Origin: Paraphysoderma sedebokerense
Taxonomy: Eukaryota; Blastocladiomycota; Physodermatomycetes; Physodermatales; Physodermataceae
Assembly (NCBI GenBank): GCA_025602915.1
Contig: JAHLJZ010000085.1
Location: 34,039 to 98,038, forward strand
Length of the DNA: 64,000 nucleotides
Reading direction: 5' to 3'
Every line of letters starts with the position of its first letter. The first letter of the stretch is position 1. Positions 1 to 64,000 of the stretch are shown here, piece after piece. The notes beneath the pieces are model-generated. The model had not been told where the DNA came from, did no database searches, and saw nothing but the letters and a program-made list of their open reading frames with translations. The position numbers and the translations under genes are program-made.

Positions 1-126
1 CGGTGTCAGCTCAATAGAGGGCGCTTGATTTCGTTTATTCAATCCGCGCTGCCTTGAGATTGATAACGCATGCCTAAGTTCTCGGCGGCGACGCTATACG
101 TTGAACAGTAGAAGGTAAGCATCAAC

Positions 127-3100
127 TCAATCTATTTGCAAAAACAACATTTCATTTACCTTCAACTCTCTTATGGTTTCATCCTCTTCTTCATCTGTCT
201 CGTCCTCCTCGTTCGTTTCATTCTTCAAAACAATTTTCTCCTGTTCTGGTTCTTCTTCGTCAAAATGACCTCTTTGAACACCTGACCCGACTCTCCTTTC
301 GTCATTTTCCTTCTGCAATGCATGCTCAATCCACTCTATGACGCCGTCACTCACGATATATTGATCTTCCGATTCGTCAAAACGAATCATATTCGACTCC
401 TGACAACAGAGACAGAAGACATTTCCAGTCAGTAAACAGCTCGTATAAGGAAGTCGTAAAAGATTCGTTTCCACTAACCAACCCCAACTTAACGCCTAAG
501 CTCAGGGTCTTGGTCACTCGTTCGTTCAAGTTTTCGTCAGTATCACCAATGCTGTCAAATCCCCATACATGTACATGCTTCATATCCTCAATTTTACGGC
601 GGAACTCTGCGGTGTTGTTAAATCGAAAACCCAGAATTTCTTGTTGTTCAGGGAGGGTAAGGGAATCTGATGTAGACGTCGAAGAACAATCCAGAGACGA
701 AAGAGAATTCAGAAAGTTCGTGTACGACGACCAAAAGTCCGGGGGAACAAGAATCTAATCATTTGATTTAATCAAAGAAGAATGAGCGAGGAACGGCGAG
801 ATGGTAGCAAGAATAAAGTCATTGAAAACAGAAAGAAGTACCTGATCTTTTTCCCGGTTTACATCCAACTTTGTCCGATCTAATATATCTCGTCTTGCAT
901 TCAAATATTCGAGGGTGCAGCCCAAAAAAACCAAACAGGCGTTAATCTTTTTATTCCGTTCACGGTAGCTTTCTCCTTGCTGCAGCCAGTCAGCCTTGTC
1001 AATATCAATCTCTTCATTCTGTTGTCTGACCTCCACTTCTTCCTCCAGCGCGCCGCAAATCCATTCCATTAAAGATTTTATAAGCCCAGTTAATAAGATA
1101 ATAGCATATCGATTAACGTACTCGTCTGACTGAGTCGACTCTATAAGCGAAGAACCGATACCGAATAAATAAAAGAAATAGCGATAATAGCTAGACCTTG
1201 CAATCGAAGATGTAGAGGTGGTCGATGATGGTGTAGGAGGTCGGGATAGTCGAGAAGAAATGAGCTTGTTCAAAGTAAGATTGTAGAGAGGGTGAAAAAG
1301 GTCTAGGCTAAAAGCGAACAAAAAAGTTAATCATTGAACCCAGCAAAAATCAAAATCATCTTCGAAGAAGAAGGATTGATGAACATACTCGATTTTGTTG
1401 AAGACCATCCCGCACAGCCTAACCAATAATAAATCAACGCTAATCTTTTCCAGCGCAGCTTTTAACTTCGCGTCGAATACAGTATCGGCACCCAAATGGC
1501 TCAATTCACTGCTTCCTATTGCCTTTTTGGCACTAAGATTCTTTGCATCCCCCTGCTGGCTCCTTCCGCGCCCGAGAGACCGAGTTTTGGATTTAGAATG
1601 TGATGACCTGAGAGATGGTATATTTTTCAAGTTCGCATTGAACAGCGTCAGAATGGATTCACGCGAAGGAAATGGTATCGCGGACGTCAGGCTATAATCA
1701 GAAAAGTCATGAGTCAATGATAAAACAAATATTAGAGGTGATCAACCACGCAAGTAGAACTAAGTAAGAACCTTCGAAGGAAATGAAACAACGCATCAAA
1801 CTCTCGTTTATCGCCGAATGAAAGTAATGCCAACTGATTATGCAAGAGACCTTGGAAATATAATTCAAAGCAACCATACGATAAAGCAGATGTTTAGCCT
1901 ACAGTCGCTCACAGACTTGAATATGAAGTGAACTTACCGCTTCCTGGAGCTAAATAAATTGCACATCGATACCATTTTTTTGATTCCAACTTAAACTGTT
2001 TTTCTTTCTCCTTATACTCTTTTTTCATGTCCATATTCATATCAAAGTCGTTTCTCCCACTTGATGCATATAATGCTCGATATCGTGATAAATCACCCAG
2101 CACGTTGAATATATGATGATAATCCGGGAAGCATTCACCATGCTCAGTCTCTGTGCTGCCGTCCTTGATTTTCAGCCTTCCAAGTTTGCTGCTCAAGCGA
2201 TCCGTCCCAACAGATGATGTCAACATCTTCAGCACATCTTTATAGAAATCATAGGCGTAAGAAAGGAATTGATTCAAGATAGTGGTTATCTCCTTCGCTG
2301 AGATAGAATTTGAGTGAATCTTAGATTGAGACTGCGACTTTTGATATTTAAGTTCCACTCGGAGTTCGTCAATAAGGCTATGAAATGCAAACTTCCACAT
2401 TCGATTTTCGAGGTCGTACTTTTGTGAAAGACGGTATGAACTTTTGATGAATGACCAATGGCAGTCTGCGAGGCTGTAATCGAATTAGATCAATTCCGAG
2501 ACTCGTCAGAAAGAACGATCACGTACCGTTTATGGAGAGCAATACGATCGCTCCAGTATGAAATGTCTTTATCCTTACTATCGTCATCATGATGATTTAC
2601 TGTACAGCCTGCTTTGACAGACTGTTCCATCTTGACAATGTCACGGTACTGTTTCTTTAGAGCATACAATTTACGCTCTCGTCTACTGACTGGTCTCTTT
2701 GAACTTCGACCCGGTGTTTCATTCGGCTCCGCCTTTTGCTTTCCTTTCCTACTCGACTTTCTTTGTCGACGAGATTTCTGTTCTGGCTCGTTGGGTTTGT
2801 CTTGTTGGACTTCATGAATTGGCTTGTAGATAGGCTTTCCAAAAGCATCACGACCAGCGAAAACCTCGCCCGATTGTAATGATGATGATGATGACGATTG
2901 AAAATGTACGGGGTCGTCCTTCTTCGGATTGTATAGTCGTTTTTCAGGAGACGCGGGAGGAGGTTTACTCGATACTTTCAGTTTGGATTTTGCTCTGGCT
3001 TTGTTTCGGTGTTTTAGTTGTGACGGATCACTGTGAGATTGCAGTTGTTTAACTATATTGGGCGGAACAACTGGTCGGTGTCTGATCGCTGTCTTCACGG

Positions 3101-3839
3101 AAGGTCGGGTCTGCTTAGAGGAGGAAGATGGTTGTTGGGTAGCCGCTTTCGTTGATGCCTGTGACTTGTTTAATATATTGGATGAGGGCCGCGATAATAT
3201 CATAGGAGGTGGCTGTGACCGTGTAGATTCCATTGCTCGACGACGATTTTCGTTTAGGCCCTGCTCTCGTTGATGTGGTCTTTTTCCACGGGAAGGAAGC
3301 TTTTCTTCATAATGTATATCATCATCTTCGCTTTGGAATGTTTTAAAGGAGGGTTCTATGTCCCGGAAATCGTATACTTCTGCGTCCTCCTCATCATTTT
3401 CCACGAAACCATCCGAGGCATTATGTAAATCCAGAGATGAAGGCTTAGATGTCGTTGAAGGTTGAAATAAGATAATTTCCTCATCATCGTTTTCGTCCGA
3501 TTCATATTCATCACTCCCATCCCGCCTGTTGAATCGATGGCCTTCGTTGTCGTCTTCGGAGTCCTCCTCACCCTCGCTACTTTCAGTCAAAGATCCGTCT
3601 TCGGAGTCCTCATTCTCGCTTTCATCAAAGTCTATTTCCGAATCCGACAAATCAGATAACTCGTAATCTGATTCATACTCACTTGAATCGTCATCAGAGT
3701 CTGATTCATTGAAGGAATGCTGTTTCCGTCGTAATTTCGCCATAATCCCTTTGACAGGCGATTCATCCTCGTTTTCATCTAACTCTGGGCGGAGATGATA
3801 CTTCGCAAAGCCAGGATCTGGTTTATCATGTCTCGACAT
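127..3839 (-). CDS. EST1/SMG5-7-like telomerase / nonsense-mediated decay protein
   Basis: My model has seven exons (3839-2527, 2473-1938, 1850-1772, 1691-1389, 1307-842, 754-479, 399-127) and gives 1081 residues. Residues 1-430 are acidic and low-complexity. A helical-repeat region follows. It holds the EST1 N-terminal signature (ENRMWKFAFHSLIDELR near residue 460) and the hallmark YRCAIYLAPGSG followed by LLHNQLALLS near 606-626, which fits the family pattern of a surviving tail that looks like 'P-sG-pyNqLa'. Further on come SLTSAIPFPS and PPDFWSSYTNFLN, also typical of the family. Such proteins bind RNA/DNA and phosphorylated UPF1 in nonsense-mediated decay, or telomerase. No C-terminal PIN nuclease is visible, so it looks closer to EST1/SMG7 than to SMG6. 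Coding-like sequence continues upstream to about 3930 without an ATG, so a further 5' exon is possible. Confidence 0.8.
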
Positions 3840-4990
3840 TTGTCTTAAATAAAGAGAAATGTTTTTGAGGCGAGCTTGTATGTTAATGGAATCAACTTTA
3901 TCGACCGAAGTCCGAACTTTCCAGGGGCCAGTGGCTGAAGTCAAATTTCGCAATTAATTTACGTGCGCGCAATACAGAACATTTTGTTCTGATCAAAAAT
4001 GATATTATATCAATTATTCTTCCATTGCAATTGCGCAGGGAATCCCTTCTCAATCTCTGGCTCTTTCGAGAATTGAATGTCTATTATCTTGCAGTGTTCG
4101 GCTACTGCAGCTCTCAATGTCATCAAGAAATGTTCGTCGAATATTAGTTAATTCTGAAATAGCGACACCCAGCTGTTTAAATGGAGCTGACAATCTTACA
4201 CTGAAGGAGAAATTGAGATTTAGAAATTATCCCCAAGATATCAGCTTGAATAAAACTGCCTGCAGAAGCTTTATTATTTCATCATTGACAAAAGCACATT
4301 CTTTTTTCGTAACGTTCAACAACGTCGTCTACGGTAATCCTGTCGCAATCAAATCTACCAGACTACAAGTTTACCCGATCCTCAATAGCACTTGTTATGT
4401 CATGATTTTGATGTGACGCCGTCCGCTTTAATTGATTCTATGAATACCGAATTTGTACAATTCTATAAATAATCGTCCGAGATATGCTAGTTCCACTAAC
4501 TATTAATGATATAGATAAAAAAAGCCTCCCGAATAAAAGGTTGTAAGACATTCTTAGATTTTCATCTGCGCGAACTATGTCAACCAGCCTTTTTCTTAAT
4601 GCAAAATGTGGCTAGAGATGGTAACATCTTTATTATGCGCCATTTGTGGGGGCATTGTAAATTGTTCTAAATATATCTAAGTCGGAATCATGAATACAGA
4701 AATAAGAATGAACAATTTATGAACAATTTTGTCTATTGTGAACAATTTTCTTTATTGATTGAAACCAATCAATTTGGACACCAATTAGATTACTTGATTG
4801 ATTTTGTGGCAAAGGAACGTAACCGCGCCGCAGCCAATCACAGTGACCCTAAGTCTTGCGAAGTTTAAATATTACGCAGAACATCGACGGTTTTTCTTAT
4901 CGTCTTTCCAGAAATCTGTGTACTGCTATTTAACTGGCTATACTGCAGTCATCGTAATTACAAGTTTGAATTAAATTATATCTGACAGTA
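3840..4990. other. Intergenic region, upstream of the first GPI-protein gene
   Basis: No gene is supported here. A 99-codon open frame at 4117-4416 has no recognisable motif and its end runs into the start of the duplicated promoter unit. From about 4395 the sequence is similar to 9183 onward, marking the left edge of the tandem duplication. Confidence 0.6.
4819..4872 (+). promoter_or_regulatory. Core promoter of first GPI-protein copy (GC block, CCAAT, TATA-like)
   Basis: The block GTAACCGCGCCGCAG at 4819-4833 is immediately followed by CCAAT at 4834-4838, and a TATA-like TTTAAATATT lies at 4863-4872, about 120 bp before the ATG. The same 15-bp block and a TTTAAATA box are kept at nearly the same spacing upstream of the second copy, although the bases around them have drifted, so the block is probably functional. 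Confidence 0.5.
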
Positions 4991-5930
4991 ATGGTTGCCC
5001 TGATTTTGTTCGCGCTTGCTGGCTTGATTTCTGGTTCCCTCGGCCAAACTTCAACGCCACCCAATGGCGGTGGCAAGGTCAGTCAAGAATGTCTCGACTT
5101 CTTCTCAAAAGCGAAAACCAATCAATGTATGGCAAGAGCTAATCTTACCGGTATCGATCCAAATGCAGGATTTGAGCAGGTAGTTCTCGTCTTGCATTAT
5201 CAATTGTCGTATTAATACTGTACTGATACCTTTATTGGTTTCCTATTCATTCCAGGTGCAAACAACGCTTTCTAATTTTATTGAATCGACATGCTCATCT
5301 CAATGTCGTGAATCTGGAAGAATTCGGTTTTCCGAGGTCAAGAAATCATGTACCAGCGTCAGCGATAGAATGTACGCCCTAGGAGCAAATATTGGACTTT
5401 TCGGTCTCGATGTTTTCTGTTCGAAAGCGGGCGATGGTATTTTTTGTCAATTAAAAATGTTAGAGATACTGAAGAAGAACAATTTAAAACCGAACGATTT
5501 TTTGAACTTGACGACGCCGGGGAGCACTAATGCCACGATCAACGTTGAAAAATTGCCCCAAGAATTGGTCTGCAGTGACTGTTTCAAGAAATTTGAAGAG
5601 CAATCGTACGCTGTAAGTAGCTTTTTATTCACTTAACAATTCAGATAGTTTAATAACATTCCAATTTGCATTAATTAGTTTTCTGTTTCAATGAGTAAAA
5701 TCGAAGGATTAAACGACGAATCCAAAACTAATTTCGACAGTTACAAAAAGGCTCGACAAGAAAATGTCGCAAAAATCAATGGCATGTGCGGAGCCGGCTT
5801 TGTGTCTGAAAATCCGACATTGGAGCTCGGAAGCACCCGCAGTGCCGGTTCCAGCGTTGGCGTTGCTGGTTCCACATTACTCAATGCCATTGGTGGTATA
5901 GTCGTTGGTTTTGGTCTCTTGAATTTATAA
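4991..5930 (+). CDS. Secreted, probably GPI-anchored cysteine-rich protein (copy 1)
   Basis: Three exons (4991-5179, 5256-5612, 5679-5930) encode 265 residues. Residues 1-19 form a clean signal peptide. The mature part has scattered cysteine pairs (for example CSSQCRE, LVCSDCFKKFEEQ), a pattern common in fungal wall or surface proteins. It ends in a small-residue stretch followed by the hydrophobic tail GGIVVGFGLLNL with nothing after it, as expected for a GPI-anchor signal. I do not recognise the family. Its paralogue at 9808-10769 keeps both intron positions and phases exactly. Surface location is inferred; function is unknown. Confidence 0.85.
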
Positions 5931-6533
5931 ATTATTACCTAATTGATATTATAGTTATAAATTGTTATCATCTTCTTGTATTTAATGAAATATGTACAGA
6001 ACATATGCAACGAATTTTAATTTCACATAACACTCAATAAACTGAGTTACATTCAGAAAAAAAAAATCGCCCCTTTTTAGTCCAGCTGGGATTGGCAAAA
6101 ATGATTTGCTCAAATGCAAAAAACTGAACATCAAACTATAAAAGAAATAATTTTTGTGCGCTGGAATCCTCTATATTGTAGTAAGAAATGATTTCTCGTA
6201 TAGTTTGAATTTGGTTATTGTGAATGTTGATGCCGAATTGCTTGCCCATTTCTGCCTGTTTCATTGGGGCAAACTATGTACAATGTCCGTTTAGATTTGT
6301 GTCCCTATGAGAAGGATTTTAATTTTGAGTCATTCAAATAATTCCATTTAATTCAAAAATAATTAAAAATTTTTATGAATCCTGGTGGTATTTACAGATA
6401 ATTCTACTACAATGAAAATTAATGCCAGTTACTTTATCGAGAAAATTATTTCCAAATACATGTAGAGGACAGTTGGCACGAATCTTTCAATGAGAGCACA
6501 ATTGCGTTATCAGACATATTCAATATATGTACA
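5931..6533. other. 3' flank of copy 1, no gene seen
   Basis: The duplicated unit continues to an A-rich tract followed by AATCGCC at about 6058-6072, matched at about 10904-10916. Beyond that I see no coding sequence. Confidence 0.5.
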
Positions 6534-7758
6534 CTATATAGCTGTCTGCCGACCAAAAGAGATTTTTGCTGACTTATCACTTATATAGGTGGACCCGTTA
6601 TATTTAACTTTTCCAACAGCTCGTTGGATGGAGTTTACGTTTAGGTAACTGAAACTGGAACCATCGTTTAAGACTTTGCTCAAAGCTCTATATAAAATTG
6701 ACCGCTCTCCCTGTCGTGCATAACCAGGAACATTGTACTGGGCATTCAAGTTTTTGACGTAAGCCAAGAGCCACACATCGCCATTAAGGTAATAGGGCAT
6801 GTAGTACTGTGATTCCATATAAAAGTTCTGAGATTGGTATTCTGGTGGTCTGTTTGCTCTGTGAGCATGTTGATCTACATCAAGAGCTGCCTACAGTACA
6901 TGAAAAATTTACACTAAAGCGTTATTGAATGTGACAATTGACAAATTGACAAATACCTTACTAAAGCAAGACAATTATACCTAAAATCAAGCGCAGATCG
7001 TGGTCCTCGAATTGAATTAATTATGGAACCGGATGCGGTCAACATTGTGGAATACGTAGCGACAGTTTCCTCGATCTAAACAACGGGATCAGGAGGTTAT
7101 GTTTGTAATCTCAAGAGCCGAACCATCCAACGCACCTGTAAGCTATTTCGCCCATATTTTGCCAAATTATCTAAATGTGTCAGTACAAAGTGCTGTTTGT
7201 TTGTTCTTTGTCCGATGAAACTTGGTATGGAAAGTACAATCTTCGTTGTAACCATTCGCGACAACAATGTCAAGGTCATTCGGGACGACTTTACGCAATC
7301 ATTTCAGTCCCCACATATCTTCTCCATTAGAAACTGCCAGTAGACCCAGACTGGAACGAAATTACGCACTTCTTGCCCGATGTGAAGAAGACGATGAATG
7401 TTCATTAGGCAAACTGGGATCGTATTTCTTCTGATATATCTCGCTTGATGAGGGGTCTGTGAGTAAGAGTTCCACAATCCGAAGAGCAATCTTATTTTAC
7501 CTTTCAACGTAATTAACAAAATTTACTTAAGATGCTCTATCTCATTCACATCTTGGTAATGTCCGACTCCATCAATTGAGTGTAGTGCGAAGCTGCATGT
7601 ATGGTAAATTTCAATTTATGGAAAAATAACTTAACATCGTTAACTTGGGAAGAGGTTGCAAATTCATGATTAATTTTTTGGCAATATGATGTGTAGTCGA
7701 TTGAATGTGAGTTGAAATGACCAAATGTTTGGGCTAAGTAGCATGAACTGAGCGTCAC
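6534..7758 (-). pseudogene. Decayed DNA-transposon protein fragments
   Basis: Short open pieces on the minus strand (7519-7304 and 6818-6534) look like parts of one broken protein. The piece NIHRLLHIGQEV...VWVYWQFLMEKICG resembles the 'lHi.~..GPvW.~wqFpmER.cG' stretch that I associate with the DUF4218-type region of fungal CACTA-like elements. The residues expected just before it (SEIYQKKYDPSLP) are present in a different frame, implying a frameshift. The 94-residue piece at 6818-6534 has YVKNLNAQYN and SYLNVNSIQRAVGKV and could be the downstream end. Stops and frame changes separate the pieces. The element family is only a motif-level guess. Confidence 0.4.
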
Positions 7759-8208
7759 AAAACCGCGTATTTAACCGAAGGTGAGGCCTCTCACAACACA
7801 AACTAAGAAAGAGGACACCATGTCAAGCCACTTCAGTTCTTCACCTAGTCATTCCGGAAATGCAGACAGATACTCTGCGTTGAAGAAGGTGATGTTGCGC
7901 CTTGAAGCCAAAGTCGAAGATTGATTACAAAGTTGGTGGAGCACGGTTTGGATTTCATGTTTGTTTACGAAGCTTGCAGACTATACTCTAACTTTTATTT
8001 CCTCAATATCACATGTGTTTAAAGAAAAACATTCCATGTTTAGAAATATTCAAGAATTCGGAATCATATTTGAAGTGAGCGACAATTGAGCCGAATTTGA
8101 AGAGGTCAACTGGAATTTATGAGGGAACCCAAATCACGGAAGAAGATTATAAACCAATCAATGTGCATGTGTATTATCTATAACAATTTGAGATATTGAT
8201 ACTACATC

Positions 8209-8523
8209 CTATGCACCACAAACAACAACAGAGACACCTTTTTGAATAGTAGTTAGTATATAGTCATCACCCGGATATCCGACCAGGCCAACAATTGGGA
8301 CCACTGACATACCATTTAGCGGAACATCACCTGTCTCAGTCAATTTGCTGCTTTCATCTGGGTTGAACTCTTGCTGCAATTCTGTATTTTTATCTAACTC
8401 GGTTGGAATCTTGTAGAAAGCGGTTATCTCTTTCGAATTGTTGAGCGTTGAACTCCTGGCATTTCGAAAAGCCTTCTTATTATTATGGCGGAGGATATTT
8501 AAGGATGAGATATCTGTCGCCAT
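8209..8523 (-). CDS. Hypothetical 104-residue open frame
   Basis: A single open frame starts with an ATG and ends with GYPGDDYILTT...VSVVVCGA. I recognise no family. It lies in the same transposon-littered interval as the decayed fragments and may be the remains of the same element or of another. It has no signal peptide or membrane segment. Low confidence that it is a gene. Confidence 0.2.
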   Translation of the reverse strand: MATDISSLNILRHNNKKAFRNARSSTLNNSKEITAFYKIPTELDKNTELQQEFNPDESSKLTETGDVPLNGMSVVPIVGLVGYPGDDYILTTIQKGVSVVVCGA

Positions 8524-8636
8524 TGCAATTTAATAAAGAATTTCTTACAATTCAAACAATCATAGTACAATCTAATGCGTGCCAATGAATAATGGGCACT
8601 CCCAGAAAATAAGCAAAATTCATTGATTGAACATTG

Positions 8637-8787
8637 TAACCGCTGAAAAAATAAAGTACATCACTGACAGCATTAAATTTCACAGACAGTATCAAGTGTC
8701 ATTGACAGCATACAGTAAGATAAAACCAGTTGAAGCAGAGCCATGTCAGATAACCGCTGAAAAAATAAAGTACATCACTGACAGCAT
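8637..8787. repeat. Pair of 37-bp direct repeats
   Basis: Identical 37-bp sequences lie at 8637-8673 and 8751-8787, a period of 114 bp. Both start TAACCGCTGAAAAAATAAAG and end CACTGACAGCAT. A related TTGACAGCATACAG occurs between them near 8702. It is either a local tandem duplication or part of a mobile-element end. Confidence 0.8.
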
Positions 8788-9629
8788 CAACTAAAAGTTA
8801 AATCGCCGGAGAGGCATGTAATTCATAGCGTGGATAGATCACTTGAATCATTCAAAATTAAACAGGGTATTAAATATAAGATTGAAGATGCACTCAATTG
8901 CAAATCATCCACATTGAAATCAGGTCGTCGGATTTCTTATTGCTAACACTAAATAAGGAAAAATATAGCAGTTAACAGCCGCCGCACTTAATCGCTAAAA
9001 CGGCTTTAGCTCTGCGCATGCGACATTTGCAACGTCGCGAAGAGAAATTTATCAAACGATCTGTACCGACTTCTCGTTTAGTTATAGAGATGTTCAAAAC
9101 CGCGGTCTATTCCAACCTTTCAAAATTCAAAACTACCGGGGTAAAATAATAAAAATCCGATACAATCTTAAAAAGCATATATAGTGACATAATTTTGATG
9201 TGTCGCCATTCGAAGTTGTTTAATTCTATAAATGCCGAATTTTTTAATTCTATAAATAGTCGTCCAAGACATGCTAGTTTCACTAGCCATTCATTGAAGC
9301 ATAGAGAAGTTTCCCCTCAGAAAGCTTTCCCACAAAAACATTGTGAAACATATTTCCAATTTGCTTCTCCAATACGAATGAAGTCAACCAGCCTTTTGCT
9401 TCATGGTTACATACTTATTATACGAATTTGGTGCCAGTATTGTAAATTGTCCTAAATATATCTGAATTGTATCCATTAAAACAGAAATAGAAATAGATGA
9501 TTATGTCTATTGTAATTTGAAACAATTAGCAAATGTGTATATCATTCTTTCTATTGATGACAACCAATCAATTTGGGCAGCAATCAGTTTCCGTTGCTGA
9601 ATGCTATTAATTCTGTCGTGTCAAAACGA

Positions 9630-9683
9630 GTAACCGCGCCGCAGTCAATTGAAGCGGCCCAAAGTCATGCGCAGGTTTAAATA
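9630..9683 (+). promoter_or_regulatory. Core promoter of second GPI-protein copy
   Basis: GTAACCGCGCCGCAG at 9630-9644 is identical to the block in front of copy 1, with GTTTAAATA at 9675-9683. The CCAAT of copy 1 has become TCAAT here. Spacing from block to start codon is 178 bp, against 172 bp in copy 1. Confidence 0.5.
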
Positions 9684-9807
9684 GCATGCATGTCACCGAA
9701 GAATTTTTTTCCTTATCATTCTTTCAAAAGACTTCCTACTGTTACCCCCACTGGTTATTCTGTCCGTTTCTCAATTACAAATTTGAATTAACACAGCTTT
9801 GACAATA

Positions 9808-10769
9808 ATGATTGCCCTATCTTTGTTCGCGCTTGCTGCCATGGTTTCTGGTTCCCTCGGCCAATCTTTAATGCCACCCAGTGCTGGTGGCAAGATCAGT
9901 CAAGGATGTCTTGACTCTCTCTCAAAAATTCAAAGCAATCAATGCTTGGCAAAAGCTCCTACCAATATCGATCCAAATGGTGGATTTGATCAGGTAATTC
10001 TCATCTCGCATTATCAATTGTCGTTCTGAAATTGTACTGATATCTTTATTGGTTTTTGCAATTCACTTTAGCTTCAAAAAACACTTTCTGCTTTTATAGA
10101 CTCGACATGTCCATCTCAATGTCGTGAGACTTCAAGAAGTGGGTTGTCCGATGTCCAAAAGGCTTGTACCAGCGACACCGATAAAATGGTCGCCGTTGGC
10201 GCAAATGTCGGAATTTTCGGTCTCGATATGTTGTGTTTAAAATCCAGTGACGGAAGTTATTGTCAATTGAAAACGTTAGATTATCTGAAGAAAAACAATT
10301 TGAAACTGAACGAATTGATGAATTGGGCCACACCGGGAAGCACCAACGGCACGATCAACGTTGAAAAATTACCCAAAGAATTGGTCTGTAGTGACTGTTT
10401 CAAAAAAATGGAAGAGCAATCGTACGCTGTAAGTACCTACATCATTCATTCGGCTATCAATTCTTAGCAAAAAACGTTTATACTGGTTTATAACTAATTA
10501 CCATTTGCATTTTTCAGTTTTCTGTTTCGCTAGGCGCAGAAGCATTTAATATCAACCCCAAAGTCAACTTGGACACTTACAAAAAGATTCGAAAAGAAAA
10601 CGTCGCAAAAATTAATGCCATGTGCGGAGCCAACTTTGTCGCTGAAGATCCGAAATTGGAGCTCGGAACCACAGACGCTCCTCCTAGTTCAAGCGCTGAC
10701 GTTGTTGGTTCCACATTACTCAATGCCGTTGGGGGATTAGTCGTTGGTTTCGGTCTTTTGAATTTATAA
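9808..10769 (+). CDS. Secreted, probably GPI-anchored cysteine-rich protein (copy 2)
   Basis: Exons 9808-9993, 10072-10428 and 10518-10769 encode 264 residues. It is a tandem paralogue of the gene at 4991: the second and third exons are the same length, introns sit at the same codons, and most cysteines are shared. It has a signal peptide and ends with the same GGLVVGFGLLNL hydrophobic tail. I chose the ATG at 9808 because it aligns with the start of copy 1. The two proteins differ most just after the signal peptide and in the Ser/Ala-rich stalk before the tail. Function unknown. Confidence 0.85.
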
Positions 10770-11189
10770 GTTATCACTTATTAATAGAAAAATTATAAAT
10801 TATTATCATATCGTTGTATTTAATTAAACATAAACAAAACATATGTCATTGGATTTGCACTACCTATAACACGCAATAGATTGATTTACATTCAACTGAA
10901 AAAAAATCGCCTCTTTTCAGTGCAGTTAGTTTCGCCATTTAGATGAAACGAATCCGAGTGCGTTAATGGATTCAGTCTGACTATGGTCACTATGCATACT
11001 TCAGTTTTCGATGAAAAGTTTTATTTTAACAGTTCTGTGTTGAATGCATCCACTTCAGTGGTTCTGGACTATACAAGGATCACTGCTAATTATGAGAAGT
11101 CCCCCTGGCCCAGTTTAATCATATAACACTCAACATTTACAGAGATTGTATATCATTTGATGAGAGGCCCATAGCTACGCGCACCCCAT
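10770..11189. other. Intergenic region between convergent genes
   Basis: Holds the 3' flanks of GPI-protein copy 2 and of the Mago gene. No further coding sequence is visible. Confidence 0.6.
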
Positions 11190-12195
11190 TTATATAGGTT
11201 TGATCTAAAATACACAGTTGTTAGAAGAGATAACACAGGTTACATGAGAGAAGCCGCAGAAAGGAGAAAAGTATTCACCTTGAAATGCAGCGAAATCAAA
11301 CTAAACACCAAACATTTCAAGTCTTGAATCAAATAATAGAACACACGAAGTCCTTCTGGATCGCTTGATTGTTGAACTTCGGCTAGAGATCCAATTTTGG
11401 ATGTCTGTGATTGTCAAGTGATAGTGAGTTAGAAAATTATGGGAGGTGGACGGTTGACACTGCGGCAATCGAGAATAACGAAGGCAACATACTGTGAAGC
11501 AGATATGATGATCACCCAATACGATTTCCAATTCTTGTTTACCCACTCTGTTAGGCTCTGGCCAATTCTTATCGTCTTCTCTGCATAGTGAAAGCAATAA
11601 ATGAAGATAGTATAAAAGGAAGAAATTAAAGTCAGATCACACAGCAAAGTTGATTGCATCTACTTAAAAACAACAAGAGCTCTGTTGGGCCGGATCAGGA
11701 CGAAAGATGGAGATCGTACTTTAGGATTTCACTTTCTTGAATTATCTTTTGGAGCTCCTTTAACATCAGCGGACTGACAAACACTGATTATGTCGATGAA
11801 ATGACGGTGTTTTGATCAAGGTTGATTTGTGTTGATTTGAAATTTTGTTCGATCGGAAATGAAAATGCGAAGATTTAGATCCGCAAGGAAAGGAACGAAA
11901 AGGTAAGACAACAATTAAAGGGTCAGGGGATAAAATCGCTGATCAAAGCAAACGATTACATACTCTCTTTCTTAATGATAGTATCGTTTTTGTAGTTTGA
12001 GTTGTTGGCGTACCGTAGTTTACCGTTGCTAGCGAATTCGAATTCCAAGAATTCGTGGCCATATCGACCCATGTGCCCGACACTAAAGGATGAATTCAGT
12101 AGAGTTAGAGAGTTGAGTGGTGCAGATTATAGGCATGAAAGAATGGTTCGATCAACATACTAGTATCTCACATAGAATTCCTGTTCGTTGGCCAT
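11190..12195 (-). CDS. MAGO: Mago nashi, exon junction complex core subunit
   Basis: The gene is split into six small exons (12195-12161, 12082-11964, 11783-11720, 11580-11493, 11404-11279, 11204-11190). The splice is unambiguous because the protein is so conserved: [49 protein letters not shown], and a C-terminus LISLHFKIKPI with IKPI in a 15-nt last exon. Length is 148 residues, as expected. Mago pairs with Y14 and clamps eIF4A3 on spliced mRNA, marking exon junctions for export, localisation and nonsense-mediated decay. That suits an intron-rich genome. The EST1/SMG-like gene in this window could act downstream of it. Confidence 0.97.
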
Positions 12196-13164
12196 GTTTA
12201 GTTTGGTTTGATCTGATTAAGAATACACCAATGGGTAGCTGAGCTATAATATCTTTCTCAAATGCGACCGAAGATAGTACAATCTGAGTATCAAGGTGTG
12301 AGGTAATGACAAAAAGATTGATGTATATTCGATTCGGCCCGAGGAAAGATTTCGAGTGGAAACGAGGAAGAGGAGGAGCGGCCACTGAAGGGAAAACACG
12401 TGACTTTCACGTGACTGTAAGATGCTTTATTACGACATATCACTACATTTATTGTTGCTGCAAGATTGGAAGAGATTATTTAACAAGAAGCAGAACATTT
12501 GAATCATCTCTTGGATTAATACGGATGAATTTAAATAATCAGCGCAAGATGCGGGGATCGCGCCATTCGTTTGGTGGGCCCAAAACCCAGGTATGGCTGC
12601 CAATCCGAAATGATCGGTAACAATGTTTTTCAGGCTAGATCAAATGAGAGTGATTCAATTATTCTGCGTACATGTATACTCAGTGACATGGTAAATGATC
12701 TTGTATTAAAGCTAAGACTTTGTTGTAATCAGTGTGCATAGAATCTGCCAGTGTCAGATCACGCCCGCCTGGAAAGGGATAATCGTAATGAGAGAGCCCG
12801 TCTTTACGCAAACAACACGATTACATGATATTCACACAGTATTACTCGCTGCATTCTTGCAGATGGATATCTATTTCCACTCTTCCACTCCTTCATTCCA
12901 ACAGCAACTTTTCCAGCCCTCACGCCTTCGCAAAGTGTTTGTTCGATGTCGAGGAGCAGAGGAACCCTTAAGATGTCGTTCAGCCACATTCCCCGCGTGG
13001 GGAATCCGCAAAGTGCACAATTTTGCATTTTGATACAAAAGGGATTGAATTTGGAATTTTCAACACCGGCAAACAGAAACTAATTGTAGCAGGAATTAGT
13101 TTGTAAACTATTGGTCGTATCCCCCGCCGTCTGTCCCTCATCCGTCCATGCTCAAAAGTCGTCA
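12196..13164. other. Intergenic / divergent promoter region
   Basis: Separates Mago (minus) from the coiled-coil gene (plus). Several open frames on both strands here lack family motifs. Two CACGTG boxes are described separately. Confidence 0.5.
12397..12416. promoter_or_regulatory. Two CACGTGAC E-boxes upstream of Mago
   Basis: CACGTGACTTTCACGTGAC gives CACGTG at 12397-12402 and 12408-12413, eleven bases (about one helical turn) apart and about 200 bp upstream of the Mago start. Such boxes are bound by class B bHLH proteins. Confidence 0.4.
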
Positions 13165-14800
13165 ATGATGGCCGCAACCGCTATAACTGATTTCTCTGAC
13201 AATCCCGCCAATTCAATGCTGACAGATATGAATGGTAACCCTGATAATTCGCAATTCAATAAGGAAAATGCAAGATTGATAGAAGAAAATGACTATTTGA
13301 GGCAGAAAGTCGCATTTAATAATTCGGAATTGGAGAAATTGCAAGGCGCTTTCTTGAAATTAGAAAGCCAATTCTATAAAGTTCAGAATGAGTATTCCTT
13401 GCTACAAGAAAAGAATACAGAGTTGAATGCAGTGAACCAAAAATTAGAGAGAAAATTGAAGGGTATGTTCAATTATATTGATTATGCTCAATGTCCTAGT
13501 CATGTCCTTGATTGCGACACTGATTATTTGGAACTCAAATGTCGGAACAAATCCCGCTGTGGCACTTCGTTATCCGACATCATTTTTAACTATCTTGACC
13601 AAATCGTCCATAGAAACGAGTTTGCATCAGTCTGACAACTCTGAATTTTCAAAATTCGAGGCTGAACTCTTTGAACTCCGACAAGTATTAGATAATCGCC
13701 CCAACGATGCTCCGTTATCACCTCTGTCCCCGTCGTCCAATTTTTCAGCCGCTACCGATATCTCACCTTTCGATATCAAATCGGCTGCCAGAATCATTAA
13801 GCACCAGGATTCAGTTTTGATAGAATTAACTAATCAAATAGATACATTGACCAAGGAATATGAAGAGGCGACTGAGCAAGTAGAATTAAAAGATACTAGA
13901 ATTGACCAACTCTCAAGCGAAATTGATCAATTGAACGCTCTGAACAAGAATTTGATGGAAGAAAACGAGTCATATCAGATGTTGTTAGAGGAGAGAACAA
14001 TGAAGGGAAATTTTGACCTCAACAGATTGAATCTGTTGTCTGAATTCCAGAATACCCCAGTTCAAGAATCGTCGCCCTTTGCATCTCCGCAACCGGCTCG
14101 CACCGATAAATCCGAAATGCGAAGGCCGACTCTTCATCCAAAAGCATCCACCATGTCTCTTGCCGACGAACTTGGGAAATTTGCGTTATCGCCTCCTTCG
14201 AGCCCTACCGCTCCGGTATCTCCGTCAAGTCCTGTGGAGTCCTCGGAAGAAAGAATTTCTCGGGACCCTACTTATCGCGCACTCAACGATCAACTCCGAC
14301 AGATGCAATCGGAGAATAAAGCATTGGGATTGTACATTGGCAAAATATTATCTCGCATTATGGAAAATAACGCTTTACAAAATGTGTTGGCTACCGATTC
14401 AGATTATGCTGTTGCCGCCGACCACAACGGCACTGGTATCCATGCCCACTCAAATCCCAATACACCACCATCAAAATCACGCTTCCCTAATCCTTCCTCG
14501 CTTTCCAAGAATTACCGTCGGTTTTCATGGATGGGCATGGCTATGAAGGCTTCCTCGTCAGCCTCAGCACCATCAGCGGCACCGCAGCAGCATCCGTCCT
14601 CTATACCGACAATCACTTCAAACCCGTCATCTAACCTCGATCATGAAAATAGAAGAAGTGAAGAATCAGAAAGTTCTATCACCGTTGATAACCCGACGCC
14701 GGTCGTTCCAGTCAGAAGTAGCAGTAGAACTGGGGATATCTTAACCAGTCCAGCGAAAGCAAAGACCAAGCTATCAAAGAGGTTGACTTTTGTTGCATAG
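13165..14800 (+). CDS. Coiled-coil protein of a fungal type, unnamed
   Basis: Two exons (13165-13462, 13614-14800) encode 494 residues. Heptad-rich helices cover about residues 30-100 and 165-250, including LMEENESYQMLLEERTM. A Ser/Pro-rich linker with ADELGKFALSPPSSP follows, then a short conserved-looking helix (ALNDQLRQMQSENKALGLYI) near residue 320, and a Ser-rich tail. I have the impression of uncharacterised fungal coiled-coil proteins with the same 'MEENESyqlLL.E' block, but cannot name one. It has no signal peptide or membrane segment, so is probably cytoplasmic or cytoskeletal. Confidence 0.75.
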
Positions 14801-15157
14801 ACTTGGTGTTCTGGTATATTCTTCAAACTGTTTAATGTTCAATGTTTAGTATCCTCCATGATGCAGGGTTTGACAAGTCGACAAAGTCAAAATGAGATCG
14901 TACGTTTTGAGGCTTTGATCCTCAAGTTCCGCAGAGTGGTGGATCTGTAATAGATCGCAAGTCGTAATTAATGTATTAACCACAAAAAACAATTAAGTTT
15001 TGTATGGATAATTATGTATATCAATATAATAGTTTTTTCATTATAATCTTTCATCTGGAATTACTCAACCCGGCTACATCAAAATTAGTTCCCCACGCAT
15101 TCCCTTTCTCAGGTAATCAGGTCGCGCATATATTGACACACAAAAATCTCATCGACA
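14801..15157. other. Intergenic, nothing recognised
   Basis: AT-rich 3' flank and promoter between two genes on the plus strand. Confidence 0.5.
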
Positions 15158-16637
15158 ATGTTTTCATTTCAAGAATCAACAACGGACTCTAAGTCTACCT
15201 CCTCCGCTATGTCTTCCTCTTCGTCCTCGCCAAGTATATCAACATCGATTTCAGATCACCCATACGCAAAGAAAGAAGAAAAACTAAAACAACGTCGACG
15301 AGGGGTCGGGTATTCTTTCTTTCTGTTTACTTTGGACTCAATATCCTTTCTAGAAGGACACCTGAAACTAACTATAGAATTCTTCAACTTTCATTCAAAA
15401 TAATGAATGGCGCTTGATGATATCTAACAATTAATCATTCAAACTATTCGAATTCAGACACCACCAAACTGCCTTTCGAGGGTTCACTATCATCAAACCT
15501 CCCAGTTGGAGTGCGAATTCAAATACTTCGAATCATTCGGATAAAAGTATAAACAACGATAATAATGATAACGTTGTAGACGATCATAACGATTATATTG
15601 ATCATATGAATGATGTTGGACAAGAATACGAAAACGAGTTCAATCAAGATAATGATTATGATACATGTCAACCTGATATTTCAGATTCACCTTCATCGTT
15701 CAGTTATAATACAACGTCGTCGTGTACGTTTACAAATATACACAATGATGAAGGCAATAATGAGAAGGAATCAGATCAATATGAAGTAGAGTTTGCGGTA
15801 CAGGAAGAACATTTGGTTCAGTCGTTGCGTGTGGTGAGTTTACACGACTCAACGTCCGTTGAAAAGCAGCAAAGAAAGACACAGATTGGTGTGAAAGAAA
15901 AGGATTGTGGGAAAGAAGAAAATGATTCATTTGAGTATACGAAAGTTGAAAACCGAATACAAACGGAAAGTCAAAGTCGCGGGCGAAATGAGAGTGATGG
16001 GTTTACTTTTATCAGAAGGGAAAAGAAAAGTAAAGATGTCGAAACCGATATATCGAAACATTCAAAACCGTTAGAAAATATCAAAATGAAGAAAAAGGAA
16101 GAAGTCAATGAAGACCGCAGCCAACCGGTTATGCAGAAGTCGAAACGAAAACTAGTACAAAAGAAAACCCCCACCACAGAATCACATCAACCTAACACCT
16201 TCGATCACTACGACCACAACGATTTTGATCCGTTATCCGTTGGCTCGTCTGAATACCTACTACACGATATCCCGGTCTCTGTTTCCGAACATCAAACTAC
16301 GAAAAGTGACAAGACCAGGATAAAACCTCACAAACCAAGAAACGATCAAAACGACACTAAATTCACGAAATCCACGACAGTGGTAAAATCAACGGCAATG
16401 ACTCAAATAGATGTCAACGTAGAAATAATTCCGAGATTAACAAGAGCTCAATCCAAAGTTCTTGGTACGTTTTTCTTACTTTCTTCAATTAGAATTCTCG
16501 TGACTTTTAGATCTCGACACGAGTTGCTGATGAATCTTTCTTTTAACTGCGCTTGATGTTTAGGTATAAAACCAGTATACCAGCGTAAATTTGGAGAAGA
16601 TTTGAAATTGTTTTATAAGAAACGAGAGGCAGAGTAG
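15158..16637 (+). CDS. Uncharacterised hydrophilic, probably nuclear protein
   Basis: Three exons (15158-15309, 15458-16464, 16564-16637) encode 410 residues with consistent phases. The N-terminus is Ser-rich, followed by the basic stretch KEEKLKQRRRGVG joined to HHQTAFRGFTIIKPPSWS. The middle is Asp/Asn-rich and charged. The C-terminus is compact and conserved-looking (RAQSKVLGIKPVYQRKFGED then LKLFYKKREAE). I do not recognise the family. The two short ordered ends around a disordered middle suggest a scaffold or adaptor. No membrane segment is present. Confidence 0.65.
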
Positions 16638-16951
16638 AGCATGGAGAACATTTAGATGGTGAATTGATTTTACGGAGACCAGATGCCATAATATACATGA
16701 ATACCAATGTATCATTTTGGTTTTGATATTTAAGCAATACAACATTTCGGTACCAACTGATGTGGAATGAATGTTGAAAGATGGATTACAGATCTTGGTT
16801 GAAACGAGATCAATCATCTGCTACTATTGATCAATTTTTTGGTATAATCTTATTTACAATTTCTACAAAATATTCGTACAATTCTTAATATTTAATCCTA
16901 TCAAAGCAACCTGCGGGTAAACGATGAATAAACCGATCTAGGATGGAACTG

Positions 16952-17626
16952 TTATACCTTAACACCCAACGCATCACTCAATTTATTTAGATTCGCTTTC
17001 TTAATTTTATTCCCTTGATCAGTCGATGTACTTTGGACTGATTTTCTTTCGGTTTTCGTACCGTCTTTCGGAGTTTCCGATGATTGTGAAAGATGTTGAT
17101 ACATTTCTAGAATTTCTCTGGCGTTTTCCTTATGACGAAGAAAACTTAATAACCGTTACGGAGGTAAAGAACGGCTCAGGGGAAATTTACACACCAAATT
17201 GACGGACATTTGGTCACATATATCATCGATGTATTCTAATTCTCGACCTAATTTGTTGATGTACGTTTCCGGTGGGAATAAAGTTATCTGATCTAACCCG
17301 CTGATTCACGAAACAAATAGTAATTCGATATTTAGATTATTGGTCGCGATGAACTTGATGGCAGGGGTGCAAAGAAATTTAAATAGACAATTAAGGGCTT
17401 ACCTGTACGAACTCTGCGCAAAATGATGTAGTATATCACCCAATGTAGAAAACATTCCCTAACGTTGATATCCCCAATAGTGAGTGATACTATTCAGCCC
17501 TGCTCAAACCGCGGAACAACAAACACAAACACAAACCTCGAAAGCTCCTCGTAGTGCATTCGCTTCCGGGATAAACGGTGGCGGCGGGGGTTTTTGTGGT
17601 GGGTTAGACGGATTGTTTGTCGACAT
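16952..17626 (-). CDS. Uncharacterised small helical protein
   Basis: Four exons (17626-17537, 17458-17403, 17300-17193, 17144-16952) give 148 residues. It begins with a proline run (PPQKPPPPPFIPEA), then helices with ALRGAFEGMFSTLGDILHHF, ITLFPPETYINKLGRELEYI and FLRHKENAREILEMYQHL, and ends in a Lys-rich tail. Size, order and helical content resemble small subunits of complexes such as Mediator, BLOC or DASH, but no specific match is claimed. None of the open pieces is long enough to stand out; the model rests on splice-phase agreement across all three introns. Confidence 0.6.
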
Positions 17627-17851
17627 GGATAGGGTTTTGTTGAGTATTATAGATTATAAGAATTCTCTTTTGAATATTGATTCCTGTTCCGTGATAATGT
17701 TCTTGTTTACCGATGAATCCCGTGCTCCGTGTTTAAATTGAACACCATGTTAACCGGTAATTCCTCATTCCATTCGAATTTTAAATCTGATTATCGTATT
17801 CCCATACTCAGTATATCTCATTCTCTCGAATTTTCTTTTAAACCAGTCACC

Positions 17852-19661
17852 ATGAAGATGGATTTAAGAAAAAAAGCAAGCGTCATATTAAATGATCCCA
17901 ACTTGTAAGTGTCCTCGACACTGTGTTCTATATTTATGTTCACTATGTTCGCGCAATACGAGAATGTGAACTCGAAATTGACAGTACGGGTTACTCTTTC
18001 TTTGTCGCTTTGTGTTGTTTGTTGCCATGGTAGATCCGATTCAGAGAGCGAAGAAGACGAAGATTATAATCCTTCTGGAGAGGGTAAATTGTTGTTTACG
18101 ATTTTTTACATGATCTTGATCAACTTCATTGAATGAAGTAGTAGGACATTATGTGAACTGAGAAGTTAGACTGAAATTGTTATTATTTTACTTCATGTGT
18201 TGTGTTGGGGTTTGAACGTACTATCGCGACAGATGACTCTTTAGACGAATCAAGTAGCGATGAATCAGATCTCGACGTAGACAACGAGGACGGTACTGGG
18301 ACCGATCAAGCGGGCCGTTTGTCAAATTCACCCCGATTAGGTGAACAGAGTGGGAGTCCAAGATTCGGAAAGAGCAAAGAGGATAGAAAAAAGAGTAGTG
18401 CAGGAATCAAAGAGAGCAGAAAGAGTTCGTTTAGAAAAGTCATTAAGGAAGAGATACCGCATGACGTATGCTTATATTTGTTCTTGTGAAGAGTTTAGAT
18501 TAATGATAAGGAATGACTGACGTGGTTGTTACAGGTTCTTAAATCTCAGTTTTCGGATCGCTGTAAGTTGTTATTGGTTTACATGTCGTCCGTCACAGTG
18601 TTACTACTGTTTACTCACATGGTGATTTTAGTCGATCACCTAAAACAACTAAAGGACAAAATTGTACGAAAGAAGGATAGCATACCGGCCGAACTGTATG
18701 CAATGTGTGAAGGTATCGTAATTTTGTTTGCAGCACTAATTATTTCGTTATTTTAAACTTCCGTACTATTCGTTTTGCAGCTTATTTAAGAGATATATCA
18801 CATATTCAACAATTGTACAATGATACGGGTCCGAAAATACTTGACATGCAGCGTAACGTTGAGTTATTGCGGACGAATCTCTCAGACGCAAAGTCTACAT
18901 TGAACACTCAAAAATTGGAAGAGACTGATCAACTAGAGACCGTTTACGATTCCGTCACAGAGAAACTTGTTTCTGTCTTGACAGCATCCCTCGATTCGTC
19001 AGTGATGCAAGAGATTGAAGACGAGTACGAGCAAAGATTGCAGCATGCCAAGTCACAAAGCGGGTTTGATACGTTATCACCACATAAAAAACCTCGCAGG
19101 AATTTAAGGAAGCGGGCCGAAGTGATGAAAGTTGTAGAAGAGAGGTTAACAAAATCGAATGTCAAAGAAGCGCTGAATCTGGTGTTTAATCCAGGACAAT
19201 TGAGAAAGGTTTTGAATCGTGGTAGAAAGTCAAAGGCTTCGACTACAGCCGTCAAGGTTGAACCAACTGAACCGAAGGAAGAAAGCCAGGAATCGAAATC
19301 GGATAATACTCTGCATCTTGCTATTCCGAATCATGCTCCTCATTCGAATAACCACAAGTCACCGTCTTTATCACCTCGGCTTTCGAAATTACGACCTCCG
19401 GTTCCTCATGAGTACTTTAGTTCAAGTTCTCAAATACGGTCACGGCCTCCTCATAATTCTACTCCTACATCCGGCAATAGCAGGAAACGTAAAGTAAAAG
19501 AGGTGGAAGAAGAAGCAGTGTTTATAGATACGTCGCCTAAAGTGGGTGGAGGAAGGAGCTCTCCGCGTTTAAATGGGACGGGGCAGAAGAGCCGAAAGAG
19601 AAACAAAGGCGACGTTGTTCATTTGAACGATGAATCTGAGATGACTGTTGTTTTGGAGTAA
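17852..19661 (+). CDS. Uncharacterised acidic/coiled-coil nuclear protein
   Basis: Six exons (17852-17904, 18034-18083, 18233-18465, 18535-18562, 18632-18712, 18781-19661) give 441 residues. The N-terminus has acidic blocks (SDSESEEDEDYNPSGE, then DDSLDESSSDESDLDVDNED) of the kind found in histone-binding chromatin proteins. A helical region covers about residues 115-265. A basic stretch, KKPRRNLRKRAEV, follows, then a Ser/Pro-rich tail with several RKR-type nuclear localisation candidates. I do not recognise the family. The 28-nt fourth exon is the weakest part of the model. Confidence 0.65.
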
Positions 19662-19873
19662 GAGAAGTTGATTAACCATAGACTGCTAGTTGAGTGCGGA
19701 ATATAAAGGCACTCCATTGATGTAGAATACTATCTGTGAATGTATAAATTTGAATTGAACACACTCCAAGTCACATACAATTCTCATTAGAGGTTATATA
19801 TTTTATGACGAAAGTATTTTATATACACAATTCCTCAACAACCTAGGAATTTATCAAATCATTTAGGCTAAGT

Positions 19874-20226
19874 TCAAGCTGATTGATTCGACTTGGGGGG
19901 TTCTGAAGGTATATCTACGTCTGGCCTTTCGACTTTATTTCCTCGAAATCTGTTCCTCATATCGAGCTGTTGTGGGCAATCGAGCAAAGGTTTAGGTGAG
20001 CAACCGAGTTTTCCAAAACACAATATAAGTGAAAGTGACAAGATACCATTCCCCTCCTGCATTCGAAATAACTTCTCTGCAACATTCTACATTTGTAGTC
20101 GACCTCGTCGTCATGTTCACTTTTCAGACAATCTCTAAAGGTGCGGCCAGGGTGTTTTTTGATACAGTCTGAGGCGAGGATACAGTCGATCAGCTCCTGG
20201 CGGATCTGCTTGCACGAGGAAGACAT
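19874..20226 (-). CDS. PET191: PET191/COA5-type cytochrome c oxidase assembly factor
   Basis: Two exons (20226-20047, 19966-19874) encode 90 residues. It carries the twin Cys pattern of the family: CKQIRQELIDC, then C...HPGRTFRDCLK, then DYKC...YFECRRGM joined to LDMRNRFRGNK. The RFRGNK end is diagnostic. These small intermembrane-space proteins are imported by the MIA40 pathway and are needed for cytochrome c oxidase assembly. The intron falls inside the conserved RRGM-LDMR junction. Length matches yeast Pet191 closely. Confidence 0.93.
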
Positions 20227-20510
20227 GATTCAGTTTATATATACACAGTAGCGAGCGAATATAGATATGTCGTCGGAGATTTGCAGAGGGAACGGGAACG
20301 GTTTTTGTTTACTGCAAAGACGCGGCAAAAGAGGAATGCGGCTGATCGGGATTCCCTCTCTGGCATACACACTGACTGATATATATCCACCAGATTGTTT
20401 GTTGTGCTACTGATTACCTACTGAATTAGTTCTTGTGGGGCTGATTAGCATCTCTCAATCTAGCTGAAAAGTGGTGCTGCGTTCCGTTCAGTCTTTCGAG
20501 TCCAGGGAAC

Positions 20511-23500
20511 ATGGTAAGCTGGTCTGCCCGCAGAGATGGCACTCCTTCCAACGGATATAAACATAAACAAATCACCCCTAATCGATGTGTCGTATAGGAT
20601 GGCATATACAGTTACAAAAGATTCATTGATCCGAAGTCAACCGATTTCAAACAAAACTTTATCCTCGGTTACGTGCGGGCTCAGAGTGAACTTACCTTCC
20701 AAACCAAACCATCTGGCCCCTCACTCGTCAACGGATCCGGCGATGCAGAAGATGGAGTACTCCCCCCGATTGAAGTTCAGAACGAAACCGGTCAAACGAT
20801 TGTCATGGGATCTTATGTTGATGACATCGAGGTCAATAGTAGCGCCACCCAAATCAAACCCGAGGGAAAGAAGAAAATGCTGGATGGGATGGTGCAGACT
20901 GATCTGGCATCGAGTAAAAGGTGATTTTCTAAGCCTATCATTATTTTCTTTTGTACATATACAAATCGATGAATGCTGATATGCACAATGCACTGTTAGG
21001 ACCAAAGCCTCACATTTGTCGCGAAGGAAAGAATACTTAAAACATCATAAAGCGAAATCTCAAGCTGAAATTCAGAGTAAGAGTAAGTTTAAGTTTTATG
21101 AATGCAATCATCTCTATCCAAATTTCTGTATATCACTACCTCTATCCTAAAGCTATCAAGTACGATTTCGACGACGACACATCGTTTCTCAAACCTGAAC
21201 CGCCAACGGTGATTGATTCATCGTCTGACAATGAGAAATCTAACGACAATGCATCTCAAAAGAAGCAGCCTATGAAAGCAGGCAAATCAACCGTTAGGCA
21301 AGTATCCACCGTTCCCGACCCATCGCCCGAAGCCCCTAGCCTGTCCAAGATTCGTGATGCCGTTAGACAACAACGAGCAGATACGAAACGTGCTAGAGCT
21401 TCCATTCAAAAGAAAGCGGAACCAGCCAAGGAAGCCAAAAAATCTCAAAAATCCAAGAAATCAAATGCTGCCGGCAAATCAGGAAGCGTGGAGATAATGA
21501 CTGTGAGTCACTTTCTTTCTCTCGTTTGAATTTTCTAAAACTGACATTTACGTTTCAGAAATTCCTATCTGATAAAATCGGCTCTAGTCGCGTAACAGTA
21601 TTTATCTCTCTCAAAGTTTGCTTCATGGTTCCACTACCAACATTCTTGCTTTATCCACAGATTAAGCCCGCCCTTGGAATCTACAATAAAGGGAAACGAT
21701 CAGAGAAAATACAAGTGTCGGAAGGTCCTCGATTTAAACTCTTGGCAACTTAAAGCTCTAACATCTCTCAATTAGTTAACAAACTGTATTGCCCATAGGT
21801 GTAGGAGATCTCGTATTTTCCGAATCTCGATTCTTTGAGGATTTGGGATCAACTCGGAAACAAATTCAATCAAAGTCGAGCAGAAACAAGCCGATATTGC
21901 CGTCCAAAACTCATAACTCCATACAATCCAAATACTTTGCTGAGGAATCACCTGCAAATGATGACGACGATTACGCTTATGAAGCTCCTCCGGATAATGA
22001 TAGCAATATATTCCCGGTCAAATCAAGTGGCAATCATTCTCCACAATCGAAAGACCGCAATGCCTATCCAAGAAATAGTCCTGAATCGCATCATTCAGCT
22101 TACTCGCTCGCTCAGAGACAGCGCAAGCTACAATCCACAAAGCAAACCAGACCAGCATCCAAAAGTCCGCAACAGTCCTCCATTCAAGATACGGGGAATG
22201 TTGCCGGCCCTGAACCGACTCGTGAAACTATTGTCGTTGAGGCGAAAATTGACAGGAGAAGGTTGCGTGAACGTCGACGCAAAATTGTCTTGGAAAGTTC
22301 GGATACTGAAATTGAGACTAGCCGAAAACCATCTGCTGACAAGTCACGTCGTGAAATAAGCCGATCCGACATAGAGCGTACTGAAGTCGTGGATGACGCT
22401 GATGCTGTTAAAATCAAGAATGCCTCGGCAGGTGAAGACAGCATTCCGAAGAAGTCGAACTTGTGTAATAGTCCAAAGGTTACAGATTAGTCGTCGTCGA
22501 ATATACCGGAGCACTACTGACGTCTTACCCTTGGGATCTCTTTTTCTGAAATTTATCCAACTTCAATCGCAACGTCAAAGATTTCCGCTGACCAAAAATC
22601 AATAATAAAAGCCTCTTCCGAAAAACAGTCATGCATTCAAACAGGACCCAAACGTCGAAAGGAAACCCCGACTACAACTGAAGCTACTGGCTCCGATCCT
22701 AAAGATGGTGTCGAGGATGATGAATCTCCTGCCAAAAAGAGCCGCGTATCAAAAGATAGCCGAGACACAGTTGATAGACTATTACAGGAGGTTGACCAAC
22801 TTATAGAAGACCCAACGCTACTTTGGGTCCAAGGGTTTGTTTGACTGATCATTCCATCATCATTTAACCGATTTGTAGTGTTTAGGGAATGGAGCCCGCA
22901 AAGTTCTTAATCATAATTCTATTCCGTTTTTAGCTCACCCAGAAAGCTTCAAAACAGTTCCCGGCCGACGAATGATAAGATGAACACGGGGGATACAAGC
23001 AAGATAGTCGGGGTCCAGTCTCGCAAGCCGCGTAATCCCTTCTTTAGAACACTCGCAATGGTTGATATCCCCAGCTACTACGACGAAGATACGACCACAG
23101 TAGACGATTTACTCAGATTATCTCACCATAATTACTACCCCGATTCGCAAGATCATCCTTATCCTCCTCGACCTTGTAGAACGCCGTCGTTTCACAATGA
23201 ACTCGCCTTCCCCAATTCGCGAGTCGATCTAACTTACGAAGATTTCAAATCACCTGTAGTGTCCCAAATCGTAGCTCCAGCGTACAAAGAAATCATTGAA
23301 ATTTCTGATTCCGACGAAGTTCGTGAAATCGTAGAACTAAAAGATGACTCTCAATCTCATACTTTGCCGCTCCCTCTTCCCATAGACCGCGTACATCATG
23401 TTGGTCATCCTGGCCGCTCATATTCAGTCGAGAATGATTACGAACTTGACGAAATGAATTTACTTTCTGATGAGGTTGAAGCAGATTTGCGTGCTGGTTT

Positions 23501-23768
23501 ACAAGAAATGGTCGAAGGCGGGGAGATTGGTTACGGATTGCAATCTGAGGTTGGTAATAGAGTCGGGTTAGGAGTCGGGTTGGGTTTGACTGGAGGGGGT
23601 ATCAGCAGAGGGTTATTGTCAGAATCTGGAGTCAGATTGGGACTGACGGGTCATGATGTCGCTGGGGTTATTAACAGTGGTTTTAGGGGATTAACAAGTC
23701 AATCTGGAGTTAGCATGAATGGTGTTGAGGCGCCTAGATTTAACTTTCGGCCACATCGATTACATTAA
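20511..23768 (+). CDS. Large protein with SUMO-interaction-like motifs, unnamed
   Basis: My model has nine exons (20511-20513, 20598-20920, 21000-21082, 21153-21502, 21559-21591, 21661-21724, 21799-22478, 22581-22834, 22934-23768) and 874 residues. The first exon is only the ATG, spliced to DGIYSYKRFIDPKSTDF. Two acidic-flanked hydrophobic cores, TVIDSSSDNE and EIIEISDSDEVREIVEL, look like SUMO-interaction motifs. Between them are basic and Ser-rich linkers and an ordered block around FLSDKIG...IKPALGIYNKGKRSEKIQ...GVGDLVFSESRFFEDLGS. The tail is Gly-rich. Probably a nuclear scaffold; meiosis, kinetochore or DNA-repair roles are possible but unsupported. The exon joins near 21591 and 21724 are the least certain. 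Confidence 0.6.
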
Positions 23769-24203
23769 CCTATCTTTTCTGTTCTAAGTCCGAACTTTCT
23801 TTTTACCGTCCAGACTGACAATGATTTTTAATGATTTCTTTTGGAAATAATTCTGGAAAGGATCCTTTGTATTTCTTCTTTGCTAACCTGAAATTTGGAG
23901 CCTGACTTTTGTTACTTGATGAATGACACATCTACATTCCCGAATATTGTGATACTTTTCGGTGACAATAAAGCAACCGATCACAACCGGTCAATTTCCA
24001 AATGGAAAAGAATTTATGTCATTTTATACAACGTTAAGAATGGATATACTACATTTCTTGGTGAAAAATAAAACTACAACTGAGATATACAACCCCCACC
24101 AAAAAATAACCTCGCTATTGAATTAATTAATTAACAACATCTCGACAAAAAGCTAAACTAAAAACGATATCTTGATTCTAACTGATCACGGGATTTCGTT
24201 CTA
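23769..24203. other. Intergenic between convergent genes
   Basis: AT-rich 3' flanks with no coding sequence that I can support. Confidence 0.5.
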
Positions 24204-24983
24204 TTAACGTCTCAGTGTTAAACTTTCGGGAAATTCATAGTCTAGTGCTAACAGTCCGTCTGTTTCGACGATTTTGGAGATATATTTCTCACGGAGAGCA
24301 AGGTGATCCGGATGAGTAAGGTATTCGTTTAAATACTAAAGAAAAAAAATCAGTGAGTACAATTCAGTACAATCATTCAATAAACGTGACAATCTGACGA
24401 TCTTCTAAAACTCTCGTTGCCGTCCGTAACAAAGTTCAAATCAATGAAAACAAGAGTACAAACCTGTCTTGGACCCCAAATTTCAATCACACATCCATGG
24501 GTATACCCTTTACCTCGATCGGTAAAGTTAGGTCCACAATGGACTTTATGGACCCATGAAATGGTAGTTTTCAGTTTCACTATTTCGTTCAACATTTCGG
24601 CAGTAGATTCTGGTGGTGTGTTGGGCTTGATTTTGAATAACACTGTTTGAGTTTGATTGATTTTACCAGAATGTTTTGGGATGATGGGATTATGTATTTG
24701 TGGGGTTAAGAGGTGTCCAAGTAGGTTCAAGCGCCGGAAAAAGTGGTTTGATCGGGACGTTTATGAGTAAGTTTAGGAGAGGTATATTGAGGTTGGATTT
24801 CAAAAGATAAGTGAAGAAATAGTTGAGATTAGTAATTGTGAAAGAAGGGTTTGGATTTAAATGTATAAAAGTAAAAGGAAAAGTGACATCCATACCGATA
24901 TGACTGATAAGCGAACGTTCAGTTGGAGCCGCAACGACCAAACTGAAGAGACAAATCAATGCGACAATAATATTCTTCAACAT
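24204..24983 (-). CDS. Secreted Dabb (stress-responsive A/B barrel) domain protein
   Basis: Three exons (24983-24896, 24642-24464, 24335-24204) encode 132 residues; the first intron is about 250 nt, long for this genome. Residues 1-19 are a signal peptide (MLKNIIVALICLFSLVVAA). The rest is a single Dabb barrel: ISHIVLFKIKP at the start, the FTDRGKGYTHGCVIEI strand, and YLNEYLTHPDHLALREKYI. Dabb proteins form small dimeric barrels used as stress proteins and in some polyketide cyclases. Most that I know of are cytoplasmic, so the signal peptide is notable. Ligand unknown. Confidence 0.88.
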
Positions 24984-25133
24984 GACTTTCAACTTTTCGA
25001 AATGAATAGATATTATATAAATTCTTTTGATTCTCTTTCTATGGTTCTTGGAAAAGTTTTTGGAATAAACAACTGTTTTCCGTCCTTGAAGGGGTTTTAA
25101 TTGTAAAAAAGTTTTGGGCAAATTTGGGCGCGC

Positions 25134-25445
25134 ATGTTGGCCATTTTATATTCTTTTTTGGCGTCGCACAAAAACAGCCGAAACTGGAGAACCAACGCGT
25201 TCGGAGTGTTTTGTGTAAGGGAAGGCAGAAATTACACATTCGTATTGGCCGAGAAGATTGTTATCAGTATGGGAATTGAAAATACGTCTGAAACTTGCGA
25301 TGGGAACAGCGAAAAAAGATTGACCGTTGCGGAATCAGATTTCATTCGAAGTTTTGAAAGAACGTGGTTGGAACTCCAAACAGTTCAGCGTGCGAATGCC
25401 TATTGTGCCATTTCTAGGGAGTTGGGCAATAAGAGCTACTTGTGA
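25134..25445 (+). CDS. Hypothetical open frame, 103 residues
   Basis: It starts with an ATG in the 5' flank of the Dabb gene. Its second half, TVAESDFIRSFERTWLELQT and ANAYCAISRELGNKSYL, reads like a real helical protein, while the first half does not. An internal ATG at 25269 would give 58 residues. I recognise no family. It could be a short gene or chance. Confidence 0.25.
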   Translation: MLAILYSFLASHKNSRNWRTNAFGVFCVREGRNYTFVLAEKIVISMGIENTSETCDGNSEKRLTVAESDFIRSFERTWLELQTVQRANAYCAISRELGNKSYL

Positions 25446-25621
25446 GATAAAACCTTTTGTATGTGTTGTTTGGGATTGTATGGCATTATAAACAGTATCC
25501 TGCGGCTGCTTTCGAAAAATTTGGAATCCCAGTTGCTTGATACTATGCAATATTGTACAATGGTTATAATACTTACAGCGATAATCTCATTTGACCGAAC
25601 CCTACTTTGATTCCAACATCT

Positions 25622-27345
25622 TTACAGAGCTTCAAACTGTAAATCATGCAAACCTTATGTGAGAATTCATCCATTTATGAAGATAATGAAATCAGCAACT
25701 TACAAACTCATTCACTCCTTGGCCTAACTCCCATATACTAATTCCAGTCTTCGTCTGTTTCACTAGCTTTACTCTAGATTTAATTGACTTTTGTGAAGGA
25801 AACATTACAATTATAGTTGTCATTCGAAAGAATTCAAAGAAGTTCTAGTTCCGGAGAGAAGAACATTTGACGTACCTTTACAGTTGGCACCCAGGCGGTA
25901 TGTTTCATTCCCTTTCCGTCAACATACGAATACATCGTTTCTTCATTCTCCTTGTCCCATCTTTCTTTCCCGGTGGGATATTTGGCTTTCAACTCAAGAT
26001 ATTGTGGTGCCGTTAAAGCATCCACAGAAGCGGCAGCAGAAGAGGAAGGAGCGAAAGAGTAGTCCCAACCGTAAAAATTGAAGCCGGTTAAGATTTTTGA
26101 GCGGTAATTGGATTTTGATTTAGCTGCTTGTGATAGTGGTGTAAGGCTGATGATATTTCAGTTTTGCAATAGAGAGTTTGTAAAATAGTATGTCAAAGAT
26201 GATTGAATTAAAAGTATCGAACCGTTCAATATTCCTTCGCACCCAATCAATAGGCGAGTTTGGGCCTGGTCTGAGAAGCAAATACAAAAGTCAGTCGCAA
26301 CCACCTGAGATATGTCTGCGACAAAACTACCAACTTTTGAGGGCTTGAATGATCATAGGTCATAAGCGAGAATCTGTCCACGTATTCTCCAAACTCTTGC
26401 AAGTGATTTTCCTCAAAAACATAAGGTCCTTTAGCATCTGGGCCGATAACAAGGACGAGCAGTTTCTGCCTTGATTTAAGTTCCGCAGATATTGTCTTAA
26501 CAAAAGATAGAAATAGACTGGGGAGGTGCAATTCAAGTGTAACTGTATATTTTGAAGGCGAGACATAAGTACAACTCGGCGAAAGAATGGTGCTCTATTG
26601 AAGAAAGAAGGAAACTGACCTCCGTCGAAGTTTCCTTTTTCACAGTCTGCTACAATAGCTTTACTCAATCTCTTTTGCTCATTCGCATCTTGGATCACCG
26701 CGAGAAAATCATCCTGTTGGAAATCATGAAGAATATAGCGAGGTAATACTTTTGATCGATGAGGAGACGAGCGAAGCAAATTAAGGAATGTAGAGTTGAT
26801 ATCGTGATGACCTTCTATCAGGTATTTCTTGGGGGAACTACCGACATGCAAAATCATAAACGTAAGTCTTTCGAGAGAAAAGATAAAAAAAGGGCGGAGG
26901 TCGATACGATACGTTCTCTTCACGTTGAACCACCTGCATTGATAACAAAGCACCGATCCGTAAGATAAATCATGAAGTAACTCTATTAGAGGAATTCGAG
27001 TGCCTAGTATAACAGAAAATCCAATGATACGAACACTGGCGACACATGCGTGATCTTATTCGCATATTCTAAAGCGTAATCAAATCCCTTTGAATTCCAT
27101 GGAGTTATATATCCAAGTATTTCTGTATCAGGGGTGCTTGCTGCTGTTGACTGCTTCGTATCAGAATGCGAAGGGGTTGGGCCGATGTGCTCGATCCTCG
27201 GACTTGCAGAAAAATACAAAGCAACTAGTAGTGCTAATCCTGAAAGCGGAAGTATGTACTTTGAAATAGATAATCTTGAGTTATTCTTATGAGTTGATGT
27301 CGCAGAAGGTGGTTGTATCGTGGTTTTCTTCTTCGTTTTGACCAT
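25622..27345 (-). CDS. CHID1: CHID1-type GH18 protein (chitinase-domain-containing protein 1)
   Basis: Eight exons (27345-27031, 26933-26908, 26837-26620, 26542-26335, 26270-26223, 26146-25876, 25787-25704, 25636-25622) give 394 residues, nearly the length of human CHID1. A membrane or signal anchor lies near residues 29-48. The order of motifs fits: ILGYITPWNSKGFDYA, THVSPVF, KYLIEGHHDIN, VLPRYILHDF, NFDGVTLEL, FSLMTYDHSS, PGPNSPIDWVRRN, KILTGFNFYGWDY, and ISIWELGQGVNEFFEAL at the very end. CHID1 proteins are GH18-fold glycan-binding proteins of the secretory or lysosomal route. The DxxDxDxE chitinase motif is degenerate here, as in the family, so chitinase activity is doubtful. Confidence 0.93.
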
Positions 27346-28260
27346 GGTAAAAGTAAAGCAATGGTTCTCTAATCATTGAGAACTCGCAACTCGGAATTCG
27401 AGACTCACGACTTCCATTTCGAAAATACAAGTGGCCGGATCCTTGGTCGTGGGTGCACACTCATTAATATAATTACAACTATCATTTATGTATTATTACT
27501 TAATACTACGGAATTCAAGTTTGTTGGTTGATGAATTTCAAGCCTCCTACCCAATTTGAGACATTCTTTATTCGCACCTGGAAACATTGAAAAAGTTTTG
27601 AAATGAAAATGCGTAGTAATCATGTACACATAACGCTAGCGAGCCTGCTTAATCGATGCATGAGTTACCTTTAATCGAGTAGAGTTTCCGATGGTTTAAC
27701 AAGTGCGACCCACAAGTTTGATTATCCGAAACCCTAATTTATCTGGAATCTGGACCATAGGCGCGAACGTTCGTGGTTGGGACGATAGATTGGCGCTTCT
27801 GAAAATCAAGTACTAATAATACTTTGACATCACACCGAGTGTAACTTCAATTGCAATCATTATTATTTTCCTGAGTATATTTTCTGAATTATTAATAAGG
27901 ATTAAGTCCATTGTAGGAATAAGCGCAACACACATTGCAGTTGAAAGGAATTTGGACGAGTAATTCAAAATCTGACATGCGTGGACAGTGATGCAACAAT
28001 GGATTGCTGAAAAAATAACAAGGATGAGTGTATTTGAGAGATGTGATTGTCACAGTTACTGGGCGATTGAATATATTTGGAGCATACTTTGAGCGCCATG
28101 ACGAACTCCACCGGAACAGTCAACTCGTTTAACTGCTCGGACTATATCATTGCAATGCACCGCTTCCTTTTTAACCGAGAAGTTTTCAAAATACCTCTTG
28201 TTTATAAAACTCGGAGCTCCCTTTGTTAATTTACTTCTTGAGCATATCTGCTTTGACAAA
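27346..28260. other. Divergent promoter region of CHID1 and tyrosinase
   Basis: About 0.9 kb with no supported gene. An open frame at 28056-28259 (minus) overlaps the tyrosinase 5' flank and has no family motif. Confidence 0.5.
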
Positions 28261-30154
28261 ATGAAGACAAATCCATTGTTGGTTCTCTGCTCTTTGCTGC
28301 TTTTACTGACGGCCGACTCTGAAGCTGCCGCTCCGTCGTGTCAACGTCCGCGACTCCGAAAGGAAGTGAGGTTAATATATACGTTTTTTTTATCTTTCCC
28401 TTCACACAATCCATTTCCTTCCGCCCATTTTTTGTATAATGATTATTTATTGTTTCTCTTGTATTCTCGCATTGTCCGTCATCAATAATTTAACCAAACT
28501 AATATGACAATCATTCCTTTAATTACAACGTTTTTATTCATAAAGAGATTTGACTCCCCAAGAGTGGCAAGCATACACTGGCGCTATTCGACAATTAAAG
28601 GCTTCCGGTAGATACGACGGCTACACTCGAATTCACGTTCAGTACACTCAACAAGCGCATGGGTGAGTTCTCAATTTGTAAACTGATGCATTTTGCGACC
28701 AACTTAATCTAATTTGTCTTAAACTTTTTCAGAGGTCAAAATTTTCTCCCGTGGCATCGACGTTTACTCTATGATTTTGAAACTGATATCATAAACTTGA
28801 CCAATGGCGCTGTACGAGGGATTCCATATTTCGACTCTCACTCTTCATATGTTTGTACTCTTTATTCTCGCCAGAGCATTGAAGTGCTGCGTTCTGACTC
28901 TTCTATCTGACGTGATAATGCAGGGTATCTTCGATCCTCAAAGTTCAGTTTATGGTAGATAAAACATTTCCCTCCGGAGTCGCATATGTTTTGAATACTG
29001 CTCCTCTAATTCTCTATTTTGTTCTCTCTTACCTTTATCTAGTTGGCAATCCGACTGGCTGTGTAACAGAAGGCCCTTTCGCTGGTTTCATGGCGGTAGA
29101 CGGACAGTGCGTCACTCGTGCTTACAACGGTGATTTTTCAATTGATTCTTTGATTTGCAAGAAGTTGCAAAAAGTTCTTACTTTCAATATTCACAGCGTC
29201 TGTCACTGCCGTCGATCCTCGAGTTATCGCAGCATTGATCCTGGAAAATCAGCCTTTCGCTACATACAGTGACACCTATGAATTCGGGCAGCACGCTGCA
29301 GTTCATTCAGCTATCGGTGGTCATATGGCTACATTGACTGGCAGTACGAACGATCCTATGTTCTTTATGCATCATGTATGAGCTTTCTCTCTTCGCTCAT
29401 TTGTTTAGTTGCTGTTTGTTAAAAGTTTATATCTTTAGGCTCATGTTGATTACATCTGGTACAAACGACAATGGGCTAATCCCCAACAAACCTATTGGGA
29501 CCTTAACGGTCAACATGGTAAGAAGCTTCCTTCTTTGTTACTATGGTCACTTGATTAGGCATGTGATATCAACCCTTCTCATTCTCGACAGGCGGTCAAC
29601 CTGTGAATTTGCAATCTCTTATTCCCGGACCCTGGGCTGAAAATAACGGCAGAGGATTTCAGATCAGTGACACTTACTGGACATTATGGTAAAGTCATTT
29701 TTGAAACTACCTTGGATCCTTCCATCTTGAATACTGAAACCACTTTCAATTTATTTATAGCTACGATTACCAAGACCCCAGTGGCCGTACCAGACTCAAG
29801 AAACGTCAAGCTCCTAGCAACCCTGACATGAAAACTGGACCATTCGGTGATCTCGATCCCAAGAAAATTAAACCCATCACCAAACTACAGGCTACTCAAC
29901 TTCAGGCTTTCAATATTCCAGAAGACAGGTATAACAAAGCTTATGATTATTTGACAAGCTTAGTGGACAAGTTGAACGGTAGATTAGCAAAAGGAGAAAA
30001 AGTTCCTGATTTGATGGATATCAAAAAGAGTGATGAAGTGCCAGAACAGAATGCGCCAGTTGACAAGAATAGTGGTGCGGTTGGTTCAGGGGTAAATAGT
30101 ATTCAGGCTTTAGTAATGGGATTGCTTGCGTCGGTGATGGTTATGTTTCTGTAG
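28261..30154 (+). CDS. Tyrosinase-family type-3 copper oxidase, secreted and probably GPI-anchored
   Basis: Nine exons (28261-28370, 28546-28662, 28733-28850, 28924-28954, 29043-29129, 29197-29375, 29439-29517, 29592-29688, 29761-30154) give 403 residues. A signal peptide covers residues 1-23. Copper site A is IHVQYTQQAHGGQNFLPWHR and site B is EFGQHAAVHSAIGGHM plus DPMFFMHHAHVDYIW; all six histidines are present. After the catalytic core comes a short linker with a C-terminal hydrophobic segment (SIQALVMGLLASVMVMFL), like a GPI signal. The enzyme would oxidise phenols to quinones at the cell surface, for example for melanin or wall cross-linking. The boundary after residue 131 (donor at 29130) is the least certain. 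Confidence 0.92.
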
Positions 30155-31105
30155 GCTACCTACAATTGATTGCCAGCAGCAGTTATTCAACAATGTTTTC
30201 CCGTTACGGTATGACATTCTTCGCCCTTCATTATTCAAAGAACTCTCTATACTTCTCGATATAATATCCTTGATTGGTCCTGTATTCAGATAGAACCGAA
30301 ATTTTAATAAATTGTAGCTTCATTAATGAATTCGTGTCATGTCCCTAGTAGTTAGTGTTCAGCGTAGATTTGATAGTAACTGTTCACGTGTAACATAAAC
30401 ACTATTGTTCAATACCACAATCTCCATTGTAGTATATCTTATGCTTGCAACAAGATGATATATAAGATTTTTCACATATTATATCGGCCCTTTGCCTCTT
30501 CTATCACCTATCACATGCGACTCCAAATGCCGATCCCTACCAGTTCAACCGACAACAAGTCGATGATATCTACAATGTCATCTTAGTGGGTTCAAATCGC
30601 AAGAGTGTCACCAAGCTCTCATTCATTTGATGATCACTCAGTTAGCATGATCACAAATCGAAGTCTATAAAGCCGAAATCACAGAATCCATCAAGAGCAC
30701 GTTGTTAGGTGACATTTGTGATTGTATTTGACTTCGTAAGGAGTGGAGCTCGGCTTCAACTTCAGCTAACAAGGTGCTCTTCATGGATTCTGTAATTTCA
30801 ACGTTGTAGACTTCAATTTGTGATTTGGCTAACTGAGTGATCATTAAAGGAATGAGAACTTGGTGACACTCTTGCGATTTGAATCCATCGACTCTACATT
30901 TTTTGCAAGGAATTCTCAGTCACAAGTTTTTTAGACTCACATTATAAAAAGTTTCAGGCAACATTATACAATTATATAATACATTTTGTTTGATTGATAT
31001 GACAAATGCAGTTACATTTTATCAAATTCTACAATCATTATGCCCAAATTATGAATATCACCATGCTTTATAAACTTGTATCTTGATCCCGGGTTTTTAT
31101 CAGAT
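30155..31105. other. Intergenic region with a palindromic element
   Basis: No gene is supported. It contains the long inverted repeat listed at 30588-30888. Confidence 0.5.
30588..30888. repeat. Long imperfect inverted repeat (arms about 125-130 bp)
   Basis: The arm at about 30588-30714 pairs with about 30758-30888 in reverse complement, with a spacer of about 45 bp. The outer ends share TTCAAATCGCAAGAGTGTCA; inside, GAATCCAT.AAGAGCAC is shared. Arms differ at scattered bases. Each arm can be read as a protein-like stretch (ESMKSTLLAEVEAELH in the right arm), as if a coding fragment had been duplicated head to head. Confidence 0.75.
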
Positions 31106-32010
31106 CTATAAACTTATCATAAATGTGTAATTCGAATACCTATTTGAAATCGTGATTAATTGCAACCCGCTGAAAGATGAAACTTTGAGTAACTTACACA
31201 ATACAATATTTGGCAAACCAAAATTATCGCCCGAAAATGAACTAACCCAATATCCACGAATTTTAGTACATTATCCATCGTTTTCACAATATCATTCTCC
31301 TTCGTTCCTTTATTTTCCATGATAAACTTTAATAATGCTTGTTTTTCCGCCACATTTTGAATCAATGGTCCAGCGGTTGAAAACGTCGAAAAAAGAAAGT
31401 ACAAGTGCATGGCGAGAGTAGCGTAATAGTATATTTTAAAACTACTGAGTCGTTGCTTCACACTTATCGTTATAATCTTTACTTCTGGATAGATTATATC
31501 GCAAACATACCTGGTAGATACTCCAAATACCCAAAAATGCAAAAATTCCGGCCGAATGTTCATACAAATACGCAGATAAAATTTGAAAAGCAACATTCCA
31601 CTGGCTTGTTATTAAAGCTGTGAATAAGTGAGTGATGTGAGTTTAAACATCGATGTTACGCTCATATCATAATTAAATTTGTTATTTTACCTTTCCACGC
31701 GACAGACACGGTCTGCGAGAAGGGAGACTAAACATAACAGTTAGTGAATTCAAATAGGTATAAACTTGATGAATGAAATATATAAAGAATATTACTGTAA
31801 TCAAGGGAATGAGTCTCCATAGCGGGAACAGATATACGCCTCTTTCAAGGACACAGAAAAAGCAACACGTTCTATTTAACTATTTTAGATTGGAAACCAA
31901 GGGGAGTGTAGCGTTAGCAGTCACACAGCACAGTTGGGAGATATAAGGTGCACAACTAATTTGAAGGGAGCTACTAACTTATCTCTCAGTTTCAATGAAG
32001 ATTTACTCAT
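31106..32010 (-). CDS. Small multi-pass membrane protein, uncharacterised
   Basis: Six exons (32010-31927, 31879-31796, 31727-31691, 31617-31511, 31455-31247, 31169-31106) give 194 residues with agreeing phases. Hydrophobic segments include CCFFCVLERGVYLFPLWRLI, ILSAYLYEHSAGIFAFLGIW and YYYATLAMHLYFLFSTFSTA, followed by a charged helix (KFIMENKGTKENDIVKTMDN). I recognise no family. Exon 5 uses an acceptor after TGTGAAG, chosen because it is the one that keeps the frame open. Confidence 0.55.
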
Positions 32011-32487
32011 CGGAGACTGCTTTTATTGTGTTATAAATTGGGAGAAGAAGATTTAAAGCTCAGTTGGAAATGACTGCGACTCGCGAATTGGATTGTCCGA
32101 CAATAACGTTCCCAAATGCAACGCTGATGGTAAAAACGTACTGTCCATGATCATTGTTCATTCTATTTCATATATAAATAATCATCCACAACAAAAATTT
32201 ATGCAACCGCCAAAAATCCAATCAACCGAGAAGCAAGCCAAACTTAAATACAATAAATACAGATACTTCAATCCCCACACTGAAGTCTGCACGGCATACC
32301 AAGAACATTTATAAAATTTGTGATTCTAATTACACGACATCTAATTGAGTAGAAGATAAGAAATGGAACCCCCTGGTGCATAAATTATTGCAGATCACTT
32401 CAGTGTACCTTTCCAACGAGTTTCCAGTGCTTCTTCGGTTAAAAAAATCGGTATATGAATGAAAGATTCCTTCCTTGCTTTTTTTTA
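32011..32487. other. Intergenic region
   Basis: Between two minus-strand genes. A 73-codon open frame on the plus strand at 32093-32314 shows no family motif and is not called. Confidence 0.5.
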
Positions 32488-36062
<3,575 letters not shown>

Positions 36063-36361
36063 GTTGGCTGTTATGAGGATAGCAGTGCTGATGAGAGGAC
36101 GGCAGAAGAGCACCACCACCGATATAATCTAAGCGAGAATGTATTTTTGTGAATGGGATGATGAGAGAGGGAATTCCCTTTCCTTACGTGTTCCCTGGTC
36201 TACGCGTTCCCTCTCGAATGAATTATGTTGAATTATGGCAATTCTGGTGATAAATTTGTATTCAATTGGATTCTATGTACATGTCATCTCTTATGCACTC
36301 TGTCGGTATTATCTCCCACAACACACCATCTATCTCTATATGTCTCTGTCGCGAAATCAGA

Positions 36362-37733
36362 CTATTCGACAATCTCCTTCACTTGCTTCTTCATCTCTTC
36401 CACTGGAACGCTAGACAGCATTGTGATTGTCTAAATCATACAAAATTCCCCAAATCGGTCAGTCGCTTAATCATTTTGTTCATAGACAACGTATGCCTTT
36501 ACCTTTTCAACGTTACCAATGACACCTGCCACCATCTGGGTCAACTCATCCACTTGCTTCTTATTCTGAATTAACGATGCCGATAGATCTTTGTTTTGGC
36601 TCTCCATCTAAACCTCTATGTTAGCACAAACACATTCACCACACTGATTCTAAATGGCTCAGAGATAGGTACCTTTGCAATCTCAGCTTTGAGTCTTTCA
36701 ACTTCTTTTTGTTTCATCGGAATAGAACGAGACAACAAAGATTGTTCGGGTGTAATAAATAACCTACGCAATTGATTTGATCCAGTCAGTGTCGTTAGAA
36801 CTCATGAACTTTCATAACTGCACTAGTAGACCGGTATAACAATCCAAACTGAAACCAAAAAGAATATCAACAGACTTGTTTATGTTTTCTGCATCGGTGT
36901 TATCAAAGACTTGATTGTTTTTCTTGGCATCGTCAATCAAATTGTCTAATTCATCCAACTTTTCCGGAAACTTCTTCTTTTCAAGAATTGTCTTGAATTC
37001 TTCCTGTTTATTATTTCAGAAAATCAATAGTAATTAGATGTTAGCTAATCAAACACGGCAGTGAAGAACTTGTAAGCATTGATTAAACTCATAGGAATCC
37101 GAACAGCATCCATCAAAAGTAAAACCTTCAATGAGGGTCTCAAACTCCTATCATTTCCTATACATGTTACTTTTAGATTTTTCAGATACATCATCAAATT
37201 TCTTTCTTTCGTCCTCTCTGAACTCTCAACAAGCAGCATCAGCATCAAAGTCCTGCTTTCCCACGATTCTCACCATCAAATGCAGCTGCACATTTCAACC
37301 GAGAATCCCACAAAAAAAAACACAATAATTACCATAGCGCTATTCCTCAAAAAACCAATAAACTGCTCATGAGCACTTTTCAAAGCGTCAGGTTGATCTT
37401 GGGAGAGTTGTGGGAACGCCGAAACTAGTTTCTCGTAACTTCAGATCCAAGTATCGTAAATGCGACATATAGCAATAATATGAACGAATTATTCAATGAG
37501 AAACAGAAATTGAGAATAATCTGTGAATATCAAGCCTTATAGAAACTAAGGATGCAAACAGAGACTAAAATTATAACGACGAACCTGCAAGTTGACAATG
37601 TTTTTTCGAGGGCCGTGTTAAAACTTAGCTGTAATTTCTGGAATCGAGGGCCATGTTGACTCTGAGTAGAATCTGAAGGTTCAGTTGACGATGTGGTAGC
37701 ATCAACATTATCAGCGGGGATAGACGATAACAT
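36362..37733 (-). CDS. NNF1: NNF1/PMF1-like kinetochore protein (MIS12 complex)
   Basis: Six exons (37733-37585, 37438-37333, 37003-36876, 36763-36673, 36607-36503, 36430-36362) give 215 residues. The family pattern is present: FQKLQLSFNTALEKTLST, EKLVSAFPQLS, AHEQFIGFLRNSAMEEFKTI, and ldeLDNLIDDAKKN, followed by a C-terminal coiled coil (KQKEVERLKAEIAKMESQNK). NNF1 is one of four subunits of the MIS12/MIND complex that joins inner-kinetochore chromatin to the NDC80 microtubule-binding complex. The size is typical. Spliced exons agree in phase at all five introns. Confidence 0.85.
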
Positions 37734-38290
37734 TTTGTTTCTTTGCTTTTTGGTTTTGTTAAATATATGCGGTGTCCAGAGGAGGGGAGAAGCAATCGTG
37801 GGGTCTCGCGAAATGACCGCGAAGTTGAATCTATATTTCTATTCTCAGTACTAATTCATCTGGCAACTTTATGAAAAGTACCACTCTACACTCTTAACGA
37901 AGCTCTTGTTGAATACATTGACTTGAAGTTTATTTTAGTTCACTTCATCCCAATTGTGTGCTAAACATGTGTGTCAATCTTAGCCGCCGCACAAGGCTTG
38001 ATAACAAGTGCTATTTTGCTCAGAATCTTTATTGCCGTTTGTTTTACAAGACTGTCGTGGTGTGTATGTGTGTGTGTTCATCTTTCCAGTTCCCATTAAA
38101 CCTAAGAAAAAGTTACAAGATCCACTGTTCGCGCGAAAATCCAAAGGCCACGGCCCGGCGGTTCCAAACGTCAATGATGAATGCTTCAGACCACCGATTC
38201 ATGCAACAATTCTTTTATATTTTTACATGAAATTCAGACATCCATAATAAACGACAAGTGATAAAAGTTCTCAACTACAGAGAGGTTTCA
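37734..38290. other. Divergent promoter region of NNF1 and F-box gene
   Basis: Open frames on both strands between 37958 and 38247 overlap each other and lack motifs, so no gene is called. Confidence 0.5.
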
Positions 38291-40115
38291 ATGAGTAAGA
38301 AACGCCAATTCTTGAAATTCAAAAACCAAGCGCAGGGCTTTCTCGGGTTGACGAAAGAAACTACATCCAAGTCGCATAATACACAATCGACAAGCACCAA
38401 TTCTAACAGGACAAATGATAATTCTTCTTCTCAGTCTTCAAATTTATCTTCCAATTCAAAATCACATTTGCATTCACATTCACACTCAACGACAAACCCA
38501 CCACTCACACCATTGGGCTCATTTGATGTTATCGCGAACTCTGAAGAAATTTGTCTTAAAATTATATCATATTTGACTCTCCCACATATCATTCGTTTAT
38601 CTCAAGTAAACAAATTCTGGGCCCGTATTACAAATGATATCCCAACCCTACGTACTCGAATTACCAAATCATTTCTCATCCCTCCTCAAGTTGTAAAACT
38701 ACTCACGTCGGGTTCTATACAGTCCGCAGATATCGCAGAGCCAGACAAAAGTCCAGGCAAACTGTCGGCAAAATTGTACTATGAAAATCTGATTAAAGGA
38801 GTAACGAAATGGAAAGGCTTGGCGTTAGATTTCGCAACAAATGGATATAAACCTTACCCCATGATGTTCGACATCGAGAAAATCACAAACTTATCGCCCG
38901 ACGGATTTTATCATTCTGGTGCAGTTTTTTCTGGAATGTGTAACTGGATTTCGTTGAATGACGCGATCACTCAAATTCAGGGCACGTTTGATACTCCTTT
39001 AATCGATAACGTGGTGTTATTGGAGAGGAGGGGGAATTTGAAAAGTGAAATCGACAATTACGGATCGGATGAAAATTTAGAGTGCTTTGGCGTTGTACCA
39101 TCGTCTTGTGTGTCTAATGAGAGTACAGGTCGATCTAGAGTTTCATTGAGTATTGAAAATGACGTGATTCAGTTTGTAAAGTTTACAGAGGTACAGTTGA
39201 TTCGAGGTGATATGATTGCTATCCCGAATGAGTATTATGGGTTGAGGGTTGGTAGCGTCATCGTGGGAACTTATGATCCCGGTAAGTGAATGCTAATTTA
39301 GACCCGCCAATATTTGAATTGATTTTGAATTAGCATTCTAATATCCATTCCGTTCAACAGGTTTCGGACATGAGTATTGCGGAATATTCGCTGCCCAAAT
39401 GAACGATGCCGTTCATAATCAATTGTATCGGAATCCAACGATTGGGGTTTCGTACTCGGGAACAGGAATATTAGCCAACACAAAAGATCATTCCAGCTAT
39501 GTTGGCGTCCATTTGAGTTTTAAATTCTGCGACGCAAAAGACGTTCCCAATTATAAGAGATTGAAAAACCATCTCAGTGATATGGTGGACACAACTACTC
39601 TAGCTGGAGAAGATTTTGACTCCACCACTGAAGCCACTTCATCCAACCCCAACTCTCTATCAACGCCAATATTGAAGGGTAAATTAACTTTCTTCTACAA
39701 GGATTCATTACGCCGAAACAATAGTAAACCTCGTTCTGGATCTTCAAACGTCAAACCGCCCCTCGCGCCAAACCTCGACGAAGGAACTCTCGCCCTTATG
39801 AATCAACCAGTTAGCATCCGATTCTACGGTGAACCAACAAAATCGTCTTCTTCTTTCTCTTCCACCTCACCCTTCTCACCCTCACCCAACAGCTCATTGT
39901 TAGATCACTTTCAACACACATGGGAGTTAATACCCGATCGTGATAAATTCACGCAACAGCAATTACAATCTAAAAGTGGGTTAATTCATGAATGGTTGAG
40001 GCTATGGTTTCCATTAATCGATAAAATTGAAGTAAAGTTGATGGGGAGAGTCGCAGTTGGGTTATGGAAGAATCCAGTGTTGAGTGTTTTCGCTGTACCA
40101 TTGTATGAAGATTAA
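38291..40115 (+). CDS. F-box protein
   Basis: Two exons (38291-39281, 39361-40115) encode 581 residues. A Ser/His/Asn-rich N-terminus precedes an F-box near residues 82-125 (EEICLKIISYLTLPHIIRLS, then VNKFWARI). The remainder is an ordered domain without obvious repeats: NGYKPYPMMFDIEKITNLSP, VSLSIENDVIQFVKFTEVQL and GHEYCGIFAAQMND. F-box proteins recruit substrates to SCF ubiquitin ligases through Skp1; the substrate-binding region here is not one I recognise. The ATG at 38291 is used as no earlier ATG is in frame. Confidence 0.8.
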
Positions 40116-41268
40116 TAAAAGGAATAATCATGGATGACTGAAACGATTGCAATTTTGGGACTCAAGACGTGAGCCAAGCAAATTGTAGAATATAGTATGT
40201 ACATCTCATGTCAGATATTATGTTGAGAATTGATTAAATGACTCATAAATTAGAGTTGTCAACATAGTAACAATCATGCTTCATCATACTAGTCAATGTC
40301 CTTACGTAAAAGGGTACAATGTCCGAATTCAACCATTGGCTTATTTTATTGGATCGAGGGCGACAACAACACGTTTAGGAACTTTTCAGAATTTGTTGGT
40401 TATCTTTAATATTTGATTCACCCGTGCACTCGAGGCTCAGAAATGAGTCATGATGACATTCCATTGAACGCTTACGAAAGATCGCGCAAACTTTAATCTA
40501 GATCTCAGGGGGTATGGTGGAATTGCAAATACAAAATTCTGAACGAGATCATTTGACCCGGCCTATCAACGTGTGGGAGGATGACGAAATATTATGTTTG
40601 GACTCCTTGGAGCGGGCAAATTAGTGCAACAGTTGTAATGAATTAAGAGGTCATTCTTTGTAACAGAGTTTTGTCGCCACCGGAAACATTTTGCTTTGAG
40701 TTGTAACGTTTTGCGGGGGAGATTATGGGATGAATCGCTCGGCCGTTGTATTTTTTCCATCACGAAGCGGAGGACAATAGACTGGGACAGGGGAGGTCGC
40801 ACAAGACCGAGTCTCCTCAGTCTCACATCGGGTTTTAGAACAAAGCAGCGGACCTCAAAGGATGGCGCCAAGGGTTTCATCGGAGTGATGGGTGCTCTAT
40901 GGGATCCAGGGAGGGGTCATGCGGGACAAGGGATGTGCTCTGTCAAGGTGTGAGGAGCGGGAATTGTCGTTGGATTGTGTCTGAGTTTCCAGTCAGCGTG
41001 GATGCGTGGAAGTCGCCAACCGTACACGACAACGCCCACGCTCCGTTGAACGCGCACATAAGACCTCCCGTTGCCGCCCTAATTTGCAAAATTTGCATTC
41101 CATCTGCATTCTGCTCGCCCTCTCTGCTTTGCGAAGTTTCTGCTTTCCCTTGTGGCCCTCCATCGCTTGCTCCGTCTTCACTGCCGTGGCCCCAAAAAAA
41201 GATAATCTCCCTCCCACACTTTCTTTGCTATTTCGCCAACCCCACTTATCCGTACTAGTCTGATATCC
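40116..41268. other. Long intergenic / 5' leader region before the bHLH gene
   Basis: The stretch from about 40690 to 41220 is richer in G+C than its surroundings and has several overlapping open frames on both strands, none with family motifs. It may be a long 5' untranslated leader or promoter of the transcription-factor gene. Confidence 0.4.
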
Positions 41269-42961
41269 ATGTCGTCCTGGTCAGAAACCTTCGCTTTAGA
41301 CGTCCCTCAAACCAGTATGTTTCTTTAATGAATTCTTTGCTTGATTGTGTTTGGTCTTGGCCTTCTTTGCGCGGCCTTGGCTCCCCTCGCCGATCTTCCG
41401 CGGCTATGTATGTAAATACCATCTGATAAAAGTTCGCTAACGTTCATGCAAATGTTCAATCTTGGTGTCACCGATTGCCCTTGCAACGTTCAGAAGCTAA
41501 ACGCAGAAATTACTCTAATGATGAAGAGAGAAGACTCAGTCACAATGAAATGGAGAGGTTTGTACTTTTCCACTCTTGTGCAACCCTTTTGAACTTTAAA
41601 TTTTTTTTTCGTTTTGCTGATCATGATTGTTTTGTTGACACTTCGTACCACTTACATCAAATTAGAAACCGTCGAGCGGATCTCCATGGTCGGGTAATGT
41701 CGCTGGCTTCCGTCATTCCTGCCTTATCAAACAACCCTCGTCCTTCTCGCAATCAAGTCTTGACGGCTTCAAAATCATATATTCTCCTTCTCCGCAATCG
41801 CATGACTCGACGTGATGAATACTTGCGCAAAATGAAAACTGCCATCGTCGAATTACATGACCAACTTAATGAACTGAGGAAACAAGCAGGTCAACCTGCC
41901 GAAGAGTTTAACAAGGAAGAATACTTTGCCGAACTCGACAAAGAAATGGAATCCAACAATGATTTCCCGGCCGGAACGGATTTCAAAGTTGGATCCTATG
42001 ATGCAGGTTGGTATTTCTACCTTGTGCACTCCACAGGAATCATCTCTCTGATGTTGGTCTAATCATTTTTTGTGCGTTTGTAGCGAGAGAACGATATTTG
42101 TCTCTTAACCTTCCTGGGTCTCCCCTCACCCCTGGTGTTCCTTCCCCCCTCTATATCAACGAATTTGCATTTCCCAATACTCCTACTAGCACTTTATTCT
42201 CGCCAACTTTCCCGCAACAACATCATGTTGGTTCCCCCGTCGTTGGGTCTCTACCCACTACCCCAATCACCCCCATGTGCCCCACCCCCATGATGCAACA
42301 TCAAAACCCTGCTGCTCAGGCTATGACTGGACTCCCCAACGCGGCCATGGATAGCATCACTGTTGACTTCAATCAAATGGTCTCTATGAATCCATCGTCG
42401 GTGGGTGCCATCCAACAGCAAATAAGATCGCAATATCAGCAGGCACAACAAGTCTCTTCAATGGCCCAGCTTCAACAAGCTCAAATGGCAAATATGCAAC
42501 AGCAACAATTGCAGCAAGCCCAACAGCAGCAATTTGTTTCTGCTGCTCATAACCAACCCCAGGGATCTATTCCCAATCCCTCGGTACCCATCTCCATCGG
42601 ATATCAATCACCTTCCTATCCTTCTCCTCCAGTTCAATTCCAAAACGTGTCTCAACAGCACCAACAACTTTCCACTTCCGCCCCTCAAATCGGCTCCATT
42701 TACTCTTCATCCATGCCCAACAGTTCGTCTTCCCTTTCCATCGTCACCAATATGAGCGGCAACACCGCTTCCAATGGCATGAACGCTGCTTCCCCTCCTT
42801 CGCCTCCATTATCCCGCGCGGTATCTCCCCAAGTACCTAACGGAATGGACGACAAGAAGGGCATGTATGTCAATATTGGCAACGGTGGTAACGGTATGAT
42901 GAACAATGTCAACTTGGGATTGTACTTGAACCAAGAAACAGCTGGTGCAATGGTGATGTAA
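41269..42961 (+). CDS. bHLH transcription factor with Gln-rich activation region
   Basis: Four exons (41269-41314, 41494-41557, 41666-42006, 42084-42961) give 442 residues. The basic region RRLSHNEMERNRR has His32, Glu36 and Arg40, the 5-9-13 signature of class B factors (Max/USF/TFE type) that bind CACGTG. A helix-loop-helix follows (ADLHGRVMSLASVIPAL, then QVLTASKSYILLLRN) and a possible short leucine zipper (MKTAIVELHDQLNELRKQ). The long C-terminus is Pro/Ser/Thr-rich, then Gln-rich (QQQLQQAQQQQ), as in activation domains. The intron inside the bHLH lies between basic region and helix 1. Targets are unknown; see the CACGTG clusters in this window. Confidence 0.92.
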
Positions 42962-43449
42962 ACTGGTATTATGTCTGTTATGTGGCTGGATGTAAATTGG
43001 TGTATAATGTCTTGTTTCTCTTCAACTGTTTACCTGTCGTTTCGTCTCTTCGCTTTTACATAGAATCTATCATAATTAGAAAACTTGTGTTATTGAAATC
43101 TTTTATTTCAGGTTTTTTTCGCCGCACCATGTAATATTTTGAAATTTTGTTAGTAGACTTTATTGGTGACGTCCGCGGAGAAAAAATAGATTTGTAATTA
43201 ATAACTTTCTCAGTAATAAATGACACTAAGTGCTGCTGTTAGTATCTTCATCTCTTATCTAACGTCCTGGTGCCTCGTTTGTTCTCGATCTTTGGTGCGA
43301 CCTTCAGTAACTTGCAAGTCATGCCACCTTGCTTGACATCGATATCAACAGACACGTGATACTGTAAACAATGATTGCCACTTTCTATAGCAATCATAGA
43401 TATACCTAGGATTCACTTAATTGACTAATTTATTACTAAATATATAGTC
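42962..43449. other. Intergenic, nothing recognised
   Basis: 3' flank of the bHLH gene and promoter of the helicase gene. One CACGTG occurs near 43352. Confidence 0.5.
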
Positions 43450-46447
43450 ATGTGGATTGTCAAAGACATAAGCGAAAGCGCAAAATCAGAAAAACCGCAA
43501 AGTGCGGCCACTTCTAAGAATCTAAAACGTTCAAAGAACCAGAAATCCAAGAAACGATTGAACCCTGCTTCTCAATCCTCCGATTCTCAACCGTCCAAAA
43601 AGACCAAATTTAATCCCAAACCGAAATCAAAGAAACCCAACCTCCCAAAGTCTATATCAAATGAGAACAAATCAATCGACGATTTAAAAGTTGATGACAT
43701 TGATTCATGGGGCTGGAATCAGATTGATTGTCCTGACGGGATATTTTCGTCTGCCGCACCCGACGATTTTGGTGGAGGATTTATCTGTTTGGAAGAAATT
43801 GATGGCGTAGATGTAGAGTATGTGGGTGGGAGTAATGAAGGAAAACTTATCAAGTTTAAGGTGTGTTCCCTTAACTACCCACATTCGTGAATGATGGGAT
43901 TCCGGTATTTTGACATACCGATTTATTGACACTATTGAATTATGATCTTATTTATAGAAATCTGGAAACGGTAAAGCAAAGTCAAAGAAACAGGCTAAAC
44001 CAGCTACACCGTATGAACCGTTACCAATTGAACAGTTTAAAGATTTTGTTCATGTCGATTCTATACTTGAAGATGATGATCCTTCTGTCATCAATCGAGC
44101 TATTAAGCAGTCAAAAGTAGATGAAAGTGATGATATTTCTGCCGACGATGTTTCTGGATTCGAAAATACAGAAGACGAAGAAAGTGACTATAACGAGAAC
44201 GAGGTTGATATTGATGATTTAGAGGATATAGATGTTGATAATGAGAACCAAGAATCTCAGTTGGCAAATGACATGCCAGGGGTACAAGAGGAGAATGATT
44301 CCGAAGAAAAGTCTAGTGTCGTACCAAATTTTGTTCAAGAACGACCATCAATATCGTTACCGAATGTGTCGGACTTCCCGGAAGTCTCCGCTTGGGTTGA
44401 TCTGCTTCCAAAGATTCATCCACTACTTCTGAAAGCCATTCATGAACTGAAATTTGAAAAGCCGACTAACATTCAGTCGAAAAGTTTACCAGAGTCAGTG
44501 ATCAATGGAAGAGATATTGTTGGAGCAGCTGAAACGGTAGATAGATTATTTACTTTATCTCAAGGGATGGCGCTTTATGCTAATGATACCATCGTTTATT
44601 CTAGGGTTCTGGAAAGACGTTGGCATTTGGACTTCCTATACTTCAGCATTTGACTGAAGCACCGATACTTTCACCAAGGCGTCTCACTGCGCTTATCCTT
44701 TCTCCTACTCGCGAACTCGCGCTACAAATCAACAAACATTTGGAATGCCTCGCTTCGCCATTTTCACATTCACATTCTTTAAACCGTATACATATCGTTC
44801 CTTTAGTCGGTGGGCTGTCAGAATTCAAACAAACAAGACTGTTAAGTGGAAATGTTGACATTATTGTGGCTACCCCGGGTCGTTTGTGGGAAATGATCGA
44901 ATCTGGAACGGTCAAGCGAGAATGGTTGAAGGATTTGAGATTTTTGGTTCTGGACGAAGCGGATAGCATGTTGCAAAATGGGAAGTTTAAAGAACTAGAA
45001 GCGATTCTAAGTTGCGTTAGTTTGAACAGAAAGTATGGGATTTACTCCTATCTGAGTACATTCTGTTTTCTGAGTTTTCTAACATGGTACTTGTTTAATA
45101 GAGATACGTATGAATGGGACGATAAGTTCTCGGTATTCGATCAACAAAGGCACGTTAAAGCAAAAGGTACAGAATATTCACAGAGTAATAAACTTAGCAT
45201 TTAGAATTTTCGCTGACACTGTTTGGTCAGTACGAAGGCAGACCTTTATTTTTTCCGCTACTCTACCGGCTGCTATATCGCCGAATGACAGGTCCCGAAA
45301 GAAAATTAAAAATTCACTACAAGCTCTGTTCCGACGTATTGAATTTGCTGATCCGACGGGTTCCCCGCTCATCGTCGATGTCACATCACAATCCAAAGTC
45401 GCCTCTCAACTTGTCGAGTCAAGGATTGATTGTATGGCAGAAGAAAAAGATGTGTACTTGTACTATCTTCTCTTACGATATCCCGGCCGAACATTAGTCT
45501 TCGTGAACAGTATCTCCTCTCTCCGTCGATTATTACCTATATTTTCAAATCTTAACCTTCCGGTTTACGGTCTCCACGCACAAATGCAACAAAGACAGCG
45601 ATTAAAAAATCTTGATCGATTCGCTAATAGTGACACTTGTATTCTTATTGCCTCCGATGTAGCTAGTAGAGGTCTTGACGTCCGTAATGTTCAACATGTT
45701 ATTCACTATCAAGTTCCAAAAACAAAAGAAGGTTATGTTCATCGAAGTGGTCGTACGGCGAGAGCAAATCAAGAGGGTATCAGTATTATGTTAGTGAGTC
45801 CACCTGAAGTTACGGCTTATAAAAAAATATGTTATGGATTGGGTAAACTTGATGGGTTGGATGAATTTCCGGTCGAAAGAGGTTACAATTCCGAGTTGAA
45901 GAAACGATTGAAATTAGCTCAAGAGATTGACCAAGAACAACATCAAACTCAAAAGGTATATCTGCCGGTGTCATCCGTTTGTAGTCTTGTTCAATACTAA
46001 CGATTTGATTCGCTCTATCCAAATCAGTCAACATTCGAGAACAACTGGCTGTCCCAAACAGCGGAAGCGTTAGATATCGATATCGACCCCGATTTTCTTG
46101 ATGCCTCCACCCTAGCTAAACTAAATTCAACATCATCAAAGTCACAGGAAAAAGCTACAAAAGCTCGAGTCAATCAGTTGAAAGATGAGTTGAATCAGTT
46201 GCTTAAGAAACCAGTGGTACCGAAGGGACTTAGCATGAAGTATTTAACGAATAATATAAAGGAAGGATTAGTTAGTGTCATTAATGAAGGTTTGTTCGTT
46301 ATTGTGATTCGGTGAAATGCGTTCATTCTGTATTTACTAAATTCGTGTTTCACATCTATAGGTAAAAATACAGTGATGGCGACGGAAGGGAATATTGATG
46401 CAATCGACGAAGTCAGGCAAAAGAAGAAAGGAAAAAAGTCAAATTAA
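43450..46447 (+). CDS. MAK5: DEAD-box RNA helicase MAK5/DDX24 (ribosome biogenesis)
   Basis: Seven exons (43450-43860, 43958-44536, 44605-45032, 45102-45166, 45231-45955, 46028-46289, 46362-46447) give 851 residues. The N-terminus is Lys-rich then acidic. Helicase motifs are in order: a Q-motif region (FEKPTNIQSKSLP), AETGSGKT at 328-335, PTREL at 364-368, TPGRL, DEAD at 447-450, SAT, and HRSGRTAR. The MAK5/DDX24 assignment rests on the WNQIDC...FGGGFICLEEIDGVDV segment, the long insertion after DEAD, and the C-terminal LKKPVVPKGLSMKYLT block. MAK5 acts in 60S ribosomal subunit assembly in the nucleolus. An intron cuts motif I between T330 and G331. Confidence 0.95.
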
Positions 46448-46685
46448 AGATTCGCATCATAACTCCAGCGTCAATTGAAACTGTGTTATGCTAGATAGAG
46501 GGGCTTTGCTTGCACAAATATTTTGAGATGACTGCACAACATTAAAAATAGGTTAGGACTTACACAGCAAATTAGATGTATGCTGTAGTTTCGTTTATTC
46601 TTCAACCAATACCTCTAATAAGACTACAAATACAAAATCTTTATATATATAAACCCTAATCCCGGATAATGCATCTGATTATATT

Positions 46686-48493
46686 TTAAGTATTCGACTG
46701 TTCAGATTCGTCATCCCCTTCAAGCAGGCTAAGGTAGAAATTGAGTTCATAAGTTTCTTTAGCGCAAGATTCAGAATGAGACAAGAGAAGTGGAAAGAAG
46801 TTCCAATATTAATATTTACCTGTACTGTTTCATAAGGGTACATTCCCCACCATTCTCCAAATCGATGTTATATTGGTAAAAATTCCCTTGTGACGTTACA
46901 ACCATCACTTGGGGTCCGGAACTGAGATTAAATAGTTGGTCAGAGATATTGAGTTTGTATCAACGGTAAAACACCCGACTTACTTGCTTAACGCCACCAA
47001 ACTCTGCACTCCTGTTCCGCAGGGTAACTTTAAAAATGCAAAATCACGGGCAGGTTCCAACATCTCATTCACAAATTCTGGTAAATATTGGTTAATGCTG
47101 CCTCTCCTTGCCAATAAGGATCCAATGGCGCCTGTCGTACTCTTCAGTAGAGTCGACGTGGCTGACGATATCGAGCCCGACGTAGTGGACGGAGGTACGG
47201 AAGTGGTGGCGGTTGGTGAAGAAGAAATGATCGGTGGAGTTAGAGACGAAGAAGAGCCTGTTCTTTGCGGAGCAAAGTCAATCGGAGAAGAGACGGCTGA
47301 ACCGGAAACAGCGCCGGATTGTTGGCTTTGAGATTGGGAAGACTGTGGATGTTGATGAGATAGCTTGAAGATGTGGACTGTTTCAGTCTCGCTGGAGCAA
47401 GCCAATAATGTATTTGCGAGGTTGAAATTCAATGAAAATATTCGCGCAGGATAAGTTCCCCTTCGGAATTGGAAAAGCTTTGTACCATCTGGCACGGAGA
47501 AAACTCTAACTAAAGTTCCCTTTTCCCCCGCGGTGGCCAACATCGAGCCATTTGAGGAGAAGGCTAAACAAGAGACCGGATTTTTATGGGCTTGAATGAT
47601 TGTGAGAGGATTCAGGGACAAAGCGTCAAATATTAAAATGTCGCCGGATGAAGTAGAATGCGGGGAGGTCGGTGATGTTGGAGTATGAATCGGAGCAGAC
47701 GGTGGGGCGGTTGGGTATGCGAGATAACACTCGTCGCTAGATGGGGATAGAGCACACACAGCTGCAAGGTTTGAACAAAGAGTTATCAGTAAGAATACAT
47801 TGCAACATGTCACAAAGAATACGAACGAACCAGACGGGTTGAAAGCTGTTTCAATGGTATGAACGAGTTTCATATTTGAGATGTCGTAAACATATATCTG
47901 ATTCTCAAGGACCGCAATCAACCGCCGCCTATTCAGTCTAACTGCCAGAACTGTTGTCGGGAACGTCAGTTCGCAAATCGTGGATTGCCTCTATTTCGAA
48001 TATACGGTATGAGCACGATAAATTAAGATACTGACTAGAGATAAATTCAATGGACGGATTCATACAATACCTTTGTATTGCATATTTGCAGTCTGCGAGG
48101 AGAGAAGGCAGGTTGTTCTCCGCCGCCAACCAAGGCCACTAAACTTGTACAGAACAACATTTCGACTATCCTTCGACCACCGTCATCTAGAGAGAGTTGA
48201 ACCGAGAAGTCAGTTTTAGTCACTCAATGAAGTGAATGCCTGAAAAAGAACCTCGAGGTACGAACATTTGGAATAACATTTCCCAAACGGATCACAGTTA
48301 TATATCTTAAATCCTCGTTTCGTGCCTACAGATATACAGCTATTCAAAACGAAACCAAAGAAAGCGTAAGCATTTGACCGGCCGTATTCATCCGGGAGCA
48401 GTGTGTAGCGTTTCAAAGTAAAAGGGAATACCTGAAATCCTGGTTAAAGTTTGCGAATAGCAGGTCATTCGATGACTTTCCACCCAAATTCAT
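46686..48493 (-). CDS. ATG18: ATG18/WIPI PROPPIN beta-propeller (autophagy)
   Basis: Seven exons (48493-48432, 48339-48266, 48186-48071, 47990-47831, 47761-46984, 46921-46820, 46728-46686) give 444 residues. Motifs: [20 protein letters not shown] at the start, [56 protein letters not shown], and the phosphoinositide-binding FRRG at 236-239. The protein binds PI3P/PI(3,5)P2 on membranes during autophagosome formation and vacuole maintenance. A Ser/Gln-rich loop after FRRG is longer than usual. The gene shares a 224-bp divergent promoter with the GAF/pseudo-cyclase gene, holding three CACGTG boxes. Confidence 0.95.
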
Positions 48494-48592
48494 ATTTAAA
48501 TCAACGAAGTATATTAATTCAAATCCTAGTAGATGTCGTATCAGAACGAGCGCACTGTCAGTAGCCGCCAGGTGACCGGCCCAAATGACAGT

Positions 48593-48630
48593 CACGTGTT
48601 TCATTGCTTACAGTCACGTGCGGTCACGTG
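48593..48630. promoter_or_regulatory. Cluster of three CACGTG E-boxes in a divergent promoter
   Basis: CACGTG lies at 48593-48598, 48615-48620 and 48625-48630, each preceded by T as in the extended TCACGTG site. The cluster is 100 bp from the ATG18 start and 88 bp from the start of the GAF/pseudo-cyclase gene, so it may serve both. It resembles the CLEAR-type sites of autophagy genes in animals. Confidence 0.6.
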
Positions 48631-48717
48631 TTATTAAGACGCGACAAGAATTCGTTCCTTCACTCATGCTTGGACATATGCTTGCCGGATTGAATATTTT
48701 ATCGATTGTATTCACGA

Positions 48718-51700
48718 ATGAGAGTTTCTATCAAGTTGCAAGACTTTTCGGGTTCCATTTCCCATGGCATTCCTCCAGAGCAGCAGGACACAGCAACGTC
48801 ATCGATTCCCCGATCATCAATCTACTCTTCGCCAGTCACTAATAGATCCAGGAAGAAATCCCCTAAAAACCACCAAGATGTTGGATCGCATCCTAAGCTG
48901 GAACCATTGCGGATTCGTGCTGCAGATAATGCATTCACCGCAGTCGAAACCGTGGATGTGGATGATAGCAAATCAAATCAAGGATGGAACTTGAATCTGT
49001 GCTCTACAATTGATAAGATAAAGGCTATCTGGAAATTTTTCGCCGTCATGAGTGATGCAGAGAAACAATTCTTGTTGCGAGGTTTATTGAAGCGATGCGA
49101 TCCCAAACAACTAGACTATCTCCGTGAAGAATTGAAGTTACAGTCGACGACGAAGGTAAGTTTAATTTATGAACAACTCTGGTACTGTAAAACGGCTTAC
49201 AATTTAATTAGAATAAAACCGATGGATTGATTCATAAAGCACATGGCAACATTTGTCGAAAAAGCAGCTGTAAATGTCAAATTGCAAACTTGATCCCAGA
49301 GTCAGCTTCAGTCTACTCAACCCCCATCATAAATGCAGAACATCCTTTTCATCGAATTCACAAGGCAAATCCCACGTTGTTGACGAAATTACTCAATCGA
49401 ACAGATACGACTGAATCGACTCTGAAACAGCATGGTGATCATATTGCATACAAGAATGCAAATGAATTTCTAATTGTCCGATGTCAGAAATTGCAGGCAA
49501 TCATCGAATGTATCAACAATCTAGCAAGGGAAAGAATCCCTTCCGAACCGTTGGAAACACTGCTATTTATGTTCAAAGACATTTTGAAAGCCAATTTTTG
49601 CACGTTATACAGTATCGACGGAGTCAATGCGACGGTGCATATTAGCAACTTATTCAAGTTCGACACCACATTCCCGTTTACCGATGTGTTGGGGTATTCT
49701 TCACTCTCTAGGGGCAGTCTTGCCAACCGATTCAACCAAAAATCCGCCGATAATACTGCTCATTATCTGTCAGAGCACTATGCAGATGTTCACCCAGATG
49801 TCAGATGTTTTATTTCATGCCCTATCCTATCTGAGGGTGGGAAACTTGTGGCTGTAGTAGAATTTATTAACACGATTGAAGAAAAATCAAATTTTGATGC
49901 TGAAGATGAATTTATTCTTCGTCTGACAAGTTCACTCTGGAACCTGTTCATCAAACATATTCCAGAAGAGACTAATAATCACCGAAAATCTCAGAAATTC
50001 AAGGATGTGTTCCTTCAAATCGCTGAAATATGCAACGCTAATGTTAATTTTGCTGACCTGGTGGATAGAATAGTGGCGATTGCGAGAATCTTGGTCCCAG
50101 CCGAAAAAGCAGCTGTTTCTATTTCAGACAGCAACAGAAACGAGCCGTGGGCATTAGACTCAAAGTCAGGAAGAGTACGGCTCCCCAAGGAGCGAGGATT
50201 CACCATGAATACTACTGAAGGTACAAGCAGAATATCTCAATGCGTAAATACTTTCCTGAAAATCAACATATCTTTATTGTGTAGCACATCAGGATGGAAA
50301 GGAGGGAGGTTTTAAAACGGATGACCACAAAGATTTAATTACCCGGAATATTATCTCTGTCAAACTGAAGGATTCTTCAGGCAACACTATCGGAGACTTA
50401 CAATTGACGAATGTAAGATTTTCACCGATTCTGTACCATTACAAGTTTCTAGTTTAGATGTCATGTTTATCTTTCCTAGAAATTACCCGAAACAAAAGGC
50501 TTTACATTGGCGGATGAAGAGACACTTTCTGCCTTCGGCTGTTTAGGTACTTTATGTCTTTTCCAAGACGAATTACTTTGTGCTCATTCGTGTATGTTCA
50601 GCTGGTAGCATCCTCGAGAAGACATTGAAATTGAAGAATTGCGATCAATCTATCAAGAAATATGCAGATTTCAGTTCCACTGTTCATTCGATTTTAAATT
50701 CGACAGATGCTGCAATACTTGTGTTTGATCAGGACGGCACCTTGGTATTAACTAATTCACCTTGATCGCTATAGCAAATCTAAAGCTAATTACCTAACGT
50801 TCTAAAGGATACTTCATATAATGTCCACCAACTGTGTCTCCGTTATCATTCCTTCCCTCTAAAAATGACGTATAATGACTTAATCGGTCGCCAAAATGAG
50901 CTTTTCCTACAACACGCCGAGCAAGTGCACTCCCACGCAACGACTAAACCGATCTCTAACCCGACATATCGTTGGAAGTTACCAGATGAAACGTTGCTAA
51001 TAATAGATTATCATGTCGCCAGGTTAGATCAAGGCAACGGTTTTGTCATTACTATTCGAAAGGTTGACAGTGAACGGCGTCTCAAAGAAAATTTGGCAAG
51101 GTGATACTCGACGAAAGCCAAACTGTGCCAGCGTTCTCAGCCGAAAAATGTTCTCACAATTCATTGCTCTCTAGATATTTTTCATCTTTACTTGGAAATC
51201 GAATATTGAGTTCTCCGTCTTTAATTGGAGGGTCATGCAGCAGGGGGAGTGTTCTACGAGTGAACCTCCAGAAATGTAGCAATACAGTTTTCTCAGAAGT
51301 CAGAAATGTTATTACCTCATTGCTCACAATGATCTACAGTTTTCTCTTTAGTACAGACTTTGCGGCCTGCCCAAGTGATTGAGCAACTCTCTGCATACTC
51401 GTCGGCGGTTTCTACTGCTGTGAAAAGACACAATGGATACATCTATTCAGCATCGAGGTATAGTAACTATCAGATTCGGTGAAATCCCTGTCTGACTACA
51501 TGGCTTTTCGAATATAATCTAGCGAAGTCATAGTGGCAGTTTTCGGAATCCCGATATCGGAGAATGATGACACATTATGTGCCATACGGTGCGCCTTGGA
51601 AATACGATCTCTGCTGACTACTATGAAAATGGAACATCATGCAGAAGGCAAGACAGGGTTAGACTTCAACTTGGCTGTGACGACCGGTATGTGCGTATCG

Positions 51701-52360
51701 GGATTCATGGCCACAAATGAAGATCAACCTGAGGAGTGGGTTGTCGTCGGAGGTAAGGCTATCGAATATTTGCTCTATTTTCTTTAGCCTCTAGTGTTTT
51801 CTCTATAAATAGTCTCATACTAAGCCTGTTTATCTGCTGCAGAGCCTTTCATGCAAGCCACCCATCTTGATCATTTTGCACGCTTATATAACGCACCGCT
51901 GATAATTGATCAGCCAACAATGGAATTAGTGAGAGCCCATTTTGATTGTCGCGAAATTGATAAAGTATATTTGAAATCTCCGACACAAGTCGATGACAAT
52001 GTCTTGCCATCCACGGTGGATCAAAGCCATCGGTCCGCGGTAACTGCTCTGAAATTAAATAAGGAGTTCAATGTCTCTTTAATTTATGATGTTATCGCTC
52101 CCTCAAGCGGTATTTCATCTCAAAGTTCCGGAAACTTTGAACGAAAACCATACATATGTTATGAACTCGGCCTCTCAGAGTATCGCGTTAGAAATTGGGA
52201 TGCGGCGTTAGCTTATTTCAGAAAGTGCAATAGTTATTTGAATAATGACGGACCTGCGACTTTAATGATTAAGAGATGTAAAGCTGCCATCGAAAAAGAA
52301 GTTGCAATTGGAGACGATTGGAATGGGATTTGGCCAATAGAGTCGTATCATCATTTCTAA
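48718..52360 (+). CDS. GAF/PAS protein with class III nucleotide-cyclase-like domain, probably inactive
   Basis: Ten exons (48718-49155, 49212-50220, 50285-50412, 50480-50546, 50602-50744, 50808-51100, 51175-51286, 51357-51457, 51523-51752, 51843-52360) give 1012 residues. Two GAF-like domains (about 250-385, with FISCPILSEGGKLVAVVEFI, and about 395-560) are followed by a PAS-like segment (AAILVFDQDGTL). A cyclase-homology domain lies at about 693-850 (RYFSSLLGNRIL, SEVIVAVFGIP, NLAVTTGMCVSGFM, WVVVGEPFMQATHLDHF). By alignment with class III cyclases, the first metal Asp is Asn723, the second is Glu765, and the Asn and Arg of VNLAAR are Met and His. A TPR-like tail ends the protein. The architecture resembles the GAF-cyclases of early fungi and protists; activity is doubtful. 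Confidence 0.8.
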
Positions 52361-52541
52361 GATTTAGTTTAGAATATAATAATGGCAGATCTAGCTATTC
52401 AAGGTCTATAGTTTGTAGAAATGCAAATAAACCTATTATGTACGGTACACGAATTTATTCAAATATCGCGATTCAAACGCGATAACTGCATCGCAAAGAG
52501 CAAATTACATGTGCTTACTAAATCTGATTAAATATTTTCTG

Positions 52542-54206
52542 TCAGCGCAAATGATTCAGACTGAAACATTCCTGCAAAGCCATTTCTTCCTCCTCATTAT
52601 CATCACACCAGACTTTCACAAATCTCGCCACGTCAGGCACTGATTTCAAAGTCGTCTTGATTTCACTGTATCGTGAATTCCGAGGAACAGTAAATGAAAT
52701 CACCACTTTAGGGAATATCAAATGTCGCTCTCGATGCGACCTCTTCGAGACAGTACATCCACCACTTGAGGAAGCATCTGCATTCAAACACGACGCAATC
52801 CGTTTGGCGGCATACTCAATTAGCAAACGGTTGACGGAACACAGAGGATTTCTCACCTCTACATATCCTAATCCGTTGTTAGACTCCAAACAAGCAATAA
52901 TACTACTTTCGCTAACCCACATATCCATCAGTTTGACTACTTCCAAGTGACGACAATATCCAAGGCATCTCGATAATGCGGATTCAGATACAACGCAGCC
53001 ATTCAGCACTAATTTTCTCAGCATAGGTATTTGAGCAACCTGTTCGAACACTGTACTACTCAACTCCCATAGTCCTGAAAACTTGATACAGTTAACTACA
53101 CTAGCTGGCTTTGTCATGTCTGCCAAAATCTCGTTGAAGTTGATGAGGCCCGAGTCGGAATAGGAGAATGATTCAAGTCGGGGGATAAGAAGTTGTATTG
53201 AAGGATATAGATTTTCAGTGATTTGATTCACCGAAATATTCTTAACAGATGGAAGCGTACAGAGGAGAAATTGAAGTGTAGAATCGTTGCAATGGCGGAG
53301 GTACTGTAGTGATAACGATATGATGGATTCGGAAAAAGCGAAATCTGGAGACCAGTCTCGAGTGTTTGTAAATGACCAAAACAAGTTTTCTGATCTTTCA
53401 AAACCTTTTGACAATACATTTGGGATTTCAAATCGATGAAAATGAAACCCACACAACGTTAACTTTCGTAACTTTTCAAACTTCAAAACTTTTGTCCACA
53501 TCTCATAAGTCATACTCCCCGTTTCTATCATTGTGCTGTCGAGACACAGTCGCTCTAAACTGCTGTTACAATACAATTGAAATTTGTCCAACACCTCACC
53601 CAGCCGATCATAATCTAAAAACAAGTCTTTCAAACTCAATTGTTTAATTTCGGCCTTGGATGGGCACTGATACGTTGTTTCGAATGCGAACGGGTCGATA
53701 AATCGTAATTTAAGTCTGCTCAGTAGTGGTAGTTTGAGCACTTTTGGGATTAGAGCCGTCACTTGTCTTGCTAAATCTACTTCCTGAATTCCACTCGACA
53801 AAGTGTACGGAATCGGGTCGAAATGCAAAACTACTAAATTGATAAACTCTTCCACGGCGTGATGTAAAAATGGGATGACTATTTCAACTAAACCCGAGTA
53901 TGATATTGATGCATCAATGATCAGTTCCCTGACGCTCCGTGTGTAGATGGTGGAATCACGAGCGGCTCTGAGAGACGATTGAAGCCGACAAATGGAGCGA
54001 ATTATTGATTCAGACTGCGATTTTTTAAGAACAGCAACGGATGAGAGTTGGATGCGAGACCATAAAATCGGAATGGAAATATGGAACGATTTTTGGTTGA
54101 CTGAGGCACAGGAAATAAGGTCTCTTCGGCAAAGGTTAGAATAGACGAGACCAAGAATTTCGTTCGGCAATCCGAATAGAGACGAAGATGGGTTGCTGTT
54201 ATCCAT
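52542..54206 (-). CDS. F-box/leucine-rich-repeat-type protein
   Basis: This single open exon encodes 554 residues from the ATG at 54206; the frame stays open further upstream, where an ATG at 54347 is the alternative. I chose 54206 because it places the F-box at the N-terminus (LFGLPNEILGLVYSNLCRRD, ending ILWSRIQL) and has a good start context. The rest has irregular repeats with LxxLxL spacing (LPLLSRLKLRFIDPF, SLERLCLDSTMIE, LRKLTLCGFHFHRF, MLRKLVLNGCVVSE), consistent with leucine-rich repeats. It is probably an SCF ubiquitin-ligase adaptor. It lacks introns, unlike most neighbours. Confidence 0.82.
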   Translation of the reverse strand: MDNSNPSSSLFGLPNEILGLVYSNLCRRDLISCASVNQKSFHISIPILWSRIQLSSVAVLKKSQSESIIRSICRLQSSLRAARDSTIYTRSVRELIIDASISYSGLVEIVIPFLHHAVEEFINLVVLHFDPIPYTLSSGIQEVDLARQVTALIPKVLKLPLLSRLKLRFIDPFAFETTYQCPSKAEIKQLSLKDLFLDYDRLGEVLDKFQLYCNSSLERLCLDSTMIETGSMTYEMWTKVLKFEKLRKLTLCGFHFHRFEIPNVLSKGFERSENLFWSFTNTRDWSPDFAFSESIISLSLQYLRHCNDSTLQFLLCTLPSVKNISVNQITENLYPSIQLLIPRLESFSYSDSGLINFNEILADMTKPASVVNCIKFSGLWELSSTVFEQVAQIPMLRKLVLNGCVVSESALSRCLGYCRHLEVVKLMDMWVSESSIIACLESNNGLGYVEVRNPLCSVNRLLIEYAAKRIASCLNADASSSGGCTVSKRSHRERHLIFPKVVISFTVPRNSRYSEIKTTLKSVPDVARFVKVWCDDNEEEEMALQECFSLNHLR

Positions 54207-54773
54207 CGCAGTATCCGATACACTGTGAATATTCGAGAATCCTGCGGGGTAAAAACAACACCTAGGCGGAGTAGATTTTAACAAATGGAGGTATGTTTTT
54301 GTGATACCATTACGTGATGTCATTATGGTGGTAAGTCGATCTATCATTGTATCATCAAAATCGAATGCTTCGATCTGGACTTTTCGTTTGCTGAAGTGAC
54401 AACTCTTCCATCTAAATCTGCTTGCATATTGAAGAATCAAGGCTAATAATCATTGACAACGAAAAAGAGGTAGGCGGGATGAAAAACTTGCCCGCCTTCT
54501 AGATTGAGTTATCATACGGAGCCTTTGGTATTCTGTTACCATTGATGGACAGACACAAGAATTTTTTGCCTAGTATTGATGTGAATGTGGATGTTTGCAA
54601 CAAAGGTTTTACTGTTTGATGGGGTTTGGATATCATGATTGTCCGGAAGAACGGATTTTTTAAATTGTGCGGACGTCACTTGTCCATGTCTTCGCGCCTG
54701 CTCATAATACCAACCTAGAAACCGACATTCGCACATATATTTTGTCATCAATCATTTAGAGCACAATACTGCA
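54207..54773. other. Divergent promoter region
   Basis: Lies between the F-box/LRR gene (minus) and PSMG1 (plus). An open frame at 54536-54751 (minus) has no motif and could be a 5' exon or chance. Confidence 0.4.
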
Positions 54774-56118
54774 ATGGATTTAATGGAAATAGCCACCCGT
54801 TACCAACCATCCCGAGGGTACTACCTTGACGACTCGGACGATGTCGATTATACCACCGAATCACCCTCGGCCCAACTGATCGACCCAACTACACAAGCCA
54901 AATTTAGCTTCAGCACTGCAGCGTCGAAACCCATTCATTGTGATGTTCTCATAATTGGGTTCGACGTTGCTAGTGTGTACTTAAACGAGGTGGCAAGAGA
55001 CAACGAGAACTGTAAAGTTATTGGCCACATAGAGGTGGAAAGTGTCAAGGTCCGTCTTGCTATTTCTTTTGGGTTTTCTGTTGTATTCGAAGAATACATA
55101 ATGCTGTTTTCATATGACGATTGATGAAGGAAATACCGAAGCATTCTTTGGTATCCGAGATGCTGATGCTGTCTTGGTACATCCATGGGCCATTTTTTCT
55201 AACGACCTTGCGTTACTATCTCTATGCTTACGTGCCCACACCAGCCCTACGACATTCCAAGCAGCTTCTCAAAATCTACACATTCGTTATCGATTTCTTC
55301 TTTGCCGTCTTCCCAAAATCAAGAGATGATGAATACAGTGATTTTACCCGTTGTCGCTCAGAATATCGCCCCTGAACGTGCGGTTGCAATTGTCCAATCC
55401 CTGTTTGAAAATATTATTCCCCAAAAGTGCGATGACTTTGATTTTTAAGATCTCAGATTCACAAGTGACTGATTAAACTGCCCTTTGCTCACTTTTTCGA
55501 CATTACGTGGTTGCCAATGTAATAGAGTAATCGTTCTGAGCGCTCTTCCTTTGTCCGATTTGAAGATTACATCGGACGATATCGATAAAATAGAAACTTG
55601 CAATCTTTTCCAATTAGTTTCAGGGAATGCTAAACCATATGTAAGTCTATACTTGTCTCTTTCAAACTCTCAATCGTTATTTGCTACTGTTATTCTTTGC
55701 CGAGCCTAACCTAACGTGTTTGATACAACCAGCCGTCCTATCCGATTCTTCCAGCTCCAAACTTTGTAGATTCCCTTGTCGGTGCGATTCTTTCACACGT
55801 ATGTGTTCTGCCAAGTTTTAGCTTTACTTTCCTCCCTATTAACCAAAGAGTTCTCAATCTCTTCCATTCACCGATTTACATAAGTGTGAAATGTTTTCAA
55901 TAACCGCCAATGCATTTTTCATGATGCTTCCAACGGAATTCGGTTCTGTTCAGTACAGGCCTACAACTCTTGCGTCCCTCCGTCAATTGCTTAAACAAAC
56001 ACAGCTGGAGGATATAGTTCTTCCGGAAGAAAAAAATGACATGATAATACAAGACACATACAAGTTAGTATTGGGTAAAAGTATGGAAACTAGTTTGGGG
56101 AATCCATTGTATCTATAA
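54774..56118 (+). CDS. PSMG1: Proteasome assembly chaperone 1 (PSMG1/PAC1-like)
   Basis: Six exons (54774-55041, 55130-55176, 55326-55426, 55526-55640, 55733-55798, 55885-56118) give 276 residues. By colinear comparison with animal PSMG1: NTEAFFGIRDADAVL matches the STEAF strand, NIAPERAVAIVQSLFENI matches the AEDQ helix, VIVLSALPLSDLKI matches the T-strand, and LPAPNFVDSLVGAIL followed by SHCEMFSITANAFFMML matches the NIVHDLPAAVLSYC region. The chaperone guides assembly of the alpha ring of the 20S proteasome together with PSMG2. The donor of exon 1 is a weak GTGTCA and the exon 2/3 join may be shifted. Confidence 0.7.
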
Positions 56119-56365
56119 GTTTTGGCGATGTATTAAATGAAACGGGTTAAAGCAACAGAACTGAAAATCATAGTTTTATGTAATTTGTGGCATTCATTCC
56201 AACCTCGTTAAACGGGTATATTACAAACTCAGAATACAGACAACAACAGGAATCAAGAGACAGCTATGTAGACTAGACGAAGATAAATTTACAAATCAGG
56301 TAAATAAACATAATTGACGGTTTTAAAAAAATTTTGGTCTGATTTATAAATTTATTCGACGAATT

Positions 56366-59049
56366 TTAGTTCGAGTCTGTGAGCAGTACATTCGGAATAT
56401 CATGGTACAAGTACTATTTCACATGAAAAACCAAAAACGGTGGTTAGGATTTCAATAATTCGATGGTGAATAAATAAATATGGTGAAGATAGTAAGGAGA
56501 CACTCACGTTTCGGTATAACCCTCCCTTTTTCATTTCCAGAAAACACTTCATCTGAATTTCTTTCTGGAACCATACATTGTGTAAATCTGATTTTTGTGG
56601 AATATACTTTTGCACGATACGTCGTACGATAGACCATGCTTTTGTCGCGGATTCTGGGTGGTGTAGATGTGTGGATGGGGGGTTAGAAAGTGGAGGGGAA
56701 GCGTATAAATCAAGAGCTCGAATGAGACGGTGAAGGTGGGAGTGGATGGTGGTATGATGGGATTTGAGGTAAACCTGTGTATTTATGTCACGTATAGAAA
56801 TAAATTGGTCAGTTTAGGATAAACGGATCGTATTAAGGAAAGGGAAAGGGAAAGGGAAAGAAATATTGACCTCTTCGATATTATCCGTCACGATACAACT
56901 GCCGTTCAAGACGTTGACTAATTTGAATCCCAACTCTTGGTTTGATTCCACCGTGGACCGATGGATCCTTACGCCTCCAAAATCTCGAACGATGAAACCA
57001 AGTATCGAGTAGCCGTTGAACGATGGTGTATCGGAAGACAAAGAGGAAGTAGGTGCGACACGAAGAATCATATTTTGACTGTGACTTTCGAATGCAAAAC
57101 CGCAATGCAGGAGTGGTGGAATAATGGCGTTTAATAGGTGAGTTGCGTAGCTATCGGTCGTGACAAAAGTAATTAAATATTCCAAGACTAGGGTTAGTGA
57201 TTTTGAAAGGATCGATGTAAAGAACAAGATGGTAACTGTCATCGCATACCATTCAAGAAACTCTAGTTTCTTTTCCACAGTATCCAAGCCAAACAAGTTT
57301 ACCACTCTTGCCGCGTCGGTATCCATACCTTCAACACCTACCGCCCGTTCTACCAAGGCCGCACACACAATGTTCTGTTCACCCTCGATTCGTTCATTTT
57401 TGACTAGCTGCTGATCAAACGTTACACCTTGAAATTCAGGGTCTGTCCGGAAAATACATCCCGCTACTTTAACTTGTTCCCCCACAATTGGTGTAGGTAG
57501 AATACCAACCGACGCAATTTCTTTTGTTACCTTCAACGGTTTCGTTGTTGCCACCGATTTTGTAAATACCGCCGACTCTGAATTCGCCATTGAAATTACA
57601 AAATCTACAGAACGAGAAGAACAATACTGTATGACTTTTTCTGCCAACTCTGATATGATGGGTCCATTGTGAACGCTGTAATGACTAATGGTTCTTAAAG
57701 CAGATGTGGTGACTACACTCAACGATAATTTTAAATGGTATCCCTTCAGCACATCAGATATGGGGGAAACAGTTCGTAAACTCGCTTGTGGTAATGCAGG
57801 AATTTGATTTTGAAGGGTATAAAACTGGATATTGAGAAACTCGCAAAGGGATTGGATCGGTTTTTGTTGAGTGGAGTGGTAAGGAAGGAGAATGTGGGTC
57901 TGTGGTAGATCTATTTTGAGCGTTTTGATTAGATGGGGGTGAATGTGGGTGAGGTAGGTACCGTGAGCGTGAACGGAGGACGAAGGAAGAATGCAGAATC
58001 GAATAAAAGTATGGTATGCGAGAGTTTTCGGGATGTCAGTGGGTAATAGAGGGTGCATTGGTAACCGAGTTCGATGCATCTTTTGATAGATAATAAATAT
58101 GAATGAATGTTCCTTCAAATCAATAGAACGAATTAAAAAGGCCAAACCGGATGACTTCCATGACCTTCAATCAGACTTTGCTCCCATTCCCATGACGATG
58201 ACTCAATAGTAGGCTCCATATTTCTAAACCTGTAGAGCTCCGCTATTTCAATAACAAACATAATTCAATGTTAAAATACCATTGGTGCACCATATAAGGA
58301 AAGAAGCAAGTACCTTGATTTTCCACAGAACTTTGCAACTCTGTGGCAATCTTCTCGGACATTTCATGATTCCAGTCACACCATTTAGCTACCATTCCTA
58401 TAATACCCACCGGAGCCAAACATTCTCTCAAACCAGGCAACATATGTTCATTGGTTTCAACAGTTCTCTCTCCATTGCCAATGTACGAATTTTGTACCGA
58501 ACCGTTACAACCGTTCTGTTTCCCGCCATTTGCATGACCAAGGTGTACCCCATCTTTTTTATCGAAATTCGAGGCTCCATCCCCGCCGAAATGGTACACC
58601 GTTGAAATAAAGTCTTCCGGATCGATATACTTTATCTTTTGAACCGTTTCTATACCATTCCTCGTTTCCACCTCAACGTTATCAAAATACGGTAAACTTT
58701 TCAACGGAACCAACAGTCCTTCCGTTACTTCACCATTTTTTGTTTTTGTCCCCTGTATGCCATTTATTTTTTCATCCGCATGGAAACAAACGACCCAAAA
58801 TGAATAGTCAAATTCATGTAGAATTTCGTCAAGTTGGTTTAATTGAGTCGAGTTGAGGAATGAAGATTTTAGCAAGTAACCATGAATAATTCCTTCATTG
58901 ATGAGTGCGGCTATCAATCGTCTCGTCGTTGCGAATTGTGCTTTTCGGTTAGCCAAGTCGGAGTTTGATGTCAGAGATAAAGTGTGGGTTGTTGCATTCG
59001 TTTTACTAACAGTTGGCGTTAATAGTTGCGGTGTAGGGAGCGGGGCCAT
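56366..59049 (-). CDS. NIS siderophore synthetase (IucA/IucC family), rhizoferrin-synthetase-like
   Basis: Six exons (59049-58280, 58229-58148, 58079-57250, 57150-56871, 56774-56508, 56413-56366) give 758 residues. Family features: RRLIAALINEGII at the start, a nucleotide-binding EGHGSHPMHRTR (family EGHxxHPxxKxR), THLLNAIIPPLLHCGFAFES then HSQN, FIVRDFGGVRIH, and the C-terminal FQKEIQMKCFLEMKKGGLYRN. The enzymes adenylate citrate and condense it with amines to make carboxylate siderophores such as rhizoferrin, known from Mucorales, so it probably supports iron uptake. No NRPS or transporter gene lies next to it. The 48-nt last exon, YLYHDIPNVLL, is less certain. Confidence 0.85.
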
Positions 59050-59585
59050 TTGCGGTGTCTTATTCAATGTCAAAGAAGGGAATTTAAGATAACTATATAT
59101 GTAATTCCTGGAAAATTCAACGTTGACTTGTACAGATTAAAAATATTGCGAAAACGTTTGAAGAAAGCCAGTTCGATAAGTCAGCTATTGTCTGTTGGCA
59201 GTCACGGCGACAATCGTGATTCGCGCGTTAAATTAAACACATTTTCGGTCCCTCGAATGTGGATTTGGAAGGAGGCGAGGAATTCCGATCAAGGACGTTG
59301 GCTATTAATTATATTACTATTGGTCAAAGTGTGTATGTTTGCGACTCATCTCTGTATTGAGTGGTAAACTTTCATGTATGTCCCTCTTATGTATTTGTCA
59401 GGTTATTGTCTGAAAAATTTACATACATACATATTTGCTCTATATCCTACCCTACAGTTGGAAAGTCCAAATCAACTATAATTTACAAAAAGTTCAATAG
59501 TAGATAGAAGGAAAATTGTAGTGAAATAATTTAAGTTCTGGCGGCTGCGCTCAACAAAATAGAACTCTGAATTAATTCGTGTCCT
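59050..59585. other. Intergenic region
   Basis: 5' flank of the siderophore synthetase gene and 3' flank of the fusion gene. Nothing else recognised. Confidence 0.5.
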
Positions 59586-61330
59586 CTACCCAACAAGACC
59601 ACCTCCAACTTGCAAATTCAATACCTCTTCTTCGTTTAGGGGTACTTCTTGCTTTAGTTTCTCTTTTCCTTTTCCCTTTGTGAGATCATTCTCTGTGATA
59701 TCAAACCAAAAACCTTCATCTCTTGTGCCATTAGCCGACGCTTTCATGGCGGGTCCGTCTTTGCTCACCTGGCCCATCACAAAGTGTTCTCGACACACAC
59801 TGACGTACGTGTTTCCAATTTCAACCGAGGCACCTGTCGTTGTGACAGTGCCGGACTGTGAGACTCGGAGGTTCATGGTTGCCTTGCCTGATGCGGATTG
59901 GTTGTATCGGGAGAGGAGGATGCATTGATACCGAAAATGAGAATAAGTACGCATCATGTTAATCAGCCATAACGAGAATGGTATGATGATCGCAACAGAT
60001 ACTCACGGCCACAGTGACAAATTGTTTTTATCTCTACCAACTCATCCGCCAACGCCAGCAACAATGCACTGCCTGGGAACGGGTTACCCTGAAAATCAGT
60101 TCGCAACCCATAGCACAATATCGGGATATGAAAGTCGTGGAGGATGTGAAGAAGCTGATGAATCTGTGGGGAATGTAGAAATTGGGCTTCGTCGACTGTT
60201 TTCGTTTGGTGTCGTTAGATACGCGGTCAATCAGGCACTTGAAAGTAGTGAGGTCTTGCAGCGATGATACATACTTAAGAAACAAGCATACTTCTCGCCT
60301 GATTCAATCTGAGTTTTAATGTGTTGGTAGAAATCAAAATTTGCGTCGAATGTGACGGCGTCACTTTGCAATCCGATTCTCGATGTAATCTTGCCGACTC
60401 CATATCGGTCGTCAATAACAGGACACTGAATTCAGGTAGTCGTTTGTATAGAGGATTTATCATCGAACGTCGTAGTGTTAGCATATATGCAGAACTACAG
60501 ACATGAAAGAGTAGTTAAATACAAACAAATAACAAAACATTCATCCCCCGTTCCTGGTAATTGAATGCGCTCTGTAACAATGTCGTCGATTTACCGGCAT
60601 TCATGGCTGGTAGGTACGAAGTGTTCATATTGTATGACAAGGTAGGATATGAATAATTTAATATAAATTTCATCAACCAAACATCAAGGATAGCTTGTCG
60701 GCATACCACTGTAGTAAAAGTATAATTTAGCTCCGCCCCTGATCCGGGTAGACAGATGTAGGGTGGCATTCGGCGGTAACTCGATCGATAAATCTGTAGT
60801 CCGTTTTCGTATTGATGCAGCATGCAATCACATATTTATTGCATTTCAGGGTAAATGTATTGTAAATAGCGGAAATAACAGTAGAAATTTTGATGTCAGG
60901 TTCTGTTTACAATCTCGCGGAGTTGGTGCAAGTAAACACGTCGCCAACCGTGTGTATCAACAACCTATTCACGTTGCATGATAGCATATATTTGCAAAAG
61001 TCAAAGACTTACCGGCATTCAATATTTTCCCATTGTACGACAACACAAGACTGTCCTCCTCTATGCGATAGCCTGAGTATGTGTGATCGGGAGTAACAGG
61101 GACAAATGGCAAGTCGACGTGCAATTGAAGATTTGGAGGGGAGAGTGTAGGAGGTTTTGAAACAGTCAGCATGCACTCAGAGCGAGATGGTTGGGGGAAT
61201 GAAAGACGAGGCAAAGGAAGAGAGTACCGTGTCTCTGAATCCAGGCGAGTTTGATGGAAGCGGGGAGTGTGTGCGAAGGGAGGTTTAGGCAGGCGGTTCT
61301 GTTGGCAAAGTCTCTGACAAAGATCTGCAT
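59586..61330 (-). CDS. Ubiquitin-like domain fused to bacterial-type thymidine kinase
   Basis: Seven exons (61330-61228, 61072-61013, 60793-60707, 60606-60527, 60425-60239, 60195-60007, 59887-59586) give 335 residues. Residues 1-75 follow ubiquitin: [18 protein letters not shown] at the start, then [23 protein letters not shown] and the end [12 protein letters not shown]. Without a linker comes [16 protein letters not shown] (P-loop 84-91), then [36 protein letters not shown] (general base Glu175), [12 protein letters not shown], and a zinc site of C232, C234, C267 and H270. This is the E. coli Tdk type. Cleavage after RGG by a deubiquitinase would release the kinase beginning Ala-Lys. All phases agree; the 43-nt intron at 60238-60196 is the weakest. 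Confidence 0.85.
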
Positions 61331-61436
61331 AGTGCGTAGAGTGTGAGTATCCAGATAAGAGGGAGTGAGTTGTGTGTGTGAGACTTGAGAGGGATGTGCG
61401 GTTTTATTTAATATTAATTAAGCGTAGTAGTGGAAC

Positions 61437-61454
61437 CAGTGTTGTTACCTAACA
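61437..61454 (+). repeat. Left terminal inverted repeat of the hAT element
   Basis: 18 bp, CAGTGTTGTTACCTAACA; identical in reverse complement to 63983-64000. Confidence 0.9.
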
Positions 61455-61658
61455 ATTAACACGTTAATATATTTGTTAAGTTAATATGTTATTTAACATG
61501 GTAATTAACATTCCCAAGAGGTTAACACTATCATTAACAGTGCGTACATGTGACTATCACCATGGTAACCAAACAAGAGTTGACTACCTAGACCAACAGG
61601 CATCGCCGCAACTCTAGCCCTGTGGGAACCGGGAACAACTTCCGAATCATTTACTAAT

Positions 61659-63806
61659 TTGAATGCTATTTCGACATGTGCAGACGACAAAGACTTATAC
61701 AGGGCGCACAAATATCCTGTTATTTCTGGTCAAAAGAATAGATTAGCCAGTCATCTTCGCACTTGTAAGAATGTTACTCAGTCAGTCAAAGATCAATATC
61801 GTATTCTGTCGAAACGAAACGCGGAAAACGAATGTCCTGATGATACCTCACAGTTTTCCTCTTCAGCCACTGCTTCTGAATTTGATTACACCAAGAGACG
61901 AAAACTGACGCAATCACATCTATCACTTATCCGAGTCAACGATACCGTACTTACCAAAGAGGAGCGACGACTGTTCCATAATCAAGTACTAAAAGGCACA
62001 ATTGCCGGAGGGTTACCTTTTCGATGGGTTGAGCACAGTGAATGTAAAAAAATGTTCTCAATGGTTCGACAACAAGCAAAATTACCAAGTCGGCAGCACC
62101 TTGCGGGGCGTGTCCTTAACAGGGTTTACGAGGAGGCGCAGGAGAGTGATTTAAAAGCTTTGCGCGATTGTGATGGATTGACTGTTGCGTTTGATGGGTG
62201 GAATAATGTACGGCGTGAGCATTTAATGGCCGTGGTGGTGATCACAGAGAATGGCGATAGTGTGATTTTGAGGGTTGAGGATGTGTCAGTGAGGCGAAAA
62301 GATGGGGAGACCTGTGAAGTGATTATGAAAGAGGTGTTGCAGGATTTGGTGGAGATGGAATTGCGTCAAAAGGTTGTAGGAATTGTGAGTGACGCTGGAT
62401 CAGACTGTAAGAAGGGCAGGAGACTCATTGTTGAAGCCCATCCCGAACTGCTTTCCGTCGATTGCTTACCACACCAATGGAACCTCCTCGTTGCGGACGT
62501 CTTCAAAGCACTTCCCTCCCTCAGATCCATCGCCGCAGATTCAGTTTCAGTCATAAACTGGTTCAACAATCATTCACGGCCGCTTGGTTACCTCCGCATG
62601 GAGCAGCGAAACCAGTACAACAAAGAAATCATCCTTCATCTTCCCTGCGCTACACGCTGGGGAACTCACGAAAAAGCGTCATCGTCGCTCCTCGCATCAG
62701 CTGCTGCCATCCAAATCGTCGTGGCCAGTAAATACGACTTGCTGATGTCGTGTGTTTCAGCCAATGCTAGACAAAAAGCCATCGAAGTTTTAGATCTGGT
62801 TCAAAATCGTCAGTTTTGGAGGGACCTTGAGAAATTCAATTTTATATTTCGACCCTTAACTGCCCTTATCAACATCTGTCAGTCTGATGATTGTAGACTT
62901 GACACAGCCCTGGAATCGATGGCAAAACTGAGCAAATTCCTCAAAAATCCTCCTCCCCCGGACTCCCCTGACCATGTCAAATTCGACTCCCATATAATGA
63001 CCACATTATCAGCATGCCTCGATAAGAGATGGAAGGCCATGGATCAGGTAATTTTTATTTGCTCTTACTGCCTCAATCCATTGAATTTGAACGCACCACA
63101 CGTCCGGAAGAATGACGAACCTTGGAACGTCGGCACCATGGTCACCTTATTGAGATATCTCCATCTTCGATTGTACAACGTAAAATGTGAACGACTCTTC
63201 CCCGAATTCACTAAGTATTATCAACAACGCGCCACTCTCTTTCAACCTGATGCCATCAAGTCTTTTTGTACGGATGCAACAAATACACGCGAATGGTGGA
63301 AGGTGGTGGCGACGGAGGTCCCTAATTTAGCTAAACTTGCGCTTCACCTCTCCGCCTTCACCCCTCATTCCGCCGCTGTAGAGCGCATCTTTAGCTCCAT
63401 GGGTCATATTCACAGTCGCCGGAGGAACAAGTTGGGAAATGAGAAAGTGATGAAGATGACAAAGATTAAGACAACATTGATGCGGGAGCAAAAGGCGAAG
63501 AGGGAACAAGAAGAGGCATTGTCAGTGATAGGTTCGACGTTGGTGGAGGATGAGACAGCGGAGGAGGGTGGTAGTTTGGATTTAGACGACGTCGACGACG
63601 ACCTTCAGCCGATATCAACAGCACAGGAATGGGAGGCGGAAGTGCAAGCCTGGATGGGAATGTTGGATGAAAATGAGACTGAAGATCCACAGTATTTTGA
63701 GAACATCGTTGTGGATGACGCTTTTATGAAGGAAACGGTGAAAACGAAGTGGAAATTAGAGGAATTATTTGACTTTAGCACTTTACCACCCATAGTGATG
63801 GAATAG
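61659..63806 (+). CDS. hAT transposase
   Basis: An open frame of over 700 codons; coding sequence continues upstream to about 61618 (LWEPGTTSESF), where a splice acceptor CTCTAG precedes it, so the true start is probably in an upstream exon I could not place. A BED-like zinc finger begins the protein (CADDKDLYRAHKYPVISG then LASHLRTC). Catalytic landmarks are GLTVAFDGWNNV (first Asp), VGIVSDAGSDCKKG (second Asp), and the C-terminal hAT dimerisation block HSAAVERIFSSMGHIHSRRR with Glu. No frameshift or stop interrupts it. A possible intron at the CAG-GTAATT near 63049 is rejected because the reading is conserved through it. Confidence 0.88.
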   Translation: MNAISTCADDKDLYRAHKYPVISGQKNRLASHLRTCKNVTQSVKDQYRILSKRNAENECPDDTSQFSSSATASEFDYTKRRKLTQSHLSLIRVNDTVLTKEERRLFHNQVLKGTIAGGLPFRWVEHSECKKMFSMVRQQAKLPSRQHLAGRVLNRVYEEAQESDLKALRDCDGLTVAFDGWNNVRREHLMAVVVITENGDSVILRVEDVSVRRKDGETCEVIMKEVLQDLVEMELRQKVVGIVSDAGSDCKKGRRLIVEAHPELLSVDCLPHQWNLLVADVFKALPSLRSIAADSVSVINWFNNHSRPLGYLRMEQRNQYNKEIILHLPCATRWGTHEKASSSLLASAAAIQIVVASKYDLLMSCVSANARQKAIEVLDLVQNRQFWRDLEKFNFIFRPLTALINICQSDDCRLDTALESMAKLSKFLKNPPPPDSPDHVKFDSHIMTTLSACLDKRWKAMDQVIFICSYCLNPLNLNAPHVRKNDEPWNVGTMVTLLRYLHLRLYNVKCERLFPEFTKYYQQRATLFQPDAIKSFCTDATNTREWWKVVATEVPNLAKLALHLSAFTPHSAAVERIFSSMGHIHSRRRNKLGNEKVMKMTKIKTTLMREQKAKREQEEALSVIGSTLVEDETAEEGGSLDLDDVDDDLQPISTAQEWEAEVQAWMGMLDENETEDPQYFENIVVDDAFMKETVKTKWKLEELFDFSTLPPIVME

Positions 63807-63982
63807 TTGTTGATTTATTATTTCTGCAGTATTCCCTCTGCATGGCTTTGGAGTTTGTACTATCTGCTGCATGTTTTCCTTAAATTTTAAATGAATGTGT
63901 GGTAAATTCGAGCTTAACATGCCTTAACACGTTAATTAACAGCTGGATTTTGTTAACAATATGTTAGGTTGATTTTCCCACG

Positions 63983-64000
63983 TGTTAGGTAACAACACTG
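63983..64000 (-). repeat. Right terminal inverted repeat of the hAT element
   Basis: The reverse complement of this 18-bp end reads CAGTGTTGTTACCTAACA. It is the end of the window, so the right target-site duplication cannot be seen. Confidence 0.9.

Follow-up and report, generated by a model that had tools for sequence, protein, structure and literature searches.

A minus-strand gene in the 64,000-nt stretch of DNA analysed here (hereafter, the window) encodes a ubiquitin-like (UBL) unit joined in frame to a bacterial-type thymidine kinase, and the join falls exactly where the bacterial relatives of the kinase have their start codon. The fusion, which had been proposed in the initial annotation, is almost certainly genuine. 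We consider it fairly probable that the gene is a ubiquitin-fusion precursor of a bacterial-type tdk acquired long ago, whose product is predicted to be cut after Gly75.

Gene structure

The gene extends from 61330 to 59586 in seven exons, whose limits are those of the initial annotation (Table 1), and is read as a single frame of 323 residues followed by a stop codon. Its six introns are all of the GT-AG type and measure 79 to 219 nt. Four of them, following codons 84, 110, 161 and 224, interrupt the kinase part, which suggests that the transfer is old. The GC content at third codon positions is 0.64 in the UBL part, 0.50 in the kinase core and between 0.33 and 0.48 in seven ORFs nearby, a contrast that carries no weight because the pieces compared are short.

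Table 1. Exons and junction of the UBL-thymidine kinase gene (positions in the window)
Feature	Position	Strand	Content
Exon 1	61228..61330	minus	Start codon and ubiquitin-like residues 1-35 (MQIFV...IQRH, phase 1); best of 37 open splice paths
Exon 2	61013..61072	minus	Ubiquitin-like residues ~35-55; carries NGK, the G47-K48 equivalent
Exon 3	60707..60793	minus	End of the UBL, continuing within the same exon into the kinase start AKLYFYYS; a single open frame that contains no Met
Junction DNA	60727..60741	minus	Reads CAG GGG CGG AGC TAA on the spelled strand and spans the codons of RGG/AK; proposed cleavage after Gly75
Exon 4	60527..60606	minus	Kinase P-loop MNAGKST
Exon 5	60275..60425	minus	Kinase DDRYG motif
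Exon 6	60007..60195	minus	Kinase DEAQF motif and first zinc-site cysteines (CHCG)
Exon 7	59586..59887	minus	Kinase lid, VCREH with the second zinc-site residues, a further ~60 residues and the stop codon

The thymidine kinase part

From residue 76 onward the product is, judged by its sequence, a complete E. coli-type thymidine kinase of the TK1 superfamily. The curated model NF003300 (thymidine kinase) matches residues 76-260 over model positions 2-188 of 194 with 273.6 bits, where the cut-off is 195, and the Pfam TK model (PF00265) matches residues 76-259 at 3e-47. For comparison we used the best 80 of at least 571 bacterial relatives confirmed in a genome scan, which share 54 to 61% identity with the kinase. 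Among the 61 columns that are near-invariant (at least 97% conserved) in this set of the best 80, the kinase keeps the bacterial letter in 57, and the four departures are V172I, L182F, V186I and Q244S. The motif MNAGKST, whose Ser90 is common to 70 of the 80, and residues DE163, C220, C222, C255 and H258 agree with the bacterial columns; we take these residues to represent the P-loop, the acidic catalytic motif and the zinc site. The description of a complete kinase with all catalytic and zinc residues is borne out by these data. Thymidine kinases of solved structure are more distant (best 2orw, 4.9e-16). The kinase part comprises 248 residues compared with 185 to 218 (including Met) in the 80 bacterial kinases, and thus has a C-terminal tail of 31 to 64 residues. 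It also differs from the bacterial E. coli-type kinases by its introns, its ubiquitin-like N-terminus and the absence of a start codon of its own.

The ubiquitin-like part

The alignment with ubiquitin begins at MQIFV and ends at RIRGG, covering residues 1-75. At the sequence level these form an N-terminal ubiquitin-fold unit that starts with the initiator Met and matches PF00240 below the Pfam cut-off of 25.4 bits (19.5 bits and E = 0.00086 when the 75 residues are searched by themselves; E = 0.014 in the context of the whole protein). Single-ubiquitin PDB chains match with phmmer E-values of about 0.02-0.07, and the far smaller values at the top of the PDB table arise because tandem ubiquitin copies are summed. 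Since the Pfam match is modest, the role of chance was tested directly by shuffling. The global alignment with ubiquitin contains 31/69 identities (26/72 at stiffer gap costs), and none of 2000 residue shuffles equalled it. Shuffles that retain MQIFV and the last 16 residues also failed to equal it (0/2000), with a best score of 86 versus 89, so the interior of the unit alone adds a clear, not huge, margin. All splice paths that connect the ATG with exon 3 through one or two introns, up to fixed lengths, were listed; 37 of them keep the reading frame open, and of these the modelled path has the highest score for ubiquitin likeness. Among 300 dinucleotide-shuffled upstream regions, 217 of which have any open path, none matched the modelled path (best 67). 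We therefore reject an artefact of splice-site choice; the ubiquitin likeness of residues 1-75 exceeds chance with that choice allowed for.

The diverged character of the unit reported in the initial annotation was recovered on the global alignment. The lysines equivalent to K27 and K48 are kept, K6, K11 and K33 are replaced by Arg and K63 by Pro, and the surface changes are I44 to Ser, L8 to Phe, V70 to Ser and R42 to Val. The tail retains R72, R74, G75 and G76, with Ile in place of L73, while most other positions have changed. L8, I44 and V70 form the patch that is usually gripped by deubiquitinases, and R72 is read by the ubiquitin-activating enzyme. Given 31/69 identities and the changes in the hydrophobic patch and most lysines, the unit is therefore ubiquitin-like rather than a canonical, near-invariant ubiquitin.

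The junction

The join of the UBL and the kinase lies inside exon 3, and therefore no splice choice creates it. Methionines are found at residues 1, 85 (inside the P-loop), 105, 228, 261 and 271 of the product. With no in-frame Met between residues 1 and 85, the kinase can include its first strand only if the UBL is translated; the downstream kinase start that the initial annotation had named as an argument against a fusion was not seen. A model of two separate genes was rejected because the join is within exon 3 and the kinase is without its own start codon. In each of the best 80 of at least 571 bacterial relatives, a start codon (55 ATG, 21 GTG and 4 TTG) stands directly in front of the residue that corresponds to Ala76, so that the last Gly of the tag stands in the place of the bacterial Met and the diglycine immediately precedes the native start of its partner. 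Among 15 viral relatives, the start codon is found just before this point in six and a Met at the residue itself in eight, and one has neither. Cleavage at the diglycine would yield the N-terminus left on a bacterial kinase when the initiator Met has been removed.

The junction letters CAGGGGCGGAGCTAA resemble the end of a hAT-Tip100 transposon. This resemblance is probably a coincidence; the junction itself is the single exact copy of these letters in the window.

Distribution and origin

The junction DNA pattern occurs in six viral stretches, none of which encodes a thymidine kinase when read by eye, and the presence of the same fusion in viruses was set aside on this basis. Its presence in phages or plasmids was set aside as well, since none of the 1649 phage records and none of the 84 plasmid records that match the fusion covers 80% of the query. 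Some of the phage and plasmid matches listed align from fusion residue 44-50; in the two that were examined the start of the annotated gene lies within the match, and the extra part is thus located upstream of the gene.

The tree of thymidine kinases that the initial annotation had suggested for placing the donor was built twice: a quick tree of 90 rows, with the best 80 of at least 571 bacterial relatives, and a careful tree of 63 rows, which remained after the removal of 27 (7 of them viral and 20 either near copies or thinned out), with the query trimmed to 190 residues and a bootstrap that had not settled. In both trees a long branch (0.83 and 0.92) leads to the kinase, which lies among alphaproteobacterial, gammaproteobacterial and other sequences. 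No well-supported set holds the query in either the 90-row or the 63-row tree, and naming a donor from the trees was therefore set aside. A eukaryotic genome is indicated by the introns and the gene content, and Pfam scans of 40 ORFs brought no decisive evidence on the organism.

Relation to known systems

The initial annotation's remark that fungi are generally reported to lack thymidine kinase is too strong: according to the available text of the sources, Rozella and microsporidia have horizontally acquired thymidine kinases (PMC5701793, PMC6282948), and tortoise anaerobic fungi carry one traced to the Alphaproteobacteria (PMC10978972). These cases resemble the transfer proposed here, by description and not by sequence, in that a fungal lineage obtained its thymidine kinase from elsewhere; the parts of the papers that are available make no mention of a UBL fusion.

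A lack of any described example had also been stated. This is correct for the kinase partner, as no report of a UBL on thymidine kinase was found among the literature matches listed, in a search that covered few subscription papers. It does not apply to the kind of fusion, which is already known from ubiquitin-NiSOD of algae, where, according to the accessible part of the report, ubiquitin precedes in frame an enzyme held to be ancestrally bacterial (PMC6332867). The same part describes the distribution of that fusion as patchy and almost restricted to phototrophs, with stand-alone forms known, and points out that unusual ubiquitin fusions are easily overlooked by automated annotation. Both fusions place a ubiquitin-type unit in frame before a bacterial-type enzyme, a superoxide dismutase in the algae and a thymidine kinase here, and are likened by layout rather than by ubiquitin sequence. 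It is thus the combination of so diverged a tag with thymidine kinase that was not found in the literature searched.

The arrangement of an N-terminal ubiquitin or ubiquitin-like unit, a diglycine and a partner directly after it is shared with ubiquitin-eS31, ubiquitin-eL40 and FUBI-eS30. The partners in those precursors are host ribosomal proteins, whereas here it is a kinase; eS31 and eL40 carry a nearly invariant ubiquitin, in contrast to 31/69 identities in our tag, while FUBI likewise has limited identity to ubiquitin. Ubiquitin in cis helps its ribosomal partners to fold, although the cis-chaperone role in yeast is described as modest in the available text (PMC8122580). The splicing factor Sde2 also has a diverged N-terminal UBL with a diglycine that is processed by deubiquitinases: Ubp5 and Ubp15 cut it after the diglycine, and its UBL can be exchanged for ubiquitin (PMC9508853, as far as its text is available), and the human SDE2 UBL, equally diverged from ubiquitin, is reported in the accessible portion of PMC5131917 to be cut at its diglycine. 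The present product differs from Sde2 in that GG is followed by AKLYF and an enzyme partner rather than by KGGFGS, which is present in the human and worm SDE2 chains, and an Sde2 domain; its whole-length similarity to human SDE2 is weak.

Functional interpretation

In the scenario that we favour, a eukaryotic, probably fungal, nuclear gene would encode a precursor with a bacterial-type thymidine kinase as partner. A tdk captured from a proteobacterium-like donor would have become expressed downstream of a UBL coding unit and been joined to it exactly at the diglycine and bacterial residue 2. A host deubiquitinase would most likely cut the precursor after Gly75, and the freed kinase would begin with AKLYFYYS, the N-terminus (Ala-Lys-Leu-Tyr) of the bacterial kinase after Met removal. 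The spent UBL peptide would have supplied the start codon and probably aided folding or yield, and the kinase would phosphorylate thymidine for DNA synthesis. This scenario is based on: i) the open 323-residue frame in seven exons with GT-AG introns; ii) the kinase match above the curated cut-off, with 57/61 near-invariant columns kept; iii) a likeness to ubiquitin that exceeds chance, with R72, R74, G75 and G76 kept amid change; iv) the start of 80/80 bacterial relatives (best of at least 571) at the junction of a kinase without its own start; and v) the precedents of Sde2, human SDE2, the ribosomal ubiquitin fusions and ubiquitin-NiSOD. It is weakened by the UBL score below the Pfam cut-off, by a deubiquitinase patch that reads F, S, S at L8, I44 and V70 together with the loss of R42, by a hAT element that ends 106 bp upstream of the ATG and could harm the promoter, and by the lack of a well-supported tree set identifying the donor.

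The main rival explanation is that the UBL stays on the kinase and determines how long it lasts or what it binds; it might, for example, be a degradation signal confining the enzyme to S phase, as uncleavable ubiquitin fusions are described as degradation signals in the accessible part of PMC8122580. The diverged recognition surface, which common deubiquitinases may not cut, and the retained K48-equivalent lysine are consistent with a permanent domain, for which a join at the exact bacterial start would be needless; the conservation of R72, R74 and the diglycine while much else changed also argues against retention, which we regard as rather unlikely. Loss of function in a real fusion, through decay or lack of expression, appears less likely still. 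It would fit the proximity of the hAT element to the ATG and the long kinase branch in both trees, yet the frame is open across seven exons with every splice signal present and the near-invariant kinase columns are largely retained. That an assembly artefact unites two genes is extremely improbable, given that the join is within a single exon with introns on both sides and brings together the final residue of the UBL and residue 2 of the kinase.

The tag could alternatively derive from the UBL of Sde2 rather than from ubiquitin and bring Sde2-style processing with it. As in SDE2, the loop after NGK is shorter, and a half-domain alignment to worm SDE2 beats 3000/3000 shuffles (2999/3000 at the other gap setting). 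Over the full length, however, the match to ubiquitin has a z of ~10 versus ~4 for human SDE2, whose score is reached by 10 and 12 of 3000 shuffles; the Sde2 model is absent from the Pfam matches up to E = 10, and so is the KGGFGS motif from the product. An Sde2 origin, to which the likeness is suggestive over half of the domain only, is improbable and was set aside. A freed UBL peptide ending in RIRGG might itself be conjugated to other proteins, the gene then yielding a modifier and an enzyme together. Conservation of R72 and the diglycine would agree with such a role, which we nevertheless consider very doubtful, as the surface used by ubiquitin enzymes is changed and the comparable freed tag FUBI has no reported conjugates in the available text of PMC8122580. 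We would give just as little credence to a more elaborate form, where a dedicated deubiquitinase matures the kinase and frees a new conjugation-competent modifier, thereby linking thymidine salvage to ubiquitin signalling.

If the cleavable precursor is confirmed, landing behind a UBL unit would represent a general route for a bacterial gene to eukaryotic expression, with the unit providing a start codon, assistance in folding and an N-terminus free of any scar, and the kinase would be the second bacterial-type enzyme handled in this way after ubiquitin-NiSOD. The finding would also matter for labelling with thymidine or BrdU in a group of organisms commonly described as lacking this enzyme. 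The small, strongly diverged tag offers a chance to ask what a deubiquitinase really needs.

Genomic neighbourhood

The hAT-type element next to the fusion gene occupies 61437-64000 and is complete, with perfect 18-bp inverted ends, the far one coinciding exactly with the window end; it contains an uninterrupted 740-codon ORF with DUF659 and a hAT dimerisation domain. Downstream of the kinase gene, on the minus strand, 56817-58166 encodes a piece of an IucA/IucC-type siderophore synthetase (PF04183, 5.9e-17), and the ORF beside it (58246-59136) has no Pfam match. The tRNA and Rfam scans of the 64,000-nt window found nothing. On the plus strand, GAF-domain and TPR-like ORFs at 49212-52357 may form one multi-domain gene, and the segment 51518-51787 resembles a class III cyclase by eye. 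Two similar cysteine-containing plus-strand ORFs, at 5184-5633 (no Pfam match at 0.01) and 10072-10464 (none at 0.05), apparently belong to a duplicated family. On the minus strand, two muskelin N-terminal domain pieces at 34310-36128 are found beside kelch-repeat ORFs at 32682-34172, and together these probably constitute one muskelin gene.
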